From Oscillospiraceae bacterium (GTDB taxonomy: Bacteria > Bacillota > Clostridia > Oscillospirales > Ruminococcaceae), in NCBI GenBank assembly GCA_015067175.1, contig SVMX01000011.1:1-64000 (forward strand): DNA of 64,000 nt, read 5' to 3'. How positions within the stretch are numbered: the stretch's first letter is position 1; each line of letters starts with the position of its first letter. Below, piece after piece: positions 1 to 64,000 of the stretch. A model generated the notes under the pieces. The model saw only the letters and a program-made list of their open reading frames with translations. It was not told the origin of the DNA and did not search any database. Made by a program: the position numbers and the translations under genes.

Positions 1-32
1 CACAAAAATTCAAAATTTCGGAGGAAACGACT

Positions 33-500
33 ATGTCAGATGAAGAAATCAAAGTTGAAGTATATAAGACCGAGGACGGTAAAAACTGCCTTGTTCTCGC
101 AAGTGTATATAAAAATAACTGTTCACATGAAACTACGGTTATCGTTGAAGATGATGTGCTGGAGGTTTTCGAGGCAGCTCGCAGAGAAACTGAAAGACAG
201 CGTTCTCGAGAACGCAGGCACGGATTGAAGAAAATCTATCTCGGCAATGAGGATTACGAAGCAAAGCTGGGAATGGTGACGCAGGCTCCCGATGAAGATA
301 TACATAGCGATATGTACTTGGAATACCTTAAACAGTTTTTCGATGATAAGGTTTACAAGCGTGGAATGATGTATTATCTGCATAAATTCACGGAAGCAGA
401 GATTGCAGAGCTTGAAGGTGTATCACAAGCAGCAGTTTCAAAGAGTATCAGAACATTCAAGGAAATAATGGCGAAGTTGTACAATTATGACCTTGAATAA
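33..500 (+). CDS. Sigma-70 region-4-like helix-turn-helix protein of a mobile element
   Basis: This 155-residue protein has an acidic N-terminal part and an arginine-rich linker near residues 50-65. Its C-terminal helix-turn-helix (about 118-150, containing TEAEIAELEGVSQAAVSKSI) resembles region 4 of sigma-70 factors. Small proteins of this kind sit next to large serine recombinases in clostridial integrative elements and are thought to regulate them; the adjacent recombinase remnant fits that context. The start has a good ribosome binding site (ggagg) 8 bases upstream. Region 2 of a full sigma factor is absent, so it is unlikely to be a complete sigma factor. The exact regulatory role is unknown. 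Confidence 0.7.
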   Translation: MSDEEIKVEVYKTEDGKNCLVLASVYKNNCSHETTVIVEDDVLEVFEAARRETERQRSRERRHGLKKIYLGNEDYEAKLGMVTQAPDEDIHSDMYLEYLKQFFDDKVYKRGMMYYLHKFTEAEIAELEGVSQAAVSKSIRTFKEIMAKLYNYDLE

Positions 501-607
501 TTATTTCGATTTATAATTTGCTACAAATCTTTTTCTTTGGGTTATAAAAACACCCTCTAAGTGACCGGAATATGTGAAAGGGGTTAACCAAGACAAGTGC
601 CACATCA

Positions 608-1498
608 ATGCTCAGTAATGTAAAATACAAGGGTCAGTATAAATACCGTGACATAATTATTGATGGCGGTGTTCCGAGAATTGTTTCTGACGCTCTATTT
701 AATAAGGTACAGGAACGATTGAAGAAAAACAAATACTCCCGTTCAAGATTTAAGGCAAAGATTGAGTATTTCCTTTCAACCAAGCTCATTTGCGGATACT
801 GCGGTGAGTTTATGATAGGAGAGAGTGGTACAAGCAGACAGAAGATTAAGTACAACTATTATAAATGTACTGGTGTAAAAAGGCACAAAGGTTGTCACAA
901 GAAAACTGTACGCAAGGCAGATATTGAAGAAATCGTACTGAATGATGTTATGGACAAGATGTTCAAGGAAGATTTGATAAACGATATTGCCGACAGCGTA
1001 ATGAGATTGCAGGAGAAAGAAAACACTACTATACCTCTTATGCAGAAGCAGTTGGCTGAAATTCATCAGAGTATAAATAATTTAGTCAAGGCTATGGAGA
1101 TGGGTATTGTTTCAAGAGAAACCAAGCAGCGTTTTGAAGAACTGGAAGCTCAGAGGACGGAACTTGAAACAGATATAATCAAGCAGGAAATCCAAGAGGA
1201 GATAATTACAAGAGAGCAGGTAGTTGAATGGCTGAAAGAGATGAAAAGGCTCGACCTTTCATTGGATGACAGTAAACGCAAACTTGTAGATACCTTTGTA
1301 AATTCAGTTTATCTTTACGATGACAAGGTTGTCATCATCTTTAATTGTAGGGAAGGGGCGAGTACACTCGCCCTCCCTTTGGACGATACTTCGGCTTGTA
1401 TGCGAATTGGGGAGCCAATAACTTTGATATACCCACTGATTTTCAGTGGGTATATTTTTTATCTTATATTGAAACAAACCGCGCCATTGAAACGATGA
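608..1498 (+). CDS. Large serine recombinase, N-terminally truncated
   Basis: The 296-residue frame begins inside the recombinase domain (GVPRIVSDALFNKVQERL, residues 22-39). It continues with the zinc beta-ribbon (CGYCGEF near 60 and a second cysteine pair near 80-95) and then the long coiled-coil region (about 130-220). The roughly 200-residue catalytic resolvase domain with its serine nucleophile is missing. The family is usually 450-550 residues, so this copy cannot be an active integrase. A stop codon at 575-577 closes the frame just upstream, and an orphan ribosome-binding-like aaagggg (578-583) precedes it, as if the 5' half had been deleted. The last 25 codons run through a strong terminator hairpin, so the tail may not be native. 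It is best regarded as a pseudogene fragment. Confidence 0.75.
   Translation: MLSNVKYKGQYKYRDIIIDGGVPRIVSDALFNKVQERLKKNKYSRSRFKAKIEYFLSTKLICGYCGEFMIGESGTSRQKIKYNYYKCTGVKRHKGCHKKTVRKADIEEIVLNDVMDKMFKEDLINDIADSVMRLQEKENTTIPLMQKQLAEIHQSINNLVKAMEMGIVSRETKQRFEELEAQRTELETDIIKQEIQEEIITREQVVEWLKEMKRLDLSLDDSKRKLVDTFVNSVYLYDDKVVIIFNCREGASTLALPLDDTSACMRIGEPITLIYPLIFSGYIFYLILKQTAPLKR
1427..1460 (+). terminator. Rho-independent terminator of the recombinase remnant
   Basis: A perfect 13-bp stem (1427-1439 with 1443-1455) closes on a three-base loop and is followed by five T residues. It lies inside the last codons of the truncated recombinase frame. Confidence 0.8.
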
Positions 1499-1511
1499 CG
1501 CGGTTTGTTGT
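1475..1511. terminator. Hairpin with weak T-tract between recombinase remnant and tRNA
   Basis: A 9-bp stem (1475-1483 with 1499-1507) is formed around the stop codon of the recombinase frame. Only short T-rich runs flank it on either strand, so it could be a weak bidirectional terminator or part of the element boundary. Confidence 0.45.
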
Positions 1512-1551
1512 GAACATTGTGTTTTGCTTTTAGTCGATGTTTAACAAATAA

Positions 1552-1580
1552 CAAAAACCACCCCATTTGGAGTGGTTTTG
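1552..1580 (-). terminator. Terminator of tRNA-Thr
   Basis: An 8-bp inverted repeat (1554-1561 with 1572-1579) is followed by a T-run when read on the minus strand. It lies directly downstream of the tRNA-Thr gene. Confidence 0.75.
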
Positions 1581-1584
1581 TTAT

Positions 1585-1660
1585 TGGAGCTGCTAATCGG
1601 AATCGAACCGATGACCTCATCCTTACCAAGGATGTGCTCTACCGACTGAGCCATAGCAGC
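1585..1660 (-). tRNA. tRNA-Thr (anticodon GGT)
   Basis: The minus strand folds into a complete cloverleaf. The acceptor stem is GCTGCTA paired with TAGCAGC, the D-arm contains CTCAGTCGGTAGAG, the anticodon stem is CATCC/GGATG with loop TTGGTAA, and the T-loop is GTTCGATTC. The 3' CCA is encoded. The anticodon GGT reads threonine codons ACC and ACU. It has its own consensus promoter upstream and a terminator downstream, so it is a single-gene transcript. Confidence 0.96.
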
Positions 1661-1674
1661 ATCGCAACGATGAT

Positions 1675-1703
1675 ATTATACCATATCAGCATGGTTTTGT
1701 CAA
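1675..1703 (-). promoter_or_regulatory. Promoter of tRNA-Thr
   Basis: On the minus strand a perfect TTGACA (1698-1703) and a perfect TATAAT (1675-1680) are separated by 17 bp, 14 bases before the tRNA 5' end. Confidence 0.85.
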
Positions 1704-1760
1704 GCACTTTTTTGATTTTTTCTTTTTTTATTTGATTGCTGTCGCTAGCGCCAAAAAAAC

Positions 1761-1789
1761 TTGTAATTTGACGAGTATTGTGCTACAAT
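1761..1789 (+). promoter_or_regulatory. Promoter for the gene cluster beginning at 1830
   Basis: TTGTAA (1761-1766) and TACAAT (1784-1789) are spaced by 17 bp, about 40 bases upstream of the first small gene. The -35 is only a partial match. Confidence 0.6.
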
Positions 1790-1829
1790 ATAAAATGTAG
1801 AATTATGCAAAAGAAAGGTCATACATAAA

Positions 1830-1997
1830 ATGGAACCACATGATTACAAAATAATAAATATCGAGGGCGAGTATGCTACGCTCAAAGACCTTGACAGCGG
1901 CGAGGAGCTTTTTATCACGCTGTTTCTGCTTCCCGATGGCTCGGATATCGGCACTAAGCTGCACTATGAGAATCTGTCCTATGAGATAGTAGACTAA
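1830..1997 (+). CDS. Small conserved acidic protein, 55 residues, function unknown
   Basis: A short frame reads as a globular, acidic 55-residue protein with no cysteines and no membrane segment (MEPHDYKIINIEGEYATLKD at the start, LHYENLSYEIVD at the end). An aaagaaagg ribosome binding site and a promoter precede it, and the EamA transporter gene starts 13 bases after its stop. The composition is normal for a protein, and the pattern (a strand, a turn, LLPDGSDIGTKL, a final strand) suggests a small beta-fold. I recall similar short proteins in other Clostridia but cannot name a family. No function can be assigned. Confidence 0.7.
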   Translation: MEPHDYKIINIEGEYATLKDLDSGEELFITLFLLPDGSDIGTKLHYENLSYEIVD

Positions 1998-2010
1998 GGG
2001 GGGGAACACA

Positions 2011-2865
2011 GTGCTGCTGATGCTTCTGGTTGTAGCGTGTTACACTATTTGCTCGCTCAGTGATAAATACGCCGTTGCAAAGCTTAAATTTGACGGAAAT
2101 ACGCTAACCTTTCTCATGGCGGCGGCAACTGCGCTGCTGATGTGCGCGTATCTTCCGTTTGACAGCAGGATATTTGTAATGTCTTGGCAGAGCTTTGCGG
2201 CGATACTGTTGATGGCGGCTTCAAAGCTGCTGGAATTTAAACTTGCGGCTGTCATACTTACGGAAATGTCCGCATTCGAGCTTAAAGCATGGCTTGGAAT
2301 AACGGTGTTTTTGTCCTACGCGACAGACCTTGTCAGCGGAGTTTCTGAGCTTGGTTTAAGCTCTGTATGGAAATTCTGCTTTATTGCGCTTTCGGCGGTG
2401 GGGCTTTTCATGATAGCGCGGTCTGGCGGAAAGAAGATAAATTACGTAAAAATAGCGCTGCCGCTTGTTGGTTATCTGCTTGCAAAGTTCGGCTATGGTC
2501 TTATCATAAGCTTTTTCTGTAATGAAAAAACAGGAGTGTGCTATATTTCGCCGACGCTGTCGCTGTTTTTTGCGTTGGTTTTGCTTGCTGTGTTGCTTGC
2601 GCCAAAGGTACACCCTATAAAGCTTTTCAAGGAAAAAACAAGCGGCGCTATGTTCGTGTCCCTCACAAAAATACCGAATGTTGTGGGACTAGTGTGCGAA
2701 AACATCGTTGCAACGGAAAGTATGGCGAACTATGCGTTTATACAGCCGATGATACTTGTGGTGCTGTTCTTTATAGGACTTATTAGGCGCGAGGAATGTA
2801 CAAAATTGAACATTGCGGGCAGCGTAATCTGCATTGCTGGTATTATAGGATTTCAGCTTTTTTGA
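2011..2865 (+). CDS. EamA/DMT-family membrane transporter
   Basis: This 284-residue protein consists almost entirely of hydrophobic segments, about ten by eye in two halves. That matches the drug/metabolite transporter superfamily, whose 10-TM members are usually about 280-300 residues. Such proteins export amino acids, nucleotide sugars or other small molecules; the substrate cannot be read from the sequence. The start is a GTG preceded by a run of G residues (aagggggggaac), 13 bases after the stop of the small gene upstream, so the two are probably cotranscribed. The MATE exporter follows 42 bases later. Confidence 0.75.
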   Translation: MLLMLLVVACYTICSLSDKYAVAKLKFDGNTLTFLMAAATALLMCAYLPFDSRIFVMSWQSFAAILLMAASKLLEFKLAAVILTEMSAFELKAWLGITVFLSYATDLVSGVSELGLSSVWKFCFIALSAVGLFMIARSGGKKINYVKIALPLVGYLLAKFGYGLIISFFCNEKTGVCYISPTLSLFFALVLLAVLLAPKVHPIKLFKEKTSGAMFVSLTKIPNVVGLVCENIVATESMANYAFIQPMILVVLFFIGLIRREECTKLNIAGSVICIAGIIGFQLF

Positions 2866-2907
2866 GTAGTAATATTAAAACAGATATAAAGATTAAGGTG
2901 TAAACAA

Positions 2908-4248
2908 ATGAAAGATCTAACAAAGGGCAGCCCTTTGCGGCTTATTATAGGTTTTGCCCTGCCTATTTTGCTGGGGCTTGTTTTTCAGCAGGCTTACAGC
3001 TTTACCGATACGATAATCATAGGTCAGCAGCTTGGCGAAAGCTCGGTTGCGGCGGTTGGCTCTACCTCGGCGGTGGTATCGCTGATGTTCAGTCTGATAA
3101 ACGGTCTTGTCACAGGCTTTGCCATAGTGGTTGCGAAGAATTTCGGCGCAGGAGATCTTGATGAGATGCGCCGCAGCATTGCGCGAATGATAACATTCTC
3201 GGCATCTCTTACGGCTGTTGTGATAGTGCTGGTAACTGTGTTCGTAACGACGCTGTTACAGCTTTTGGACACTCCCGAGAGCATTATGGAAGAAGCTAAA
3301 AGCTATCTTCTCATAGTTGCGGGCGGACTTGTCGTGACGTTGATGTATAACCTCGAATCGAGTATTCTGCGCGCTGTAGGTGACAGTATCGTACCGCTGA
3401 TAATACTCATCATCTCTGCGGCGCTCAACATCGGGCTTGACCTGCTGTTTGTATGTGTTTTTCAGTGGGGAGTAAGCGGTGCGGCGCTTGCAACTGTGCT
3501 TGCTCAGCTTGTGTCGGCTGTTGTGTGTCTTATCTATCTTATTAAAAAAAGACGCTCGCTTTGTATCAGTCGTTCGGATTTCAAGTTTACGGCTGATTCT
3601 ACAAAAGCGCTGCTTAGTGCAGGTCTTGGCATGGCGCTGATGTATTCCATAGTCGATATTGGCTCAATAGTGCTTCAAAACGGCATAAATGGCATGGGCG
3701 AGGAGATAATCGCCGCGCATACTGCTGCTAGAAAGATATTCAGCCTTACGATAATGCCGTTTTCCTCGATAAGTGCCACAATGGTCACATTTTCGGGACA
3801 AAATCTCGGCGCAGGAAAATATTCACGCATAAAGCTCGGAATGCGCGACGGGCTGCTTATATCGTTTAGCTGGTCAACTATAGCCTTGGGTCTGGTGTTT
3901 TTGTTTGGCGAATTTCTCGTGCGGCTGATATTGCCCGACGCTGCGGCTGAAACTGCCGCAACAGCGGTAGATTATATGCGTTTCAATGTGCCGTTTTATT
4001 ATGCGCTTGCTGTGCTGCTGGGACTTCGTTCTGCGCTTCAGGGGCTTGGACGCAGCATGATACCGATAATTGCAAGTATTATAGAATTTATATGGAAGCT
4101 GCTCACGGTTGCTGTGATGATACCATGGCTCGGCTATTTCGGCGTTATAATATCAGAACCGATCGTCTGGACTGTCTGCGCTGTGCTTGTGGGAACTATC
4201 GCGGTGATAACTCTGCGGTCTATGCCAAAGGAAGATATGGAGGTATAA
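2908..4248 (+). CDS. MATE-family multidrug/metabolite exporter
   Basis: The 446-residue membrane protein has twelve predicted membrane segments arranged as two related halves. Its N-terminus (KGSPLRLIIGFALPILLG) and the following QQAYSFTDTIIIGQQLG are hallmarks of MATE (MatE/NorM/DinF) proteins. These export cationic compounds using a sodium or proton gradient. The length is normal for the family. The start has an aaggtg ribosome binding site. The MoxR ATPase begins one base after its stop, which suggests shared transcription but not necessarily a shared function. The substrate is unknown. Confidence 0.88.
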   Translation: MKDLTKGSPLRLIIGFALPILLGLVFQQAYSFTDTIIIGQQLGESSVAAVGSTSAVVSLMFSLINGLVTGFAIVVAKNFGAGDLDEMRRSIARMITFSASLTAVVIVLVTVFVTTLLQLLDTPESIMEEAKSYLLIVAGGLVVTLMYNLESSILRAVGDSIVPLIILIISAALNIGLDLLFVCVFQWGVSGAALATVLAQLVSAVVCLIYLIKKRRSLCISRSDFKFTADSTKALLSAGLGMALMYSIVDIGSIVLQNGINGMGEEIIAAHTAARKIFSLTIMPFSSISATMVTFSGQNLGAGKYSRIKLGMRDGLLISFSWSTIALGLVFLFGEFLVRLILPDAAAETAATAVDYMRFNVPFYYALAVLLGLRSALQGLGRSMIPIIASIIEFIWKLLTVAVMIPWLGYFGVIISEPIVWTVCAVLVGTIAVITLRSMPKEDMEV

Positions 4249-4249
4249 C

Positions 4250-5200
4250 ATGATAAAGGATATTTCGGGTAAGCTTATTGACAACATATCGCTTGCTGTA
4301 AGGGGCAAAAAAGCAGAGATAAGGCTTGTGTGCGCGGCTTTGCTTGCGGGCGGTCATGTGTTGCTGGAGGACGTTCCGGGCACAGGCAAGACCATGCTTG
4401 CGCGAAGCCTTGCAAGGTCGATAGACTGCGATTTCAGACGTATCCAGTTCACGCCTGACTTGCTGCCCTCTGATATTACGGGAATTAACTTTTACAACAT
4501 GAAAGAGCAGGAGTTTGTTCTGAAAAAAGGCCCTGTTTTTGCGAATGTTCTGCTTGCTGATGAGATAAACCGCGCTACACCGCGCACGCAGTCGGCGCTT
4601 TTGGAATGTATGGAGGAGCGACAGACGACCATTGACGGCGAAAGTCTGCGGCTGCCATCTCCGTTTTTTGTTATTGCAACACAAAACCCCGTGGAAACTG
4701 CGGGAACTTATCCTTTGCCCGAAGCGCAGCTTGACCGCTTTATGATAAAGCTTCAGCTTGGCTATCCCGAGAGAGCGGAGGAGATAAATGTAATAAGCGG
4801 CGCAAAAAGCGCGAATGCGGCGGACGAGCTTAATGCCGTATGCAGTGCCGAGGATATCGCAAGAGCGCAGAAAGAGATAGATGAATGTACCGCAAGCGAA
4901 GCTGTGTGCGGCTATATCGCGGATATTGCAGAGGCAACAAGAAAGCACGCTGCGGTAAAGCTTGGACTGAGCACGCGCGGCGCTGTTGCGCTGAAACGCA
5001 TGGCGGCGGCACTTGCTCTTATTTCAGGCAGAAGCTATGTCATGCCGCAGGACGTTGCTGAGGCGGCTCCGTGGGTGATACGCCACAGGCTTGTGTGCCG
5101 TGGATATTCGCTGCAAGGCGGCGCTGACAGAACCGCCGACGAGGTACTTCGACAGGTGCTTGACAGCGTGTCTGTGCCAACCGAAAGCGTTGAGGAATAA
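4250..5200 (+). CDS. MoxR-family AAA+ ATPase
   Basis: The 316-residue AAA+ ATPase has a Walker A loop DVPGTGKT (41-48), a Walker B LLADE (101-105) and the sensor region FFVIATQNPVE typical of MoxR. MoxR ATPases act as chaperones that mature or regulate partner proteins, commonly those with a von Willebrand or DUF58 domain. The gene lies directly before a DUF58 gene and a multi-TM gene with a DUF4129-like tail, the standard MoxR-DUF58-transglutaminase/DUF4129 order. It starts one base after the MATE stop with a ggaggt ribosome binding site. The client process, probably at the envelope, is not shown by the sequence. Confidence 0.9.
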   Translation: MIKDISGKLIDNISLAVRGKKAEIRLVCAALLAGGHVLLEDVPGTGKTMLARSLARSIDCDFRRIQFTPDLLPSDITGINFYNMKEQEFVLKKGPVFANVLLADEINRATPRTQSALLECMEERQTTIDGESLRLPSPFFVIATQNPVETAGTYPLPEAQLDRFMIKLQLGYPERAEEINVISGAKSANAADELNAVCSAEDIARAQKEIDECTASEAVCGYIADIAEATRKHAAVKLGLSTRGAVALKRMAAALALISGRSYVMPQDVAEAAPWVIRHRLVCRGYSLQGGADRTADEVLRQVLDSVSVPTESVEE

Positions 5201-5202
5201 AA

Positions 5203-6327
5203 ATGGAGCTTATTGCGATGGCTCTGATACTGACGGCGGTGCTTATCGCACAGTATCTTGTCTATAAAAATCTGGGGCTTCGCGGCATTGACTACAAGCT
5301 TACCATCAGCAAGGCTGAGGCGTTTGAGGGCGAGGAGATAGAGGTCATCGAGGAGATAACCAACGCAAAGCGGCTTCCGCTGCCGTGGGTGCGCTCTGAG
5401 ATATGCTGCTCACGCTGGCTGGCGTTTTACGGGGACGCACAAAACGTTGCCAAGGACGCGCAGAAAGGCTTTGTTGCGGGAATATTCATGCTGAAAGGTA
5501 ACCAGAAGCTACGAAGAGTATGGCGCGTGAAATGCGAAAAGCGCGGCGTGTTTACCATCGAGGATATCACGCTATCGGTCAGCGACCTGTTCGGGCTTGT
5601 AAAGACCTCGTGTATGATAAAGGTGAAAGAGCAGATATGCGTTCTGCCGTCACCGTCCGAGCCGCAGCTTCCGACGCTTTCAAGCGACAGTTTTATCGGA
5701 AACAATACGGTGCGCAGATTTATACTTCCCGACCCGTTTCTTATTAGCGGTGCAAGGGAATACACAGGGCGCGAGCCAATGAACCGTATCCACTGGGCGC
5801 AGACTGCGAAAACGGGCACGCCGATGGTGTACAACAATGAGTTTTCCACTGAGCGAAAGGTGTTGGTCGCGTTCAATCTTCAGCGTATGGTGTCCGATGA
5901 AAAGCAGCGGCTTTCCATATCGGTGCTGGAGGCGCAGATAAAAGCGGCGGCTTTCGTTCTCGATTACTGTTACCGCTCGCATATAGAGGCGGCATTTGCA
6001 GCAAATTCCGAGCAGGAAATATTCGTTCCTGCAGAGCAGGGCTATGAGCATATGCTGAATATACTGCGTGCGCTTGCAAGGATAAAAAATCGCTGCGGCG
6101 CACACATGGACGAGTATTTCCGGCAGCTTGACTACTCCGAATACACCGATGTGATTTTTATAAGCAATATTATGAGTGACGAAATGGCGCAGGTAATGCA
6201 GGAGCTTGCTTCTGAGGGCAAATATGTCGCGCTGATGTCGAATGAAACTGAACACACAGGCTTCTGCGATGTGTACAGAGTACCGCGCACAAGAAGCTAT
6301 CCCATGGAAAGCGGTGACGACGAATGA
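5203..6327 (+). CDS. DUF58 domain protein, membrane-anchored
   Basis: The 374-residue protein has one hydrophobic N-terminal segment (about 3-20). A beta-rich region follows, and then the DUF58 signature REYTGREPMNRIHWAQTAKT near residues 184-203. DUF58 proteins adopt a fold related to von Willebrand A domains and are encoded with MoxR ATPases; the pair is inferred to work as an ATP-driven complex at the membrane. It begins two bases after the moxR stop, and its own stop overlaps the next start (ATGA), so the three genes are translationally coupled. The biochemical role of the family is not established. Confidence 0.85.
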   Translation: MELIAMALILTAVLIAQYLVYKNLGLRGIDYKLTISKAEAFEGEEIEVIEEITNAKRLPLPWVRSEICCSRWLAFYGDAQNVAKDAQKGFVAGIFMLKGNQKLRRVWRVKCEKRGVFTIEDITLSVSDLFGLVKTSCMIKVKEQICVLPSPSEPQLPTLSSDSFIGNNTVRRFILPDPFLISGAREYTGREPMNRIHWAQTAKTGTPMVYNNEFSTERKVLVAFNLQRMVSDEKQRLSISVLEAQIKAAAFVLDYCYRSHIEAAFAANSEQEIFVPAEQGYEHMLNILRALARIKNRCGAHMDEYFRQLDYSEYTDVIFISNIMSDEMAQVMQELASEGKYVALMSNETEHTGFCDVYRVPRTRSYPMESGDDE

Positions 6328-7619
6328 GTGAACGTTTTCTTATGATACTTTCGGTGCTGGGACAGCTGCTATCAGTGTTTCCGTTCGTTGTTTTGTGCGA
6401 GAGCGCAGGCTTCGGCGGCTTTACTTGGTGGCACTATTTCGCGTTGTATGCGGTATATGCGGTGTTTTATATATGCGGCAGAGCGTGTGCTTTATGGGCG
6501 CTTGACGGCAATCACTCGCGCAGCTTTCGCCCAAAGGCGTTTTTCCTGTCGCGCGCGGCGTTCTGTGTGCCGACCGTGGTATATATAATAATCTGTGCAG
6601 TGTTTGAGCTGTCAAGCTGTCTGTATATTTATGGGCTGCCTGCCGCTCTGATAATATACTATGCGGGATATACTTCGGCGAAAAAGAACTACAGCGACGT
6701 GTTTACACGCGGGTGGTTTGCGCTTTATTTTGTGACGGCGCTTATATTTACGATATTGATGTACTTTATAAAGGACGAGAGCATAACGCGTGTTGCAGGA
6801 GTGCAGCTGTGCGTAGGGCTTGGCGTTATGATAGTGCTTGCGGCAATCCTCACAAATCAAACTAATATCGATCTTTGCACGCGGCAGCGCGACTCGGGGC
6901 GTATAGCTTTGCCGAGAGGACTGCGCCGATACAATTGCCTGCTGTCGGCTGCGATATCCGTGGCTGCGGTAGCGCTGCTTCTGCTGGCTGTGCCGCTTGC
7001 CCAGCTGCTTTCATCAGGCTTACTGGCGCTGCTGAGGCTTATATTGTCGCTGTTTCAGAACACTGAATACGACGAGGCGGAGGACGAGATACTTTCCTCT
7101 CCCGACGGCGGAGGCCCGCTTTGGGGCGGTACAGGAACAAGCGCACTTGCTGCGATATTGCAGATGCTGCTTTATATAGGAATTATTGTGGTGATAATTG
7201 CTTGCAGAAAGCAGATAGCCGCATTTTTCCGCGAGCTTATTGCACCGCTTTTTAAAGTGCGTGAGGAGCAACCGTCGCTCGCTTATGCTGATGAATTCAG
7301 CGAGCTTCCCGAGCTTACGCGCGGCTCACGCAGAAAACGCGAGCAGCAGCTTTACAAGCTGTATCGAAAGGAGCAGGACCCTGTTCAGCGCTACAGACTG
7401 GGCTACAGATTTATACTGACGAGGCTTTGCTTTACGCAGTATCCGCCCGAGCCTGCCGATTTCACCGATATCCACAGGATAAAATGTGAGCGCGGCTTTC
7501 ACAGTGAGGATATCGGAAAGATATTTGAGGTCTACAACGATGTGCGCTATGGCGGACGCACGCCTACAAACGAAGAGCTTGGCTTTGAAGAAAGCTTTAT
7601 TGAAGAGATAAGGAGATAG
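6324..7619 (+). CDS. Multi-TM membrane protein with DUF4129-like cytoplasmic tail
   Basis: The 431-residue protein has about eight membrane segments in residues 1-300 and a basic, soluble C-terminal domain. The end of that domain (VYNDVRYGGRTPTNEELG) resembles DUF4129, the tail found on transglutaminase-like membrane proteins next to moxR and DUF58. No transglutaminase domain with Cys-His-Asp is visible, so this appears to be the membrane and DUF4129 part without the enzyme. It overlaps the DUF58 gene by four bases and is followed after two bases by metH. I regard it as the third member of the MoxR system; its role is unknown. Confidence 0.7.
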   Translation: MSERFLMILSVLGQLLSVFPFVVLCESAGFGGFTWWHYFALYAVYAVFYICGRACALWALDGNHSRSFRPKAFFLSRAAFCVPTVVYIIICAVFELSSCLYIYGLPAALIIYYAGYTSAKKNYSDVFTRGWFALYFVTALIFTILMYFIKDESITRVAGVQLCVGLGVMIVLAAILTNQTNIDLCTRQRDSGRIALPRGLRRYNCLLSAAISVAAVALLLLAVPLAQLLSSGLLALLRLILSLFQNTEYDEAEDEILSSPDGGGPLWGGTGTSALAAILQMLLYIGIIVVIIACRKQIAAFFRELIAPLFKVREEQPSLAYADEFSELPELTRGSRRKREQQLYKLYRKEQDPVQRYRLGYRFILTRLCFTQYPPEPADFTDIHRIKCERGFHSEDIGKIFEVYNDVRYGGRTPTNEELGFEESFIEEIRR

Positions 7620-7621
7620 CT

Positions 7622-9982
7622 ATGACATTTAAAGAACTTATAAACAGCGACGAGCATATACTTTTTGACGGCGCGATGGGAACTATGCTGCAAAAAAGCG
7701 GGCTGAAGCTTGGCGGTATCCCCGAGGAGCTTAATTTCACAAATCCCGAGCTTATTGAGGATATCCATCGTCAGTATATCAAGGCGGGCGCAAAGGCAGT
7801 GTATGCGAATACCTTCGGCGCAAACAGCTTTAAGCTGCGCGACAGCAAATACTCTGTCAAAGAGGTGATAGAGCAGGCTATAGCTATTGCAAGAAAGGCG
7901 TGCGAGGGCACTGACACGCTTGTTGCGCTGGACGTTGGCTCTGTCGGAAGAATGCTTCGCCCGACAGGTGATCTGCCTGTTTCGGAGGCTTACGAGGCGT
8001 TCAAGGAGGTAATGCTTGCAGGCAGAGGTGCGGATTTCATTGCTATTGAGACTATGACAGACCTCATGGAGATAAAGACGGCGCTGCTTGCCGCAAAGGA
8101 GAATACAGATCTTCCCGTGCTTTGCACGATGTCGTTTGAAAGCAATATGCGCACATTTACGGGCTGTTCTGCGGCTTCTATGGCTATAACACTGTCCGCG
8201 CTCGGTGCTGACGCAGTGGGAATGAACTGCTCCCTTGGTCCGAGAGAGGCTATGCCTGTAGTTGAGGAAATTCTGAAATGGGCGACAGTGCCTGTTGTGG
8301 TGCGCCCTAATGCGGGACTTCCCGACCCTCAGACCAACGAGTATGATATAACTCCTGCCGAGTACGGCGCAATTATCGCAGAGATGGCTGACAAGGGCGT
8401 TAAGCTTTTCGGCGGCTGCTGCGGAACAAGCCCCGAATATATCGCAGAATGTGCAAAGGCGCTCAGCGGCAAAAAGTGCACATGGACAAAGCCTGAGATA
8501 CCCGCAGTTGTGTGCAGCGCCTCAAACGTTGTGGAGATCGACACGGTGCGCATTATCGGCGAGCGCATAAATCCCACGGGCAAGAAGCTTTTTAAGGAGG
8601 CTTTGAAGCGCCGCGACCTCGACTATATCATGAAGCAGGCGATAGAGCAGACCTCTGCGGGCGCTGAGATACTTGATGTGAACGTTGGTCTTCCCGATAT
8701 CGACGAAAAGGACATGATGCTTGCCGCAGTTGACGCGGTGCAGGGCGTATGTGACGCGCCGCTGCAGATTGATACTACCGAGCTTTCTGTGCTTGAAGCG
8801 GCGCTGCGCGTAGTTTCGGGTAAGCCGATAGTTAACTCAGTTAACGGCGAGGAGGAGAAGCTTAGCACAGTGCTTCCGCTTGTTAAGAAGTACGGCGCGG
8901 CTGTTGTTGGACTTACACTTGATGAAAACGGTATTCCCAAGACCGCTGAAGAGCGTTTTGCGATAGCGGAGCGTATACTGCAGCGCGCACTGGAATACGG
9001 TATTCCGAAAAGCGACGTGTATATTGACTGCCTTACACTCACCGTTTCCGCCGAGCAGGAGGGCGCAGCAGAAACGCTTAAAGCGCTGCGTATGGTAAAG
9101 GAGAAGCTTGGACTAAAAACCGTGCTTGGTGTTTCAAATATCTCATTCGGACTTCCCAACAGAGAGCTTATAAATTGCAATTTCCTCGCTGCCGCAATGA
9201 ACAGCGGTCTTGACCTGCCGATAATAAACCCGAATATCGCGTCTATGTCTGGCGCTGTAAGGGCGCATCGTTTGCTGACAGGCTATGACAAGGGCGGCGC
9301 AGAGTTTATCGAGGCGTATGCAAACGAAGCGTCAAAGCCTGCGGCGGCAGTGCAGCAGCTTGACCTTGCTTTTGCAGTGGCGAATGGCTTAAAGGCTGAA
9401 TGTGCGGCTGCTGCGGAGAAGCTGCTTTCGGACGGCGTTGACGCAATGACGATAATAAACGAGCAGCTTATCCCTGCGCTTGATAAGGCAGGAGAGGGCT
9501 TTGAAAAAGGCAGGCTGTTTCTGCCGCAGCTTATACAGTCGGCAGGCGCAGCACAGGCGGCTTTTGATGTTATCAAAAAGCATATCTCGCAGAGCGGCGG
9601 CAGTGCAGAATCGCGCGGAAGAGTTATTCTCGCGACAGTTAAGGGCGACATTCACGATATTGGTAAGAATATCGTAAAGACATTGCTTGAGAACTACGGC
9701 TTTGAGGTGATAGACCTCGGCAAGGACGTGGAGTATCAGGCGGTAGTTGACGCGGCGAAAAAGTATGATGTTCGTCTTGTGGGACTTAGCGCGCTCATGA
9801 CCACGACGCTGAAAAGCATGGAGGGAACGATCTCGCTGCTGCGCGAGAACAACGTCGATTGCAAGATAGTCGTAGGCGGCGCGGTATTAACTCCCGAATA
9901 CGCCGAAAAGATAGGCGCGGATTTCTATGCCAAAGACGCAAAGGAAACTGTGGATATTGCTAAAAAGGTTTATTCCGATTAA
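7622..9982 (+). CDS. metH: B12-dependent methionine synthase, short form without reactivation domain
   Basis: The enzyme transfers a methyl group from methyltetrahydrofolate via cobalamin to homocysteine. Domains in order: homocysteine-binding barrel (1-290) with zinc ligands in GMNCSLGP (about 202) and GGCCGTSP (about 266); pterin-binding barrel (about 305-560, starting IIGERINPTG); cobalamin cap (570-650); and B12-binding domain (about 660-786) with GDIHDIGKN, whose histidine is the lower axial ligand of cobalamin. At 786 residues it lacks the roughly 330-residue C-terminal AdoMet-binding reactivation domain of the E. coli enzyme. Short forms like this are common in Firmicutes. The start has an aaggag site 8 bases upstream and sits two bases after the previous stop. 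No metF lies nearby. Confidence 0.93.
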   Translation: MTFKELINSDEHILFDGAMGTMLQKSGLKLGGIPEELNFTNPELIEDIHRQYIKAGAKAVYANTFGANSFKLRDSKYSVKEVIEQAIAIARKACEGTDTLVALDVGSVGRMLRPTGDLPVSEAYEAFKEVMLAGRGADFIAIETMTDLMEIKTALLAAKENTDLPVLCTMSFESNMRTFTGCSAASMAITLSALGADAVGMNCSLGPREAMPVVEEILKWATVPVVVRPNAGLPDPQTNEYDITPAEYGAIIAEMADKGVKLFGGCCGTSPEYIAECAKALSGKKCTWTKPEIPAVVCSASNVVEIDTVRIIGERINPTGKKLFKEALKRRDLDYIMKQAIEQTSAGAEILDVNVGLPDIDEKDMMLAAVDAVQGVCDAPLQIDTTELSVLEAALRVVSGKPIVNSVNGEEEKLSTVLPLVKKYGAAVVGLTLDENGIPKTAEERFAIAERILQRALEYGIPKSDVYIDCLTLTVSAEQEGAAETLKALRMVKEKLGLKTVLGVSNISFGLPNRELINCNFLAAAMNSGLDLPIINPNIASMSGAVRAHRLLTGYDKGGAEFIEAYANEASKPAAAVQQLDLAFAVANGLKAECAAAAEKLLSDGVDAMTIINEQLIPALDKAGEGFEKGRLFLPQLIQSAGAAQAAFDVIKKHISQSGGSAESRGRVILATVKGDIHDIGKNIVKTLLENYGFEVIDLGKDVEYQAVVDAAKKYDVRLVGLSALMTTTLKSMEGTISLLRENNVDCKIVVGGAVLTPEYAEKIGADFYAKDAKETVDIAKKVYSD

Positions 9983-9985
9983 AAA

Positions 9986-10020
9986 ACAAAAGCCTGAGAA
10001 TTTCTTCTCAGGCTTGTTTA
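9986..10020. terminator. Bidirectional terminator between metH and ackA
   Basis: A perfect 10-bp stem (9991-10000 with 10005-10014) has a four-base loop. A-rich sequence lies on the left and a T-rich stretch on the right, so it can end both converging transcripts. Confidence 0.88.
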
Positions 10021-10035
10021 TTTATATTGCTTAAA

Positions 10036-11241
10036 TTACTTCAGGGAGTTTACGAGGTCGCGAGTGTCGCGTGCGATAAGCAGCTCCTCGTTTGTGGGAA
10101 CTACCCAAACCTCAACCTTGGAATCGGGAGCGGAGATCTTTGCGAGCTTGCCGCGCAGACCTGCGTTTGCAGCCTCGTCGAGCTTGATGCCGAGAACTTC
10201 CATGTTGTTGCAAACATCAGCACGAAGATCATCGGAGTTCTCACCGATACCGCCTGTGAACAGAACAGCGTCAAGACCGTTCATTGCAGCGGCAAAGGAG
10301 CCGATGTATTTCTTGATCTCATAGCGGAGCATCTCGCCAGCGAGGATAGCCTTCTTGTCGCCCTGTGCAGCAGCAGCGGAGATATCGCGGTTGTCGCTGG
10401 AGATACCCGAAATTCCGAGGAAGCCGGACTTCTTGTTGAGGTAGTTGCTCATCTCAGAGGGAGTCATGCCCATCTTGTCAGCAACGAAAGTTACAGCAGA
10501 GGGGTCAACGCAACCGGAGCGTGTGCCCATGATAACGCCGTCAAGGGGAGTGAAGCCCATTGTGGTATCAACGGACTTGCCGCCGTCGATAGCAGTGATG
10601 GAGGAGCCGTTGCCGAGGTGGCAAGAAACAATCTTCAGATCCTTAACGTCCTTGCCCATAGCCTCTGCGAGAGCCATAGAAACAAAGCGGTGAGATGTGC
10701 CGTGGAAGCCGTACTTTCTTACATGATACTTCTCGTAGCACTCGTAGGGCATACCGAACATATAAGCCTTTTCGGGCATTGTCTGATGGAATGCTGTATC
10801 GAATACAACTACCTGAGGAGTTGTTTCGGGGATTACCTTCTTGCAAGCCCACAGAGCAAGCGCGTGGGGGTGGTTATGTACGGGAGCAAGCTCAGCAAGG
10901 TCGTCTATTTGCTGGATAACCTCGTCTGTAACGAGAGTTGTCTTGTCGAATATCTCAGCGCCCTGCACGATACGGTGACCTACAGCAGAGATCTCGCTCA
11001 TGCTGTCGAGTACCTTAGCGTCGCCTGTTGTGAGAACCTCAACCAGCTTCTCAAAAGCTTCTGTATGTGTGGGGAAATTGCAGTCTACATCAACTGTGTT
11101 GCCGTTAAAAGCAACGTGCTTGATGTGACCGTCGATACCGATACGGTCGCAGTTACCCTTAGCGATAACGCTTTCGTCCTCCATGTTTAAGAGCTGATAC
11201 TTCAGCGAGGAGCTGCCTGCATTGATGACCAGAATTTTCAT
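10036..11241 (-). CDS. ackA: Acetate kinase
   Basis: Acetate kinase interconverts acetyl phosphate plus ADP with acetate plus ATP, the last step of acetate fermentation in the cytoplasm. The 401-residue sequence has the phosphate-binding start NAGSSSLKYQL (7-17), the region KYGFHGTSHRF, HLGNGSSITAIDGGKSVDT, and TGGIGENS near the C-terminus. All are signatures of the ASKHA acetokinase family, and the length is normal. The gene has its own promoter and terminator, so it is probably a single-gene transcript. The usual partner pta (phosphotransacetylase) is not in the window. Confidence 0.96.
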   Translation of the reverse strand: MKILVINAGSSSLKYQLLNMEDESVIAKGNCDRIGIDGHIKHVAFNGNTVDVDCNFPTHTEAFEKLVEVLTTGDAKVLDSMSEISAVGHRIVQGAEIFDKTTLVTDEVIQQIDDLAELAPVHNHPHALALWACKKVIPETTPQVVVFDTAFHQTMPEKAYMFGMPYECYEKYHVRKYGFHGTSHRFVSMALAEAMGKDVKDLKIVSCHLGNGSSITAIDGGKSVDTTMGFTPLDGVIMGTRSGCVDPSAVTFVADKMGMTPSEMSNYLNKKSGFLGISGISSDNRDISAAAAQGDKKAILAGEMLRYEIKKYIGSFAAAMNGLDAVLFTGGIGENSDDLRADVCNNMEVLGIKLDEAANAGLRGKLAKISAPDSKVEVWVVPTNEELLIARDTRDLVNSLK

Positions 11242-11328
11242 TTGTCAAAAGTCCTTTCATATATGTATTTACCGCGAGTTTTTCTGCCGAGATATAATAC
11301 GGCTGAACGCGGAAACAATTCACATATT

Positions 11329-11357
11329 ATTTTATACCTTTTTGTCGGAAAAATCAA
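11329..11357 (-). promoter_or_regulatory. Promoter of ackA
   Basis: On the minus strand TTGATT (11352-11357) and TAAAAT (11329-11334) are spaced by 17 bp, leaving a leader of about 80 bases before the ackA start. Confidence 0.6.
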
Positions 11358-11421
11358 GTGTTTTGCTAAAAAAATATACGTTTTGGGGAAAATATTGATT
11401 TTTTTATGCTACTAAAAACAA

Positions 11422-11460
11422 AAATAAGCGCAGACTTTGTGGTCTGCGCTTATTTTTTAT
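11422..11460 (-). terminator. Terminator of the nadA operon
   Basis: A perfect 14-bp stem (11422-11435 with 11442-11455) with T-runs on both sides lies directly at the nadA stop codon. It separates that operon from the ackA promoter region. Confidence 0.88.
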
Positions 11461-12374
11461 CCTCCAAGCCTTATCATCTCGTCGATACAGTGTCTTGCTT
11501 TTGCCGCTGTATCTGCGTCAAAGGTTATCTCAAGACCGCCCTTGCCGCATACCGCGTTGTAAACGTCCATCAGCGTTGTTGCTTTCATATCTGTGCAAAT
11601 GAGGTGCTTTGACAGGTTTACAAAGCGTTTTGAGGGCATTTCATAGCTAAGCTGAGCGGTAATGCTTATCTCAGTGCCGATGATGAACTGCTCTGCGTCC
11701 AACTTTCTCGCGTAATCAATAATTCCCGCGGTAGAACCTATGTAGTCGGCGTTTTCGCATACTTCAGGCGGACATTCGGGGTGAACGAGGAATTTCGCCT
11801 CGGGGAATTTCGCCTTTATAGCTTTTACGTCAGCGGCGGTCATTTTTCCATGAACGGGGCAGCCGCCGTTCCAGCAGACGATATTCTTTTCGGGATATGC
11901 TTTTTGAACGAAGGCGCCGAGATTTTTATCGGGAATGAACAAGATATCGTTGTTTTCTATCTTGCCGACAATTTCAACAGCAGAGGAGCTTGTAACGCAT
12001 ACATCGGTAACGCATTTCAGCGCCGCTGTGGTGTTGATGTAGGATACCACGCTGTAGCTAGGGTGTTCGGCTTTGAATTTCAGCACTTCTTCGGGAGTGA
12101 ACTGCTCCGCCATGGGGCAGCCTGCTTCGTCTGAAGCGATAACGACAGTTTTTTCGGGGGAGAGCAGCTTTGCTGTTTCTGCCATGAAGTGAACGCCGCA
12201 CATCACTATCTTGCTGTTTTTTACCTTTTGTGCTTCCACGCTCAGCTTGAAGCTGTCGCCAACTATGTCGGCTATCTCGCATATTTCGCGCGTCTGATAG
12301 CTGTGCGCGAGGATACATACATCGTTTTCCTTTTTAAGCTCTCTTATGCTCTTTTGAAGCTGTTCAACTGTCAT
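11457..12374 (-). CDS. nadA: Quinolinate synthase A
   Basis: NadA condenses iminoaspartate with dihydroxyacetone phosphate to quinolinate in de novo NAD synthesis, using a [4Fe-4S] cluster. The 305-residue protein matches the compact clostridial form. The three cluster cysteines are recognisable in KIVMCGVHFMAET, LVHPECPPEV and HLICTDMK. It is the last gene of a minus-strand run beginning at 15803, with only 17 bases separating it from the transporter-like gene upstream. A ribosome binding site (aaaggag) precedes the ATG. The usual partners nadB and nadC are absent from the window, so iminoaspartate production must be encoded elsewhere. Confidence 0.95.
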   Translation of the reverse strand: MTVEQLQKSIRELKKENDVCILAHSYQTREICEIADIVGDSFKLSVEAQKVKNSKIVMCGVHFMAETAKLLSPEKTVVIASDEAGCPMAEQFTPEEVLKFKAEHPSYSVVSYINTTAALKCVTDVCVTSSSAVEIVGKIENNDILFIPDKNLGAFVQKAYPEKNIVCWNGGCPVHGKMTAADVKAIKAKFPEAKFLVHPECPPEVCENADYIGSTAGIIDYARKLDAEQFIIGTEISITAQLSYEMPSKRFVNLSKHLICTDMKATTLMDVYNAVCGKGGLEITFDADTAAKARHCIDEMIRLGG

Positions 12375-12391
12375 TTTAATCTCCTTTGAAC

Positions 12392-13669
12392 TCAGTCGTC
12401 CTTATCCTGTGATTTAAGCTCCAGCTTTACTTTGTTTACACGCAGGCTTGCTGCGTCAAGTACGGTCACTGTAAACTCGTCTGTGTCGTGGGTGTCGCCG
12501 TTTTTGGGGATATTTCCGAAAAGCTCCAGTACCCAGCCTGCAACCGTGTGAGCCTCGCTGTTTATTTCAAGCTCGATATCGCGCGAGTTGAAATATCTTT
12601 TCAGTGAATTGAGCGACACCTCGCCGTATATCTCAAAAACATTGTCCGAAACAGCGGTAACGGGGGCTTTTATCTCATCGCTTTCGTCCCATATCTCTCC
12701 GACTAGCTCCTCGAGAATATCTTCCATAGTAACGATACCGAGCGTGCCGCCGTGCTGGTCAAGCACCACAGAGATATGACATTTCTGCTTTTGCATGGTG
12801 CGGAGCACCTCGCTTATCTTAAGCATATGAGGGAGATATATGGTTTCCTGAAGAATACTGTCGATGGAAAAGTCCGAGCCGTGCTGTTCGTAAGCCTTGA
12901 AAAAATCCTTTTCTGTGATGATGCCGATGATGTTGTCGAGAGTTTTTTCGTACACAGGCATACGCGAGTATTCCTCGGAAAGGAACTTTGCGCGCACCTC
13001 GTCAACACTGTCAGTGATATCCACTGCAACGATGCTTACTCGGGGCGTGATTATTTCGTCAACGGTTATCTCGTCAAATTCGAGCGCGCTTCTCACAAGG
13101 TTTGACTCCTGCGTTTCAAGAACACCCTCGTCTTCGCTTTCCTCAATTATTGCGAGAAGCTCCTCCTCGGTAAAGCTTACGCTTTCCTTTTTGCGAAGCA
13201 TCTTTGCTATGCCCTTTTTCAAAAGGATAAACAAAGCGGAAAAGGGAGTGAAAATAAGCATCAGAAAAGAGATTATCGCGGAAATGCCTATCGCAAAGCT
13301 TTCGGCAAAGTCCTTTGCAATGCTTTTTGGAAGTACTTCTCCGAATATCAGCACTATGATAGTTACGGCGATCGTAGAAACCAACGAGCCGTAGGTGTCA
13401 CCCGAGCCTGCGCTGAGTTCGTTCATAAGATTTATTGTGAGCAGCGTTGCGATTGACGATGTAGCAATGTTTACGATGTTGTTTCCGATAAGTATCGTCG
13501 TCAGCGCCTTGTCGTATTTTTTCATTACTCTGAGCGCTCTTTCAGCACCGCGCGAGCCATTGTCCGCCATGCTTTTCAGACGTATCTTGTTCGCGCTTGA
13601 GAGCGCTGTTTCAGACGCTGAAAAGAACGCCGAAAGTGCTATAAGAATTATGATAAGTACTATATCCAT
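12392..13669 (-). CDS. CNNM/CorC-type membrane protein (DUF21, CBS pair, CorC_HlyC)
   Basis: The 425-residue protein starts with a DUF21/CNNM membrane domain (about 1-180, with SASETALSSANKIRL near the N-terminus). A tandem CBS pair follows (about 200-325, including TPRVSIVAVDITDS and VVLDQHGGTLGIVTMEDILE), and then a C-terminal CorC_HlyC domain (about 340-420). Proteins of this architecture are membrane transporters linked to magnesium or cobalt efflux, often mis-named hemolysins. It lies six bases after the Spx-like gene and 17 bases before nadA in the same operon. The metal is not identifiable from sequence. Confidence 0.9.
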   Translation of the reverse strand: MDIVLIIILIALSAFFSASETALSSANKIRLKSMADNGSRGAERALRVMKKYDKALTTILIGNNIVNIATSSIATLLTINLMNELSAGSGDTYGSLVSTIAVTIIVLIFGEVLPKSIAKDFAESFAIGISAIISFLMLIFTPFSALFILLKKGIAKMLRKKESVSFTEEELLAIIEESEDEGVLETQESNLVRSALEFDEITVDEIITPRVSIVAVDITDSVDEVRAKFLSEEYSRMPVYEKTLDNIIGIITEKDFFKAYEQHGSDFSIDSILQETIYLPHMLKISEVLRTMQKQKCHISVVLDQHGGTLGIVTMEDILEELVGEIWDESDEIKAPVTAVSDNVFEIYGEVSLNSLKRYFNSRDIELEINSEAHTVAGWVLELFGNIPKNGDTHDTDEFTVTVLDAASLRVNKVKLELKSQDKDD

Positions 13670-13675
13670 GTTTAG

Positions 13676-14011
13676 TTATTCCCATTCCTTCCATATCTCA
13701 GGCTTATAGCCTGTTGTCGCCTGTTTTCCGTTTCTTACGATAGGCGTTTTGTAAAGCTTCGGGTTTTCCGAAAGCTTTTCGGGCTTTGCGTCATCGTAAA
13801 GGTATTTTATCTCGGCGTAGTCCTTTGCATTCTCGTCAATGACGGAATCTATCTTTCCGCCGAGAGCTTTCACAACGCTGTCAAGCTCGCCCTTGCTCAG
13901 TCCTTTCGACAGAACGTCGATAAACTGATATTTTATACCGCGCTCCTTGAACCAGCGTTCTGCTTTCTTTGTATCAAAGCATTTTGATTTGCCGAATATC
14001 TGAATATTCAT
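13676..14011 (-). CDS. ArsC/Spx/YffB-family thioredoxin-fold protein
   Basis: The 111-residue protein has the ArsC-like thioredoxin fold. It begins with a beta strand (NIQIFGKSK), a single active-site cysteine followed by DTKKAERWFKERGI, and it ends with the cis-proline segment YKTPIVRNGKQATTGYKPE. The single cysteine and DTKKA motif are closer to the YffB/Spx branch than to true arsenate reductases with their CX5R loop. It may therefore be a redox regulator or glutathione-independent reductase rather than an arsenic-resistance enzyme. Its start overlaps the end of the upstream HAD gene by four bases, so the two are coupled. Confidence 0.8.
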   Translation of the reverse strand: MNIQIFGKSKCFDTKKAERWFKERGIKYQFIDVLSKGLSKGELDSVVKALGGKIDSVIDENAKDYAEIKYLYDDAKPEKLSENPKLYKTPIVRNGKQATTGYKPEIWKEWE

Positions 14012-14811
14012 ACATTCACCTCGCTCAGCACATACTGCTTTATTGCCTTTGTAACACCGCCGCAGTTGTTGCTTTGTGCGATGTGAGTGGTGATCTTTTT
14101 GATATCCTCGCTACCGTTTTCCATGGCGAAGCTCATTCCTGCGGTAGTCAGCATATCCATATCGTTGTAGTAGTCGCCGAATGCCATTACTTCGCTGCGG
14201 TCGATACCCAGTGCAGCAGAAAGCTTTTTCAGCGCGCTGCCTTTACTTACACCGCCAGCCATAACGTCCATCCATATCGGACCCGACACCTGGATATTCA
14301 GTCTGTCGCCGAATATAGCGTCAAGCGCGGGTTTTCCGCGCTGCTGTGCGCCCTGCATATCACAGACAGCAAGCTTGTATACGGTATCCTTTATCGCGAG
14401 CAGGTCGTCACATTCTATGTGGTTTTTGTAGAATTTAGAAACCTCTGCGTTGAAATCAGAGGTGTCATGCAGATGATATGTACCGCCAACGGCGCACACC
14501 AATATTTTAAGACCGCCTATCTTCTCTGCGGCGTGCATGAACTCCTCAAAATCGCTTCTGTCAAGCGGAGTTATCTCAAGTGTTTTGCCCTCGTGTACGA
14601 TATATGCGCCGTTGTCACAGATGTAGTCAAGCTTTTTGCGGTATTCCTCGGGGAAGAGGTGCTCGACTGCGGCGTATGTGCGGCCGCTTGCTACGGTGAA
14701 TTTAACGCCTTTTTCGCATAGGCTGTCTATAGTGTCAAAAAAATCCTCGGGAAGCTGCTTTTTGTCGTTCAGCAGCGTTCCGTCCATGTCGCTTGCAATA
14801 AGTTTTATCAT
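14008..14811 (-). CDS. Cof-type HAD-superfamily phosphatase
   Basis: The 267-residue protein carries the HAD motifs in order: SDMDGTLLND (7-16, nucleophile and acid aspartates), TVASGRTYAAV (motif II), the conserved lysine region near SKGSALKKLSAALG, and MAFGDYYNDMDML (motif IV). A type IIB (Cof) cap domain sits between motifs II and III. Such enzymes hydrolyse sugar phosphates, pyridoxal phosphate or FMN-like substrates; which one cannot be told. It belongs to the minus-strand operon leading to nadA, with 20 bases separating it from the upstream gene and a four-base overlap with the downstream one. Confidence 0.9.
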   Translation of the reverse strand: MIKLIASDMDGTLLNDKKQLPEDFFDTIDSLCEKGVKFTVASGRTYAAVEHLFPEEYRKKLDYICDNGAYIVHEGKTLEITPLDRSDFEEFMHAAEKIGGLKILVCAVGGTYHLHDTSDFNAEVSKFYKNHIECDDLLAIKDTVYKLAVCDMQGAQQRGKPALDAIFGDRLNIQVSGPIWMDVMAGGVSKGSALKKLSAALGIDRSEVMAFGDYYNDMDMLTTAGMSFAMENGSEDIKKITTHIAQSNNCGGVTKAIKQYVLSEVNV

Positions 14812-14831
14812 TTCCTTGTCCTTGTCCTGTT

Positions 14832-15803
14832 TTAGTTAAGCGGTTCCTTGCTGAAGCCTGTGTACAGCAGATCTGTATTATACAGTGACGCGTCGAATTT
14901 ATTTATCGCGTCGGTTATGTCATATGCGAAGTCATCGGGGATATCCTCGCTTTCGATGAAGTGCTGGAGTGCGGTGACGAAGTTCTTTTTCAGCGCGAAG
15001 CTGTCTTTCAGCGCTACTTTCATCGGAACGCGCTTCCCTGTGTCTGCGTTTCTGAGCGTTGCGATATCCTTATCAAGTAGCTTCATTATATAGCTTATGC
15101 TGTCGCTGCTGTGCTTACCGAAAACGAGCTGATGGAACACAGCCGCTTTGCAAAGTGCCGCCATGTTGTATTCTTTAAGCAATGTTTCGTGCACTGACAT
15201 CAGCGTGAACAGATATTCCTCTATAGACGCGTAGTTTTGGGAGATACCCATGCACATCGTAAGGCTGTCAACATTTGCTCTTGAAAACTTTATCGCGGTA
15301 TCGAGTGCCGTGCGCACCTTGTTCATCGGGCACACATCTATCGGCACTGCAACGGCGTTTTTGGCGTTTCTGATGTATCGGTACGCTTCTTCCGGCGTCA
15401 TCATAGGGAAGCTTCCGCGAAGTCTTGCCATCGTTATCGGTGTGTCGAGCTGGAGCTGTGCAAGATGAAGAAGCTGCGGTGACAGCTTTTTTACTGCGGG
15501 AAATTCCATTATTACAGGAATATTACGAAGCTTAAGCTTTTCCTTAAAATCCTGAACAGTAAGAAGAACATAGCTGAAATCGAACACCTCGGTAAGCTCT
15601 GCAAACATCGGGTCGCCAAGCCTTAGTATATATTCAACACCGTCGGGAAGCTCGGTCATTTTCATTATCGTGCGAAAATCCACTTCTACATAACGCACGC
15701 CCATCTCGCCAAGAGCTTCGATATATTTGTATATATGGGTCGGGTGCGCATTTTCGCTTATCGGAAGCGTGCACAGACTGTTATCGGTTATTATAGTTTT
15801 CAT
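14832..15803 (-). CDS. Divergent HMGL/homocitrate-synthase-like TIM-barrel protein
   Basis: The 323-residue protein opens with KTIITDNSLCTLPIS, where aldol-condensing enzymes of the homocitrate/isopropylmalate synthase family have DTTLRDG. It follows the barrel pattern of that family: GEMGVRYVEVDF, RGSFPMMTPEEAYRYI, PIDVCPMNKVRTALDTAIKF, and LTMCMGI. The metal ligands (the DTTLRD aspartate and the HxHxD-like pair in HCHND) are not preserved: the expected histidine motif reads CPMNK. I infer a degenerate or repurposed NifV-like barrel, possibly inactive for the classical reaction. It is the promoter-proximal gene of the operon ending in nadA. The assignment rests on pattern only. Confidence 0.55.
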   Translation of the reverse strand: MKTIITDNSLCTLPISENAHPTHIYKYIEALGEMGVRYVEVDFRTIMKMTELPDGVEYILRLGDPMFAELTEVFDFSYVLLTVQDFKEKLKLRNIPVIMEFPAVKKLSPQLLHLAQLQLDTPITMARLRGSFPMMTPEEAYRYIRNAKNAVAVPIDVCPMNKVRTALDTAIKFSRANVDSLTMCMGISQNYASIEEYLFTLMSVHETLLKEYNMAALCKAAVFHQLVFGKHSSDSISYIMKLLDKDIATLRNADTGKRVPMKVALKDSFALKKNFVTALQHFIESEDIPDDFAYDITDAINKFDASLYNTDLLYTGFSKEPLN

Positions 15804-15870
15804 TTTTATCCTTTCGTGCGAAACCTACGCACTGCGGCAGTAAGCTTTGTGCTACAATAAAACATTATAT

Positions 15871-15899
15871 ATTATATCACATTTCGCCGCACTAATCAA
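15871..15899 (-). promoter_or_regulatory. Promoter of the minus-strand operon 15803-11457
   Basis: On the minus strand TTGATT (15894-15899) and a perfect TATAAT (15871-15876) are spaced by 17 bp, about 65 bases before the first start codon of the operon. Confidence 0.75.
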
Positions 15900-16016
15900 G
15901 CGGAAACAGTTGCACATAAAGTAAGAATAAGATAAGAATCAGCAAAGCTTTTTGCATTTTCTGCACAAAATGTCCTGTTTTGAATATCGGTGCTTATGCT
16001 CATATATAAAATACAC

Positions 16017-16045
16017 TTGCATTTGCCCGAAAAAAGATGTACAAT
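16017..16045 (+). promoter_or_regulatory. Promoter for the NfeD-like/PAP2 gene pair
   Basis: TTGCAT (16017-16022) and TACAAT (16040-16045) are spaced by 17 bp, 34 bases upstream of the ATG at 16080. Confidence 0.7.
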
Positions 16046-16079
16046 ATAGATACACTTAGATTTTATTAATGGAGTTATA

Positions 16080-16754
16080 ATGCAGAATTTTTATATGATA
16101 CTTCTCGGTGCAAGCGGTGTTTATCTCACAGCGCAGCTTGCGGCGTACCTGTTTTTCGGAAAGATATTCTTTCCTAACACAGGGATACTTTTTCAGCAGC
16201 GGAAAAACCGCTTTGAATGGCAGATGGTGTTTCCTAAAAACCTGCTGCTGCTTGTGATATTTATATTCAGCACATCGCTTTTCGGGCTTATGATGGAGCT
16301 TCTCGGCGTTGTGGGCTGGTTGTCGCTCCCGCTGGGCGCAGTGGGAGGTCTTGCTGTGAATTTCCTTATCAATGCGGTGATAGCGCCAACTGTATTAAAG
16401 GCGCAGGATTCCGCGGCGCCCACAGACGAGCAGCTTGACGAGGCTGACGGAGTGGTTTGTGAGGATATCCCTGCGGACGGCTATGGCAGGATAAAGGTCA
16501 AGCATGGCTCGCGCAGCTATTATTTTGACGCGGTATCGGCGAATGACAGGCTGATAGAGCGCGGAGAACGCGTTGTGGTGCTGTATGCACAGGACGGTCT
16601 TTGCTTTGTCGAGGCTGAGGCGCATCTTTTTGATATACTTTTTGAGCAGGAATCCACGCCCACAGACGAGCAATCCGCTCAAGAGCAAGCTGCTGATGCT
16701 GAAGCGCCTAAGCATGATACGATGATATTCACACATGAAAGCAAGGGAGAGTGA
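16080..16754 (+). CDS. NfeD-like membrane protein with OB-fold domain
   Basis: The 224-residue protein has three hydrophobic segments (about 5-25, 55-75, 80-105). A soluble C-terminal domain (about 125-190) follows, with an OB-like strand pattern (DGYGRIKVKHGSRSYYFDA, ERVVVLYAQDGLCFVEA), and then an acidic, low-complexity tail. This layout resembles NfeD/YqiJ-type proteins, which usually accompany flotillins and act in membrane organisation. No flotillin gene is adjacent. The start has a ggag site, and the stop overlaps the region just before the PAP2 gene, with which it is cotranscribed. Function beyond membrane localisation is not shown. Confidence 0.6.
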   Translation: MQNFYMILLGASGVYLTAQLAAYLFFGKIFFPNTGILFQQRKNRFEWQMVFPKNLLLLVIFIFSTSLFGLMMELLGVVGWLSLPLGAVGGLAVNFLINAVIAPTVLKAQDSAAPTDEQLDEADGVVCEDIPADGYGRIKVKHGSRSYYFDAVSANDRLIERGERVVVLYAQDGLCFVEAEAHLFDILFEQESTPTDEQSAQEQAADAEAPKHDTMIFTHESKGE

Positions 16755-16756
16755 CT

Positions 16757-17308
16757 ATGGAGGTTATCCAAAGCTTTGATTGGGCGGTGCTTGACGGGAT
16801 ACAGCAGATATTCTCCTGCGATTTTTTTGATGCAGTGATGCCTGTGATAACAGCGCTCGGAAATATAGGCGCGGTGTGGCTCATTGCGGCGGCAGTCATG
16901 CTTTTTTTCAAAGAATACCGTCGCTGCGGAGTTGATATAATACTCGTTACCGCAGTAGGAGCGCTTCTGATAAATCTGATAATAAAGCCGCTGGTCGCGC
17001 GCGACCGTCCCTGTTGGACAAATGAGGATATAGAGCTGCTCGTGGCGATACCGCAGGATTACTCATTCCCATCGGGACATTCGTTTCAGTCGTTTGCGTC
17101 GGCTACGGTCATTTTCATACATCACAGGCGAATCGGTATATTTGCTTTTGTCCTTGCGATGCTTATAGCGTTTTCGCGGCTGTATCTGTATGTGCATTTT
17201 CCGACCGATGTGCTTTGCGGAATTGCGATCGGTATCGTGCTTGCGACAGTTGTGTGCGCTATTTCTAGGCGTATCAAAAAGCTTGACAAGCTGCTTAAAA
17301 CAGAATAA
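16757..17308 (+). CDS. PAP2-family membrane phosphatase
   Basis: The 183-residue integral membrane protein has all three PAP2 phosphatase motifs: KPLVARDRP (motif 1, KX6RP), FPSGHS (motif 2 with the histidine acid) and SRLYLYVHFPTD (motif 3, SRX5HX3D). Such enzymes dephosphorylate lipid phosphates, for example undecaprenyl pyrophosphate or phosphatidylglycerol phosphate, at the outer face of the membrane. I take the ATG at 16757 as start. A GTG two codons earlier is possible, but the ATG lies better placed behind gggagag. It follows the NfeD-like gene directly and ends at a strong terminator. Confidence 0.92.
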   Translation: MEVIQSFDWAVLDGIQQIFSCDFFDAVMPVITALGNIGAVWLIAAAVMLFFKEYRRCGVDIILVTAVGALLINLIIKPLVARDRPCWTNEDIELLVAIPQDYSFPSGHSFQSFASATVIFIHHRRIGIFAFVLAMLIAFSRLYLYVHFPTDVLCGIAIGIVLATVVCAISRRIKKLDKLLKTE

Positions 17309-17310
17309 CA

Positions 17311-17351
17311 AGAAGCTCCGTCCTGTGTTTTGTCAGGGCGGAGCTTTTTTA
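17311..17351 (+). terminator. Terminator after the PAP2 gene
   Basis: A 13-bp stem (17313-17325 with 17334-17346) is followed by six T residues. Confidence 0.88.
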
Positions 17352-17355
17352 AGTA

Positions 17356-17709
17356 TCAAGCGGGAATCTCGGGAAGAATATTGTATATCAATATTGCAGC
17401 CAGGAGAATATTAAATAAGTTGGTTATGCCGATATAGGTGATGCGTTTTTTCTTGTGCTTCATAGCGCAGGAGATAAATCCTATCCAAACGCAGGAGCAC
17501 GCAACGGCAACTACCAGCGCTATCATTCTTACAAACGGGCTGAAAGTCAGCGAGAAAAGCTCTACAAACACCAGACCCAGTAAAAATTCACACAATGGAA
17601 CAAGCGTCAGCGGCAAGGTCGCCCATGCCCACAGATTTCTTTTTTTTCTGAAAAACAGAACAACAATAACGGCAAAAAGAGCCGCTATAACGCCGCATTC
17701 GATAGCCAT
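17356..17709 (-). CDS. Small four-TM membrane protein, function unknown
   Basis: The 117-residue protein consists of four hydrophobic segments separated by short basic loops (FFRKKRN, KHKKKR). I chose the ATG at 17709 because gcgaggtaagg lies just upstream and the first membrane segment starts immediately; an upstream ATG at 17757 would add a polar 16-residue extension overlapping the preceding lipoprotein gene. It is the last gene of a three-gene minus-strand group of envelope proteins. I do not recognise the family. Confidence 0.65.
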   Translation of the reverse strand: MAIECGVIAALFAVIVVLFFRKKRNLWAWATLPLTLVPLCEFLLGLVFVELFSLTFSPFVRMIALVVAVACSCVWIGFISCAMKHKKKRITYIGITNLFNILLAAILIYNILPEIPA

Positions 17710-17734
17710 AGCCTTACCTCGCTTTTCGTTTTGA

Positions 17735-18199
17735 TTATTGCAGAAGCTTTTCTGCACTGTAATTGTCGCCGCACACTGAGTAGATCACTTCGTTGCCGCG
17801 AATGTTCACAACGGCGTCGTCGAATTTGTATATCTCATTTGGTGCGTAATCTGAAAATGTCGCTTTTTGCTCAGCGTTGTATTGCTTTAGAGAATTGGAT
17901 ATCCTCTGTGCCGCGTTTGCGTCGATAGCGACGAATACTCCGAGACAGTCGGGGTATACTCCCGCGCCTGCCACATAAGCGGAAAATTCGGTCACGTCAG
18001 CGGGGGAGATGTTGAAATAAGTTTCGAGTTTGTCTGATGTCACTTCTGTCATTTCGGGAAGCTCAAGTGTTTTGAGAGCTTCGGCTGTTCTTTCTGCAAC
18101 GGATTTTTCCGTTACAGCGGAGCTGTCAGACCTGTTTGCACAGCCTGTCAGCATGACATACGCCGCCAAAGCGGCGAGTGTGGGTCTCAGTTTTCTCAT
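17735..18199 (-). CDS. DUF4358-type lipoprotein
   Basis: The 154-residue protein has a lipoprotein signal peptide (MRKLRPTLAALAAYVMLTGC, lipobox LTGC) and is therefore expected to be anchored to the outer face of the membrane after cleavage before Cys20. The mature part has the look of DUF4358 proteins: an alternating alpha/beta domain of about 120 residues with VYPDCLGVFVAIDA and EVIYSVCGDN. The function of that family is unknown. It lies 19 bases downstream of the SGNH hydrolase gene in the same orientation, so the two envelope proteins may be cotranscribed. Confidence 0.75.
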   Translation of the reverse strand: MRKLRPTLAALAAYVMLTGCANRSDSSAVTEKSVAERTAEALKTLELPEMTEVTSDKLETYFNISPADVTEFSAYVAGAGVYPDCLGVFVAIDANAAQRISNSLKQYNAEQKATFSDYAPNEIYKFDDAVVNIRGNEVIYSVCGDNYSAEKLLQ

Positions 18200-18218
18200 T
18201 TTCTTTGTTCTTGTATTT

Positions 18219-19055
18219 TTAGGATATATTATCTTCTATATATTCGAGCAGGATATCATAGGTCGAGTTTTTAAAATGCACGCCGTCCTGTGCGAGAAGC
18301 TCAGGGTTGGCATACCCGTCGGCACCCATCATTTCAGAGTGGAAGTCTAAATACACGATGTCATTTTGCTGACATATCTTTTTTATAACACCGTTGAATT
18401 CATTTACCATCGCGTTTGTCACATCGGTGTCAGCGTTTTTGGCGACAGGGGTTACCGATATGCAGTAGATATCCGAATTAGGGCAACCAGATTTCAGCTT
18501 ATCTACAAGCTGTTCGTAGTGCTTTTCCGTTGATGCCGTAGACGGCAGAGCGTTTGAGCCGAGCATGATAAAGATCCTGTCGGGCTTCATGGAGTTTGCA
18601 TATTCCAACGCTGTAGTGTTATGAAAGTCACAATATTTTGAATAGGCTCCGTATGGGGTGTAACCAACACTCGCGGCAACATTAGCGACATCAAGCTTAT
18701 TATACAGATGAAGACCTGTTGTAATGCTGTCGCCGATGAAAAGATCGTTTTTAAAGTTCTCCTTGCTGTAGCCGAGAGAATCATCATCTTCGGGCAGGTC
18801 GCTCGATGCGCCGGAGGACGATCGCTTTGTCATGGATACCGATGTTGCAGCTTGCGATGTGGCAGATGTTTCCGCCTCCTGCGTTTGCATTTCGACCTCT
18901 GATACGGTAGTTGCCTCAGTGGAAGCCGTAGTTTGCTCTCCGAGTATAGAGGGAGAATAAACAAGGTTTATAACAAGCGCGCATATTACAAGTATCAGCA
19001 CGATCATTATAATATTAAGGATCAGGACAGAGCGTGGAAGCTTTGGTTCAAGCAT
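18219..19055 (-). CDS. Membrane-anchored SGNH/GDSL-family hydrolase
   Basis: The 278-residue protein has an N-terminal membrane anchor (about 10-32), a Ser/Thr/Glu-rich linker (35-95) and an SGNH esterase domain (about 100-278). The blocks are visible: FIGDSIT (nucleophile serine), IMLGSNALP (Asn block) and AQDGVHF near the C-terminus, carrying the catalytic Asp and His. The domain lies outside the membrane and probably removes acyl groups from cell-wall or extracellular polysaccharide, an inference from family and location. A ggaggg site precedes the ATG and a consensus promoter lies 36 bases upstream. Confidence 0.88.
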   Translation of the reverse strand: MLEPKLPRSVLILNIIMIVLILVICALVINLVYSPSILGEQTTASTEATTVSEVEMQTQEAETSATSQAATSVSMTKRSSSGASSDLPEDDDSLGYSKENFKNDLFIGDSITTGLHLYNKLDVANVAASVGYTPYGAYSKYCDFHNTTALEYANSMKPDRIFIMLGSNALPSTASTEKHYEQLVDKLKSGCPNSDIYCISVTPVAKNADTDVTNAMVNEFNGVIKKICQQNDIVYLDFHSEMMGADGYANPELLAQDGVHFKNSTYDILLEYIEDNIS

Positions 19056-19090
19056 TTTAATCCCTCCGAAATATGCTCATATTTACAATA

Positions 19091-19119
19091 ATTATACAGC
19101 AACCAGCTGTAAATTGCAA
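19091..19119 (-). promoter_or_regulatory. Promoter of the SGNH hydrolase/lipoprotein operon
   Basis: On the minus strand TTGCAA (19114-19119) and a perfect TATAAT (19091-19096) are spaced by 17 bp. The promoter lies in the 69-base gap downstream of the TIGR03936 gene. Confidence 0.8.
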
Positions 19120-19124
19120 TACAA

Positions 19125-19769
19125 TTATGAAAAAATGTTGCCGTCGGCACAGAAAATCTTTGTGCGCACTATTCTGAGCCTTGATATCTCCTCGCCTGTG
19201 GCATTCTGAAAGGCTTCAAAAAGCAGTGACGGGTTGATGTTGAAGTCGTTGCCTGCGGGGAGCCGCAGCGTTATCGCGTCGGCTTCTATGGAAAGCTCGG
19301 ATATCAGCGGTTTGAGATCGACTGTAGAAACGCCTTTTTTGGTCTTTTTCTCGGTCAATATCTGCTCGCTGTCGGTGAAAGTGCGGAATTTCTCAATGTT
19401 CACGTCCGATTCTATCCTATATTCAGCCGAAGCAATATCGGTATTCTTATAATTAGGCGTTTTTACGCTGATTATTCGTATGTCGGGCGGTAAACTTTCA
19501 TTAAGCTTCTGCATTACCTCCTCGGGTGCTATATCTTCCGTCAGACGGAAGTCCATAGCCTCGCATATGCCCTCCTGTCCAAGCGACAGCGGCAGCATAA
19601 AAGCAACGTAGGTATGCGGGTTGTAGCCCTCGGTCTGCCATATAGGCAGCTTACTGCGGCGCATTGCGCGCTGAACGCAGTGATTTAGGTCAAGATGGGA
19701 GATATACTTTGCTCTGTCCATCTTGGAAAAGAACACTCTTGTATTAACGGATGGCACGGCAGACTTCAC
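19125..19769 (-). CDS. DUF2344 / TIGR03936-family radical SAM-linked protein
   Basis: This 214-residue protein belongs to the family that is encoded next to, or fused with, the TIGR03960 radical SAM enzyme. The conserved start is visible: VFFSKMDRAKYISHLDLNHC, then AMRRSKLPIWQTEGYNPH and LPLSLGQEGICEAMDF. It overlaps the radical SAM gene by 26 bases, which supports a tight functional partnership. The reaction of the pair is not known; in many Firmicutes they stand upstream of RNase G and rplU, which hints at RNA or ribosome modification. That continuation is missing here: the next genes are envelope genes with their own promoter. Confidence 0.9.
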   Translation of the reverse strand: MKSAVPSVNTRVFFSKMDRAKYISHLDLNHCVQRAMRRSKLPIWQTEGYNPHTYVAFMLPLSLGQEGICEAMDFRLTEDIAPEEVMQKLNESLPPDIRIISVKTPNYKNTDIASAEYRIESDVNIEKFRTFTDSEQILTEKKTKKGVSTVDLKPLISELSIEADAITLRLPAGNDFNINPSLLFEAFQNATGEEISRLRIVRTKIFCADGNIFS

Positions 19770-21621
19770 CTCCTACGCACTTGGTAACGCCGCAGTTTGA
19801 GCACTTTTCGCGGCAGTTCGGGGTAGCAATTCCCTCATGAGCGCGCTTGTTTTCTTCAATGAAAAATTCGCGCGAAACAAGCATATTTATGTGGCTCCAC
19901 GGAGCGATCTCGTCGTACTCGCGGCGGCGGTTTGCATAGAACTCCATGGAAAGTCCACATTCGTCAAAAGCCTGCTGCCACTTGCCGAAATCGAAATATT
20001 CCTCCCAGCTATCCAGCTTGCAGCCCTTTTTCCACGCGGAATAAATGACCTTGCCGATACGGCGGTCGCCGCGTGCAAGTACAGCTTCAAGCAGCGAGGT
20101 GTTGTACTTTGACCAGCTTATGCTTATCTTCTTGTCGCTGCAGATGGAGATAAGGTGCTTCTGACGCGCCTTTATGCTCTCCTCGTCAAGCTGCGGCTCA
20201 AACTCGAACGGGGTAAAGGGTTTTGGAATGAACGTTGACAGCGAAATGGAAACGCTGACAGGTTTGCCCTTTTTGCGGTTGGGATTTGCATAGAACTGCT
20301 CCACAACAGCTCTTGCGAGGTTGTAGATGCCCTCGATATCCTCCAATGTTTCGGTAGGAAGTCCGAGCATAAAATACAGCTTGATGTTAGTATAACCACC
20401 CTCGAACGCAATTTTCACGCTGTCGAGCACATTTTGCTCGGTGACGTTTTTGTTGATTACATCGCGGAGCCTCTGAGTTCCCCCCTCGGGCGCAAAGGTA
20501 AGTCCGCTCTTACGCACATCGGTTATCTTTTTAAGCACCTCGTCGCTGAAACGGTCAACTCTGAGAGAGGGGAGAGAAAGATTTATATCGTTTTTGCTTG
20601 TGTAATCCGTGAGGTCTGTGAGAAGTCCCTCAATGTCCTTGAAATCACTGGTGGACAGCGAGGACAGAGATACCTCGTCATAGCCTGTATTCTCGCAGAG
20701 AGTTTTTGTCTGCGTGAGTATAGTTTCCTTGGATTTTTCTCTGAACGGGCGGTAGATAAAGCCTGCCTGACAGAAGCGACAGCCTCTGATACAGCCGCGA
20801 AGCACCTCCACAACAGCGCGGTCATGCACGATATTGCAGAACGGTACAACAAAACTGTCGGGCGCATACATCTTGTCGATATCTTTTACGATGCGCTTTG
20901 TTACCTGCGCGGGGGCGGTCTCCTTTGCTTCGATTGTTTTTACAGTACCGTCATCGTTGTAGGAAACATCATACAGCGAGGGGACGTATATTCCCTCTAT
21001 TTCAGCGGCACGGCGTAAAAATTCCTGTCGGGTCGTGCCCTCTTTCTTGCACTTCTCCATCAGCGCCATAAGCTCAAGGTTTAATTCCTCGCCTTCGCCG
21101 ATGATGAACAGGTCGAAGAAGTCCGCAAGCGGCTCGGCGTTGCATACGCAGGGACCGCCGCCGACAACGATGGGCGCAAGACCCTCGCGCTCGCTCTGAA
21201 GCACGGGAACTCCCGCAAGGTCGAGCATTTCGAGGATAGTCGTATAGCACATCTCATACTGGATAGTAAAGCCGATAAAATCAAAGTCCTTTATGGGATC
21301 GAGGCTCTCCAGTGCGAAAAGCGGGATATCGCGCTTGCGCATTTCCTCCTCCATGTCGGGGAGGGGCATGAAAACGCGCTCGCACCAATAATTAGGCACG
21401 GCGTTTTTAAGCCCGTACAGAATCTTCATACCGAGGTGCGACATTCCTATCTCGTAGGTGTCAGGAAAGCAGAATGCAAAGCGCACATCTACCTTGCTCT
21501 TATCCTTGATAACCGCGCCTACCTCGCCACCGATATAGCGCGAGGGCTTTTGTATCTTCAGCAGGAACTCGTCAAGTATCTTCATACCTTCGGCTCCGCC
21601 TGTGTATTTTCTTTCAGCCAT
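19744..21621 (-). CDS. TIGR03960-family B12-binding radical SAM protein
   Basis: The 625-residue protein has an N-terminal cobalamin-binding-like region (about 30-190), a radical SAM core beginning at about 240 with LRGCIRGCRFCQAGF (the CX3CX2C iron-sulfur ligands), and a C-terminal tail with a second cysteine cluster (CREKCSNCGVTKC). I placed the start at the ATG with aaaggag eight bases upstream (21621); an upstream ATG would add 14 unlikely residues. The family is widespread in Clostridia, and its substrate has not been established. A good promoter lies 33 bases upstream, and the TIGR03936 partner overlaps its end. Confidence 0.92.
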   Translation of the reverse strand: MAERKYTGGAEGMKILDEFLLKIQKPSRYIGGEVGAVIKDKSKVDVRFAFCFPDTYEIGMSHLGMKILYGLKNAVPNYWCERVFMPLPDMEEEMRKRDIPLFALESLDPIKDFDFIGFTIQYEMCYTTILEMLDLAGVPVLQSEREGLAPIVVGGGPCVCNAEPLADFFDLFIIGEGEELNLELMALMEKCKKEGTTRQEFLRRAAEIEGIYVPSLYDVSYNDDGTVKTIEAKETAPAQVTKRIVKDIDKMYAPDSFVVPFCNIVHDRAVVEVLRGCIRGCRFCQAGFIYRPFREKSKETILTQTKTLCENTGYDEVSLSSLSTSDFKDIEGLLTDLTDYTSKNDINLSLPSLRVDRFSDEVLKKITDVRKSGLTFAPEGGTQRLRDVINKNVTEQNVLDSVKIAFEGGYTNIKLYFMLGLPTETLEDIEGIYNLARAVVEQFYANPNRKKGKPVSVSISLSTFIPKPFTPFEFEPQLDEESIKARQKHLISICSDKKISISWSKYNTSLLEAVLARGDRRIGKVIYSAWKKGCKLDSWEEYFDFGKWQQAFDECGLSMEFYANRRREYDEIAPWSHINMLVSREFFIEENKRAHEGIATPNCREKCSNCGVTKCVGGEVCRAIR

Positions 21622-21653
21622 TGTTTTGCTCCTTTGTAAAACATACTTTAATA

Positions 21654-21682
21654 AGTATAGCATATAGCAGCTTTTTTTTCAA
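21654..21682 (-). promoter_or_regulatory. Promoter of the radical SAM pair
   Basis: On the minus strand TTGAAA (21677-21682) and TATACT (21654-21659) are spaced by 17 bp. Confidence 0.72.
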
Positions 21683-21785
21683 GTGGTTTTATTTGAACCG
21701 TGCCGCGCACACAAATTCAATAAATGATTGACGAGTTGCTTTCCTTCGGTGACGGCGAAGAGCGGCGCAGCAGACTACATAAAAT

Positions 21786-21814
21786 CATGCCCTGAGGTTT
21801 TTCCTCAGGGCATT
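21786..21814. terminator. Hairpin downstream of the substrate-binding lipoprotein gene
   Basis: A perfect 10-bp stem (21788-21797 with 21803-21812) with a five-base loop lies 10 bases after the lipoprotein stop codon. The T-tract is short on the minus strand, so termination may be partial. The stretch 21683-21785 between it and the next promoter shows no gene. Confidence 0.65.
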
Positions 21815-21821
21815 TTGCATA

Positions 21822-22724
21822 TTATTCAGCTTCGGGCGTTAGTCCGAGCTGTTCTTCTATCTGCGTGAAAACGTCGGCAGTCCGTGCAGTCGGGCGCTCA
21901 AATGCAAAAGAGGAAACAAACAGTATCTCCGCGCCGTCGTCGATATAGTCAGACAATATATCATTATCTTTTATATCTGATTTTGTAAGCGTATCGGCGG
22001 CAATTATGTATTTCGGGGAGATGTCGCCGAGCGCGTCAAGCGGCGTATATCCCTCGCTTGTGCATAGGTTTTCTCCGCACAGCGACAGCACTGCGCTGTC
22101 AAAGGTGTTGCTACCTGCGGCGGTGAGCTTGTCTGTTACATAGATAAAGCTTTCAAGCTGTATTCTTTCTGCGGCTTTTTCAAGCTTGCCCGCTGCGGCT
22201 ACCACAAAAGTTTCTGCGGCTTCTCTGCCGCCGAATGCAGACGCGATATCGCTGTACAGTGAGCTGTATTCTTCAATGGTGTTTGGCGGGTCGAGCATAA
22301 TCACGGCGCAGCCCGCTTCGCTGAGCGCATATACATCGCGCTCCGACAGCGCGGAAAGCGTGAATACCACATCGGGCTTCAGCCCTATGATAGCTTCGAT
22401 ATCGGGGTTTTCGCTGCTGCCGACTGTTTTGATATCAAGGTCTGGGAAATCGCAGTAGTTGCTTTTTGCGATAAGTCTATTGGAAAAACCGACCTCAACA
22501 AGTATATCGGTCACGGCAGGGGAAAGGCTCACGGCTGTTTTGGCTTCGGTCTTTATTTCGGTGCCGCGTATCACTACAGGAAACGGCTGAGCTTCCTCGG
22601 TCTGAACGTCCGAGCCTGATGATACGATTATTTCCGTGGGCAGCGAGGAGGATTCCTCCTCGGGTTTGTTGCAGGCGGTGAATATTAGGCAGAATGCTGC
22701 CAATAAGGGTAAAAAACGCTTCAT
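21822..22724 (-). CDS. ABC-transporter substrate-binding lipoprotein (FecB/BtuF-like)
   Basis: The 300-residue protein begins with a lipoprotein signal (MKRFLPLLAAFCLIFTAC, Cys18). It has the two-lobed periplasmic-binding-protein type III fold of iron-siderophore or cobalamin binders: VSLSPAVTDILVEVG, AKSNYCDFPD, NPDIEAIIGLKPDVVFT and AAETFVVAAAGKLEKAA. I chose the ATG at 22724; the frame is open further upstream into the ATPase gene but that part lacks a signal peptide. No permease or ATPase gene of an ABC importer is nearby, so it may serve a transporter encoded elsewhere. Ligand unknown: haem, siderophore and B12 are possibilities. Confidence 0.85.
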   Translation of the reverse strand: MKRFLPLLAAFCLIFTACNKPEEESSSLPTEIIVSSGSDVQTEEAQPFPVVIRGTEIKTEAKTAVSLSPAVTDILVEVGFSNRLIAKSNYCDFPDLDIKTVGSSENPDIEAIIGLKPDVVFTLSALSERDVYALSEAGCAVIMLDPPNTIEEYSSLYSDIASAFGGREAAETFVVAAAGKLEKAAERIQLESFIYVTDKLTAAGSNTFDSAVLSLCGENLCTSEGYTPLDALGDISPKYIIAADTLTKSDIKDNDILSDYIDDGAEILFVSSFAFERPTARTADVFTQIEEQLGLTPEAE

Positions 22725-22725
22725 A

Positions 22726-23910
22726 TCAATACTCCAATCCAAGGTCGATGCACGCGCTGATGTGTTCAACAAAGCGGCGCGCGGTTCTCGGTGAACGCCC
22801 ACTTTTTCTGAGAGCGAAGCGCTCGGCGGCAGCAAAAAGCTCTTCGTCGGGCAATGTCAGCCCTCTGTCGTCGGCGAGCTTTTTCACTATGTCAAGATAC
22901 ACCTTTTTGTCAGGCTTGCCGAAAGTCACGTAAAGTCCGAAACGGTCGGCAAGCGTCATGCTTTCGTCTATCGCGTCGGAGCGGCTTATCTCCTCGCCTG
23001 AGCGTTCAGCTGAGGTCTCCTTGATTATCTTGCGGCGGTTTGTAGTTGCGTACACCAAAATGTTTGCGGGGCGCGCTGCAAGCGAGCCTTCAAGCGCTGC
23101 TTTGAGTATACCGAAGCGGTCGTCGTTTTCCGCAAAGGTAAGGTCGTCTATCATGACGATGAAATGCAGGGGGCTGTTTTTCAGCAGTGAAAACAGCAGC
23201 GGCAGGCGCGAAACATCGTTTTTTGACAGCTCAACCATGCGAAGCTCGTCATATTCGTTAAGCAGGGCTTTTACTGTGCTGGATTTTCCTGTGCCCCTGT
23301 CGCCGTAAAGCAGAACGTTCTGCGCAGGCTTGCCGTTAAGAAAGCAGATGGTATTATCCACTACCTGCTTGCGCTGCACCTCGTAATTTTTGAGGTCAGA
23401 CAGGCGGATTGGGTCGGCGATATCAATGGGACAAAGCTGTTCTCCGTCGAACGAGAATGCCTTGTATCGCGCGAAAATTCCGCTGCCGTGTTTTACGGCA
23501 AAATTCAGAAAGTACTCGGCGGTGTAGTCAAATGAGCCTTGCTCGTAATCAGGGAGCGCATTTAAAATCTCCTCTCCGCAGCGGTCGCTCATTGACGCTT
23601 TAAGCTTTTCCGAGCTGTATTCCGAAAGCATTTTCACAGCGGCAAGGTCAAACTCTACAGCCTTTATCTGAGCCGCTGTAGGAGCTTTTGCTATCCTTTC
23701 GATAAAATCATGCTTTCCGTAGATAAGCAGGTCGTGCAGATATTGCGAAAGGCTCTTGTTCTCGGAAAGCAGTATCCTGCATATCCTTGAATAGCCTGTC
23801 AGGCAATTGGCTTCAAATCCATTTGCAATACACGAAAACGCCATTATCAGCGGATCGTTTTTTATGTCGAATGCACAGCCTGCGCAAAGCATGGTGTTTA
23901 GCTGTTTCAT
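22726..23910 (-). CDS. DUF815-family AAA+ ATPase
   Basis: The 394-residue protein has a Walker A loop LLYGDRGTGKSS in its middle part, a Walker B IVMIDDLTF, and the family-specific stretches ILKAALEGSLAARPANILVYATTNRRK and LADRFGLYVTFGKPD. These identify the DUF815 group of AAA+ proteins. Their substrate is not known. The N-terminal 170 residues are a helical domain without recognised motifs. The start overlaps the last base of the dihydrouridine synthase stop codon, and the lipoprotein starts directly after it, so these three genes form one transcript. Confidence 0.88.
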   Translation of the reverse strand: MKQLNTMLCAGCAFDIKNDPLIMAFSCIANGFEANCLTGYSRICRILLSENKSLSQYLHDLLIYGKHDFIERIAKAPTAAQIKAVEFDLAAVKMLSEYSSEKLKASMSDRCGEEILNALPDYEQGSFDYTAEYFLNFAVKHGSGIFARYKAFSFDGEQLCPIDIADPIRLSDLKNYEVQRKQVVDNTICFLNGKPAQNVLLYGDRGTGKSSTVKALLNEYDELRMVELSKNDVSRLPLLFSLLKNSPLHFIVMIDDLTFAENDDRFGILKAALEGSLAARPANILVYATTNRRKIIKETSAERSGEEISRSDAIDESMTLADRFGLYVTFGKPDKKVYLDIVKKLADDRGLTLPDEELFAAAERFALRKSGRSPRTARRFVEHISACIDLGLEY

Positions 23911-24890
23911 TAATTGTTCTCCTGTTCGTTTCTAATCTGCTCAATAAGCCTTTCAAGATCGTCCAGCGTGTTCATCGTGCCGCAGAGATTACGGAATCTT
24001 GCCGCACCGTTCATTCCTTTTAAGTACCACGAGGCGTGGCGGCGCGCTTCTTTCATGCCGACGCGCTCGCCCTTGTCCTCGACGAGCAGTCCAATGTGGC
24101 GGCGCATTATAGTGAGCTTTTCCTCGAATGACGGCTCGGGACGGACGGGCTTACCCTCATAGAAATCCTTTATTTGTCCGAACAGCCACGGTCTGCCGTA
24201 GCTGCCGCGGCCTATCATCACAAGGTCGCAGCCTGTGTATCTGTACATTTCCTCGCACTGCTGAACGCTTGCAACATCGCCGTTTCCGATAACGGGAATG
24301 CTGACAGCCTTTTTGACATCTCGGATTATATCCCAATCGGCTGTTCCCGAATAAAGCTGCTCGCGTGTTCTTCCGTGGACAGCGACGGCGGCTGCACCGT
24401 TTTCCTCGGCTATCTTTGCCATCTCCACAGCGTTTATATTGTCATTATCCCAGCCTTTGCGTATCTTAACTGTCACAGGAAGCTCTGTCGCTTCAACTGC
24501 CGCCTTTACAAGCTCACCGAACAGCTTCGGTGTTTTCATAAGTGCGCTGCCCGCGCCGCCGCCTACTATTTTCGGCATGGGGCAGCCTGCGTTTATATCA
24601 ATTATCTCGGGCTGATACTTTTCTGCTATCTTCACGGCCTGTGCCATAAATGGAGGCTCTGCGCCGAAAAGCTGCACCGCCATGGGGCGCTCTGCTGGAG
24701 TGACAGACAAAAGCTCCGCGGTCTTTCTGTCGCTGTAGCACAGACCCTTGCAGCTTGCCATCTCACCCACGACATAAGCAGCGCCGTATTCCTTTGCCAT
24801 AAGGCGGTAGGCTCTGTCTGCAACGCTTGCCATCGGCGCAAGCGCGGCGGTCTTTTCTATCTGTACGCCGCCGATGCTGATGTATTCCAT
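23910..24890 (-). CDS. dusB: tRNA-dihydrouridine synthase
   Basis: The FMN enzyme reduces uridines in the D-loop of tRNA to dihydrouridine using NADPH. The 326-residue sequence shows the Dus signatures: LAPMASVADRAYRLMAKEYG, the catalytic cysteine in DINAGCPMPKIVGGGAGSAL, VTVKIRKGWD, VHGRTREQLYSG and the FMN-phosphate site VMIGRGSYGRPW. A C-terminal helical tRNA-binding domain follows. DusB is the usual name for the Firmicutes protein, but the Dus subgroup is not certain from sequence alone. It is the first gene of an operon with the DUF815 ATPase and the lipoprotein. Confidence 0.93.
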   Translation of the reverse strand: MEYISIGGVQIEKTAALAPMASVADRAYRLMAKEYGAAYVVGEMASCKGLCYSDRKTAELLSVTPAERPMAVQLFGAEPPFMAQAVKIAEKYQPEIIDINAGCPMPKIVGGGAGSALMKTPKLFGELVKAAVEATELPVTVKIRKGWDNDNINAVEMAKIAEENGAAAVAVHGRTREQLYSGTADWDIIRDVKKAVSIPVIGNGDVASVQQCEEMYRYTGCDLVMIGRGSYGRPWLFGQIKDFYEGKPVRPEPSFEEKLTIMRRHIGLLVEDKGERVGMKEARRHASWYLKGMNGAARFRNLCGTMNTLDDLERLIEQIRNEQENN

Positions 24891-24939
24891 AGGTAATGAT
24901 ATCCTTTCAAAATGCGTGTTTCATATTTATCCAGTATAT

Positions 24940-24968
24940 ATTTTAGCACAAAATGCAAAAGTGTTCAA
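24940..24968 (-). promoter_or_regulatory. Promoter of the dus operon
   Basis: On the minus strand TTGAAC (24963-24968) and TAAAAT (24940-24945) are spaced by 17 bp, back to back with the plus-strand promoter at 24976. Confidence 0.65.
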
Positions 24969-24975
24969 GATATTG

Positions 24976-25004
24976 TTGTAATTTTCCTGAAAATATGATA
25001 GAAT
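24976..25004 (+). promoter_or_regulatory. Promoter of the DUF1624 gene
   Basis: TTGTAA (24976-24981) and TAGAAT (24999-25004) are spaced by 17 bp, 34 bases before the ATG. It is divergent from the dus operon promoter. Confidence 0.58.
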
Positions 25005-25038
25005 ATAAAAGATACTGTAATTTGGTAGGAGGACAGAA

Positions 25039-25788
25039 ATGGCTGCTGTAGCAAAAAAATCCTCAAGAGTGGGGCTGTTTGACGAATTAAGAGGCTTTGC
25101 AATTATATGCATGGTAGTTTACCACGCGATGTATGATCTGAAATATCTTCACGGGGTAGATGTACCAATCTTTTTTGAAAGCTGGTTTGACGTTATCCGC
25201 GACATCTTCGCGGGAATGTTCATGTTTATTTCGGGCGCAGTGTGCAAATACTCGTCCAATAACATAAAAAGAGGCGTGCAGTGCTTCTTTATCGGTATGC
25301 TGATGACCTTTATTATGCCGTTTTTCACAAACGGCACGATATTGTTTGGAATACTGCATTTTATGGGCGTGTGCATGATGCTGTACGGACTTGCGGAGAG
25401 CTTCCTCAGCAAGATACCGTCTATCGTGGGAATTTCTGTATGTGTGTTCTTGTTTATATTCACGATGAATATTGCCAAGGGTTACCTCGGATTCGGCGGC
25501 TTTGCGCTGATAGAGATACCGCAGCAGGCTTATGATGTGGGAGTGCTGTTCCCGCTGGGTCTGAAGAACGCCTACTTCTGGTCGTCCGACTATTTCCCGC
25601 TTTTGCCGTGGATGTTCGTGTTCTTTGCGGGCAGCTTTTTCGGAGTTTACGCCAAGAACGGCGACCTGCCGAAATGGACATACCCTGTCCATCTGCCTTG
25701 GCTTGCGACCGTCGGAAAATACACTATCTGGATATATATCCTGCACCAGCCGATACTTTATTTCACTTTTAACCTCATATTCAATTAA
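25039..25788 (+). CDS. DUF1624 (heparan-alpha-glucosaminide N-acetyltransferase-like) membrane protein
   Basis: The 249-residue protein has about seven membrane segments. It opens with the DUF1624 signature FDELRGFAIICMVVYHAMYDL, whose histidine is the proposed acyl-transfer residue of this superfamily. A second feature is SWFDVIRDIFAGMFMFISG. Related proteins acetylate sugars across membranes using cytoplasmic acetyl-CoA. Here an envelope-polysaccharide acetyltransferase is a reasonable inference, without proof of substrate. It is a single gene between two promoters, with an aggagg site before the ATG. Confidence 0.85.
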   Translation: MAAVAKKSSRVGLFDELRGFAIICMVVYHAMYDLKYLHGVDVPIFFESWFDVIRDIFAGMFMFISGAVCKYSSNNIKRGVQCFFIGMLMTFIMPFFTNGTILFGILHFMGVCMMLYGLAESFLSKIPSIVGISVCVFLFIFTMNIAKGYLGFGGFALIEIPQQAYDVGVLFPLGLKNAYFWSSDYFPLLPWMFVFFAGSFFGVYAKNGDLPKWTYPVHLPWLATVGKYTIWIYILHQPILYFTFNLIFN

Positions 25789-25827
25789 AAGGCATTGCGT
25801 GGTTCATAAATTGGCTTGACAAAACAC

Positions 25828-25856
25828 TTGAAAAAAACTGCGAAATGTTATATAAT
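25828..25856 (+). promoter_or_regulatory. Promoter of lon
   Basis: TTGAAA (25828-25833) and a perfect TATAAT (25851-25856) are spaced by 17 bp. The 100-base leader that follows contains a small GCGGC/GCCGC hairpin (about 25909-25921). I see no CIRCE element and no CtsR heptamer pair. Confidence 0.75.
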
Positions 25857-25955
25857 AATTATTGTGTCTGCAAGAAACATAGCAGACCGTAGATTAGACA
25901 TTAACGTTGCGGCTGTGCCGCTGTCAGATAGAGAAAGCGAAAGGAGATAATCTTT

Positions 25956-28361
25956 ATGAAGAACAACGAGATCTTGCCAGCAATATCGCTGCGCGGGCTG
26001 GTCGTTTTTCCGTCTATGGTGCTTCACTTTGATGTGGGCAGAGAGCGTTCGGTAAATGCGCTGAAGGCTGCGACGGAGGGCGACGGACATATATTCCTTG
26101 TGGCTCAAAAGGACGCGTCAAATGCCGACCCCGAGATCGACGAGCTGTACGAGATAGGCGTAGTTGCCGAGGTAAGACAGCTTTTGACAACTCCCGACGG
26201 CTCTACAAGAGTGCTTGTGGAGGGACTTTACCGTGCAAAGAGGGTTAAGACCGCAAACCGCACCGAATATCTGCGCTTTGAGGTAAAGCCGCTTCCTGCG
26301 CGCAACACCGCATTGTCCGACACGACAAAGACCGCGTGCAGACGTGCACTGAAGAATGCATTCGTTGACTATGCGCAGATAACTCCCAAAATGCCGCGCG
26401 AGCTGTATGACAGCATTGTCGGTGAGGAGGACTGCGAAAAGCTGTTCGAAAAGGTAGTTTTCAATGTTGTGCTGAAGGTCGAGGACAAGCAGAGATTGCT
26501 TGAAACAAACGGCACTCTCAACAGGATAAAGACGCTTATCGGAATGCTGACGAGCGAGCTTGAGATAATCGAAACCGAAATGGATATCCAGGAGCAGGTA
26601 AAGGAGCAGGTCGATAAAAACCAGCGCGAATATTACCTCAGAGAGCAGCTTCGTGTTATCTCGCGTCAGCTTGGCGACGGCGACAGCCCTCAGGAGGAGG
26701 TAGAGCGCTACATAGAGCAGATAGCGGCTCTCGGTCTTTCCGAGGACGTTACGGATAAGCTTGTAAAGGAAGCTGAAAAGCTGATGAAGATGTCCTATTC
26801 CTCGCAGGAGGCGGGCGTTATCCGCGGCTATCTCGATACTGTTCTGGAGCTTCCTTGGAACGAGAGAACAAAGGACAAGCTGGATATCGCAAAGGTTCAA
26901 AAACAGCTTGATAAGGATCATTTCGGACTTGCAAAGGTAAAGGAGCGTATCACCGAAACCATCTCTGTGCGCGCTCTTGCTCCCGATATCAAGGGACAGA
27001 TAATCTGTCTGTACGGCCCTCCCGGCGTTGGAAAGACCTCGATAGGCAAGTCTATTGCAAAGGCGCTCGGCAGAAATTATGCGCGCATTTCGCTTGGCGG
27101 CGTGCGTGACGAGGCTGAGATACGCGGTCACAGAAAAACTTATGTAGGCTCTATGCCCGGCCGTGTTATTGCGGCGCTGAAGCAGGCTAAGAGCATGAAC
27201 CCTGTGATACTTCTCGATGAGATAGACAAGATGAGCAACGACTATAAGGGCGACCCGTCCTCGGCTATGCTTGAGGTGCTTGACAGCGAGCAGAATAATG
27301 CTTTCGTTGACCACTATCTCGAGATACCCGTTGATCTCAGTGATGTTCTGTTTATCACAACGGCAAACTCGCTGGATACTATCTCTCCGCCTCTCCTCGA
27401 CCGTATGGAGGTCATAGAGCTTAACAGCTACACACGCGAGGAGAAGTTCAACATCGCAAAGAAGCATCTGCTTCCGAAGCAGCTTAAAAAGCACGGTGAG
27501 AAGTCCGCGACCGTTAAGGTAAGCGACAAGGCGCTGTATGGTATCATAGATTTCTACACGAAAGAAGCGGGCGTAAGAAAGCTTGAGCGAAAGATCGCCG
27601 ATATCTGCCGAAAGGCTGCTAAGCGTCTGGTTTCGGGCGAGAAAAAGGTAAATGTTACCGACGCAAATCTTTCTGATTTCCTCGGAGTAAAGAAATATCT
27701 GCCCGAGCATCTTGCCGCACAGGACGAGATAGGCCTTGTAAACGGTCTTGCGTGGACTTCTGTCGGCGGTACTATGCTTCCGCTTGAGGTGCTTGTGCTT
27801 GATGGCACAGGCAAGACCGAGTTCACAGGAAGCCTCGGCGATGTAATGAAGGAGTCCGCTAAGATAGCGGTGAGCCTCACAAGGGCGCTTGCCGATAAAT
27901 ACGGCATTGATAAAGAGTTCTACAAGAACAAGGATATACACGTTCATGCTCCCGAGGGCGCGGTTCCTAAGGACGGACCCTCTGCAGGCGTTACGCTGAC
28001 GACAGCGTTGGTGTCTGCGCTTGGCGGTATTCCCGTGCGCCGTGACGTGGCGATGACGGGCGAGATAACACTGCGCGGAAAGGTGCTTGCTATCGGCGGA
28101 CTTAAGGAAAAGGCTATGGCGGCTTATCGCGCAGGCGTTAAGACAGTATGTATCCCCAAGGAGAACGAGCCTGATATTGCAGAGCTTGACGAGGTTGTAA
28201 GACAGAACGTCAAATTCGTCGTTGCCGAGGATATCGGCACGGTGCTTGACGCGGCTCTTGTTATGCCAAACTGCTCGCCTAAAAAGAACGGCAGTATCAA
28301 AAAGAAAAAAGCCATAAGCGCTGAGATGTCGGAAAAGATCCCCGTGCTTTCGGCTAACTGA
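25956..28361 (+). CDS. lon: ATP-dependent endopeptidase Lon
   Basis: Lon unfolds and degrades misfolded and regulatory proteins in the cytoplasm as a hexamer. The 801-residue protein has the N-terminal substrate-binding domain (LAN, about 8-200), a coiled linker, an AAA+ module with [12 protein letters not shown] (about 351) and LLDEIDKM, and a C-terminal serine protease domain. The catalytic dyad is Ser676 in PKDGPSAGV and a lysine near 718 in [10 protein letters not shown]. Length is normal. A lysine-rich 30-residue tail extends beyond the usual end. The gene has its own promoter, an aaaggag site, and engB follows ten bases after the stop, as in Bacillus (lonA-ysxC). Confidence 0.97.
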
Positions 28362-28371
28362 CAGGTGACAA

Positions 28372-28959
28372 ATGAATTTTAACAAAGCTGAATTTTTCAC
28401 TTCCTACGGAAGCTTCAAGCAGATACCGAAGTCCACAAAGACGGAGATAGCTTTCGCGGGACGTTCAAACGTGGGCAAATCCTCGCTGATAAATAAAATA
28501 TTCAACAGAAAATCTCTTGCGAGAGTGAGCGCTGTTCCCGGAAAGACCGCAACGATAAACTTCTATTCGCTGGAAAACGTGCATTTTGTCGATCTTCCGG
28601 GGTATGGCTACGCAAAGGTCGCAAAGTCTGAAAAGGAGCGCTGGGGCGAGCTTATCGAGGGCTATCTCGGCGATGACAGAGAGCTTGCGCTGGTGTTTCA
28701 GCTTGTGGATTTCCGTCACCCGCCTACTAAGGACGATATCATGATGATAAACTACCTCATAGACAGCGAGCTTCCGTTTGTGGTGGTGCTGACAAAGGCG
28801 GACAAGCTGTCTAAAAAACAGCGCAGTGAACGCCGCGAGGCGCTCATGGCTGAGCTTCCCTGTGCAGAGGATATCACAGTTGTGGAGTTTTCGGCGCAGA
28901 CAGGCGAGGGTGTTGAGGAAATACGTGGAATTATCGAGGAGCTTGCCGAAAGCGAGTGA
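28372..28959 (+). CDS. engB: Ribosome-biogenesis GTPase EngB/YsxC
   Basis: This essential small GTPase assists assembly of the 50S ribosomal subunit. In 195 residues it carries the G motifs in order: GRSNVGKSSLINKI (G1), the threonine in PGKTATINF (G2), DLPGYGYAKV (G3, DXPG), TKADK (G4) and EFSAQTGEG (G5). Length and order are as in Bacillus YsxC. It lies ten bases downstream of lon with an aggtga site and ends before an independent strong promoter, so it is expressed with lon. Confidence 0.96.
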   Translation: MNFNKAEFFTSYGSFKQIPKSTKTEIAFAGRSNVGKSSLINKIFNRKSLARVSAVPGKTATINFYSLENVHFVDLPGYGYAKVAKSEKERWGELIEGYLGDDRELALVFQLVDFRHPPTKDDIMMINYLIDSELPFVVVLTKADKLSKKQRSERREALMAELPCAEDITVVEFSAQTGEGVEEIRGIIEELAESE

Positions 28960-28992
28960 TTGTAATTTTCATCTTGCTGACACATTGCGCGC

Positions 28993-29021
28993 TTGACATC
29001 GGTGACTTTAGCGGTTATAAT
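28993..29021 (+). promoter_or_regulatory. Perfect consensus promoter before the 34-residue peptide gene
   Basis: TTGACA (28993-28998) and TATAAT (29016-29021) are separated by exactly 17 bp, 35 bases upstream of the small ORF at 29057. Confidence 0.85.
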
Positions 29022-29056
29022 ACTAAATATATCGCTATGAAAGGACATTTATCGAC

Positions 29057-29161
29057 ATGACCGACAAGAAAAGAAAAAGAATGATGACGGCAATGCGAGT
29101 TATGGCACTTATACTTGCGGTCATCATGATAATAGGCGTTATTCTACAAGGCTTTATGTAA
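29057..29161 (+). CDS. 34-residue single-TM membrane peptide
   Basis: The short frame encodes a strongly basic N-terminus (MTDKKRKRMMTAMR) followed by one hydrophobic helix (VMALILAVIMIIGVILQGF), a typical N-in single-span micro-protein. It has an aaagga site about ten bases upstream and stands 36 bases after a perfect promoter; the DUF624 gene begins 27 bases later in the same transcript. Similar tiny membrane peptides occur in many Clostridia, some grouped as DUF4044, but I cannot assign it firmly. The function is unknown. The promoter and composition make it likely to be translated. Confidence 0.7.
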   Translation: MTDKKRKRMMTAMRVMALILAVIMIIGVILQGFM

Positions 29162-29188
29162 AAAGCCAACGAAAGGATCACTGACAAA

Positions 29189-30004
29189 ATGGGTTTATTC
29201 AGAAACTATAATGATACAGGCTCGGGCGTAGCAAAGAGAGGACCGCAGAAAAAGCCGTTCTTCCGCTTCTGGGAGGTCTTTGCAAACAAATTCTGGACGC
29301 TGCTGTACATAAATCTTATTTATGTGCTGTTCTGCTTGCCTATTGTGACGTTCGGTCCCGCTACAGCGGCTGCGACAACGCTTTTGCGCAATATTTATCT
29401 TGAAAAGCCGCAGTTTGTTTTTCATGATTTCTGGCAGGCGTTCAAAAAGAATTTCAAGCAGTCGTTTGTTATCGGTTTAATAGATGTTGTTGTAATCGCA
29501 CTGACGTTTTATGCGTTCTATTTCTATTCGACAAACATGGACACTCAGGATAACTATTGGCTGTATTATGCGCTGACAATGGCGGCTGAGGTCATATTCC
29601 TGCTGATGAATTTTTACATCTACCCGCAGATAGTGGCGCTCAATCTGAAGATGTCCTCTATAATTAAAAATTCGCTGATCTTAGCGTTTGTAAACCTCAA
29701 GGGTAACCTTATTGCGCTGGCACTGTTTATAATCTACTATATGCTGGTGCTGTTCTTCGATGTGTTCGTTCTGGTCTTTGCGCCAATCGTGCCGTTTGGC
29801 TGGCTGGGCTTTGTTTCGATGTTCTGCTGCTATCCGGCAATACAGAAATTCATCATCAATCCGTTCTATGAGGCAAAGGGTGAAACCAACCCCGAGCTTC
29901 CTGTTTACGACGATGATGAGGAGGCTGTTTTTGAGGACAGAGGCGGCGAGGAAGCTCCCATCAAGATGAAAAAGGAAAAGAAACAGGGCAAGATAATCAG
30001 ATAA
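29189..30004 (+). CDS. DUF624 (YesL-like) membrane protein
   Basis: The 271-residue protein has about five membrane segments in residues 30-215. The DUF624 pattern is visible: FWEVFANKFWTLLYINLIY, LPIVTFGPATAAATTLL and DFWQAFKKNFKQS. The acidic/basic C-terminal tail (about 230-271) is cytoplasmic. DUF624 proteins of the YesL group are often linked to carbohydrate uptake, but there is no transporter beside this gene and the role stays unknown. It is cotranscribed with the 34-residue peptide and ends at a strong terminator. Confidence 0.85.
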   Translation: MGLFRNYNDTGSGVAKRGPQKKPFFRFWEVFANKFWTLLYINLIYVLFCLPIVTFGPATAAATTLLRNIYLEKPQFVFHDFWQAFKKNFKQSFVIGLIDVVVIALTFYAFYFYSTNMDTQDNYWLYYALTMAAEVIFLLMNFYIYPQIVALNLKMSSIIKNSLILAFVNLKGNLIALALFIIYYMLVLFFDVFVLVFAPIVPFGWLGFVSMFCCYPAIQKFIINPFYEAKGETNPELPVYDDDEEAVFEDRGGEEAPIKMKKEKKQGKIIR

Positions 30005-30007
30005 AGA

Positions 30008-30041
30008 TCAAGGCTTCTCCGAAAATGGGGAAGCCTTTTTG
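30008..30041 (+). terminator. Terminator after the DUF624 gene
   Basis: An 11-bp stem with one G-T pair (30010-30020 with 30027-30037) is followed by a T-run. Confidence 0.85.
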
Positions 30042-30047
30042 TGTGCC

Positions 30048-30806
30048 TTACATCGGTGTTATCAGATATCCGTGTTCCTGCCAATAGTCTATGACATCGG
30101 CGAGGATAGCGGTGTTGGTTTCCGAAACGGCGTGGAGCAGATATATTGCTCCGTTGTGAGTTTTTGAGGTTATTTTTTTATAAGCTGCGGTAGGCTCGGG
30201 CTGTTTGTTTACGTCCCAGTCGGGATAGGCGAAGCTCCACAAAACTGTAGTGTAGCCTAGCTCCTTTGCACAGGCAAGCACACGCTCTGAAAACTCGCCC
30301 ATGGGCGGGCGCATAACGTACATATCATAATCGAAATTGTCGCTGACATATTCGTGCAGCAGCGATATTTCAGCGTAAAGTTCATCGGGGGAGCAATCGG
30401 GCAGTGACGGGTGGCTCCATGTGTGGTTGCCGACGGTATGCCCTTCGTCTATCATGCGTCTGATAAGGTCGGGATTTTTCTCGCAGTAATCCCGAGTTAC
30501 AAAGAACACTGCGCGTACGTTCTTCTCTTTAAGTGTGTCAAGGATTTGCGGAGTGTAGCCGTTTTCGTAGCCCTCATCAAAGGTGAGCCACAGGCGCTTG
30601 TCTGCTTCGTCACCGATAAAAAGAGCGCCGCTTTCGCCGTAAAGCCGCTGAGCATCAACCGCGCCGAGCGGTCGGTTTTGGCTGTCACATTCGTTTCCCA
30701 TGCCATAGGCGATCTTGTCGCCCGCGTAGTCGTTAAGATATGAGTATTGGCTGACCGCTGCGCAAATGCTAAGCACTATCGCGGCAGCCGTTGAAAATAT
30801 CTGCAT
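30048..30806 (-). CDS. PdaA-like polysaccharide deacetylase
   Basis: The 252-residue protein has an N-terminal membrane or signal segment (about 1-24) and an NodB-type deacetylase domain. The motifs are LTFDEGYENGYT (metal-binding Asp region, in the PdaA form DEGYE rather than DDGP), GHTVGNHTWSHPSL (HXXXH) and MRPPMGEFS (RPP). PdaA-type enzymes deacetylate muramic acid in spore cortex peptidoglycan, allowing delta-lactam formation. The DEGYE motif supports that subgroup, but a general cell-wall deacetylase cannot be excluded. A TATAAT-like -10 (30847-30852, minus strand) precedes it without a clear -35. Confidence 0.87.
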   Translation of the reverse strand: MQIFSTAAAIVLSICAAVSQYSYLNDYAGDKIAYGMGNECDSQNRPLGAVDAQRLYGESGALFIGDEADKRLWLTFDEGYENGYTPQILDTLKEKNVRAVFFVTRDYCEKNPDLIRRMIDEGHTVGNHTWSHPSLPDCSPDELYAEISLLHEYVSDNFDYDMYVMRPPMGEFSERVLACAKELGYTTVLWSFAYPDWDVNKQPEPTAAYKKITSKTHNGAIYLLHAVSETNTAILADVIDYWQEHGYLITPM

Positions 30807-30879
30807 AATATCATCTCCGAAAATAGTTTTTTGCGTAAGAGCTGATATTATACGATAATTAAAAATGTAAGAAAAAAAC

Positions 30880-30921
30880 CGAAAATTCCCGCGAAGCCGT
30901 GAACGCTCTGCGGGAATTTTT
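30880..30921 (-). terminator. Terminator of the MnmM-like methyltransferase gene
   Basis: A perfect 11-bp stem (30882-30892 with 30910-30920) is followed on the minus strand by T-rich sequence. Confidence 0.82.
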
Positions 30922-30922
30922 G

Positions 30923-31495
30923 TCAGTCTTTGATAATAATTATCGGTATCGGCGGGCAGTTTGGACGGTTTACAAACGGCATTTCCACAACGGTATAGTG
31001 TCTGCTGTCTATTGTCGGGAGATACTCAAGCAGCGCGTCGCGCTCCTCAAAGCCTGTTTCTCTGCCGTAGTAGATGATAAGCGACATTATGCCGCCGCTT
31101 TTAAGCAGCTTAAGTCCCTTTTCAATAGCCTCAATACTGGTCTCTTTTTTGGTGAAGATATTGTGGTCGCCTTTTGGCAGCCAGCCGAAATTGAATGTGA
31201 TGAATGAAATGCTGTTTTCTTCGAAAAGCTCGTCCATCTCGCTGTGGCTCTGAAGTCTTACATCGGCGCGGTGAGCCATTCCGTTTTCGCTGAGTAACGC
31301 CTTGGTGCTGTCAACCGCGTCCTGTTGGATATCGAATGCCGTAACATGACCGCTGTCGCCGACAAGTCGGCACAGGTGCAGGGTATCGTTTCCGCGGCCT
31401 GCGGTGGCGTCGATACAGATGTCGCCCTCTTTTACGCTTTCGTCTATAACGCGTTTTATTATGTCAAGCGCGCTGAATGAATCCATACGTCCCAT
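30923..31495 (-). CDS. mnmM: MnmM/YtqB-family tRNA methyltransferase
   Basis: The 190-residue SAM-dependent methyltransferase has motif I CIDATAGRGNDTLHL (about 27-41). It also has the family features FNFGWLPKGDHN, SLIIYYGRETGFEERDAL and VNRPNCPPIPIIIIKD. These define the pfam rRNA_methylase group (YtqB), shown in Bacillus to be MnmM, which methylates the wobble nm5(s2)U of tRNA to mnm5(s2)U. I use the first ATG, which has ggagg seven bases upstream; a second ATG three codons later is possible. The gene has a perfect promoter facing away from the TetR gene. Confidence 0.88.
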   Translation of the reverse strand: MGRMDSFSALDIIKRVIDESVKEGDICIDATAGRGNDTLHLCRLVGDSGHVTAFDIQQDAVDSTKALLSENGMAHRADVRLQSHSEMDELFEENSISFITFNFGWLPKGDHNIFTKKETSIEAIEKGLKLLKSGGIMSLIIYYGRETGFEERDALLEYLPTIDSRHYTVVEMPFVNRPNCPPIPIIIIKD

Positions 31496-31529
31496 AACAG
31501 TCCTCCGAGTGTTTTAAAACCTTCAATTT

Positions 31530-31558
31530 ATTATATTATGAAATAGCTTATATGTCAA
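31530..31558 (-). promoter_or_regulatory. Perfect consensus promoter of the MnmM-like gene
   Basis: On the minus strand TTGACA (31553-31558) and TATAAT (31530-31535) are 17 bp apart. Confidence 0.83.
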
Positions 31559-31598
31559 TATTCTAAGAAAAAAAGTAAAAAATTTTTGATTTAGGTAC

Positions 31599-31627
31599 TT
31601 GACAAAGGCGTTTTTATTTGCTATAAT
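31599..31627 (+). promoter_or_regulatory. Perfect consensus promoter of the TetR gene
   Basis: TTGACA (31599-31604) and TATAAT (31622-31627) are 17 bp apart. The 43-base leader to the ATG is AT-rich; I see no convincing operator palindrome. Confidence 0.83.
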
Positions 31628-31670
31628 AAACCAAACGATTTAAAACAAATAATTCAGAAAGAGGGATAAT

Positions 31671-32279
31671 ATGCCGCCAAAACCTAAATTCACCCGTGAG
31701 GAGATAGTAAAAGCCGCGCTCGGTATCGCAGCAGATAAAGGCCTCAAAGCGCTGACATCGAGGGAGCTTGGCGCTGCTTTGGGCAGCTCCGCAAGACCGA
31801 TATTCACCGTTTTCAGCAGTATGAGCGAGGTGCTTGACGAGGTGCGCAAGGCAGCTCTTGCAGAGTTTGCGAGCTACGCAAAGAAAGCAGAGGGCTTTAC
31901 CCCGATATTCAAACAGGTAGGACTTCAGATGATACTTTTTGCGGCGGAGCAGCCGAAGCTGTATCGTCTTATATACATGAGCGAGAAGCCCGAAGCTAAA
32001 ACGTTTGAAGATGTTTTCGAACACCTCGGAGATGTTGCGGTTCAGTGCGTTGACATTATTCAGAAAGATTATGATCTTAGCTATTCCGAAGCTAAGCAGC
32101 TTTTTATGCATACTTGGATATACACATATGGCATCGGTGCGCTTATCGCAACGGGAATGTGCAAATTCAATCCCGACGAGGTGCAGGATATGCTAAGCTG
32201 CGAGTTTGTGGCTATGCTCACCTTGATTAAGTCGGGAAAGGCTAAGGAGTGCACAACGATACCCCAAAGGAAAAGTTGA
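31671..32279 (+). CDS. TetR/AcrR-family transcriptional regulator
   Basis: The 202-residue protein begins with the TetR DNA-binding domain: FTREEIVKAALGIAADKGLK, then the helix-turn-helix with LTSRELGAALGSSARPIFTVF (about 28-48). The all-helical C-terminal ligand and dimer domain fills the rest. It heads the accessory gene run, and a GNAT gene follows 25 bases later. A role in controlling that run or itself is likely but not shown. It is divergent from the MnmM-like gene, with both perfect promoters only 40 bp apart, so a bound repressor could affect both. Confidence 0.9.
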   Translation: MPPKPKFTREEIVKAALGIAADKGLKALTSRELGAALGSSARPIFTVFSSMSEVLDEVRKAALAEFASYAKKAEGFTPIFKQVGLQMILFAAEQPKLYRLIYMSEKPEAKTFEDVFEHLGDVAVQCVDIIQKDYDLSYSEAKQLFMHTWIYTYGIGALIATGMCKFNPDEVQDMLSCEFVAMLTLIKSGKAKECTTIPQRKS

Positions 32280-32304
32280 CCTTGTTGAAAGAAGGAAGAA
32301 TAAA

Positions 32305-32760
32305 ATGGAGATAACAATTATAAAGATAAGACAGCGCGCCGAGCTTAAAGAGCGTGCGTCGCAGTGGTTCCACAGCAAATGGGGAGTGCCCGAGGAGGCA
32401 TATCTCGAGAGCATGGAGGAATGTATCAAAGGCGAAAATGCAGTGCCCCAGTGGTATGTTGCAATGGACGGCGATAAGATCGTAGGCGGTCTCGGAGTTA
32501 TCGAGAATGATTTTCATGACAGAAAAGCCCTTGCACCAAACGTATGCGCTGTATTTGTTGAGGAGGAATACCGCTGCAAAGGTATAGCGGGAATGCTTCT
32601 CAATTATGTGTGCGAGGATATGAACGACCTTGGCGTTGATACGCTGTATCTTCTCACCGACCACACATCGTTCTACGAGAGATACGGCTGGGAGTTTCTG
32701 TGCATGGCGCAGGGCGACGGTGAAAGCGAGCCGTCGAGAATGTATATCCATAGGAAGTGA
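32305..32760 (+). CDS. GNAT-family N-acetyltransferase
   Basis: The 151-residue protein has the GNAT fold. Its acetyl-CoA binding signature is VFVEEEYRCKGIAGMLLNYV (motif A, Q/RxxGxG/A form) and the C-terminal motif B carries TDHTSFYERYGWEFL. The substrate could be an antibiotic, polyamine or amino acid; the sequence gives no clue. It lies between the TetR gene and the KTR gene with tight spacing (25 and 25 bases) and a gaagga site. Confidence 0.9.
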   Translation: MEITIIKIRQRAELKERASQWFHSKWGVPEEAYLESMEECIKGENAVPQWYVAMDGDKIVGGLGVIENDFHDRKALAPNVCAVFVEEEYRCKGIAGMLLNYVCEDMNDLGVDTLYLLTDHTSFYERYGWEFLCMAQGDGESEPSRMYIHRK

Positions 32761-32785
32761 CCGATAACAGGAGAGGTGCAGGCTC

Positions 32786-32959
32786 ATGGAGGAAAAATGG
32801 GTGATATGCCCTGTCTGTAAAAGCAAAACAAGAGTTAAGCTAAGACAGGATACCGTGCTGGTGAATTTTCCGCTTTTTTGCCCTAAATGTAAGCAGGAGA
32901 GTGTTATCAGCGCGGAGAATATGAAAATAAGCATTGTCGGCGAAACAGCCGATAAATAA
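32786..32959 (+). CDS. Cysteine-rich KTR domain protein, 57 residues
   Basis: The short protein reads MEEKWVICPVCKSKTRVKLR at its start and has a second CPKC pair near 32-35, a small zinc-ribbon. The SKTR core and the tryptophan at position 5 match the cysteine-rich KTR family, which is frequent in conjugative transposons and gut Clostridia. The function is unknown; zinc-dependent nucleic-acid binding is possible. A gagagg site lies upstream of the ATG. A strong hairpin follows 32 bases after the stop. Its presence is a weak sign of mobile-element history in this accessory run. Confidence 0.82.
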   Translation: MEEKWVICPVCKSKTRVKLRQDTVLVNFPLFCPKCKQESVISAENMKISIVGETADK

Positions 32960-32990
32960 AACCAGTAGAAAGAGCCGGACGCTTAGACGC

Positions 32991-33031
32991 AGAGCCAATA
33001 CTTAGACATAGGTATGGCTCTGTGTTTTTTT
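32991..33031 (+). terminator. Terminator-like hairpin in the leader of the first chemoreceptor gene
   Basis: AGAGCCA-A-TAC (32991-33001) pairs with GTATGGCTCT (33012-33021), followed by seven T residues (33025-33031). It ends 24 bases before the chemoreceptor start, with no promoter in between. It may be a plain terminator or an attenuator controlling the receptor. Confidence 0.75.
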
Positions 33032-33054
33032 GTCCGTATTTTAAGGAGGAAACT

Positions 33055-34545
33055 ATGGAGCTTTTAAAAGAAAACGAACGCAGCGCCAACAAAGCTGCGG
33101 CTAAGGTAATGCGCATCACCGTTATAGTTTTTGCAGCGGTGCTGTTGCTGGACATTCTGGGCATTTTCGTTGTGGAGCTTACCACGATGATAATCGCGTT
33201 CATAATAGGAACGGTGCTGTTGTTAGTGCCTACTCTTATCGTGAATGTTATGAAGCAGACTGCCGATTGGGTGAAGTACATAATAGTTGTCTGTGCAACG
33301 CTGTTCACTGTTGTTGTAGCGGTTACGATGTCGTATCACGCAGTGCTGCTGTATGTGTATCCTATCGCTATTGCGAGCCTGTATTTTTCGGGCAAGCTGA
33401 ACATTTTCGCCACAATAATTACCATTCTCGGTGTTTCGGGCGGTCAGGTGATAGCATTTTATGCGAATTATGTCACAGACCACAACTTTGAAGCAATAAA
33501 CAAGGTGCTGATATACGGTGTGCTTCCGCGTGCGATGATACTTTTTGCGGTGTCTGCAATCTTTACGATGCTGTCAAAGAGAACAACTACAATGCTCGGC
33601 AGCCTTATGGGTGCGGAGCAGCAGCGTATAATGCGCGAAAAATCGCTCGAGATGTCTGAAAAGCTGCTTGAAACAGTGACGGAGCTTGACAAGATATCCG
33701 CAACCGCGGCTGAGTCCAACTCAAGCATCGCAGACGAGTCCGAGAATGTTATGCGTGACAGCGAGGCGAACTTTGAGCATATCAAGTCTGTTGAGGAGAG
33801 CATGTCAGCAATTTCCGAGAGCCTCAGAAATCTTTCGGATATGAGCATGCAGATAGCGCAGCTTACAAAGCGCGCCGATGATATCACGGCTAAGAACAAC
33901 GAAACGATGAGCCTTGCCGCTGCAAGTATGGACGAGATATGCAGAGGCACTGCCGAAAGCAAGGAGATAATCTCCCGTCTGTCCGAGCAGTCAAAGCGCA
34001 TTGTTGAGATAGCAAAGGTTATTACCGATATCTCTATGCAGACCAATATCCTTGCGATAAACGCTTCCATAGAGGCTTCGCGTGCGGGCGCTGCTGGCAA
34101 GGGCTTCTCTGTGGTTGCGCAGGAGATCAAGAAGCTGTCCGAGCAGACCAAAAAGGCTGCCGCAGAGATAGGCGGAATAATCGAGCAGGTTACTGAAAAT
34201 ATCACAGGCACCGTTGAGTCTATGGAAAAGAACGATAAGCTCACACGCGAGGGCATGAGCTGCATGCAGCATATGCAGGCTTCTACCGAGCATATCAGCG
34301 AATCCAACAGCGAGGTGTCGAAGCACGTTGCGGGCATGAATGATGTTATTGCAGAGGTAACCGGCAGCGGCGCAGATGTTTCGGCAAAGCTTGTCAGCGT
34401 AAGCCGCAATATTGAAAATAACTGCGGTGCCGTGCAGCACGTTGCGGCGGCTATTGAGGAGAACAGCGCAGGTGTTGCAAGCCTTGGTTATATGGTAAAG
34501 GATATAAAGATAATGGCAGAGCAGCTTGAAAAGCTGACAAGCTGA
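33055..34545 (+). CDS. Methyl-accepting chemotaxis protein with multi-TM sensor region
   Basis: The 496-residue receptor starts with about six membrane segments (residues 18-190) instead of the usual two flanking a large outer domain, and there is no recognisable HAMP domain. A long coiled-coil signalling domain (200-496) follows. Its tip is well conserved: ITDISMQTNILAINASIEAS, then AGKGFSVVAQEIKKLSEQTK, the CheA/CheW contact region. The sensor part probably detects a signal within the membrane or redox state. The start at 33055 has an aaggagg site. No other chemotaxis or flagellar gene is in the window. Confidence 0.92.
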   Translation: MELLKENERSANKAAAKVMRITVIVFAAVLLLDILGIFVVELTTMIIAFIIGTVLLLVPTLIVNVMKQTADWVKYIIVVCATLFTVVVAVTMSYHAVLLYVYPIAIASLYFSGKLNIFATIITILGVSGGQVIAFYANYVTDHNFEAINKVLIYGVLPRAMILFAVSAIFTMLSKRTTTMLGSLMGAEQQRIMREKSLEMSEKLLETVTELDKISATAAESNSSIADESENVMRDSEANFEHIKSVEESMSAISESLRNLSDMSMQIAQLTKRADDITAKNNETMSLAAASMDEICRGTAESKEIISRLSEQSKRIVEIAKVITDISMQTNILAINASIEASRAGAAGKGFSVVAQEIKKLSEQTKKAAAEIGGIIEQVTENITGTVESMEKNDKLTREGMSCMQHMQASTEHISESNSEVSKHVAGMNDVIAEVTGSGADVSAKLVSVSRNIENNCGAVQHVAAAIEENSAGVASLGYMVKDIKIMAEQLEKLTS

Positions 34546-35198
34546 TGGGAGATGCTATGCAAAAAAGAACGCTTATAAATTGGCTGGGATTGACGGGCGT
34601 TGTTGCGCTTTTGTCATACGCGGCGGCGGTGTTATTTTCGCCGCTTGCATATCCCGATTATAATTGGGCGGCTCAGGCGGTGAGCGATCTCAGTGCAGAA
34701 AACGCACCTTCTAAGCAGCTTTGGCAGCAGCTTGCGGCGCTGTTTGACGTGTGCTCCGTTCTTTGCGTGATGGCAGTATGCGTTTTCGTCAGCGGCAAGC
34801 TTAACAAGCCGCTCAGACTGGGAATATATTTGTTTGCGGCGATGCAGTGGGTCACTGCGGTTGGTTATGCAATGTTTCCGCTTAGCGGCAATGAGAACGT
34901 TATGACGTTTCAGGATATCATGCATATCGTCGTTACGGCGGCGGTAGTGCTGTTGTCTATTGCGTCGTTGGTGCTTATTGCTATCGGCGGCTTTAAACGC
35001 GGAACGCTCCGCTCTCTTGCCGTTTGGGCGCTGATATCGCTTGGTATGATGATGTTCGGCGCAATAGGAACCAATGCGCTTCCTGCGGAGCTTTTCGGAC
35101 TTGCGGAGAGGTTCAGTGTTTTTGCGGCTGTGATATTCAATGCCGTGCTTGGCGTTTATCTGTTTATCGGGTTCAGAACAAAAGAGGATAATGCATAA
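34545..35198 (+). CDS. DUF998 membrane protein
   Basis: The 217-residue protein has six membrane segments and the DUF998 pattern FSPLAYPDYNWAAQAVSDLS near residues 27-46, followed by MFPLSG. Family members are integral membrane proteins of unknown function. Its first ATG overlaps the chemoreceptor stop (TGATG), but an ATG four codons later (34557) has a better placed gggag site and may be the true start. Its stop overlaps the next gene (TAATG), so these three genes are translationally coupled. Confidence 0.82.
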   Translation: MGDAMQKRTLINWLGLTGVVALLSYAAAVLFSPLAYPDYNWAAQAVSDLSAENAPSKQLWQQLAALFDVCSVLCVMAVCVFVSGKLNKPLRLGIYLFAAMQWVTAVGYAMFPLSGNENVMTFQDIMHIVVTAAVVLLSIASLVLIAIGGFKRGTLRSLAVWALISLGMMMFGAIGTNALPAELFGLAERFSVFAAVIFNAVLGVYLFIGFRTKEDNA

Positions 35199-36073
35199 TG
35201 AATTATGATTATATACCTACGACGGACTATACGGCGCTGTATGAATATCAGCGAAGCTTAGAGAAAAAAGCACCGTATTGGTTTGATACAGATAGGGTTA
35301 CATGGATAAAAAGCTTCTCCGACGACCGCGACCTTGACGGCGAGGATATGTTCAGTGAGCTTATCACTTACACTGCGGTTTGCGATGGCAGTATCGTCGG
35401 GTTTGTGCAGTTCGGTATACCGTGCTATATCTACGGAGATGACGGAGAAAAGGATTATGACGAGGTCTGCGGCGTTATAAGAACGCTGTATTTCGAGAGT
35501 GAGCATTCCGTCTGCGGCAAGGTCTTGGTCGAAATAGCGCATGACTATTTCGCGTCTAAGGGTGTAAAGCGTCACTTTGCTTTTTATCACGCGCTGGGTA
35601 TGAGCTGCTATGCAGGGCACGGGAAGCTGTATTGCGGATTTCCCCATGTTGAAGAAACTCTCAGTGCTTTCGGCTATATCAAAGAGCATGAAAATGTATA
35701 TTACAGGCGTTTTCTCAGCAGTGCTGACAGTGAAGCCTGCGAGAAAGCGGAAGTGACCTTTGACGAAGTGTCTGAAAGCGGTCTTGTGGAATTTTCGGTG
35801 CGTCTTGATGGCGAGTTTGTAGGCGCGGGCGCATTGGTGTATCTTCCGCAGGGGGATATCGCTTATCTCAAATGGATATTTATATTGGACGAGTATCAGG
35901 GCAGGGGGCTTGCTTCTGCGGCACTGCGGCTGATATTTGCAAAGCTGTACAACAGCGGCTTCAAGCGCATTGATACAGATACGGCTGACGGAAATCTTGC
36001 TGCTCAAGGCCTATATACAAAGCTTGGCTTTAAGGACATGGGCAGAACCAGAAGCTATATGGATAAGCAGTAA
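35198..36073 (+). CDS. GNAT-type acetyltransferase, possibly two-domain
   Basis: The 291-residue protein ends in a clear GNAT domain. Motif A is LKWIFILDEYQGRGLASAAL near 225-245, and the motif B region contains AAQGLYTKLGFKDMG. Residues 1-170 form a second alpha/beta unit (CDGSIVGFVQFG, VRVFYFESEH-like strands) that could be a degenerate GNAT domain. The substrate is unknown. It overlaps the DUF998 gene by one base, and a VOC gene follows 21 bases later. Confidence 0.82.
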   Translation: MNYDYIPTTDYTALYEYQRSLEKKAPYWFDTDRVTWIKSFSDDRDLDGEDMFSELITYTAVCDGSIVGFVQFGIPCYIYGDDGEKDYDEVCGVIRTLYFESEHSVCGKVLVEIAHDYFASKGVKRHFAFYHALGMSCYAGHGKLYCGFPHVEETLSAFGYIKEHENVYYRRFLSSADSEACEKAEVTFDEVSESGLVEFSVRLDGEFVGAGALVYLPQGDIAYLKWIFILDEYQGRGLASAALRLIFAKLYNSGFKRIDTDTADGNLAAQGLYTKLGFKDMGRTRSYMDKQ

Positions 36074-36094
36074 AATACAACAGGAGGAATTATT

Positions 36095-36496
36095 ATGAAG
36101 CTTGACGGATTTGGATTGTTTGTAAATGACATGGCGAAGATGATACGCTTTTACAGAGATGTGCTCGGTTTTGAGATAAAAGAGGGCGATGATACCTCTA
36201 ATGTGTATCTTGTAAAGGACGGAACGCTGTTTCTGCTGTACGGCAGGAATGATTTCGAGAAGATGACGAGCAGAAAATATGAGTATATCAAGGGGCTTAA
36301 CGGTCATTTTGAGATAGCACTGTATGTCGATACCTTTGAGGAGGTAGACGAGGAATACCAAAAGGCTGTTGAAAAGGGTGCTGTGTCTGTGCTTGCGCCC
36401 GAAACTGAGCCTTGGGGACAGCGCACCTGCTATATCGCAGACCCCGAGGGCAATCTCATTGAGATAGGCTCGTTCGGAAAGCCGTTTGAGAGATAA
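36095..36496 (+). CDS. VOC-family (glyoxalase/bleomycin-resistance-like) protein
   Basis: The 133-residue protein has two beta-alpha-beta-beta-beta modules of the vicinal-oxygen-chelate fold: LFVNDMAKMIRFYRDVLGFE at the start and FEIALYVDTFEEVDE plus YIADPEGNLIEIG at the end. The C-terminal glutamate in NLIEIG is a typical metal ligand. Family members include glyoxalases, dioxygenases and antibiotic-binding resistance proteins, and sequence alone cannot separate these. A strong aggagga site precedes the ATG. Confidence 0.88.
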   Translation: MKLDGFGLFVNDMAKMIRFYRDVLGFEIKEGDDTSNVYLVKDGTLFLLYGRNDFEKMTSRKYEYIKGLNGHFEIALYVDTFEEVDEEYQKAVEKGAVSVLAPETEPWGQRTCYIADPEGNLIEIGSFGKPFER

Positions 36497-36544
36497 AAGG
36501 TTAATGCTGTGATGATCTGCTTGTGCGAAAACTAACTGTTAGGA

Positions 36545-36673
36545 ATGGATATCGGTAACATGAACAATTGTTGTTTAAGCAATGCTGTGAGATTAAAGAA
36601 ATATGACCCGCAGCTTGAAAAGAAGCTCACCCCTGCCGCAAGGCTTGCAGATGGAGTGCTTATCGAGGAATAG
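36545..36673 (+). CDS. 42-residue small ORF, possible gene fragment
   Basis: The frame gives a 42-residue peptide with CC at 9-10 and the tail KLTPAARLADGVLIEE, which looks like the end of a larger protein. Only a weak ribosome binding site (gttagga) lies upstream. Its stop codon overlaps the aggagg site of the next small ORF. It could be a remnant of a larger gene or a leader peptide. No function can be given. Confidence 0.35.
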   Translation: MDIGNMNNCCLSNAVRLKKYDPQLEKKLTPAARLADGVLIEE

Positions 36674-36681
36674 GAGGTATA

Positions 36682-36798
36682 ATGTCCAAAAAGAAGATAG
36701 AACACGTTTTGTTTGACGGGGACAGAAAGCAGAAAAAGAGCATACCCTTTTCGAATGTAAATAAGCGGGTCGCTGTTAAGAAAGGAAAAACGAAATGA
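36682..36798 (+). CDS. 38-residue basic small protein
   Basis: The frame begins MSKKKIEHVLFDGDRKQKKS and is very rich in lysine (about one residue in three). It has a strong aggaggt site, and its stop overlaps the start of the DUF3795 gene in the ATGA arrangement, which argues for real, coupled translation. The basic composition suggests nucleic-acid or ribosome contact. I recognise no family. Confidence 0.5.
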   Translation: MSKKKIEHVLFDGDRKQKKSIPFSNVNKRVAVKKGKTK

Positions 36799-37091
36799 GC
36801 GCTTCGATGTGCGGAATAGATTGCTCTTTATGCGAGCAAAGAGGTCGTTGCAAGGGCTGTGCTGAAACTATGGGAAAGCCGTTCGGCGGAAGCTGCGCAG
36901 TTGCACAGTGCTGTGTTGAGAACGGGCATGATAGCTGCAAAAACTGCGGCAATGTGTGTCAAATGAGGGAGAAGCTTTTGTTGGAGCTTAATTCCCTTGG
37001 TGTGGCGGCAGACGAGAGCTTTCTGCTAGTGAGCGAGCTTGACGCAGACGGCAATAACGCCGAGATAGTTGTGTACAAAAAGAGAAAGTGA
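36795..37091 (+). CDS. DUF3795-like cysteine-rich protein
   Basis: The 98-residue protein has about twelve cysteines, most in the pattern CGIDCSLCEQRGRCKGC and CKNCGNVC in the first 58 residues, suggesting zinc or iron-sulfur binding. The start M-S-x-CGxxCxxC is typical of DUF3795. The last 40 residues form a helix-strand unit without cysteines. No reaction is known for the family. The gene overlaps the preceding small ORF by four bases and is followed by a GNAT gene. Confidence 0.78.
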   Translation: MSASMCGIDCSLCEQRGRCKGCAETMGKPFGGSCAVAQCCVENGHDSCKNCGNVCQMREKLLLELNSLGVAADESFLLVSELDADGNNAEIVVYKKRK

Positions 37092-37126
37092 AGCTGTAAT
37101 TTAGTGCAGAGAAAGGAGTTGATACA

Positions 37127-37561
37127 ATGATAAGAAAAATGAATGAGAGCGATATGCCGAGATGCGCGGAGATACTTTGCGAGGCATACAACAACGATAT
37201 GTGGCAGTGCCACTGGACTGCTCAGACAGCCACAGCGTATCTGATGGACTATTTCCGTGTGGAAAAGTTTGTGGGTTTTGTGCTGGAGGAGGACGGTGAC
37301 ATCATCGGTGCGATGTTTGCTCACGAAAAGATATGGTGGAACAACAGCGAGCTTTATGTTGACGAGGTGTTTATAACGCCTGCAAAGCAAAGAGGCGGCT
37401 ATGGAAGCACACTGCTGAAAGCTGCGGAGCAGTATTCTGCGGAGCATGGACTTGCAGGGCTTACGCTGTGTACGAATAAGTACGCGCCTGCTCGGGTTTT
37501 TTACCGCAAGAACGGTTTTTCTGATAACGAATATATCGTTTTTATGTATAAAGAACAATAA
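37127..37561 (+). CDS. GNAT-family N-acetyltransferase
   Basis: The 144-residue protein has the GNAT motif A DEVFITPAKQRGGYGSTLLK (about 83-102) and motif B ARVFYRKNGFSDNEY near the C-terminus. The N-terminal strand IRKMNESDMPRCAEIL is also typical. The substrate is unknown. It has a good aaaggag site and lies within a run of small accessory genes with 35-45 base gaps. Confidence 0.9.
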   Translation: MIRKMNESDMPRCAEILCEAYNNDMWQCHWTAQTATAYLMDYFRVEKFVGFVLEEDGDIIGAMFAHEKIWWNNSELYVDEVFITPAKQRGGYGSTLLKAAEQYSAEHGLAGLTLCTNKYAPARVFYRKNGFSDNEYIVFMYKEQ

Positions 37562-37607
37562 ACATTTTTGATAATTATGTGTAGAAGAAAAGAAAGAGAG
37601 AACAGCA

Positions 37608-37907
37608 ATGACAGAGATATTGAAAAGCTTCCTTGACAGCGAGGGCAGGCTTTGTGCCTATCCCTCAAAACGCAAGATGAAGCTGTATGCACTGTTGTAT
37701 CTTGCAGGCAAATTCGAGCATGGCAGAGTATATACCGAAAAGCAGGTGAATGAGCTGCTGGGACAGTGGCACACCTACGGCGACCCTGCTACACTAAGGC
37801 GCGAGATGTTCACACACAAAATACTTTGGAGAGATGCATACGGCAAGGAATATCGTCTTGAGGACGTTCAGCCGACGATAGAAGAGCTTGTTGAACGTTA
37901 CGGATAG
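37608..37907 (+). CDS. DUF2087 domain protein
   Basis: This 99-residue protein matches DUF2087: FLDSEGRLCAYPSKRKMKL at the start, then YTEKQVNELLGQWH and the ending of the form DPATLRREMF...DAYGKEYRLE. The domain is a small winged-helix-like unit, sometimes fused to ArsR-type regulators, so a regulatory or DNA-binding role is possible. It ends nine bases before the P-loop gene, so the two are probably cotranslated. Confidence 0.86.
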   Translation: MTEILKSFLDSEGRLCAYPSKRKMKLYALLYLAGKFEHGRVYTEKQVNELLGQWHTYGDPATLRREMFTHKILWRDAYGKEYRLEDVQPTIEELVERYG

Positions 37908-37916
37908 GAGGGGCTT

Positions 37917-38714
37917 ATGAAGAACAGACTTATTATCGTTGAGGGCTTGCCTTGTTCGGGAAAAAGCACCGCGTCCGCTTTTGCTGCTGATACACTGAAA
38001 GTTGACGGAAGGCGAGTACTGTTTGCAGATGAGGGAAGCTGTGAGCACCCCGCGGATTACGAATTTCATGGTTTTATTACAGATGATGAGCTTGCGCAGC
38101 TTACCGATGATGAACGCATACAGATAACGATGTGCGGCGAGAAAAAGTGCGGAGGTTATGTGGTTCCGCTGTCTAGGTTCTATGGAAAGCTGTTTGATAT
38201 GCTGCTTCAGCGGAAGATATACGATTTTCTGCCGTGGGAGCGTGAGATGTCGCTGATGCTGGATAAATGGCGCGAGTTCTGCGAAAGCTCAAATGAAAAT
38301 GTAACGTATGTGTTCAATTGCGTGATGCTGCAAAATCCCATGTGTGAAACTATGATGCGCTTCGGTTTTGACGAGCAGCGCTCGGCGGAGTACATAGGCA
38401 TGATAGCCGATGCGGTGAAGCCGATGTGTCCGTTGGTCATCTATCTCAAAAACAGCGATCCAGCCGCTTCGGTAAAAAAAGCCGCGGCAGAGCGCGAGGG
38501 CTGGCTTGACGGAGTGATAGATTATCATGTGAACGGCGCATACGGCAAAAGCATCGGCGCACAGGGCTTTGACGGGTATATCGCCTGTCTTGAGGAACGT
38601 CAGCGCCGCGAGCTGCGGATACTGCAGCAGCTTAATGTCGAGAGCCTTGTTATAGACGATCCGCAGAATGATTGGGACGAGGCGTATGACAGGATAAAAA
38701 AGGCAATAATTTGA
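37917..38714 (+). CDS. P-loop NTPase, kinase-like
   Basis: The 265-residue protein begins with a Walker A loop RLIIVEGLPCSGKSTASAF (residues 4-22, P-loop GLPCSGKST). Downstream are a strand with NVTYVFNCVMLQNPM, where a thymidylate-kinase-like fold places Walker B and the base-binding part, and PLVIYLKNSDPAAS near 180. It resembles small-molecule kinases of the zeta-toxin or chloramphenicol-phosphotransferase type, but no specific substrate motif is visible. It closes the accessory run and is followed by a terminator. Confidence 0.75.
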   Translation: MKNRLIIVEGLPCSGKSTASAFAADTLKVDGRRVLFADEGSCEHPADYEFHGFITDDELAQLTDDERIQITMCGEKKCGGYVVPLSRFYGKLFDMLLQRKIYDFLPWEREMSLMLDKWREFCESSNENVTYVFNCVMLQNPMCETMMRFGFDEQRSAEYIGMIADAVKPMCPLVIYLKNSDPAASVKKAAAEREGWLDGVIDYHVNGAYGKSIGAQGFDGYIACLEERQRRELRILQQLNVESLVIDDPQNDWDEAYDRIKKAII

Positions 38715-38760
38715 TATGGTAGTGAGATGGCTTTGCGCTCACTTGATGTAAAACAATACG

Positions 38761-38808
38761 GTACCGCCGCTCGTTTGCGTTTATGCAGATGTGCGGCGGT
38801 GTTTTTTT
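38761..38808 (+). terminator. Terminator at the end of the accessory run
   Basis: A perfect 8-bp GC-rich stem (38763-38770 with 38793-38800) is followed by seven T residues. Confidence 0.8.
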
Positions 38809-38830
38809 CAAAATAATGGCACTGTAGGTC

Positions 38831-38859
38831 TTGCAAAACGGAATATTTTGTGATATAAT
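38831..38859 (+). promoter_or_regulatory. Promoter of prfB
   Basis: TTGCAA (38831-38836) and a perfect TATAAT (38854-38859) are spaced by 17 bp, 66 bases before the prfB start. Confidence 0.78.
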
Positions 38860-38925
38860 ATAAAGGATAATACAATAATATGGGTCATTCCGTGCATTTT
38901 CACGTGACCCCTTATAGGAGATACT

Positions 38926-40038
38926 ATGATACAATACGATGAAGTAAGACTTGCCATGGAGGCGCTGACCACTGATATAGAGGAGCTTAAAGGCGCACTC
39001 GACCTTGACAGAGTAAAGATAAAGCTTGATGAGCTTGAAATGAAATCTACCGAGCCTACCTTTTGGGACGACCCCGAAAAGTCACAGGCAATACTGCAGC
39101 AGATAGGTCAGTACAAGGCAACTATCGGCGGCTATGAGAAGCTTAAAACAAACCACGAGGACGTGCTCACCATGATAGAGCTTGCGGAGGAATCCGAGGA
39201 CGAGACCATGGTAGACGAGATAAAGGAGCTTGCCGAGTCCGTAAAGACACAGCTCGAGGAGCAGAAGCTTGCTACCCTGCTTAAAGGCGAGTATGACAGC
39301 AGCAACGCTATCCTGTCGTTCCATGCGGGCGCGGGCGGTACAGAGGCTCAGGACTGGGTATCTATGCTGCTGAGAATGTATACAAGATGGGCAGACCGCC
39401 ACGGCTTCAAGACCGAGGTGCTTGATATCCTTGACGGTGACGAAGCAGGTATCAAGAGTGCTTCTATCCATATTCAGGGCTACAACGCATACGGCTTTTT
39501 GAAGAGCGAGCACGGCGTTCACAGACTTGTAAGAGTGTCGCCGTTTGACTCCGCAGGCAGACGTCAGACAAGCTTTGCGTCTGTTGAGGTAATGCCTGAG
39601 ATAGAAAAGGACGTTGATGTTGATATCCGTCCCGATGATATCGAAATGGAAGTGTACAGAGCCAGCGGTGCGGGCGGTCAGAAGGTAAACAAGACCTCCT
39701 CGGCTGTAAGACTTATCCACAAGCCCACGGGCATCGTTGTTTCCTGTCAGACGCAGAGAAGCCAGGTGCAGAACCGCGAATTCTGTATGAAGATGCTTGC
39801 CGCAAAGCTTATTGAGATAAAAGAGCGTGAGCACCTTGACAAGATCTCAGATATCAAGGGCGAGCAGCTCAAGATAGAGTGGGGCAGCCAGATACGTTCA
39901 TATGTATTTATGCCTTACACGCTTGTTAAGGATAACAGAAGCAACTTTGAAACAGGTAATGTTCAGGCTGTTATGGACGGCGAGCTTGACGGCTTTATCA
40001 ATGCATTCCTCAAGGGCAGAAGCCTCGGTGAGTTTTAA
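38926..40038 (+). CDS. prfB: Peptide chain release factor 2
   Basis: RF2 ends translation at UGA and UAA. The 370-residue sequence has the stop-codon-reading tripeptide SPF in [15 protein letters not shown], which distinguishes it from RF1 (PxT), and the GGQ catalytic motif in [20 protein letters not shown]. The whole protein is in one frame: where many bacteria carry an in-frame UGA near codon 25 (CTTTGAC) for autoregulatory +1 frameshifting, this gene reads GALDLDRVK through without a stop. The start has a taggag site. The RlmD-like gene starts one base before the end of the stop codon (TAATG). Confidence 0.96.
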
Positions 40039-41384
40039 TGGAAAAAAACGACGTTATCCGGCTTGAGATAACAGGTCTTACAAACGAGGGAAGCGGCGTC
40101 GGCAGATATGAGGGCATGGCTGTCTTCGTGCCGATGACGGCTGTCGGAGATGTTATACTCTGCCATATCGTAAAGGTGCTGAAAAGCTACGCTTTCGGCA
40201 GGGTCGAGGAGATGCTAAGCCCCTCGGCTGACAGAGTTAAAAACGACTGTCCATCTTACGGGAAGTGCGGCGGCTGCTCGTTCAGACATATAAGCTACGA
40301 GGCTGAGCTTCGCGCAAAGGAAGGCTTTGTGCGTGACGCATTCGAGCGCATAGGCGGGCTTTCTCCCGAGTTTCTGCCGATATGCGGCAGCGAGAGCACC
40401 GAGGGCTATCGCAACAAGCTTCAGATGCCTGTTGCAAAGTCCGATATCGGCGAGGTATACTGCGGATTTTACTCCGAGCGCAGCCATCGTGTTACACCTG
40501 TTAAAAAGTGCCTTTTGCAGCCCGATATATTTGCGGATATCACCGCTTTTGTGATACAGCAGGTAAAAAAGCTGAAAATATCGGTGTATAACGAGCATAA
40601 GCACGAGGGCGTGCTTCGCCATATCTTTCTGAGAAAAGGCCACTACAGCGGTGAGATAGCTCTGTGTCTTGTGGCAAGAAGAAAAACGCCCGAGCTTTGC
40701 AAGCTTGCAAAGGAAACGATGCGCAGATTTCCCGAGATAAAGGGCGCTGTGCTTAATATCAATAAAGAAAAAACAAATGTGATTTTGGGCAGCGACGAGA
40801 TAACGCTGTTTGGTGAGCCTGTTATAACCGATACGATGTGCGAAAACGAGATATCCATATCTCCGAAGTCGTTCTATCAGGTGAACACACCTGCAGCTGA
40901 GGCGCTTTATCGTCAGGCGGCGGATTTTGCCGAACCACAGGGAAAGCTGCTGCTTGACCTGTACTGCGGCGCAGGCACTATCGGACTTTCGATGGCAAAG
41001 CAGGCAAAGCGCGTTATTGGTGCGGAGATAGTTCCCGAGGCTGTGGAAAACGCAAAGGAAAACGCCGCGCGCGGCGGCTACGACAATGCGGAATTTATCT
41101 GCGCCGACGCGGGACAGGCTGCAAAAACGCTGCTTCAACAAGGCTCAAGACCAGATGTCATCATAGTTGACCCGCCGAGAAAGGGCTGCGACGAGATGAC
41201 GCTTTCCGCGTGTGCGAAGATGGCTCCCGAAAGGATAGTCATGATATCCTGCAACGCGGCGACTGCCGCGAGGGACTGCAAATGGCTTTCAGAACACGGC
41301 TACAAGGCCGAAAAGGTGAGAGCTTTCGACTTGTTCCCGAGAACAACGCATACGGAGTGCGTAATATTGCTGAAGCGCTGCTGA
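40038..41384 (+). CDS. rlmD: 23S rRNA (uracil-C5)-methyltransferase, RlmD/RumA family
   Basis: The 448-residue enzyme methylates a uracil of 23S rRNA at C5. It has an N-terminal TRAM domain (about 1-60), an iron-sulfur cluster motif CPSYGKCGGCSFRH (about 72-85), the SAM site LLDLYCGAGTIGLS, DPPRKGCDE and the nucleophile loop MISCNAATAARD. RlmD, RlmCD and TrmA share these features. Firmicutes usually have dual-specific RlmCD, so the target (U747, U1939 or both) is not fixed by the sequence. It is coupled to prfB by an overlapping TAATG. Confidence 0.9.
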   Translation: MEKNDVIRLEITGLTNEGSGVGRYEGMAVFVPMTAVGDVILCHIVKVLKSYAFGRVEEMLSPSADRVKNDCPSYGKCGGCSFRHISYEAELRAKEGFVRDAFERIGGLSPEFLPICGSESTEGYRNKLQMPVAKSDIGEVYCGFYSERSHRVTPVKKCLLQPDIFADITAFVIQQVKKLKISVYNEHKHEGVLRHIFLRKGHYSGEIALCLVARRKTPELCKLAKETMRRFPEIKGAVLNINKEKTNVILGSDEITLFGEPVITDTMCENEISISPKSFYQVNTPAAEALYRQAADFAEPQGKLLLDLYCGAGTIGLSMAKQAKRVIGAEIVPEAVENAKENAARGGYDNAEFICADAGQAAKTLLQQGSRPDVIIVDPPRKGCDEMTLSACAKMAPERIVMISCNAATAARDCKWLSEHGYKAEKVRAFDLFPRTTHTECVILLKRC

Positions 41385-41441
41385 TTCGTTACAGAGCGTT
41401 TTCCGCTTAAAAATAAACACAAACTACGGAGGTGTACTACC

Positions 41442-42848
41442 ATGAAAAAGGTTACACGATCAACGCAGGACAAAAAAATGCCCATGTCGCACGAGCACAT
41501 TTATAAGCTTATGCTTCTTGTGACTTTCGCAGTTTCGGGTGTGTTTTTAATTATCAATCTCATTAGACTTAATGTTCCGGGAATTATTGCCATCGGCGGC
41601 TGTATGGTCGTGTTTTTGGTGGCTTTGATACTTATGAAAAAGCGTATGGTGAAGCGCGAGATCAGAGAAATGGTGCTTGCTGTCGGACTTGAGGTAATGA
41701 TCTTCGCTATATCGCTGTTCAGCGGTGAGTCCTACAGTGACGACTTTCCGATGTTCCTTTGTGCGATCGCGATCACGGGTCTTTATATGAAGCCGTTTTA
41801 CACAAAGCTGCAGCTTATCGTTGCCGATGTCCTTTTGGTAGCGATGTACGTTATCAATCCCGAAAAGTCCGAGGGACTTTCACAGTATCTTCTGTGTCTT
41901 GGAATCTTCTCGCTTGCAGGATTTATAATTTACCTCGTTATCAAGCGCGGACGTGCGTTCATTGACATCAACCGTTTGCAGGCTGTGCAGTCTGAGAATA
42001 TCCTCTGGGATATGCAGGAGATGGGAAACAAGATCCAAAGCGACTTCAACAATTCTTCCGACCGTATCAAGGAGAGCGCAAGAGCACTGGAGCAGGGTTC
42101 GGTTTCCATTATAAGCAGCGCTACCGACGTAGCAAATCTTTGCCACGATGTACATGACAGAGTTAATGATACCGCAAAGCAGATAAAAGAGCTTAACCGT
42201 CAGGTAAGAAAATTCGAGGAAGCGCTGTCTGACAACGATACAAACATGTCTGCCATGACAACGCAGCTTCAGGACGTAAACAAGGGTATACTTGACACAA
42301 GCGCCGCAGTAAACGATATGAAGGTGCAGATGAACGAGGTTGCCGCTATAGCAGAGCAGCTTGGTACTATCTCCTTTAAGACTACGCTTCTGTCGCTGAA
42401 TGCTTCGGTCGAGGCTTCTCATGCGGGCAGCGCCGGCGCAGGCTTCGCTGTTGTTGCGGCTGAAATGAAAGAGCTTTCCGAGAACAGTGACCGCTTCTCC
42501 GAGCGTGTTTCCGAGGTGGTTGGACAGCTTCTCAATCAGGTTGAGATCATTGCTGACCAATTCGCTGCAAGCACTCGTGCGATAGAGCGTTCTGAGGAAA
42601 CAATGGCAGGACTTCAGCAGAGCTTTGAGCAACTCACTCATCGTTTCGATTCGCTGTATGAAAATATCGAGCAGCAGAATCAGAGCGTTGAGGACGTAAA
42701 CAATACATTTATGTATCTTAACAGCGGCGTAGATGAGGTTAAACGCGGCTCGTCCGATAATATGTCTACAGTAAGCGATATCGTCAAGATAATGGCGGAT
42801 TATAGAGAGAATATCAGCAGAGTTGTTGAGAACACAAGGCTGAAATAA
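41442..42848 (+). CDS. Divergent methyl-accepting chemotaxis-like protein
   Basis: The 468-residue protein has four to six membrane segments (about 25-165), no periplasmic loop of note and no HAMP domain, then a coiled-coil signalling region (180-468). The tip has the MCP pattern LNASVEASHAGSAGAGF and AVVAAEMKELSENS. The preceding conserved glutamine-threonine-asparagine (QTN) is replaced by FKTTLLS, and several hydrophobic CheW/CheA contacts differ. It is therefore probably a signalling relative that may not couple to the standard chemotaxis array. An acggaggtg site precedes the ATG. Confidence 0.83.
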   Translation: MKKVTRSTQDKKMPMSHEHIYKLMLLVTFAVSGVFLIINLIRLNVPGIIAIGGCMVVFLVALILMKKRMVKREIREMVLAVGLEVMIFAISLFSGESYSDDFPMFLCAIAITGLYMKPFYTKLQLIVADVLLVAMYVINPEKSEGLSQYLLCLGIFSLAGFIIYLVIKRGRAFIDINRLQAVQSENILWDMQEMGNKIQSDFNNSSDRIKESARALEQGSVSIISSATDVANLCHDVHDRVNDTAKQIKELNRQVRKFEEALSDNDTNMSAMTTQLQDVNKGILDTSAAVNDMKVQMNEVAAIAEQLGTISFKTTLLSLNASVEASHAGSAGAGFAVVAAEMKELSENSDRFSERVSEVVGQLLNQVEIIADQFAASTRAIERSEETMAGLQQSFEQLTHRFDSLYENIEQQNQSVEDVNNTFMYLNSGVDEVKRGSSDNMSTVSDIVKIMADYRENISRVVENTRLK

Positions 42849-42890
42849 TTTTGGCTTTCGCACGGTTGTCGCGGCTTTTGGGGGTGCACA

Positions 42891-43217
42891 GTGAACAGAG
42901 TAAAGGTGTGGGGAATATATTCCGCCTATTCTATTCTTTTTGCTGCGGTTTTTGCGGCAATGCTCGCAGTGCTTACAGCGTCCGTTGCGGCGCTTCCCGC
43001 AGGGCTTCTCTTTGCTGTGCTTGGCGGAGTGATGCTGGTGTTTGATGTAAGCTTTGTTCTGACTGAGCTTTCGCCGTTCATAATGCTTTTTGGCGGACTT
43101 TTTGCGGCGTGCGCCGCAGTGGTCTGCGGACTTCTTGCAGTCAAGGCGGGCTTTGGAGTTTCGAGGTTGTTTCTTGTGCTTCGGCGCAGGTGCGACAGGC
43201 TGAGAGGCTGGCAGTGA
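42891..43217 (+). CDS. Small membrane protein upstream of a DUF4097 gene
   Basis: The 108-residue protein has three hydrophobic segments (about 8-30, 38-60, 66-88) and a basic C-terminal tail (LRRRCDRLRGW). It starts on GTG behind ttgggggtg and overlaps the next start (TGATG). In other Firmicutes a HAAS/DUF1700 membrane protein precedes DUF4097 in the same way, and this may be a short relative. Role unknown. Confidence 0.65.
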   Translation: MNRVKVWGIYSAYSILFAAVFAAMLAVLTASVAALPAGLLFAVLGGVMLVFDVSFVLTELSPFIMLFGGLFAACAAVVCGLLAVKAGFGVSRLFLVLRRRCDRLRGWQ

Positions 43218-43960
43218 TGAATAAGGCTATAAACCGCGCTTTGGTAGTGTTTGCAGTGCTGACGCTAGTTTTCGGTGTTCTGCTGTGGGTGTATCGCGAC
43301 AGTAAAGGCAATGCCGAGTATTACGAGGGAAGCAATTCCGTAGCGCTTTGCGAATATATCGAGCTTGAGCTGCTTAAAACCGATGTGGAGCTTATTCCGT
43401 ATGACGGAGATGAGATACGCTTTGAGTTCAAAAGCACCGTCCCCATAACTGTAAAAAAAGGCGATAATCGCTTGGTCGTAACCGAAAGCGATGAGTTTGT
43501 GCTGACGTTTATGATGTCCGAGTCCGAGCAGCTTGGCTTTAGGCTGTATCTCCCTGAGGTATGCTACCGCAGTATCACCGTGTATACATCTTCGGGTGCT
43601 GTCAGTGCTGACGGCGTTTTGTCCGAGGAGATGAACATTGTCACAAAGAGCGGAGATATCAGTGTGACCTCATGCAGCACACCTGTAAAGCTCACCAGCG
43701 GTACAGGAGATATACTTCTTGGTTTTGACGATGCGGCAGCAGGGAGCGTTATTGAGGCGCGCAGCGGCAACGCTGAGCTTATTTTGCCTCGCGGCAGCTC
43801 GGTCGCATTGAGCTATAAAACAGAAACAGGCAGATTTGTATCCGATATGATAAGCGGCAGGATCGACGGCAGCTATATGCTTAGCTTCAGCGGCGGCGAA
43901 AGGCTGATAAATGCCGATGTTATATCGGGAACGTTTACAGTAAGTGAAAAAACAGACTAA
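43217..43960 (+). CDS. DUF4097-family beta-repeat membrane protein
   Basis: The 247-residue protein has one N-terminal membrane anchor (about 8-27) and an external domain. That domain consists of regular short beta-strands with the DUF4097/adhesin-type repeat spacing (SGAVSADGVLSEEMNIVTKS, SGDISVTSCST, SGTGDILLGF, RSGNAELILP). Such proteins form a beta-helix-like stalk at the surface; functions are largely unknown, and some respond to envelope stress. I chose the ATG at 43217 that overlaps the upstream stop. The PadR regulator commonly found with DUF1700-DUF4097 is absent. Confidence 0.8.
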   Translation: MNKAINRALVVFAVLTLVFGVLLWVYRDSKGNAEYYEGSNSVALCEYIELELLKTDVELIPYDGDEIRFEFKSTVPITVKKGDNRLVVTESDEFVLTFMMSESEQLGFRLYLPEVCYRSITVYTSSGAVSADGVLSEEMNIVTKSGDISVTSCSTPVKLTSGTGDILLGFDDAAAGSVIEARSGNAELILPRGSSVALSYKTETGRFVSDMISGRIDGSYMLSFSGGERLINADVISGTFTVSEKTD

Positions 43961-43974
43961 TTCAGGAGGCAGAT

Positions 43975-44382
43975 ATGAAAAATTACCGACAGGTCTTATC
44001 TATCGTATCGGACGAGCAGCAGCAGTTTTTTAACCTTTCCTATGAGGTCGAGGAGTGTGTAAGACGCAGCATGGTCACTGAGGGAATTTGCGTTGTAATA
44101 TCGCAGCATACTACTTCGGCCGTGTTCCTTGAGCACGATGACGAGGATCTTTATGCCGACTGGCTTGCTCTGCTGTCTGCGGTAGTACCCGAGGAGAGCG
44201 TTTACAAGGTGGACTATTCCTCCGCGGCTCAAGGTCATTTAAAGCAGATGATGCTTGGAGCATCGGTAACTGTGCCGATATCCGACGGACGACTGGAGCT
44301 TGGCCCAAGACAATACATAATGTACGGAGATTTTGACGGCTGCCGCGAAAAGGACGTTATTGTCAAGATCATAGGAGAATAA
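43975..44382 (+). CDS. YjbQ/UPF0047-family protein
   Basis: The 135-residue protein has the conserved UPF0047 stretches CVVISQHTTSAVFLEHDDED, then AQGHLKQMMLGASVTVPISDGRL and YIMYGDFDG. The E. coli member YjbQ shows weak thiamine-phosphate synthase activity, so the physiological role is open. The histidines in QHTTSA and GHLK are the likely metal or catalytic site. A strong aggagg site precedes the ATG. It lies six bases before the glycosyltransferase gene. Confidence 0.9.
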   Translation: MKNYRQVLSIVSDEQQQFFNLSYEVEECVRRSMVTEGICVVISQHTTSAVFLEHDDEDLYADWLALLSAVVPEESVYKVDYSSAAQGHLKQMMLGASVTVPISDGRLELGPRQYIMYGDFDGCREKDVIVKIIGE

Positions 44383-44387
44383 AAATA

Positions 44388-45341
44388 ATGCTTTCGGTCA
44401 TCATTCCTGCATATAACGAGCAGGAGAATATAAAAAATACTGCCTGTGTGATATCGGGTATACTCCAGCAGGCAGGTATAGATTATGAAATAATTTTTGT
44501 GGACGACGGCTCAAAGGACAGCACATGGGCGGAGATCATCTCCGCCCATGAGGCTGATACCAATGTGCGCGGCGTCCGCTTTTCGCGTAATTTCGGCAAA
44601 GAGGGCGCAATATTTGCGGGACTAAAAGCGGCGCAGGGAGATTGCGCGGTGCTTATAGACTGCGATCTTCAGCACCCGCCCGAGCTTATCCCAAATATGT
44701 ACAGTATGTGGGAGAGCGGTGCAGAGGTCGTTGAGGCGATAAAGGCGTCACGGGGAAAGGAAAGTCTTTTCTACAAGCTTTTTGCAAAGAGCTTTTACAA
44801 GATGATGAAGTCGTCTTCGGGAATAAATCTTGACGGCGCAAGCGATTTCAAGCTGCTTGACCGCCGTGCGGTCGACGCTCTGAACGAGCTTCCCGAAAGA
44901 ATGACGTTTTTCCGTGCACTTTCAAGCTGGGTAGGCTTCCGTACAGAGAAGATAGAGTTTGACGTTAAGCCCCGTGCGGCGGGAAAAACAAAGTGGAACT
45001 TTACAAAGTTGTTTAAATTTGCCGTAAATTCCATCACAAGCTTCACAAATCTGCCAATACATCTTATTACGGCGGTGGGCATTATCTTTGGTATTTTCGC
45101 CGCAGTGGTCGGTGTGCAGACGCTTGTGAACTATTTCTGCGGAAACGCCGCAGAGGGATTTTCAACTGTAATTCTGCTGATACTTATCGTAGGCGCTTGT
45201 ATTCTTATCGGAATAGGCGTTATAGGCTTCTATCTATCCAAGATTTACGAGGAGATAAAGCAACGACCGCGGTATATCGTAGCGGAGCGCGTAGGCGAAG
45301 GAAGAAAGGGTGAGCAAAATGAGCGAACAGACCGCAGCTAA
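44388..45341 (+). CDS. Family 2 polyprenyl-phosphate glycosyltransferase (CsbB/DPM1-like)
   Basis: The 317-residue protein has a GT2 catalytic domain (1-215): VIIPAYNEQENI, FVDDGSKDS and LIDCDLQHPPEL, with the aspartates that bind the nucleotide sugar and metal. Two membrane helices follow (about 225-290). This is the architecture of CsbB/GtrB enzymes that load a sugar on undecaprenyl phosphate at the inner face. The gene overlaps a YfhO gene; in Bacillus CsbB makes C55-P-GlcNAc which YfhO uses to decorate lipoteichoic acid. A matching role is likely here; the sugar itself is unknown. Confidence 0.9.
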   Translation: MLSVIIPAYNEQENIKNTACVISGILQQAGIDYEIIFVDDGSKDSTWAEIISAHEADTNVRGVRFSRNFGKEGAIFAGLKAAQGDCAVLIDCDLQHPPELIPNMYSMWESGAEVVEAIKASRGKESLFYKLFAKSFYKMMKSSSGINLDGASDFKLLDRRAVDALNELPERMTFFRALSSWVGFRTEKIEFDVKPRAAGKTKWNFTKLFKFAVNSITSFTNLPIHLITAVGIIFGIFAAVVGVQTLVNYFCGNAAEGFSTVILLILIVGACILIGIGVIGFYLSKIYEEIKQRPRYIVAERVGEGRKGEQNERTDRS

Positions 45342-48084
45342 CGTTACGGCGGTTTCGGTGGTGCGAAGCACGCTGCTTCGTGCGTGGGGCTTTGTGCAGA
45401 GAAATCGTGCGTATTTTCTGTCGTTTTTGCTGCCTGTTATCATTCTTTTTGCATCATATATACAGTTCAATGTGTGGCCGTTCGGTGAGCGCTCTGTGCT
45501 TTCGCTTGACCTCAACGCGCAGTATGTGTACTACTATGACTATATGTACGATGTTTTTGCGGGTGAGGAGAGCCTTTTTTACAGCTGGAGCAGAAATCTT
45601 TCGGGTGAGTTCGCGGGTATAATCGGATATTATCTTGCAAGCCCGTTTAATTTATTGGTGTGGCTGTGGGACAGAAGCTGGATAACCGAGGGCCTGCTTA
45701 CTATGATGCTTGCAAAGGCGGGAAGCTGCGGACTTGCAATGTGCTTTCTGCTGAAAAAGCACCGCAATTATTCAAATATCACATCGCTGCTGTTTTCGGT
45801 AATGTTTGCACTGTGCGGCTTTTTTGTCGTGCAGACGATGGACCCTATGTGGCTTGACGGGCTTATTGCTCTGCCGCTTGTGGTGATGGGCGTTGAGCGC
45901 GTGTGCGACAAGCGGCGTTTTAAGCTGTATGTGTTGTCGCTGGTGTATGTTTTTGTTGCGAATTTTTATATCGGCTATATGGTGGGCATTTTTTCGGCAC
46001 TGTATATGTTCTATTATCTCGCTTCGGGCAAAAGCACCAATAAAACTATGCGCGAGTACTTCGGCGCTATGATGATGTATGGCTTCGCTTCGGTGTCGGC
46101 GATACTGATGTCGTGCTTTATGCTTCTGCCTGTTTACAAGTCGCTTTCAAACGGTAAATTTACATTTTCCAAGCCCGATTTTTCGCTTGTTGAGAACTTT
46201 GATATATCCGATATTTTTATAAAGCTTTTCCCCGGCACCTATGACACGGTGCGTATGGAGGGAATGCCTGCATTGTATGCGGGTACGCTTGCGCTTGTAT
46301 GTGCGGTTATATATTTTATCTCGCGCAGGATATCCGCGCGTGAGCGTATTTCAGGAGCTGTGCTTGTCGGTGTGCTCGTGCTTTGTATGTATATCCGCCC
46401 TGTTGATATGCTGTGGCACGGTGGTCAGATGCCGAACTGGCTTCCTTACAGATATTCTTTTGTTATCAGCTTTCTGATAGTCCTTTTCGGTGCGCAGGTG
46501 TTCGATAAGCTGAAGAATATACGTCCGAAAAGCATAGGCGCGGCGTTTGCGGTGCTTCTTGCGATGTTGCTTTTTGCTGACCATAATAATGACAGCGAGT
46601 TTTATGACGCAGTGCTGACAATAGGTATACCTCTTGTTGTGCTTGCAATCATTTGTATAGCTCTTTATGCGTTCAGAAAGTATGCTGCCAGTTCAAATGC
46701 AAAAAAGCTGTTTGTGCTGCTTGTCTGTGCCGAGTGTCTGTTGAATTCGTCAATGTCGCTGCATAAGATGCATGAGGATATAGTGTTTTCTACGCGCGCA
46801 TCTTACCGATTTGATATCCCAGAGACCCGCAAGGTTACCGAGGAAGTGCAGAAGCTTGACGATAGCTTCTATCGTATGGAAAAGACGTTCCATCGATGCG
46901 TGAATGACCCGATAGCTCTTCAGATGTATGGTATGAGCCATAGCTCCAGTACGCTGAACTCAAAGGCTATAATGCTGCTGAAGCAGCTCGGCCTTGTGTC
47001 AAGAGAGCATTACACGCGCTATGACGGTTCAACTGTGCTGACCGACGATATATTCGGCGTGAAGTATGTTCTTGCAAAGGACGAAAAAACGCTGCCCTAT
47101 ACCGATACTCTCGATGTAAGCTATCAGCCCGAAAGGGAAGAAAACAGGATATCTGTTTATACAAATGCCGATGCGCTCGGTCTTGCTTATCTTGCTGACA
47201 GTAGCGTGCTTGATCTGAATGTAGATGATTATGCGATCACCGCAGAGGAGCTTGCAGAGCCTGAAGACCCTGAGGCGGAGGTGTTTGAGATAGAGCAGCC
47301 GTTCCTGCTTCAGAATGAGCTTGCAAGGACGCTTTCGGGCGAGGAGCTTGATGATATTTTCGTAAAAATAACCGATCTTGAGTTTGACAGCGACAATATC
47401 CGCACAGGCTCTACAACGGACGCGCACCATAGTTATCGCAAGCGCACTGAGAGCGAGGAGGCGTGGATATCCTACAATGTGACAGTGGATATTGACGGCC
47501 CTGTTTATATGTATCTGCCGACAAAGTATGAGCGCGAAACGCAGATGTACATCGACGATTCGTACAGAAGCAACTACTTCCTGTATGAGAATTACAGCAT
47601 AGAGTATCTTGGCACATACAGTGCGGGCGAAAGCTTTGAGTTAAAGCTCAAGCTGCTTGATGATGCGGTGTATTTTAAAGAGGCTCAGTTCTATTCCGCT
47701 GATATGGCGGCGTTGGAGCAGTTTAATTCTGCGATGATGACAAGAAATGCCGATACGACTCTGGAGCGCACATCAGGCGCTGTACTGGAGCTTAATGTAA
47801 ATGCCGAGGAGGACAGTGTTCTGTTCACCACTATTCCATTTGAGGAGGGCTGGACAGCTATTGTTGATGGAGCAGAAGTGCCGCTGACAACAACGATGGA
47901 CGGCGCACTTATTGCTGTTCCTATCGAAGCAGGCGAGCATACTGTGAAGTTGGAATTTTTCCCTGCGGGACTTAAAGCGGGCTTGGCTTTCACACTAAGC
48001 GGAGCTTTGCTTTTCGCGATAATGATATTGTTCACCTGTCATTTGCGTAAAAAGAGAGTGGCGGCTGAAAATATAACCGAATAA
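45319..48084 (+). CDS. YfhO-family membrane glycosyltransferase
   Basis: The 921-residue protein has about 12-13 membrane helices (residues 25-450). A large extracellular region (about 460-880) and a final C-terminal helix near 895-915 follow. The early loop FGERSVLSLDLNAQYVYYYD, with acidic residues as in GT-C enzymes, and the stretch TMDPMWLDGLIALPLVV fit the YfhO family. Such proteins transfer sugars from undecaprenyl phosphate onto teichoic acids or other surface polymers. I start at the ATG (45319) behind agaaaggg, not at a GTG three codons earlier. It overlaps the glycosyltransferase gene by 23 bases. The flippase GtcA is not in the window. Confidence 0.9.
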   Translation: MSEQTAANVTAVSVVRSTLLRAWGFVQRNRAYFLSFLLPVIILFASYIQFNVWPFGERSVLSLDLNAQYVYYYDYMYDVFAGEESLFYSWSRNLSGEFAGIIGYYLASPFNLLVWLWDRSWITEGLLTMMLAKAGSCGLAMCFLLKKHRNYSNITSLLFSVMFALCGFFVVQTMDPMWLDGLIALPLVVMGVERVCDKRRFKLYVLSLVYVFVANFYIGYMVGIFSALYMFYYLASGKSTNKTMREYFGAMMMYGFASVSAILMSCFMLLPVYKSLSNGKFTFSKPDFSLVENFDISDIFIKLFPGTYDTVRMEGMPALYAGTLALVCAVIYFISRRISARERISGAVLVGVLVLCMYIRPVDMLWHGGQMPNWLPYRYSFVISFLIVLFGAQVFDKLKNIRPKSIGAAFAVLLAMLLFADHNNDSEFYDAVLTIGIPLVVLAIICIALYAFRKYAASSNAKKLFVLLVCAECLLNSSMSLHKMHEDIVFSTRASYRFDIPETRKVTEEVQKLDDSFYRMEKTFHRCVNDPIALQMYGMSHSSSTLNSKAIMLLKQLGLVSREHYTRYDGSTVLTDDIFGVKYVLAKDEKTLPYTDTLDVSYQPEREENRISVYTNADALGLAYLADSSVLDLNVDDYAITAEELAEPEDPEAEVFEIEQPFLLQNELARTLSGEELDDIFVKITDLEFDSDNIRTGSTTDAHHSYRKRTESEEAWISYNVTVDIDGPVYMYLPTKYERETQMYIDDSYRSNYFLYENYSIEYLGTYSAGESFELKLKLLDDAVYFKEAQFYSADMAALEQFNSAMMTRNADTTLERTSGAVLELNVNAEEDSVLFTTIPFEEGWTAIVDGAEVPLTTTMDGALIAVPIEAGEHTVKLEFFPAGLKAGLAFTLSGALLFAIMILFTCHLRKKRVAAENITE

Positions 48085-48088
48085 AGCT

Positions 48089-48121
48089 ACGCCCTGAGAA
48101 AATTTTTCTCAGGGCGTTTTT
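48089..48121 (+). terminator. Terminator after the YfhO gene
   Basis: A 12-14 bp stem (48089-48102 with 48104-48117; a smaller loop forms in practice) is followed by T residues, at the meeting point with the convergent LuxR gene. Confidence 0.85.
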
Positions 48122-50649
48122 CAGTTATTATTAAATAATCGTTTCAATTGTCCGCGCGATTTTATTCCAAGCTTTGCATAGGTGCGTTTAAGGCTGCTTT
48201 TTACGCTGTCTATGCTTATACCGAAGGTTTCTGCAATGACTTCGTTGGAAGCACCTTCCGCCGCAAACTTTGCTATGTCATAAGCTTTTGCGGTGAGGCG
48301 CTGCTCGTTAAGAGAGCGTTTTGCGGCAGTTTTGTGCTGAGTCTGTACTGCGGTCTTGCTGTCGTATAGATCGTTTTCGCTAAGCTCTTGTATGCGGACA
48401 AGCTCTATGCTTTTTCTGAGCGAATGTGCGGTGTTGAGTATCTCGCTGAGAAGCTTATTATATTTTGAACTCAATCTGTATCGTGCCGCCTTAAAAGCCG
48501 CAGGAAAGTGAACGCATATTTCTGCTGCGGGCATAATAAGACCTGATAGCAGAAGCTTATCCAGTATTTTTTGAATAAGCGTCATAGCCGTTTTTTCGCG
48601 GCCTGTTTTATAATGTGCTATCGCGGTGATTAGTTCTATCCTTGCAGCGGCAGTTTCGTTGCGCACTTCGTTTGCGATGCTGAGATAATCGGCGTTACGA
48701 TTAAATAAGGTGTTGTATTCTTTATGCATAAGCGCTGAAAAACAGCGAACACAGTAATAAAACGGAGCGGCAAAACGATTCAGCATAATAAGCTCGTCCG
48801 ATTTTGAAACGGTGTTCCAGCGTTCCTCGTCAGTGCCGCTCTTGATGCACGATAGCTGTGCAAGTATTAAAAGAGCCATGTCGCCCGATTCACTGGAGTA
48901 GTATTTGCTGCCAAGTTCAGCTATCTCGCTGCAAAGCGAGGAAAACGGCTCGTAATTTCCTAACATGAGCGAGCAGCGCGCTGCGGTGTACAGTGCAATA
49001 AGCTTTGTGGGCACAAGCCTTTCGGAGCTGCACAGCAATGCGATATCACGCGAAAGATTAAGTCCTTTTTCAAATTCTTTTGTGTAATAATACATTTCTG
49101 CGATATAAAGCTTTTCAATATATGCGCCGTGACCTATCATCTCGGTATACATATGATGGTAACGCGTGAACTGTTCTGCTTCCGCTTCTAACGGAATAGA
49201 AAACCTGTGTATAAGCTCAAAAACCGATGGTGCGTACAGCGACCAGGAATAAAATGGCGGGCTGAACGCAGAAATGCCCGAATAGTATTCGTATGCGCGC
49301 TTTATGTGAGTTCCCATCTTTTCCATCAGGTAGAAATCCTCGTAGCTTCTGAGCGCATAAGCGTAGCACAGCATATCTCGGCGCTTTTCTTCGGTGATAT
49401 CGGAACGCTCGGTTATGCTTTTGATTATAACGTCAAAATGCTTCTTGACATACGGCTTGTAATCTGTGAGAGCGAGCAGCGACAGCAGACGGAGAAGTCT
49501 TGGTATCATCAGTGGATTTTCAAGACTTGCATTTTTAACTATATCATATATCTGCCGCTTGCTTTGAAGAACAATTTCAAACATCAAAATGCCGTGAGAT
49601 GGGATAACAGCGGCTTTGTCGTGTTCGCCCGCGGAGCAGTATTGACAGAATGCTACGAAATTTCTGCCTGCGCGCAGGCAGTCCTTAGCTGAACAGCGGT
49701 ATATTGCTTTTCTGATTTCATCGGGCATTTGCGCAGAATATCGGAACAACGACAGCTTAATATAAAAGGGGGTGTTGTACTTGTTCGTACGGCGGTTTAT
49801 ATCAATAAGCGGCAATATCTTGTTTACTCTGTCAATGCCATCTCTTATAGCGGACAGCGTGAGTGCATCTGCACCGTAGCAGTCTACCAAAGCTTTTTCT
49901 CCTGCAAACCATGTACAAGTCTGCTCGTCAAGAGTGAAGAACGCCGCAGCACAAAGAGCGCATAGCACCGTGCTTTTGTCTAGAACGCGCAACATGGCTT
50001 CGGGGAGCAGGTCTTGAAGCTCATAGCTCGAAATGCTTCCTCCGTTTGTGAGAATTATTGCACAGAGCCTTATCCTTAGTATATCACCCGAGGTGCGCGA
50101 ACAAATTTCGTCGGCATTGGAGCTGTCCGCTTCGCACAGCTTCAAGAATCGCGCTGTTTCGTCAGAGGTAAGCTGAAGCTCCTCTTTTGAAATGAGGTCG
50201 ATTGAGAGATCTTCGATAAGCTTCGCTTGATGAAAGGTTATGCTGTCGCAGGTTATAACAAGTGATACGGGTGAATACTCTCCGAGGAGCCGAGCGCAGT
50301 ATAGGCTGCCAAGAAGCATATTTGCAGCTGCGGAAGAATCTATTACAATAACGTATGGCTGCTTTACGCTCACGCTGAGCAAGCGGTCTTTCAATGCCAG
50401 AAATTCTTGGCGGGTTATGGGAATACGCTCGTCTGTGCCAAGCAGCAGCTTGCAGTATCGTGAGAAGCATTCATTTGCCGTGCCGCAGTCTGAAATAAAT
50501 CGGCAGGAAGCGCCTTCGGGGCGTGAGCGGCGCAGAAATTCCTTGAGGATCGTTGTTTTGCCGCTGCCCTCGGGGGCGCATACGACGGTAAGCCTTTGGG
50601 TGTAGATGCTTTTTAGGCGGGAATACAGCCTTTTCGGTATGAATATCAT
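48121..50649 (-). CDS. MalT-like LuxR-family regulator (LAL type)
   Basis: The 842-residue protein has an N-terminal STAND-type ATPase with VVCAPEGSGKTTILK (about 23-37), a long helical, TPR-like central region, and a C-terminal LuxR/GerE helix-turn-helix (about 785-840: LTAKAYDIAKFAAEGASNEV, FGISIDSVKSSLKRTYAKL). This is the layout of MalT and other large ATP-binding LuxR activators, which respond to a ligand, often a sugar. The target genes are not clear; the convergent YfhO and glycosyltransferase genes are neighbours only. A TACAAT -10 can be seen upstream but the -35 is poor. The first ATG follows aaaggagg. Confidence 0.88.
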   Translation of the reverse strand: MIFIPKRLYSRLKSIYTQRLTVVCAPEGSGKTTILKEFLRRSRPEGASCRFISDCGTANECFSRYCKLLLGTDERIPITRQEFLALKDRLLSVSVKQPYVIVIDSSAAANMLLGSLYCARLLGEYSPVSLVITCDSITFHQAKLIEDLSIDLISKEELQLTSDETARFLKLCEADSSNADEICSRTSGDILRIRLCAIILTNGGSISSYELQDLLPEAMLRVLDKSTVLCALCAAAFFTLDEQTCTWFAGEKALVDCYGADALTLSAIRDGIDRVNKILPLIDINRRTNKYNTPFYIKLSLFRYSAQMPDEIRKAIYRCSAKDCLRAGRNFVAFCQYCSAGEHDKAAVIPSHGILMFEIVLQSKRQIYDIVKNASLENPLMIPRLLRLLSLLALTDYKPYVKKHFDVIIKSITERSDITEEKRRDMLCYAYALRSYEDFYLMEKMGTHIKRAYEYYSGISAFSPPFYSWSLYAPSVFELIHRFSIPLEAEAEQFTRYHHMYTEMIGHGAYIEKLYIAEMYYYTKEFEKGLNLSRDIALLCSSERLVPTKLIALYTAARCSLMLGNYEPFSSLCSEIAELGSKYYSSESGDMALLILAQLSCIKSGTDEERWNTVSKSDELIMLNRFAAPFYYCVRCFSALMHKEYNTLFNRNADYLSIANEVRNETAAARIELITAIAHYKTGREKTAMTLIQKILDKLLLSGLIMPAAEICVHFPAAFKAARYRLSSKYNKLLSEILNTAHSLRKSIELVRIQELSENDLYDSKTAVQTQHKTAAKRSLNEQRLTAKAYDIAKFAAEGASNEVIAETFGISIDSVKSSLKRTYAKLGIKSRGQLKRLFNNN

Positions 50650-50743
50650 CGCACGCGCCTCCTTTGTTATGCTTTAATGTTTAAATTGTAGCATATTTTT
50701 TGAAAAAAGTACAGAGAAATGCAAATTTTTTTTGCAAAAGCAC

Positions 50744-50772
50744 TTGACAAATCGTTTTGTGTGTAGTATAAT
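50744..50772 (+). promoter_or_regulatory. Perfect consensus promoter of infC-rpmI-rplT
   Basis: TTGACA (50744-50749) and TATAAT (50767-50772) are 17 bp apart. A leader of about 175 bases follows before the infC start. Confidence 0.88.
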
Positions 50773-50952
50773 TATCGAGTAATAAAGCAGAGCCACCACA
50801 CTCTCACCCGCCGACGTTCGTTCTGTCAGGCGCGGTCATCTTAATGCGAATATCGCCTTCGGGCTTTTCTGTTAAGCGTGAGTAGTGTGTACTCGCGCTT
50901 ATTTTATTTCACAGAGCTTATATGTTTTTGTATGGAAAGGCGGTGCTTCAAA
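50773..50952 (+). promoter_or_regulatory. Structured leader of the infC-rpmI-rplT operon
   Basis: The 180-base leader has a short GCCTTCGGGC hairpin followed by TTTT (about 50853-50867). A 9-bp stem AAGCGTGAG/CTCGCGCTT (50874-50882 with 50892-50900) is followed by ATTTTATTT. The second is terminator-like. In Bacillus this operon is controlled by ribosomal protein L20 binding its leader and causing early termination; the position and shape fit such attenuation, but I cannot confirm the L20 binding structure by eye. Confidence 0.55.
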
Positions 50953-51468
50953 ATCGGCACAAAAGAACAGCTCATCAATGAGGAGATCCGCGACAAGGAA
51001 GTAAGGGTCATCGGCACAGACGGCGAGCAGCTTGGTATAATGGCTACAGCTGATGCGCTCAACAAGGCTATCGAGGCTGACCTCGATCTGGTGCTTATCG
51101 CCCCCGGCGCAACTCCTCCGGTATGCCGCATAATGGACTACGGCAAATACCGTTTCGAGCAGACCAAGAGGGAAAAGGAAGCTAAGAAGAACCAAAAGCA
51201 GGCCGAGGTAAAAGAGATCAAGATGTCGCTTAATATCGACACCAACGATTTCAATATCAAGGTAAAGAACTGCATCAAGTTTCTTCAGAACGGTGACAAG
51301 GTCAAGGTTACTATCCGCTTCAGACGTGCGAGAGAGATGTCGCACATGAACCTCAGCGAAGAGTTGATGAAGAGGTTTATGGAAGCCGTTTCGGAGTACG
51401 GCGGTTCCGAAAAGCCGTCAAAGCTCGAGGGTAAGAACTACGCAGTGGTTTTAAGCCCCAAGAAATAA
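50953..51468 (+). CDS. infC: Translation initiation factor IF-3, non-canonical ATC start
   Basis: IF-3 prevents early joining of ribosomal subunits and checks start codons. The 171-residue protein begins GTKEQLINEEIRDKEVRVIG after the initiator and has DLVLIAPGATPPVCRIMDYG, then the linker KYRFEQTKREKEAKKNQK, and ends in the C-domain with RFRRAREMSH. I place the start at ATC (50953-50955). An almost perfect Shine-Dalgarno sequence, aaggcggtg, lies seven bases upstream, and the protein then begins where IF-3 proteins do. The in-frame ATG at 50932 and GTG at 50878 have no such site and fall in the leader hairpin region. Rare start codons in infC allow IF-3 autoregulation. Confidence 0.93.
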   Translation: MGTKEQLINEEIRDKEVRVIGTDGEQLGIMATADALNKAIEADLDLVLIAPGATPPVCRIMDYGKYRFEQTKREKEAKKNQKQAEVKEIKMSLNIDTNDFNIKVKNCIKFLQNGDKVKVTIRFRRAREMSHMNLSEELMKRFMEAVSEYGGSEKPSKLEGKNYAVVLSPKK

Positions 51469-51519
51469 GATGGCGCTGAAAGGCGCACTTTAAAAGAAAA
51501 TCTCAAGGAGGATACCAAA

Positions 51520-51717
51520 ATGCCTAAGATCAAAACACACAGCGGAGCTAAAAAGCGTTTCAAGCTGACAAAGAACGGTAAGGTAAAGATGCAGCACTGC
51601 AACAAGCGTCACATTCTTACCAAGAAGTCCACAAAGCGTAAAAGAAGCTTAAGAGCAGGCGCATACGCTGACGTTACCAACGTAGCAGCAGTAAAGAGCC
51701 TTATTCCTTACAAATAA
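51520..51717 (+). CDS. rpmI: Ribosomal protein L35
   Basis: The 65-residue, highly basic protein has the L35 pattern: [20 protein letters not shown] at the start, then [16 protein letters not shown]. It is a component of the 50S subunit. It lies between infC and rplT as in nearly all bacteria, with an aaggagg site before the ATG. Confidence 0.98.
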
Positions 51718-51780
51718 GAACAACGCGTAAGAACAGCGCGGAATAAGGTTCCGCATTAAAAATTCAGGAGGTAATGTAAC

Positions 51781-52134
51781 ATGGCACGCATTAAGGGCGC
51801 ACTCGCTACTCGTAAGAGAAGAAATAAAACATTAAAGCTGGCAAAGGGCTACTGGGGCGGTAAGAGCAGACTGTTCAAGACTGCTAAGGAAGCCGTAATG
51901 AAGTCCGGTCAGTATGCATATGTAGGCAGAAAGCTGAAGAAGAGAGATTTCAGAAGACTGTGGATCACAAGAATTTCCGCTGCTTGCAAGGCAAACGGCA
52001 TGAACTACTCCACATTCATGAACGGTCTGAAGAAGGCTGGCATCGCTCTCAACAGAAAGATGCTGTCTGAGATCGCTATCAATGACGCAGCAGGCTTCAC
52101 AGCACTTGCTGATAAGGCTAAGGCTGCACTTTAA
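51781..52134 (+). CDS. rplT: Ribosomal protein L20
   Basis: The 117-residue protein starts [20 protein letters not shown], has the basic helix region [19 protein letters not shown] and ends with the globular domain [10 protein letters not shown]20 binds 23S rRNA early in 50S assembly and in Bacillus represses its own operon through the infC leader. It has an aggaggt site and is followed by a terminator. Confidence 0.98.
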
Positions 52135-52143
52135 TCGTGATAT

Positions 52144-52177
52144 ATCTCACGTCTTGTAAACGGGGCGTGAGATTTTT
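52144..52177 (+). terminator. Terminator after rplT
   Basis: A perfect 8-bp stem (52144-52151 with 52166-52173) is followed by a T-run. Confidence 0.75.
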
Positions 52178-52200
52178 CGCTATGTAGGGGGTATATTCCG

Positions 52201-52965
52201 ATGACGCTTACATCAAGAAAAAACGACATCGTTCGCCGTTTCAGAGAGCTTATTCGAGAGAAAAAGCTGCGTGACAGCGAGGGCGTTTTCGTTGCCGAGG
52301 GCGATCATCTTTGCGCAGAGGCGGTAAGTGTCGGCGCTAAGATATGCTTTGCACTGGTGACCGAAAAGGCGCTGGAGAAATATCCCGAAACGGCTGAGGC
52401 GCTTATTTCCGCGGCCGACAGCCATGCTGTAATATCCGAGGATATAGCGGAATATATTTCCGATACAAAGTCACCGCAGGGGCTTTTCGCTGAAATACGC
52501 AGACCTGCAACAGATTGCACGCTTTGTGGCAAGCTGCTGCTGCTTGACGGCGTTCAAGACCCGGGTAATGTCGGCACTATGATACGTACGGCAGAGGCAC
52601 TTGGAATAAAGGGCGTGCTGCTGTCGGAAAAATGCGCCGATGTTTATTCTCCGAAAACGCTCAGAGCTTCGATGGGCAGCGTTTTCAGACTGCCTTGTAT
52701 AAGCTGTGATATCGTGCAGAAAATAAGTGAGCTTCGCGATGGTGGCTATAGCGTTTACGGTGCGATGCTCGACGATACCGCGCATAAGCTCGGCGAAATA
52801 GGCTTCGGAGAAAAGTCTGCTGTGGTCATCGGCAGCGAGGGCAGCGGTATTTCGGAAGAAGTAAAAGGCGTATGCACAGGCGCGCTCTATATCCCGATAA
52901 CGGGAGCAGAGTCGCTTAATGCAGCCGCAGCCGCATCAATTATCCTGTGGGAGCTTTCGAAATGA
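52201..52965 (+). CDS. SpoU/TrmH-family RNA 2'-O-methyltransferase
   Basis: The 254-residue protein has an N-terminal substrate-binding domain (about 1-100) and a SPOUT knot domain. The three SpoU motifs are visible: DPGNVGTMIRTAEALG (motif 1), VVIGSEGSGISEEV (motif 2) and YIPITGAESLNAAAAASIIL (motif 3). It methylates the ribose of an rRNA or tRNA nucleotide; in many Firmicutes the protein in this place after rplT is an rRNA methyltransferase (YsgA-like). The specific position is unknown. A tagggggt site precedes the ATG. Confidence 0.92.
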   Translation: MTLTSRKNDIVRRFRELIREKKLRDSEGVFVAEGDHLCAEAVSVGAKICFALVTEKALEKYPETAEALISAADSHAVISEDIAEYISDTKSPQGLFAEIRRPATDCTLCGKLLLLDGVQDPGNVGTMIRTAEALGIKGVLLSEKCADVYSPKTLRASMGSVFRLPCISCDIVQKISELRDGGYSVYGAMLDDTAHKLGEIGFGEKSAVVIGSEGSGISEEVKGVCTGALYIPITGAESLNAAAAASIILWELSK

Positions 52966-53111
52966 CGACTTTCTGCGTAATGCAGAAGGTATCGCAAAGC
53001 CGCAAGCAAAAGCTTAGGGTTTTGCGATGCTTAGTTAAAGGGCGCGCCGCCTGAGAATATGGGCAGCGCACTCTGTATCAACAACCAAATCAATATCATG
53101 GGGGAGAACAA

Positions 53112-55208
53112 GTGGCACACCTTGTAATATTAGAGTCGCCCTCCAAGGCGAAAACAGTTAAAAAGTATCTCGGCGATGGCTACGATGTTATGGCGTCCAC
53201 AGGACACATAATCGACCTGCCTAAATCCAAGATGGGTGTTGACATCGAGAATGATTTTAAGCCTCAGTATGTCAACATGAAGGATAAGTCAGAGATAATA
53301 AAAGAGCTTAAAAAGCGCGCTAAGAGCAGCGATATTGTTTATCTCGCAACTGACCCTGATAGAGAGGGCGAGGCTATTGCATGGCATTTGTCGCATCTTT
53401 TGAACATTGATGAGAATGCGCCTGTAAGAGTTACTTTTAACGAGATAACAAAATCGGGTATTCAAAGCGGAATGCAGAATCCGCGCAAGATAGACACCGA
53501 TGTCGTTGACGCGCAGCAGGCAAGACGTATACTCGACCGTATCGTGGGCTACAAGCTGTCGCCTTTTCTTTGGAAGAAGGTGCGCAGAGGTCTTTCTGCG
53601 GGCAGGGTTCAGTCTGTTGCGGTAAGGCTTATAGTTGACCGCGAGAACGAGATTCGCAGCTTCCAGTCTCAGGAGTACTGGAGCATTGACGCGAAGTTTA
53701 TCGCATCTTCGTCAAAGCGTGCGTTTTCCGCAAAGCTTGCCGAGGTTGACGGCGAGAAGATAGAGATATCCGATGAAAAGAGCGCAAACGCTATACTTGA
53801 GCGCCTTTCCGGTGCGGAGTATACCGTCACCAATCTGAAAAAGTCGCAGAGAAAAAAGCAGCCCGCTCCGCCTTTCACCACTTCCACATTGCAGCAGGAG
53901 GCTTCGCGTAAGCTGTCTTTTCAGGCACGAAGAACTATGAAAGCCGCACAGGAACTGTATGAAGGTATTGAGGTGCCGGGTATGGGTGCTGTGGGTCTTA
54001 TCACCTACATGAGAACAGACTCGTTGCGTATCTCGGACGAGGCGAAAGCCGCTGCAGCTGAGCTTATCAAGGAGCTGTATGGTGCGGATTATCTTCCCGA
54101 AAAGCCGAGGGCGTTCCGCTCCAAAAACAACGCGCAGGACGCGCACGAGGCTATCCGTCCCACAACGGTAAGCCTTACTCCCGAAAAGCTGAAATCCTCG
54201 CTAACAAGCGACCAGTATAAGCTCTACAAGCTGATATGGGAGCGTTTCATGGCGAGTCAGATGCAGAATGCCGTTATGGATACGGTATCGGTAGATATCA
54301 GCGCAGCAGGCTGCCTGTTTAAAGCAAGCGGCTATTCGGTGAAGTTTGACGGCTTTACAAAACTTTATGAGGAGAGCCGCGACGGAGATACCGAGCAGGG
54401 CGGCACGCTTCCCGTTATCACAAAGGGCGAGAAGCTGAAAGCAAAGGAAGTAAAGGGCAACCAGCATTTCACGCAGCCTCCCGCAAGATACAACGAGGCT
54501 TCGCTGATAAAGGAGCTTGAGGAGAACGGTATCGGCAGACCGTCCACATACGCGCCGACCATCTCTACCATACTTGACAGACATTACGTCGAGCGTGAAA
54601 GCGGCAACCAGATAAAGCCTACAGCGCTTGGCGAGGTAATAACCGAGCTGCTGAAATCCCATTTTGACAATATCGTTGATGTGAAGTTCACCGCGAAGAT
54701 GGAGAACGAGCTTGACAGCATAGAAAAGGGCAGCGTTGACTGGGTTCAGATATTGAAGAATTTCTACGGACGCTTTGCTAAGACCCTTGAAAAGGCTGAG
54801 ACTGATATGGAGGGCAAGCGTGTAAAGGTTCCCGATGAGCCTACGGACATCGTTTGCGAGCAGTGCGGAAAGAACATGGTCATTAAGATCGGCCCGTATG
54901 GAAAATTCCTCGGCTGCTCGGGCTTCCCCGAATGTACGTTTACAAAGAAGATAGTTACCGAGACCAAGGGAAGCTGTCCCAAGTGTGGCAAGAAGATGCT
55001 TGCCAAGAAGTCCAAGAAGGGCAAGCCTTTCTATGGTTGCGAGAACTATCAGACCTGCAACTTTATGACATGGGATCTGCCTATTGAGGAGAAATGCCCC
55101 GAATGTGGAAAGACCCTTTTCAAAAAAACAGGAAAGCTCGGAAAGATATACTGTGCGGACGAGAACTGCTCGTATGAGCGTCCGCTTGATAATACAAAGG
55201 ACAAATAA
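53112..55208 (+). CDS. topA: DNA topoisomerase I
   Basis: The type IA topoisomerase relaxes negative supercoils. The 698-residue protein has a TOPRIM domain (about 1-120, with ILESPSKAKTVKKYLG and DPDREGEAIAWH) and the active-site tyrosine Y299 in GLITYMRTDSLRI. Three C-terminal zinc ribbons (about 575-690: CEQCGKNM, CPKCGKKM, CPECGKTL) complete it. Length and domain order are normal for Clostridia. The start is GTG behind gggggag; a short stretch of 146 bases without an evident promoter separates it from the methyltransferase gene. The stop overlaps the trmFO start (TAATG). Confidence 0.97.
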   Translation: MAHLVILESPSKAKTVKKYLGDGYDVMASTGHIIDLPKSKMGVDIENDFKPQYVNMKDKSEIIKELKKRAKSSDIVYLATDPDREGEAIAWHLSHLLNIDENAPVRVTFNEITKSGIQSGMQNPRKIDTDVVDAQQARRILDRIVGYKLSPFLWKKVRRGLSAGRVQSVAVRLIVDRENEIRSFQSQEYWSIDAKFIASSSKRAFSAKLAEVDGEKIEISDEKSANAILERLSGAEYTVTNLKKSQRKKQPAPPFTTSTLQQEASRKLSFQARRTMKAAQELYEGIEVPGMGAVGLITYMRTDSLRISDEAKAAAAELIKELYGADYLPEKPRAFRSKNNAQDAHEAIRPTTVSLTPEKLKSSLTSDQYKLYKLIWERFMASQMQNAVMDTVSVDISAAGCLFKASGYSVKFDGFTKLYEESRDGDTEQGGTLPVITKGEKLKAKEVKGNQHFTQPPARYNEASLIKELEENGIGRPSTYAPTISTILDRHYVERESGNQIKPTALGEVITELLKSHFDNIVDVKFTAKMENELDSIEKGSVDWVQILKNFYGRFAKTLEKAETDMEGKRVKVPDEPTDIVCEQCGKNMVIKIGPYGKFLGCSGFPECTFTKKIVTETKGSCPKCGKKMLAKKSKKGKPFYGCENYQTCNFMTWDLPIEEKCPECGKTLFKKTGKLGKIYCADENCSYERPLDNTKDK

Positions 55209-56521
55209 TGAGGGTTAAGGTTATCGGCGCGGGTCTCGCAGGGTGCGAGGCGGCTGTGCAGCTTGCAAGGCGCGGCTTTGAGGTCGAGCTTTATGAGATG
55301 AAGCCGCAGAAATATTCCCCCGCGCATAAATATCAGGGCTTTGCGGAGCTTGTTTGCTCAAATTCGCTGAAAGCGTCAAGAGTGGACAGTGCCTGCGGTC
55401 TGCTTAAAGAGGAAATGCGGCGGCTTGGCTCTGTTATAGTTGAGGCGGCGGAAAAGACCGCAGTGCCCGCAGGCGGCGCGCTTGCGGTGAACAGAACCGA
55501 GTTCTCCGACGAGGTGACGAGGATAGTTAAGTCTTTCCCGAATATCACTGTTATTGAGGGAGAGGTAACAGAGCTTCCAAGTGAAAATGCAGTGATATGC
55601 ACGGGACCGCTTACTTCTGACGCGCTTGCCGAGAAGATACGCGAGCTTTGCGGCGAGGGGCTGAGCTTTTTTGATGCGGCGGCTCCTATCGTTACGGCTG
55701 AGAGCATAGATTTCACAAAGGCGTTTTTTCAGACGCGCTACGACAAGGGCGACGCGGATTACATCAACTGTCCCATGGATAAGGAAGAATACGAGCGCTT
55801 TTATGAGGCGCTTGTGAACGCTGAAAGCGCTCCTTTAAAGGAATTTGACCGTCCCGAAGAAAACTCGGGGCTTAGAGTATACGAGGGCTGTATGCCTGTT
55901 GAGGTGCTTGCAAAGCGCGGCATAGAAAGCGTACGCTACGGCTGTATGAAGCCTGTTGGACTTACCGACCCGAGGACGGGGCATCGTCCGTGGGCGGCTG
56001 TGCAGCTTCGCAAGGAGAACAAAGAGGGCACACTGTATAATATCGTGGGCTTTCAGACTAACCTCAAATTCGGTGAGCAGAAGCGTGTGTTCAGCATGAT
56101 ACCGGGGCTTGAAAATGCGGAGTTTGCGCGCTACGGAGTTATGCACCGCAACACGTTTATCGACAGTCCGCGGCTGCTTGACTGCCACTTTATGCTGAAA
56201 GGCTCAAACAATATCTTTTTCGGCGGGCAGATAACAGGCGTTGAAGGCTATGTAGAGAGCGCCGCAAGCGGAATTGCGGCAGGCAGAGCGCTTGCCGACA
56301 GACTTATGGGAATAACACCGCTTGTGTTCCCGAAGACTACAATGCTAGGCGCGCTTTCGGCTTACATAAGCGATGAGAGCGTTACGGATTTTCAGCCTAT
56401 GGGCAGCAATATGGGGATACTTCCTCCGCTCGTTCCCGAAAGAAAAATGAAAAAGCATGAGAAATATGCGGTCTATGCACAGCGTGCGCTGGAGGATATG
56501 GACAGGCTTTTAAACGGCTGA
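55208..56521 (+). CDS. trmFO: Methylenetetrahydrofolate-tRNA-(uracil-5-)-methyltransferase
   Basis: TrmFO makes ribothymidine at position 54 of tRNA, using methylenetetrahydrofolate and FADH2. The 437-residue protein has the FAD-binding start VIGAGLAGCEAAVQLARRG (4-22), the cysteine motif LVCSNSLKA near 48-56, CPMDKEEYERF and FGGQITGVEGYVESAASG at the C-terminus. Its position directly after topA is the standard Firmicutes order (topA-gid). The two genes overlap by one base. Confidence 0.97.
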   Translation: MRVKVIGAGLAGCEAAVQLARRGFEVELYEMKPQKYSPAHKYQGFAELVCSNSLKASRVDSACGLLKEEMRRLGSVIVEAAEKTAVPAGGALAVNRTEFSDEVTRIVKSFPNITVIEGEVTELPSENAVICTGPLTSDALAEKIRELCGEGLSFFDAAAPIVTAESIDFTKAFFQTRYDKGDADYINCPMDKEEYERFYEALVNAESAPLKEFDRPEENSGLRVYEGCMPVEVLAKRGIESVRYGCMKPVGLTDPRTGHRPWAAVQLRKENKEGTLYNIVGFQTNLKFGEQKRVFSMIPGLENAEFARYGVMHRNTFIDSPRLLDCHFMLKGSNNIFFGGQITGVEGYVESAASGIAAGRALADRLMGITPLVFPKTTMLGALSAYISDESVTDFQPMGSNMGILPPLVPERKMKKHEKYAVYAQRALEDMDRLLNG

Positions 56522-56554
56522 TTACCGCCGCTTTGGCGGCAGAACGGAGATTTT

Positions 56555-57568
56555 ATGAAGATCGTTATAGATGGCTTTGGCGGAGATAATTCTCCCGACG
56601 AGGTATTAAAGGGTGCGGCTCTTGCTGTAAAAGAGCTTGGAATAGAGGTTGCGGTGACAGGCGATACCGATATCCTGAAAAAGCGCATGGAGGAGCTGAA
56701 GCTGTCCTCCGATGGCATTGAGCTTGTTCATGCAGAGGGCGTTATTCAAGTTGAAGATAATCCGCGCTCTATACTTAAAGAAAAAGCAAACACCTCTATG
56801 GGAGTTGCTTTCAAATATCTTGCAGACGGAAACGCAGACGCTGTTATCAGCGCAGGCAGCACCGCTGCGATAGTTATGGGCGGCACGATGATAGGCAAGC
56901 GTATCAAGGGCGTTAAGCGCACCGCGCTTGTACCGCTGATGCCCGCAAAGGGCGGAGTGCGCTACTGTGTGCTTGACGGCGGCGCTAATCTTGAGTGCAG
57001 ACCTGAGATGCTTCAGCAGTTTGCGATAATGGGCAGCCTGTTTATGCAAAAGACGATGGGAATCAAAAATCCGCGCGTCGGTCTGCTCAATATCGGAACA
57101 GAGGACGAAAAGGGCAGAGAGCTTGAGCAGGAAACCATGAAGCTGCTTAGAAATACGCCCTCCATCAACTTTGTCGGCTTTGTAGAGGGCAGAGATGTTC
57201 CGCTTGGCGCAGTCGATGTGCTTGTTACGGACGGCTTTACGGGAAATGTTTACCTCAAAGCCTGCGAGGGCATGGGAATACTCATGAAAGACGCAATGAA
57301 GTCGATGTTCTTTGCAAACCTCAAAACTAAGCTAGGCGCGCTTATGGTCAAAAAGCAGATAAAGGAATTTTCCGCACAGATGGACTACAAGACCATTGGC
57401 GGCTCTCCGCTGCTTGGTACGGCGAAGCCGGTTTTCAAGGCGCACGGAAGCTCCGACGCGATAGCTTTCCTTGGTGCGTTTAAGCAGGCGAAGCGCTTTG
57501 TTGAGAACAATGCGATAGAAGAAATGGCTGCCGCTATTGCGCAGCTTTCAGATAAGGAAGAGGCTTGA
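56555..57568 (+). CDS. plsX: Phosphate acyltransferase PlsX
   Basis: PlsX converts acyl-ACP to acyl phosphate, the substrate of PlsY in phospholipid synthesis, at the inner membrane surface. The 337-residue protein has IVIDGFGGDNSPDEVLKGAA at the start, DAVISAGSTAAIVMGG, LDGGANLECRP and VLVTDGFTGNVYLKACEG, all typical of PlsX, and a normal length. rnc follows after one base. The usual acpP between them is absent here. Confidence 0.97.
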   Translation: MKIVIDGFGGDNSPDEVLKGAALAVKELGIEVAVTGDTDILKKRMEELKLSSDGIELVHAEGVIQVEDNPRSILKEKANTSMGVAFKYLADGNADAVISAGSTAAIVMGGTMIGKRIKGVKRTALVPLMPAKGGVRYCVLDGGANLECRPEMLQQFAIMGSLFMQKTMGIKNPRVGLLNIGTEDEKGRELEQETMKLLRNTPSINFVGFVEGRDVPLGAVDVLVTDGFTGNVYLKACEGMGILMKDAMKSMFFANLKTKLGALMVKKQIKEFSAQMDYKTIGGSPLLGTAKPVFKAHGSSDAIAFLGAFKQAKRFVENNAIEEMAAAIAQLSDKEEA

Positions 57569-57569
57569 T

Positions 57570-58259
57570 ATGGCTGATTTTAAGGAGCTGCAGACGGCAA
57601 TAGGCTACAGCTTTTCAAATACATCGTATCTTGAGCAGGCGATGACTCATTCAAGCTATTCGGGCGGCAAGAACAACGGCAGCAACGAGCGGCTTGAGTT
57701 TCTTGGCGACAGCGTTTTGCAGCTTACGGTGTCGCAGTATCTGTTCACGGGTATGAGCACTGAGCCTGAGGGCGGTATGACGAAGCTGCGCGCTTCGATA
57801 GTGTGTGAGAACTCGCTTTACAGCTTTGCAAAGAAGATAGACCTCGGAAGATATATCCTGCTTGGCAAGGGCGAGGAAATGACAGGCGGCCGCGACAGGC
57901 GTTCCATTCTTGCAGACGCTTTTGAGGCGCTTATCGCCGCGATATATCTTGACGGCGGCATGGAAAGAGCGCGAGAGTTTATCATGCGCTTTGTTCCGTC
58001 GATTGAGGCACTGAAAAGCGGCAAGGTAAAGCTTGGCGACTACAAGACCATTCTGCAGGAGATAATCCAGCAGAACCCCGAGGAGCGTATCTCCTACGAG
58101 ATCGAGGAGAGCGACGGTGCGGATCATCACAAGCTTTTCCGTGCGGCGGTGCTGCTGAACGGACAGCGCATCGGCAGAGGCTCGGGTCACAGCAAAAAGG
58201 AAGCTGAGCAGGCAGCCGCAAAGGAAGCCATTGGGCTTATGGGCTATGAAACAGACTAA
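57570..58259 (+). CDS. rnc: Ribonuclease III
   Basis: RNase III cleaves double-stranded RNA in rRNA maturation and regulation. The 229-residue protein has the endonuclease domain (1-150) with the signature NERLEFLGDSVLQL (about 36-49) and the metal-binding DAFEALIAAIYLDGG (about 113-127). A C-terminal double-stranded RNA-binding domain (about 155-225) ends with GSGHSKKEAEQAAAKEAI. I start at the ATG at 57570, just after the plsX stop; the frame also runs into plsX. The gene overlaps the radical SAM gene that follows. Confidence 0.96.
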   Translation: MADFKELQTAIGYSFSNTSYLEQAMTHSSYSGGKNNGSNERLEFLGDSVLQLTVSQYLFTGMSTEPEGGMTKLRASIVCENSLYSFAKKIDLGRYILLGKGEEMTGGRDRRSILADAFEALIAAIYLDGGMERAREFIMRFVPSIEALKSGKVKLGDYKTILQEIIQQNPEERISYEIEESDGADHHKLFRAAVLLNGQRIGRGSGHSKKEAEQAAAKEAIGLMGYETD

Positions 58260-59247
58260 TATTTCGATATTTATTCCGCATATCGGTTGTCCGCATAAAT
58301 GCAGCTTCTGCGATCAGAAAAGTATTTCGGGAGAGCAGAAAGCGCCGCGCGGCGATGATGTGAAAAAGCTGCTCGATGAGCAGGCTGAGCATCTTAAAGA
58401 GCGCGGAATGCGTGCAGAGATCGCGTTTTTCGGCGGCAGCTTCACGGCTGTTCCTAAAGCGTATATGACAGAGCTTCTTGAAGCCGCAAATGCTGCGATG
58501 AAGCGCTATCCCGAGGTGTATTGCGGGATACGCTGCTCTACAAGACCAGATTGTATTTCCGAGGAAATGCTTGATACTCTGAAGTCGTTTGGTGTAACGG
58601 CGATAGAGCTTGGAGCGCAGTCTATGTCAGACGAGGTGCTTTGCGCAAACGAAAGAGGTCACACCTCGGACGATGTGCGTAAAGCCTCGGAAATGATAAA
58701 AAACAGCGGTATTTCTCTCGGACTTCAGATGATGACGGGGCTTTACTGCGATACTGAGGCGGCTGTGCTTCACACCATGCGCGAGTTTATAGCGCTTAGC
58801 CCCGATACAGTCAGGGTCTATCCCACAGTTATACTTGAGGGGACGCGGCTTGGCGAGCTTTACAAAAGCGGCGTGTATCAGAGTTTCACATTTGAAGATA
58901 CGGTGCGTATCTGCGCAAGGCTTCTGAGAGAGTTTACCGCAAACGGTATCAAGGTCATTCGCATGGGGCTTCACGCAAGCGAGGACGTAGAAAAAGCGAT
59001 GCTTGGCGGCGTTTATCACCCCGCATTCAGAGAGCTTTGCGAAAGCCGTCTGTTTTTCGAGGACGCTGTTTCAGAGCTTTCCGCGCTTCAAAAGGGAGTG
59101 TATACGCTCTATACCGACCCGCGCAATATCAGCCGCGCCGTGGGACAGAAGCGCTGCAATCTGACTGAGCTTGAAAAGCTTGGCTACAAGGTCAAGGTAA
59201 AGCCTATGCAGGGCGAATATATAAAATTATGTGCATGGAACTTCTAA
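58246..59247 (+). CDS. Elp3/MiaB-like radical SAM protein of unknown substrate
   Basis: The 333-residue protein has the radical SAM cluster motif GCPHKCSFCDQ (CX3CX2C) near residues 14-24. The Elp3-type core (AEIAFFGGSFTAVP, GIRCSTRPDCI, TAIELGAQSMSD, LQMMTGLYCDT) and PGT-like strand VYPTVILEGT follow. It belongs to the radical SAM group found before smc in many Clostridia; the substrate is unknown, probably RNA. I use the ATG at 58246; a TTG five codons earlier is possible but the sequence of homologues starts here. It overlaps rnc by 14 bases. The stop codon lies inside the palindromic element that starts at 59232. Confidence 0.88.
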   Translation: MKQTNISIFIPHIGCPHKCSFCDQKSISGEQKAPRGDDVKKLLDEQAEHLKERGMRAEIAFFGGSFTAVPKAYMTELLEAANAAMKRYPEVYCGIRCSTRPDCISEEMLDTLKSFGVTAIELGAQSMSDEVLCANERGHTSDDVRKASEMIKNSGISLGLQMMTGLYCDTEAAVLHTMREFIALSPDTVRVYPTVILEGTRLGELYKSGVYQSFTFEDTVRICARLLREFTANGIKVIRMGLHASEDVEKAMLGGVYHPAFRELCESRLFFEDAVSELSALQKGVYTLYTDPRNISRAVGQKRCNLTELEKLGYKVKVKPMQGEYIKLCAWNF

Positions 59248-59403
59248 AAATCTCCCTCGCGGCAGAATTTCTATGCCAGACATCATCTGCTGTGTCAGAA
59301 AACCTTGAAATACATCAAGTATTACTGCGGTTTTCTTCCTTGCATCTGATGCCTGTTATAAACGAAATTCTGCTCGTGTTCCGATTTTTAGAGGTTCCTT
59401 GCA
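59232..59403. repeat. 172-bp imperfect palindrome between the radical SAM gene and smc
   Basis: The segment is symmetrical around about 59317. The outermost 21-base arms (59232-59252 and 59383-59403) match at 19 positions when one is reversed and complemented. Inner arms match perfectly: 59262-59271 with 59364-59373 (10 bases) and 59297-59304 with 59329-59336 (8 bases). A last 5-bp palindrome is at 59304-59308/59315-59319. Such nested symmetry over 172 bp would fold into one long hairpin as RNA or cruciform. It has no T-tract and no coding potential of its own. It contains the last five codons and the TAA of the radical SAM gene. It resembles a MITE or palindromic intergenic repeat. Confidence 0.75.
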
Positions 59404-59443
59404 GAAAAACTGAAATGCCGTGATATGCGGCGAGAGGTAATGA

Positions 59444-62400
59444 ATGTTTTTTAAAACACTGGAAATACAAGGGTTCAAGTCCTTTGCGGACAAGACCGTA
59501 TTGAATTTCGACACAAAGACCACTGCTGTTGTCGGAAGCAACGGCAACGGTAAAAGTAATATAAGTGACGCGCTGCGCTGGGTAATGGGAGAGCAGGGCG
59601 CCAAAACTCTGCGCGGAGAGAAGATGGAGGACGTTATCTTCCACGGCACCGTAGAGCGCAAGCCCATGGGCTTTGCAAAGGTTGCGCTGACCATTGATAA
59701 TTGCGACAGGGCGCTTGGCGTTGACGCTGACGAGGTAGTCATATCCCGAAAGCTGTATCGCTCGGGTGAAAGTGAGTATCTTATAAACGGGCAGAAATCG
59801 CGTCTAAAAGATATTCAGGAGATGCTGATGGGCACGGGCCTTGGCAGAGATGGTTATTCCATTGTGGGACAGGGCAGAGTTGCGGAGATAGTAAACGCAA
59901 GAGGCTCACAGCGCCGCGAGATATTTGAGGAAGCGGCGGGCGTGTCGTTGTTTCTCCATAAAAAGGCGGAAGCTGAAAGACAGCTTGAACGCGCCGAGGA
60001 GAATATCACGCGCCAAAAGGACATAATCCGCGTTGACGAGGAGCGTCTGCCGATACTGAAAAAGCAGTCCGAAAAGGCGGCGCTTGCAGCGGAGCTTTAT
60101 GCGGAGAAAAAGGAGCTTGAGATATCGGTCAGCACGGCAAGGCTTTCACAGCAGCGTGACGGGCTGAAGAAGCTTGATGACGATCTGCTTTTAAACCGCG
60201 CTGAAAGTGAGCATTATGAGCATGATATAAAGAAGCTTGAGGAGGATATTGAGGAGTCCTCCGAAAAGCGCATGAGGATACAGGCAGAGCTTGAGCGCTT
60301 CCGCAGAAGCCGTCAGACGGTGAATGACGAGATAGCCGAACAACGCGCGAATATTCAGGTCTTAGAAAACGACCTGCGACATAACGAAGAGCGCCGCGAG
60401 GAGCTTTCAAAGCAGATAGCCGACGCTGAGAAGAGCAGCAGCGGCTTTGACGAGGAGATAAAGGCAGTCGAACTGAAGATAACCGAAAAGGAGCGCGAGC
60501 TTTCCGATATCGCGGAAAAGCGCACGCAGGCGCAGACTACGCTTTCGGATATCGAGGGCAGGAGCGCCGAGGCTGACAAGGCTTATTCAGAGCTTGACGC
60601 AGAGCTTGCGCGCTGCTATCGTGAAAAGAGCGAGGCTGCGATAAAGTCCTCGCAGGCAGAGCGTGCCGCAGAGGAAGCTGAGGAGCAAAAAAGAGTATTC
60701 CTTGAAGGACTCAGCGACAGCGAGGCAAAGCTTAAAGAATATAACGACGGTAAAGCGGCGGCAGGGGCTTCGCTGAAAGCTATTGCAGAAAAGCGCGATA
60801 CCACAAAAAATAAGCTGATGGGCTATGAAAGGCTTAGCGGCGGCAAAAAGCGCCGCATGGAGGAAGCGAAAGCGGCTCTTGACGAGGTGAGCTCACAGCT
60901 TGGCTCAAAGCAGCAGAGATATAATGTTCTTCGTGATGTCGAGAACAGCATGGAGGGCTACTACCGCAGCGTTAAGGAGCTTATAAAAGCCTCAAAATCG
61001 GGCAGAATAAGCGGTATTCACGGCATCGTTGCGGACATAATCAACGTTGATGAAAAGTACGTTACTGCGGTGGAAACAGTGCTTCAGTCGGTTATGCAGC
61101 ACATTATTGTTGACAATGAGGACACCGCAAAGCGCTGTATCAGATTTTTGAAGGAAACCAATGCGGGTCGTGCCACGATGCTCCCTATTTCGAGCATGAA
61201 AGGCCGCTCAATAAACGAGCCGCGCCTGTCCTCGGAGGAGGGCTTTGAGGGCATTGCAAGCGAGCTTGTGCAGTGCGATGATGAATATGCGGAGATAGTC
61301 AGATATCTGCTCGGCACTACTGCGGTGGTTGACGATATCGACACTGCCGCTTACATCGGCAAGCGCTACGGTAATAAATTCCGTATAGTTACGCTTGATG
61401 GTCAGGTGGTAAATGCGGGCGGCTCATTCACGGGTGGTAGTAAGGTCACGGGCAGCGGTATAATCTCCCGAAAGCAGGAGATAGAAGCGCTGTATAATGA
61501 GATAACCAAGCTTCGCCGAGAGCAGAACGAAAAGAACGAGGAATACAGTCAGTATCAGGCCGAGGCAGCGAAATTCTCTATCGAGATGGAGGGAATGCAG
61601 GAGGAGCTGCGCGACCTTGATAACGAGGAGATCCGCGTAAATGCCGAGCTTGCAAGACTTGACAGCCTTATTTCTCAGCTTTCACAGCAGGGAGAAACAG
61701 CGAAGCTTACTGTAGAGCGCTTTGACGCGCAGATAAAGCAGCAGCGCGGTATCATTGAGGAGAGCGCAAAGCTTACAGCTGAAAGTGATAAGGAGATATC
61801 CGCACTGGAGGCAAAGCTTTCCGAGTCGGATTCCGAGAGAAGCAGCACAGCGGAGCGCATAAGAGCGCTGTCCGATGAGATAGCGCAGCTGAATCTTTCT
61901 GAAGTCGCAGCGGCAAAGGATATAGACGCTTTCCGCGGCGAGATACGCGGTATTGAGAATAATCGCAGGCTGCTTATAGAAAACAGCGGCAACTACAAGG
62001 AAACCATGCAAAGACTGTCGGAAAGCGACGATGAGATACGTCTTGAAATAGAGCGTGTGAAGCTGTCTGTTCAAAAGCAGACCGAGAGCCTCAGCGAAAA
62101 TGACGATGATATACGCCGATGCTCCGAGGAAGTGACAGCGCTTGAGCAGAAGATAGAATCAATGCACCGCGATGTCAGAGAGGCTACCGACAACAAGGAG
62201 AAATTCAATCGTGAGGTGGCACGTCTGGAGGAGCGCCGCGCAGGCGTTCAAAAGGACTACGACAGCATCGTGAAGCTGCTTTACGAGCGGTATGAGCTTA
62301 CCGTTTCCATGGCGGTTGAGCAGGCGAAGCCGCTGGAAAACCTTATGGCGGCGGAAAACGAGCTATCCGAGCTTAACAGGCGCATAAGCGCACTTGGCAG

Positions 62401-63013
62401 CGTGAATATGGATTCCATTGAGGAATACCGCACGGTGGCTGAGAGATATGAGTTCCAGACGGCGCAGCTCAGCGACATCGAAAGCTCCAAGCGTGAGCTT
62501 GAAAAGCTTATCGAGCAGCTCACGGGCGACATCAAGACACGTTTCCTCAACAGCTTTGAGGAGATAAACCGCCATTTCGGAGAGATATTCGTCAGCGTTT
62601 TCGGAGAGGGCGCGCGCGCAGAGCTTGTGCTGACCGACCCCGACGATGTGCTTAATTCGGGCATCGAGATAAATGCCGCTCCTCCCGGAAAGGTGATAAA
62701 AAATCTTATCTCGCTTTCGGGCGGTGAGCAGACGATGGTCGCTATCACGATATATTTTGCGATACTTCGTCATCGTCCCACTCCGTTCTGTATGCTGGAC
62801 GAGGTGGACGCGGCGCTTGACGATGTGAACGTTGACAAATACATATCCTATCTTAGTCAGTTCAGCAATCACACTCAGCTTATGGTGATAACTCACCGTC
62901 GCGGTACTATCGAGGGCTGCGAGGTGCTTTACGGCGTATTCATGCAGGAAAAGGGCGTGTCCCGTCTGCTGCGCCGCGAGCTTACAGACGAGCTTGATGT
63001 AGAACTTAAATAA
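59444..63013 (+). CDS. smc: Chromosome segregation ATPase SMC
   Basis: SMC dimers with ScpA and ScpB form the condensin that organises and segregates the chromosome. The 1189-residue protein has the N-terminal Walker A VVGSNGNGKSNISDALRWVM (about 29-48) and long coiled coils (about 170-510 and 690-1020). A globular hinge (about 520-680, with GIHGIVADIINV and AGGSFTGGSKVTG) lies between them, and the C-terminal head carries the ABC signature LSGGEQ and Walker B MLDEVDAALDD. The length is typical. The start has a gagaggt site and lies 40 bases after the palindromic element. ftsY follows 11 bases downstream, as in most Firmicutes. Confidence 0.97.
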   Translation: MFFKTLEIQGFKSFADKTVLNFDTKTTAVVGSNGNGKSNISDALRWVMGEQGAKTLRGEKMEDVIFHGTVERKPMGFAKVALTIDNCDRALGVDADEVVISRKLYRSGESEYLINGQKSRLKDIQEMLMGTGLGRDGYSIVGQGRVAEIVNARGSQRREIFEEAAGVSLFLHKKAEAERQLERAEENITRQKDIIRVDEERLPILKKQSEKAALAAELYAEKKELEISVSTARLSQQRDGLKKLDDDLLLNRAESEHYEHDIKKLEEDIEESSEKRMRIQAELERFRRSRQTVNDEIAEQRANIQVLENDLRHNEERREELSKQIADAEKSSSGFDEEIKAVELKITEKERELSDIAEKRTQAQTTLSDIEGRSAEADKAYSELDAELARCYREKSEAAIKSSQAERAAEEAEEQKRVFLEGLSDSEAKLKEYNDGKAAAGASLKAIAEKRDTTKNKLMGYERLSGGKKRRMEEAKAALDEVSSQLGSKQQRYNVLRDVENSMEGYYRSVKELIKASKSGRISGIHGIVADIINVDEKYVTAVETVLQSVMQHIIVDNEDTAKRCIRFLKETNAGRATMLPISSMKGRSINEPRLSSEEGFEGIASELVQCDDEYAEIVRYLLGTTAVVDDIDTAAYIGKRYGNKFRIVTLDGQVVNAGGSFTGGSKVTGSGIISRKQEIEALYNEITKLRREQNEKNEEYSQYQAEAAKFSIEMEGMQEELRDLDNEEIRVNAELARLDSLISQLSQQGETAKLTVERFDAQIKQQRGIIEESAKLTAESDKEISALEAKLSESDSERSSTAERIRALSDEIAQLNLSEVAAAKDIDAFRGEIRGIENNRRLLIENSGNYKETMQRLSESDDEIRLEIERVKLSVQKQTESLSENDDDIRRCSEEVTALEQKIESMHRDVREATDNKEKFNREVARLEERRAGVQKDYDSIVKLLYERYELTVSMAVEQAKPLENLMAAENELSELNRRISALGSVNMDSIEEYRTVAERYEFQTAQLSDIESSKRELEKLIEQLTGDIKTRFLNSFEEINRHFGEIFVSVFGEGARAELVLTDPDDVLNSGIEINAAPPGKVIKNLISLSGGEQTMVAITIYFAILRHRPTPFCMLDEVDAALDDVNVDKYISYLSQFSNHTQLMVITHRRGTIEGCEVLYGVFMQEKGVSRLLRRELTDELDVELK

Positions 63014-63024
63014 ACGGAGGCAGT

Positions 63025-64000
63025 ATGGGCTTATTTGACAAATTCAAAAAGAAAAAGCAGGAAGATATCACAGAGCAGGAGGAGACTTTAAACGAGGCTT
63101 TCGAAACCGAAGAAGCGCCTGTTGAAGATACAGCTTTTGAGGAAGCTTACGAAGATGCTCCTGAAGAAAGTGATAATGCTCCCGAGCAGGAGGAAGAAGC
63201 TCCCGAGGAATACGAAAAGGCGGAGGAGGTTGAAGCTCCCGAGGAATACGAAAAGGCGGAGGAGGTTGAAGCTCCGGAGCCTAAAAAAGAGGGCTTTTTC
63301 GAGAAGCTGAAAAACGGACTTAAAAAGACAAAGGACGGCTTCCTCGGCAAGATAGAGCTGCTTATGAACAGCTTCACAAAGATAGATGAGGACTTCTTTG
63401 AGGAGCTGGAGGAGATGCTTATTCTCTCGGATATCGGCGCGGAAACATCGTGCGATATCTGTGATAAGCTGCGCTCCGAGGTAAAGCGCACTGGCGCTAC
63501 AGACCCGTCCGATGTCAAGCAGCTTCTGCGTGATATCATCGCTGAGATACTTACAGGCGAAAACGAGCTGAAGCTTGAAAGCTCGCCTGCTGTAATAATG
63601 GTCATCGGCGTAAACGGCGCGGGTAAGACCACGACAATAGGTAAGCTTGCGGCTAATTTGAAAGCACAGGGCAAGCGCGTTATCGTTGCGGCGGCGGATA
63701 CATTCCGTGCGGCGGCGATAGACCAGCTCAATGTCTGGACTGACCGCGCAGGCGTTGAGATAGTTAAGCACAGCGAGGGCAGCGACCCCGCGGCGGTAGT
63801 TTTTGACGCGATAAACGCGGCAAAGGCGCGTAATGCGGACGTTGTTCTTTGCGATACTGCGGGCAGACTTCATAACAAGAAAAATCTTATGGAGGAGCTT
63901 AAAAAGATAGCGCGTGTTATTACAAGAGAGCTTCCCGACGCTTCGATAGAAACGCTGCTGGTGCTTGACGCTACCACAGGACAAAATGCCGTAAATCAAG
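63025..64000 (+). CDS. ftsY: Signal recognition particle receptor FtsY (incomplete at the window end)
   Basis: FtsY is the membrane-associated GTPase that receives ribosome-SRP complexes for co-translational protein export. The visible 325 codons comprise an acidic N-terminal A-domain (1-95, including a 12-residue repeat), the N domain helix bundle (about 100-185) and the start of the G domain. The G domain shows [20 protein letters not shown] (G1), [11 protein letters not shown] (G2), CDTAGR (G3) and [10 protein letters not shown]. The G4 and C-terminal part lie beyond 64000. The start has a cggagg site. Confidence 0.96.
63196..63275 (+). repeat. 36-bp in-frame tandem repeat in the ftsY acidic domain
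   Basis: Two identical 36-base units (63196-63231 and 63232-63267) plus eight bases of a third encode a duplicated acidic 12-residue segment [12 protein letters not shown]. This length variation lies in the weakly conserved A-domain, so it is expected to be tolerated. The perfect identity shows a recent duplication. Confidence 0.95.

Follow-up and report, generated by a model that had tools for sequence, protein, structure and literature searches.

Small palindromic repeats of bacterial genomes are often dismissed as DNA debris, or are assumed to be active as RNA without a test of that assumption. The ERIC sequences are enterobacterial, and other families have been described. Bacterial MITEs such as Correia/NEMIS, RUP and YAPL/RU-2 appear, in the available part of PMC2229807, as non-coding elements of about 100–200 bp with terminal inverted repeats, target duplications and stem-loop transcripts, and RNase III is described as cutting at Correia ends (PMC10969869, available part). 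The repeats bcr1–bcr3 of the Bacillus cereus group are multi-copy, MITE-like and intergenic, with many copies forming part of mRNAs (PMC3446304, available part), and for Bcr1 a length of 167 bp and a conserved predicted structure are given (PMC2267715, available part). Finally, the MRSC-65-2 motif is structured, is often found in dozens of copies per genome and sometimes lies near a transposase; in the portion of PMC11109978 available, its authors leave open whether RNA or DNA is the relevant form.

The locus described here lies in a stretch of 64,000 nucleotides (the window; positions 1 to 64,000 of contig SVMX01000011.1, assembly GCA_015067175.1) from an Oscillospiraceae bacterium. A palindrome in the window is very probably a copy of a non-autonomous, MITE-like transposon whose folded core is biased to one strand. 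In kind the element is ordinary, MITE-like and inserted at the end of a gene; what appears unusual, from comparison of its copies, is that one structured core stands under many transposon ends and that the fold seems to be kept on one strand. The element resembles Correia/NEMIS, RUP and YAPL/RU-2 in its length, its lack of coding capacity, its terminal inverted repeats and the target duplications of its family, and differs from them, as they are described in the available part of PMC2229807, in that a single module is found under 12 hand-sorted end classes, with varied duplication lengths and a one-strand-biased fold. Its family is likewise multi-copy and MITE-like as bcr1–bcr3 are, and close to Bcr1 in length (PMC3446304, PMC2267715), but it belongs to another host group, and neither end swapping nor a G-U/A-C strand test figures in the available descriptions of bcr1–bcr3, by which the comparison was made. 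The MRSC-65-2 motif, comparable as a structured, often many-copy motif sometimes found close to a transposase, can be set apart by its description, since its conserved repeat is UYCCGG (PMC11109978, available part), unlike the tip of the present family. A name for this family was not found in the literature searched by title and abstract opening, nor in the available passages on related repeats.

The palindromic element in the window

The complete element spans positions 59237–59398 (162 bp), with bounds set by comparison with other copies of the family. Its orientation, taken from the conserved core, is +, and the conserved fold lies on the minus strand. The left terminal inverted repeat GGAACTTCTAAAAATC (59237–59252, + strand) and the right one GGAACCTCTAAAAATC (59383–59398, − strand) are 16 bp long, belong to end class T1 and differ from each other by one mismatch. 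The family covariance model R1 matches 59246–59389 on the + strand with 75.1 bits, and the conserved tip TTGAAATACATCAAGTATTACTGCG occupies 59305–59329 (+ strand). Short as MITEs are (under about 300 bp), the element carries no transposase gene; the only reading frames across it are an ORF of 64 aa and others due to chance.

Three nested arm pairs share a centre near 59317. The outer pair, 59227–59252/59383–59408 (26 nt, 85% complementary), includes a 21-nt arm noticed in a previous sequence-only reading of the window; within it, on the + strand, the left inner arm 59262–59271 pairs with the right inner arm 59364–59373 (10 nt, 100% complementary), and the left and right arms of the tip-proximal helix, 59297–59304 and 59329–59336, pair with each other (8 nt, 100% complementary). 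The nested palindromic arms around a common centre, as that reading had proposed them, are real. As RNA, 59222–59413 folds at −72 kcal/mol, far below shuffled sequences (mean −35.2; z −9.9; none of 200 as good). It had also placed the final five codons and the stop of the upstream gene in the first arm; the stop is indeed there, preceded in the arm from 59232 by four whole codons rather than five (GCA TGG AAC TTC TAA). The outermost bases of the arms as first drawn are the TGCA that flanks the element on both sides, one base beyond the terminal repeats (59232–59235 and 59400–59403). This pair is a possible target duplication, for which it is weak evidence since TGCA is itself palindromic, and no exact duplication was found directly at the ends of this copy.

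Distribution of related copies

In its own genome (2.14 Mb, 84% complete) the element was found once. BLAST returned this copy alone, together with 13 matches of 14–26 bases at E ≥ 0.1, and no second copy was found by the covariance model at E ≤ 0.01 (one match in total). Among the relatives, BLAST at E ≤ 0.01 gave matches in 21 of 61 genomes (the own genome and 20 of 60 others), all of the same genus. When 43 genomes of the genus were scanned with a pattern for the tip, at most 2 mismatches being allowed, it occurred 78 times, in 22 of them, and the reversed pattern twice. The covariance model detected copies in 31 of these 43 genomes, with up to 67 in one; its copy counts are lower bounds, because 75 candidates were scored per genome and the filters were strict. 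An even draw of 299 genomes from the phylum, in which 10 candidates per genome were scored, gave matches at E ≤ 1e-4 in 5, the window's own genome among them. A scan of named genomes returned at least 120 stretches, and the tip could be located in 109 loci; among the matches listed, 102 of these loci are from Clostridia and 69 from Oscillospiraceae by title, and the others include two Bacteroides and one Myxococcales MAG, which could be binning errors. One BLAST query each against phages and plasmids gave no match. The tip pattern also occurs in four viral contigs (L224–L227), and in three it lies no more than about 50 bases from where the available stretch ends.

The family is present in many rumen and gut bacteria, where it is mostly intergenic and can rewrite gene ends. 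Among 88 elements with enough flanking sequence, 10 lie inside an ORF; both neighbouring genes run in the sense of the core in 19 and against it in 21, the rest having mixed neighbours or a neighbour missing. With neither direction preferred, nothing indicates that the neighbouring genes make use of the element. A group of copies (L112, L114, L118, L136 and L167, also L198 and L220) has a common right half, attttccgcctcgctacaggcgaaaaatc..., with left flanks that are unrelated or rearranged, as might result from recombination at the tip; a single MAG, Red_deer_2_mag_2, is the source of the first five.

Ends, target duplications and transposases

The inner part of the element is common to all end classes, which were sorted by hand into 12, three of them holding just one or two elements. 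The same class was found on both sides in 145 of 199 element instances, and the 54 that were unclear or unequal were dropped. Exact 4-bp duplications lie directly at the ends of 17 of 92 elements, where permutation gives 1.7 on average (at most 7 in 2000 draws). Exact 3-bp duplications over all classes, also 17, fall within permutation (mean 9.2, maximum 20), and reverse-complement 4-bp matches were seen at the ends of 4 of the 92 elements. When 143 elements were counted by class, the duplication was of 3 bp in T2 (28 of 35; permuted 16.1) and T7 (7 of 15; permuted 2.3), and of 4 bp in T4 (12 of 25; permuted 2.2) and T5 (4 of 8; permuted 1.0). Class T1, that of the window copy, has few duplications, of 5 bp in 2 of 15 elements (permuted 0.2). 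The dinucleotide TA adjoins T3 ends in 16 of 22 cases and T6 ends in 9 of 11, values that do not exceed permutation, and so may reflect a target preference.

A tree of 93 inner cores leaves 39 of its 90 inner branches unresolved. On it, 28 changes of end class are counted, where at least 11 are needed and shuffling gives 63.8 on average. The end classes seem to be inherited, yet replaced repeatedly over time, and a core common to many of them makes it possible to study how non-autonomous elements switch transposase.

The element would be moved in trans, through its ends, by IS5-like (DDE) transposases made elsewhere. A profile search with PF01609 (DDE_Tnp_1), whose transposases we take to be of the IS5-like family, found matches in 9 of 14 genomes and none in the window's own genome, at 84% completeness. 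In another genome of the same genus (G015, loci L243/L248), T1 ends lie 1.2 kb apart around a PF01609 ORF, interrupted by a TAG in L243. The element is similar to this putative IS5-like insertion sequence in its T1 ends and differs from it in having no transposase; the two share, as judged by eye, only their ends. Across the relatives in which transposase genes have matching ends, most of these genes are fragments or interrupted. Clear T1 ends were seen at one place only among 28 PF01609 loci; T5-like ends were seen at 9 of the 28, a raw count with no chance level attached and with some loci overlapping, and L229, L231, L232 and L234 are PF01609 loci with other, unrelated inverted repeats. A search of 12 genomes for an autonomous partner of class T2 (pattern GAGCCTGTTTAGTATCTC) showed no pair 1–2 kb apart among the matches listed, where the pairs are mainly about 160 bp or 50–80 bp apart. 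Some T2-end pairs, L247 1165–1246 among them, are mini-palindromes of about 50–80 bp, too short to hold the core.

Fold of the shared core

The inner module can adopt the form of a long hairpin in which the internal loops are conserved, and its base changes favour pairing, with G-U wobbles counted in, on just one of the two strands. For the alignment, 55 inner regions were picked and 52 were kept and analysed on both strands; L029, L043 and L135 looked less regular and were set aside by hand, a choice that may inflate the covariation value. The consensus collinear with the + strand folds at −11.2 kcal/mol with 24 pairs, 20 of them with two-sided changes, whereas that of the complement, from the same 52 elements, reaches −35.6 kcal/mol with 35 pairs, 31 of them with two-sided changes. 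On the complement, 90.2% of the cells are paired, against 64.8% in shuffled and at most 51.1% in slid versions, and the covariation is 0.623, against 0.169 and at most 0.164, respectively; the structure was derived from the same 52 sequences, which favours the real over the slid versions. Model R1 was built on the canonical strand (collinear with +), though the complement folds better.

The same preference is seen in single elements, counted, as for the arms below, after removal of near-copies more than 80% identical. The complement is the more stable strand in 79 of 80 elements with RNA parameters and in 78 of 80 with DNA parameters, and in 71 of 72 when the ends are trimmed, L043 being the exception. 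The window copy itself shows little difference (−67.5 for the complement, −64.2 for the + strand). The conserved loops of the complement are purine-rich and, by eye, the tip-proximal helix is surrounded by two oppositely oriented copies of a C[AA]G/C[GCA]G internal loop; the bases of the internal loops are conserved across the 52 diverse elements. Rfam reported one tRNA only in the window and no known family for the element, and in 20 other copies four matches to microRNA precursors, far below gathering scores.

Probable selection on one strand

If only the palindrome in DNA matters, G-T and A-C mismatches between the arms are expected in equal numbers, since a G-T mismatch on one strand is an A-C mismatch on the other. 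Their comparison is a simple test, needing nothing beyond sequence, for selection of one folded strand, and it was run on this one family alone. The arms were aligned in a strand-neutral manner, and mismatches were counted only where flanked by matches, in the inner arms without the tip and the ends; six or seven odd loci were omitted from the arm counts, and 14 of 80 extra copies lacked a recognisable tip at the cut-off used. The inner arms of the complement hold 133 G-T against 21 A-C mismatches (p 4e-21 on the assumption of independent cells, which they are not fully), with 55 of 72 elements leaning to G-T on the complement, 4 leaning the opposite way and 13 even. A column-wise count over 80 sequences gives 189 G-T against 89 A-C on the complement, a looser one that includes loops gives 387 against 230, and the terminal 18 bases lean likewise (41 against 12). 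Because related copies have inherited some changes in common, the pairs and mismatches counted do not represent independent events. The excess of G-T over A-C on one strand argues that one folded strand, the complement of the window's + strand, is probably under selection, as RNA or as single-stranded DNA. Folded in this way, the single strand may perhaps be a site recognised by a protein and aid the persistence or the movement of the element.

That selection sees a folded single strand, more likely RNA than single-stranded DNA, has about an even chance. Wobbles make up 149 of 1634 standard pairs (9.1%). A share of this size looks RNA-like and suggests RNA, but the pairs come from a prediction by RNA rules, which favours wobbles. 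The other form, single-stranded DNA, for example a one-strand hairpin at the replication fork or in transposition, is somewhat less probable, although still a serious candidate. It agrees with the DNA energy parameters, which pick the same strand as the stabler one (78 of 80), and with the occurrence of the element in both orientations to genes; the wobble share, read with the same limits, counts against it.

It is unlikely, by comparison, that the element is an ordinary MITE, in which DNA processes alone, such as copying from arm to arm at the replication fork, preserve the palindrome and neither folded strand is selected. The terminal repeats, the target duplications and the lack of an orientation bias all belong to the DNA level, and arm-to-arm copying would also give rise to compensatory changes. 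Such copying should, however, remove mismatches, yet the internal-loop bases are conserved in 52 elements, and it predicts equal numbers of G-T and A-C, where 133 and 21 were seen on one strand.

The MITE-like transposon with a strand-biased core, preferred here, can be taken a step further. Tentatively, and with less confidence than in the transposon itself, the folded RNA (or single-stranded DNA) module could be the true selfish unit, selected on one strand, repeatedly gaining new ends, riding several kinds of transposase and parasitising transposons across the Oscillospiraceae. The reading of several transposases comes from the duplication lengths (3, 4, perhaps 2 and 5 bp).

The radical SAM–smc junction

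The element lies between a radical SAM gene (58231–59247, + strand; an ORF named in the sequence-only reading) and a downstream ORF (59444–63013, + strand) which we take to be smc, from the name given in the same reading and from its sequence motifs. The final codons of the radical SAM ORF and its TAA stop (59245–59247) fall within the left end of the element, the stop inside the left terminal repeat. The left end would have replaced the last codons of the gene and supplied a new stop. A radical SAM match was present in 48 other genomes, and in the best 29 of these the radical SAM–smc junction was read; the element is absent from all 29, so that the window's junction alone has it among the 30. 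The two genes are spaced by −11 to 38 bp in 27 of the 29. The covariance model also matched this junction in the window's genome alone, with weak matches elsewhere in L052 and L053 (E 0.009 and 0.27).

The first proposal, that a mobile palindromic repeat had inserted at the end of a gene, is borne out by the many copies dispersed in the genus, the empty junction in 29 relatives, the transposon-like ends and the target duplications of the family. A single-copy sequence with no covariation had been named as evidence to the contrary; the copy is single in its own genome, and covariation among the relatives is strong. The second proposal, a structured RNA local to the 3' part of the rnc–radical SAM–smc transcript and cut by RNase III, is not borne out. 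The hairpin in the sense transcript is very stable, it lies downstream of an ORF that was named as the RNase III gene, and RNase III is reported to cut transcripts of Correia elements (PMC10969869, available part). The absence of the element from the 29 other junctions, the better conserved fold on the opposite strand and the unbiased orientation of the family to genes (19 with both neighbours in sense, 21 with both against, of 88) nevertheless make such an RNA quite improbable, and the operon transcript in the window would contain the less favoured strand of the element. What survives of the structured-RNA idea is a fold maintained on one strand throughout the family, without the tie to this operon. 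An intrinsic terminator of the radical SAM gene, suggested by the position just past the stop codon, is hardly credible for an element 162 bp long, of a dispersed family without orientation bias, followed after 59398 by TTGCAGAAAAAC, where, as previously noticed, no T-tract follows the right arm.

The remaining two of the 29 junctions carry different inserts, of 170 bp (L067, genome G023) and 404 bp (L063, genome G033). The former is a second palindromic element with T1-like ends and a different tip (CAAGGC/GCCTTG), which likewise provides the stop of the radical SAM gene and whose relatives match in 17 of 41 genomes. Since this insert and the window element both have T1-like ends, the end of the radical SAM gene has been struck twice by such elements. 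The 404-bp gap in L063, with a very strong fold (−180.8 kcal/mol over 450 nt) and a direct repeat CCAATTGAGAAATTTGAA..., is apparently another insert.
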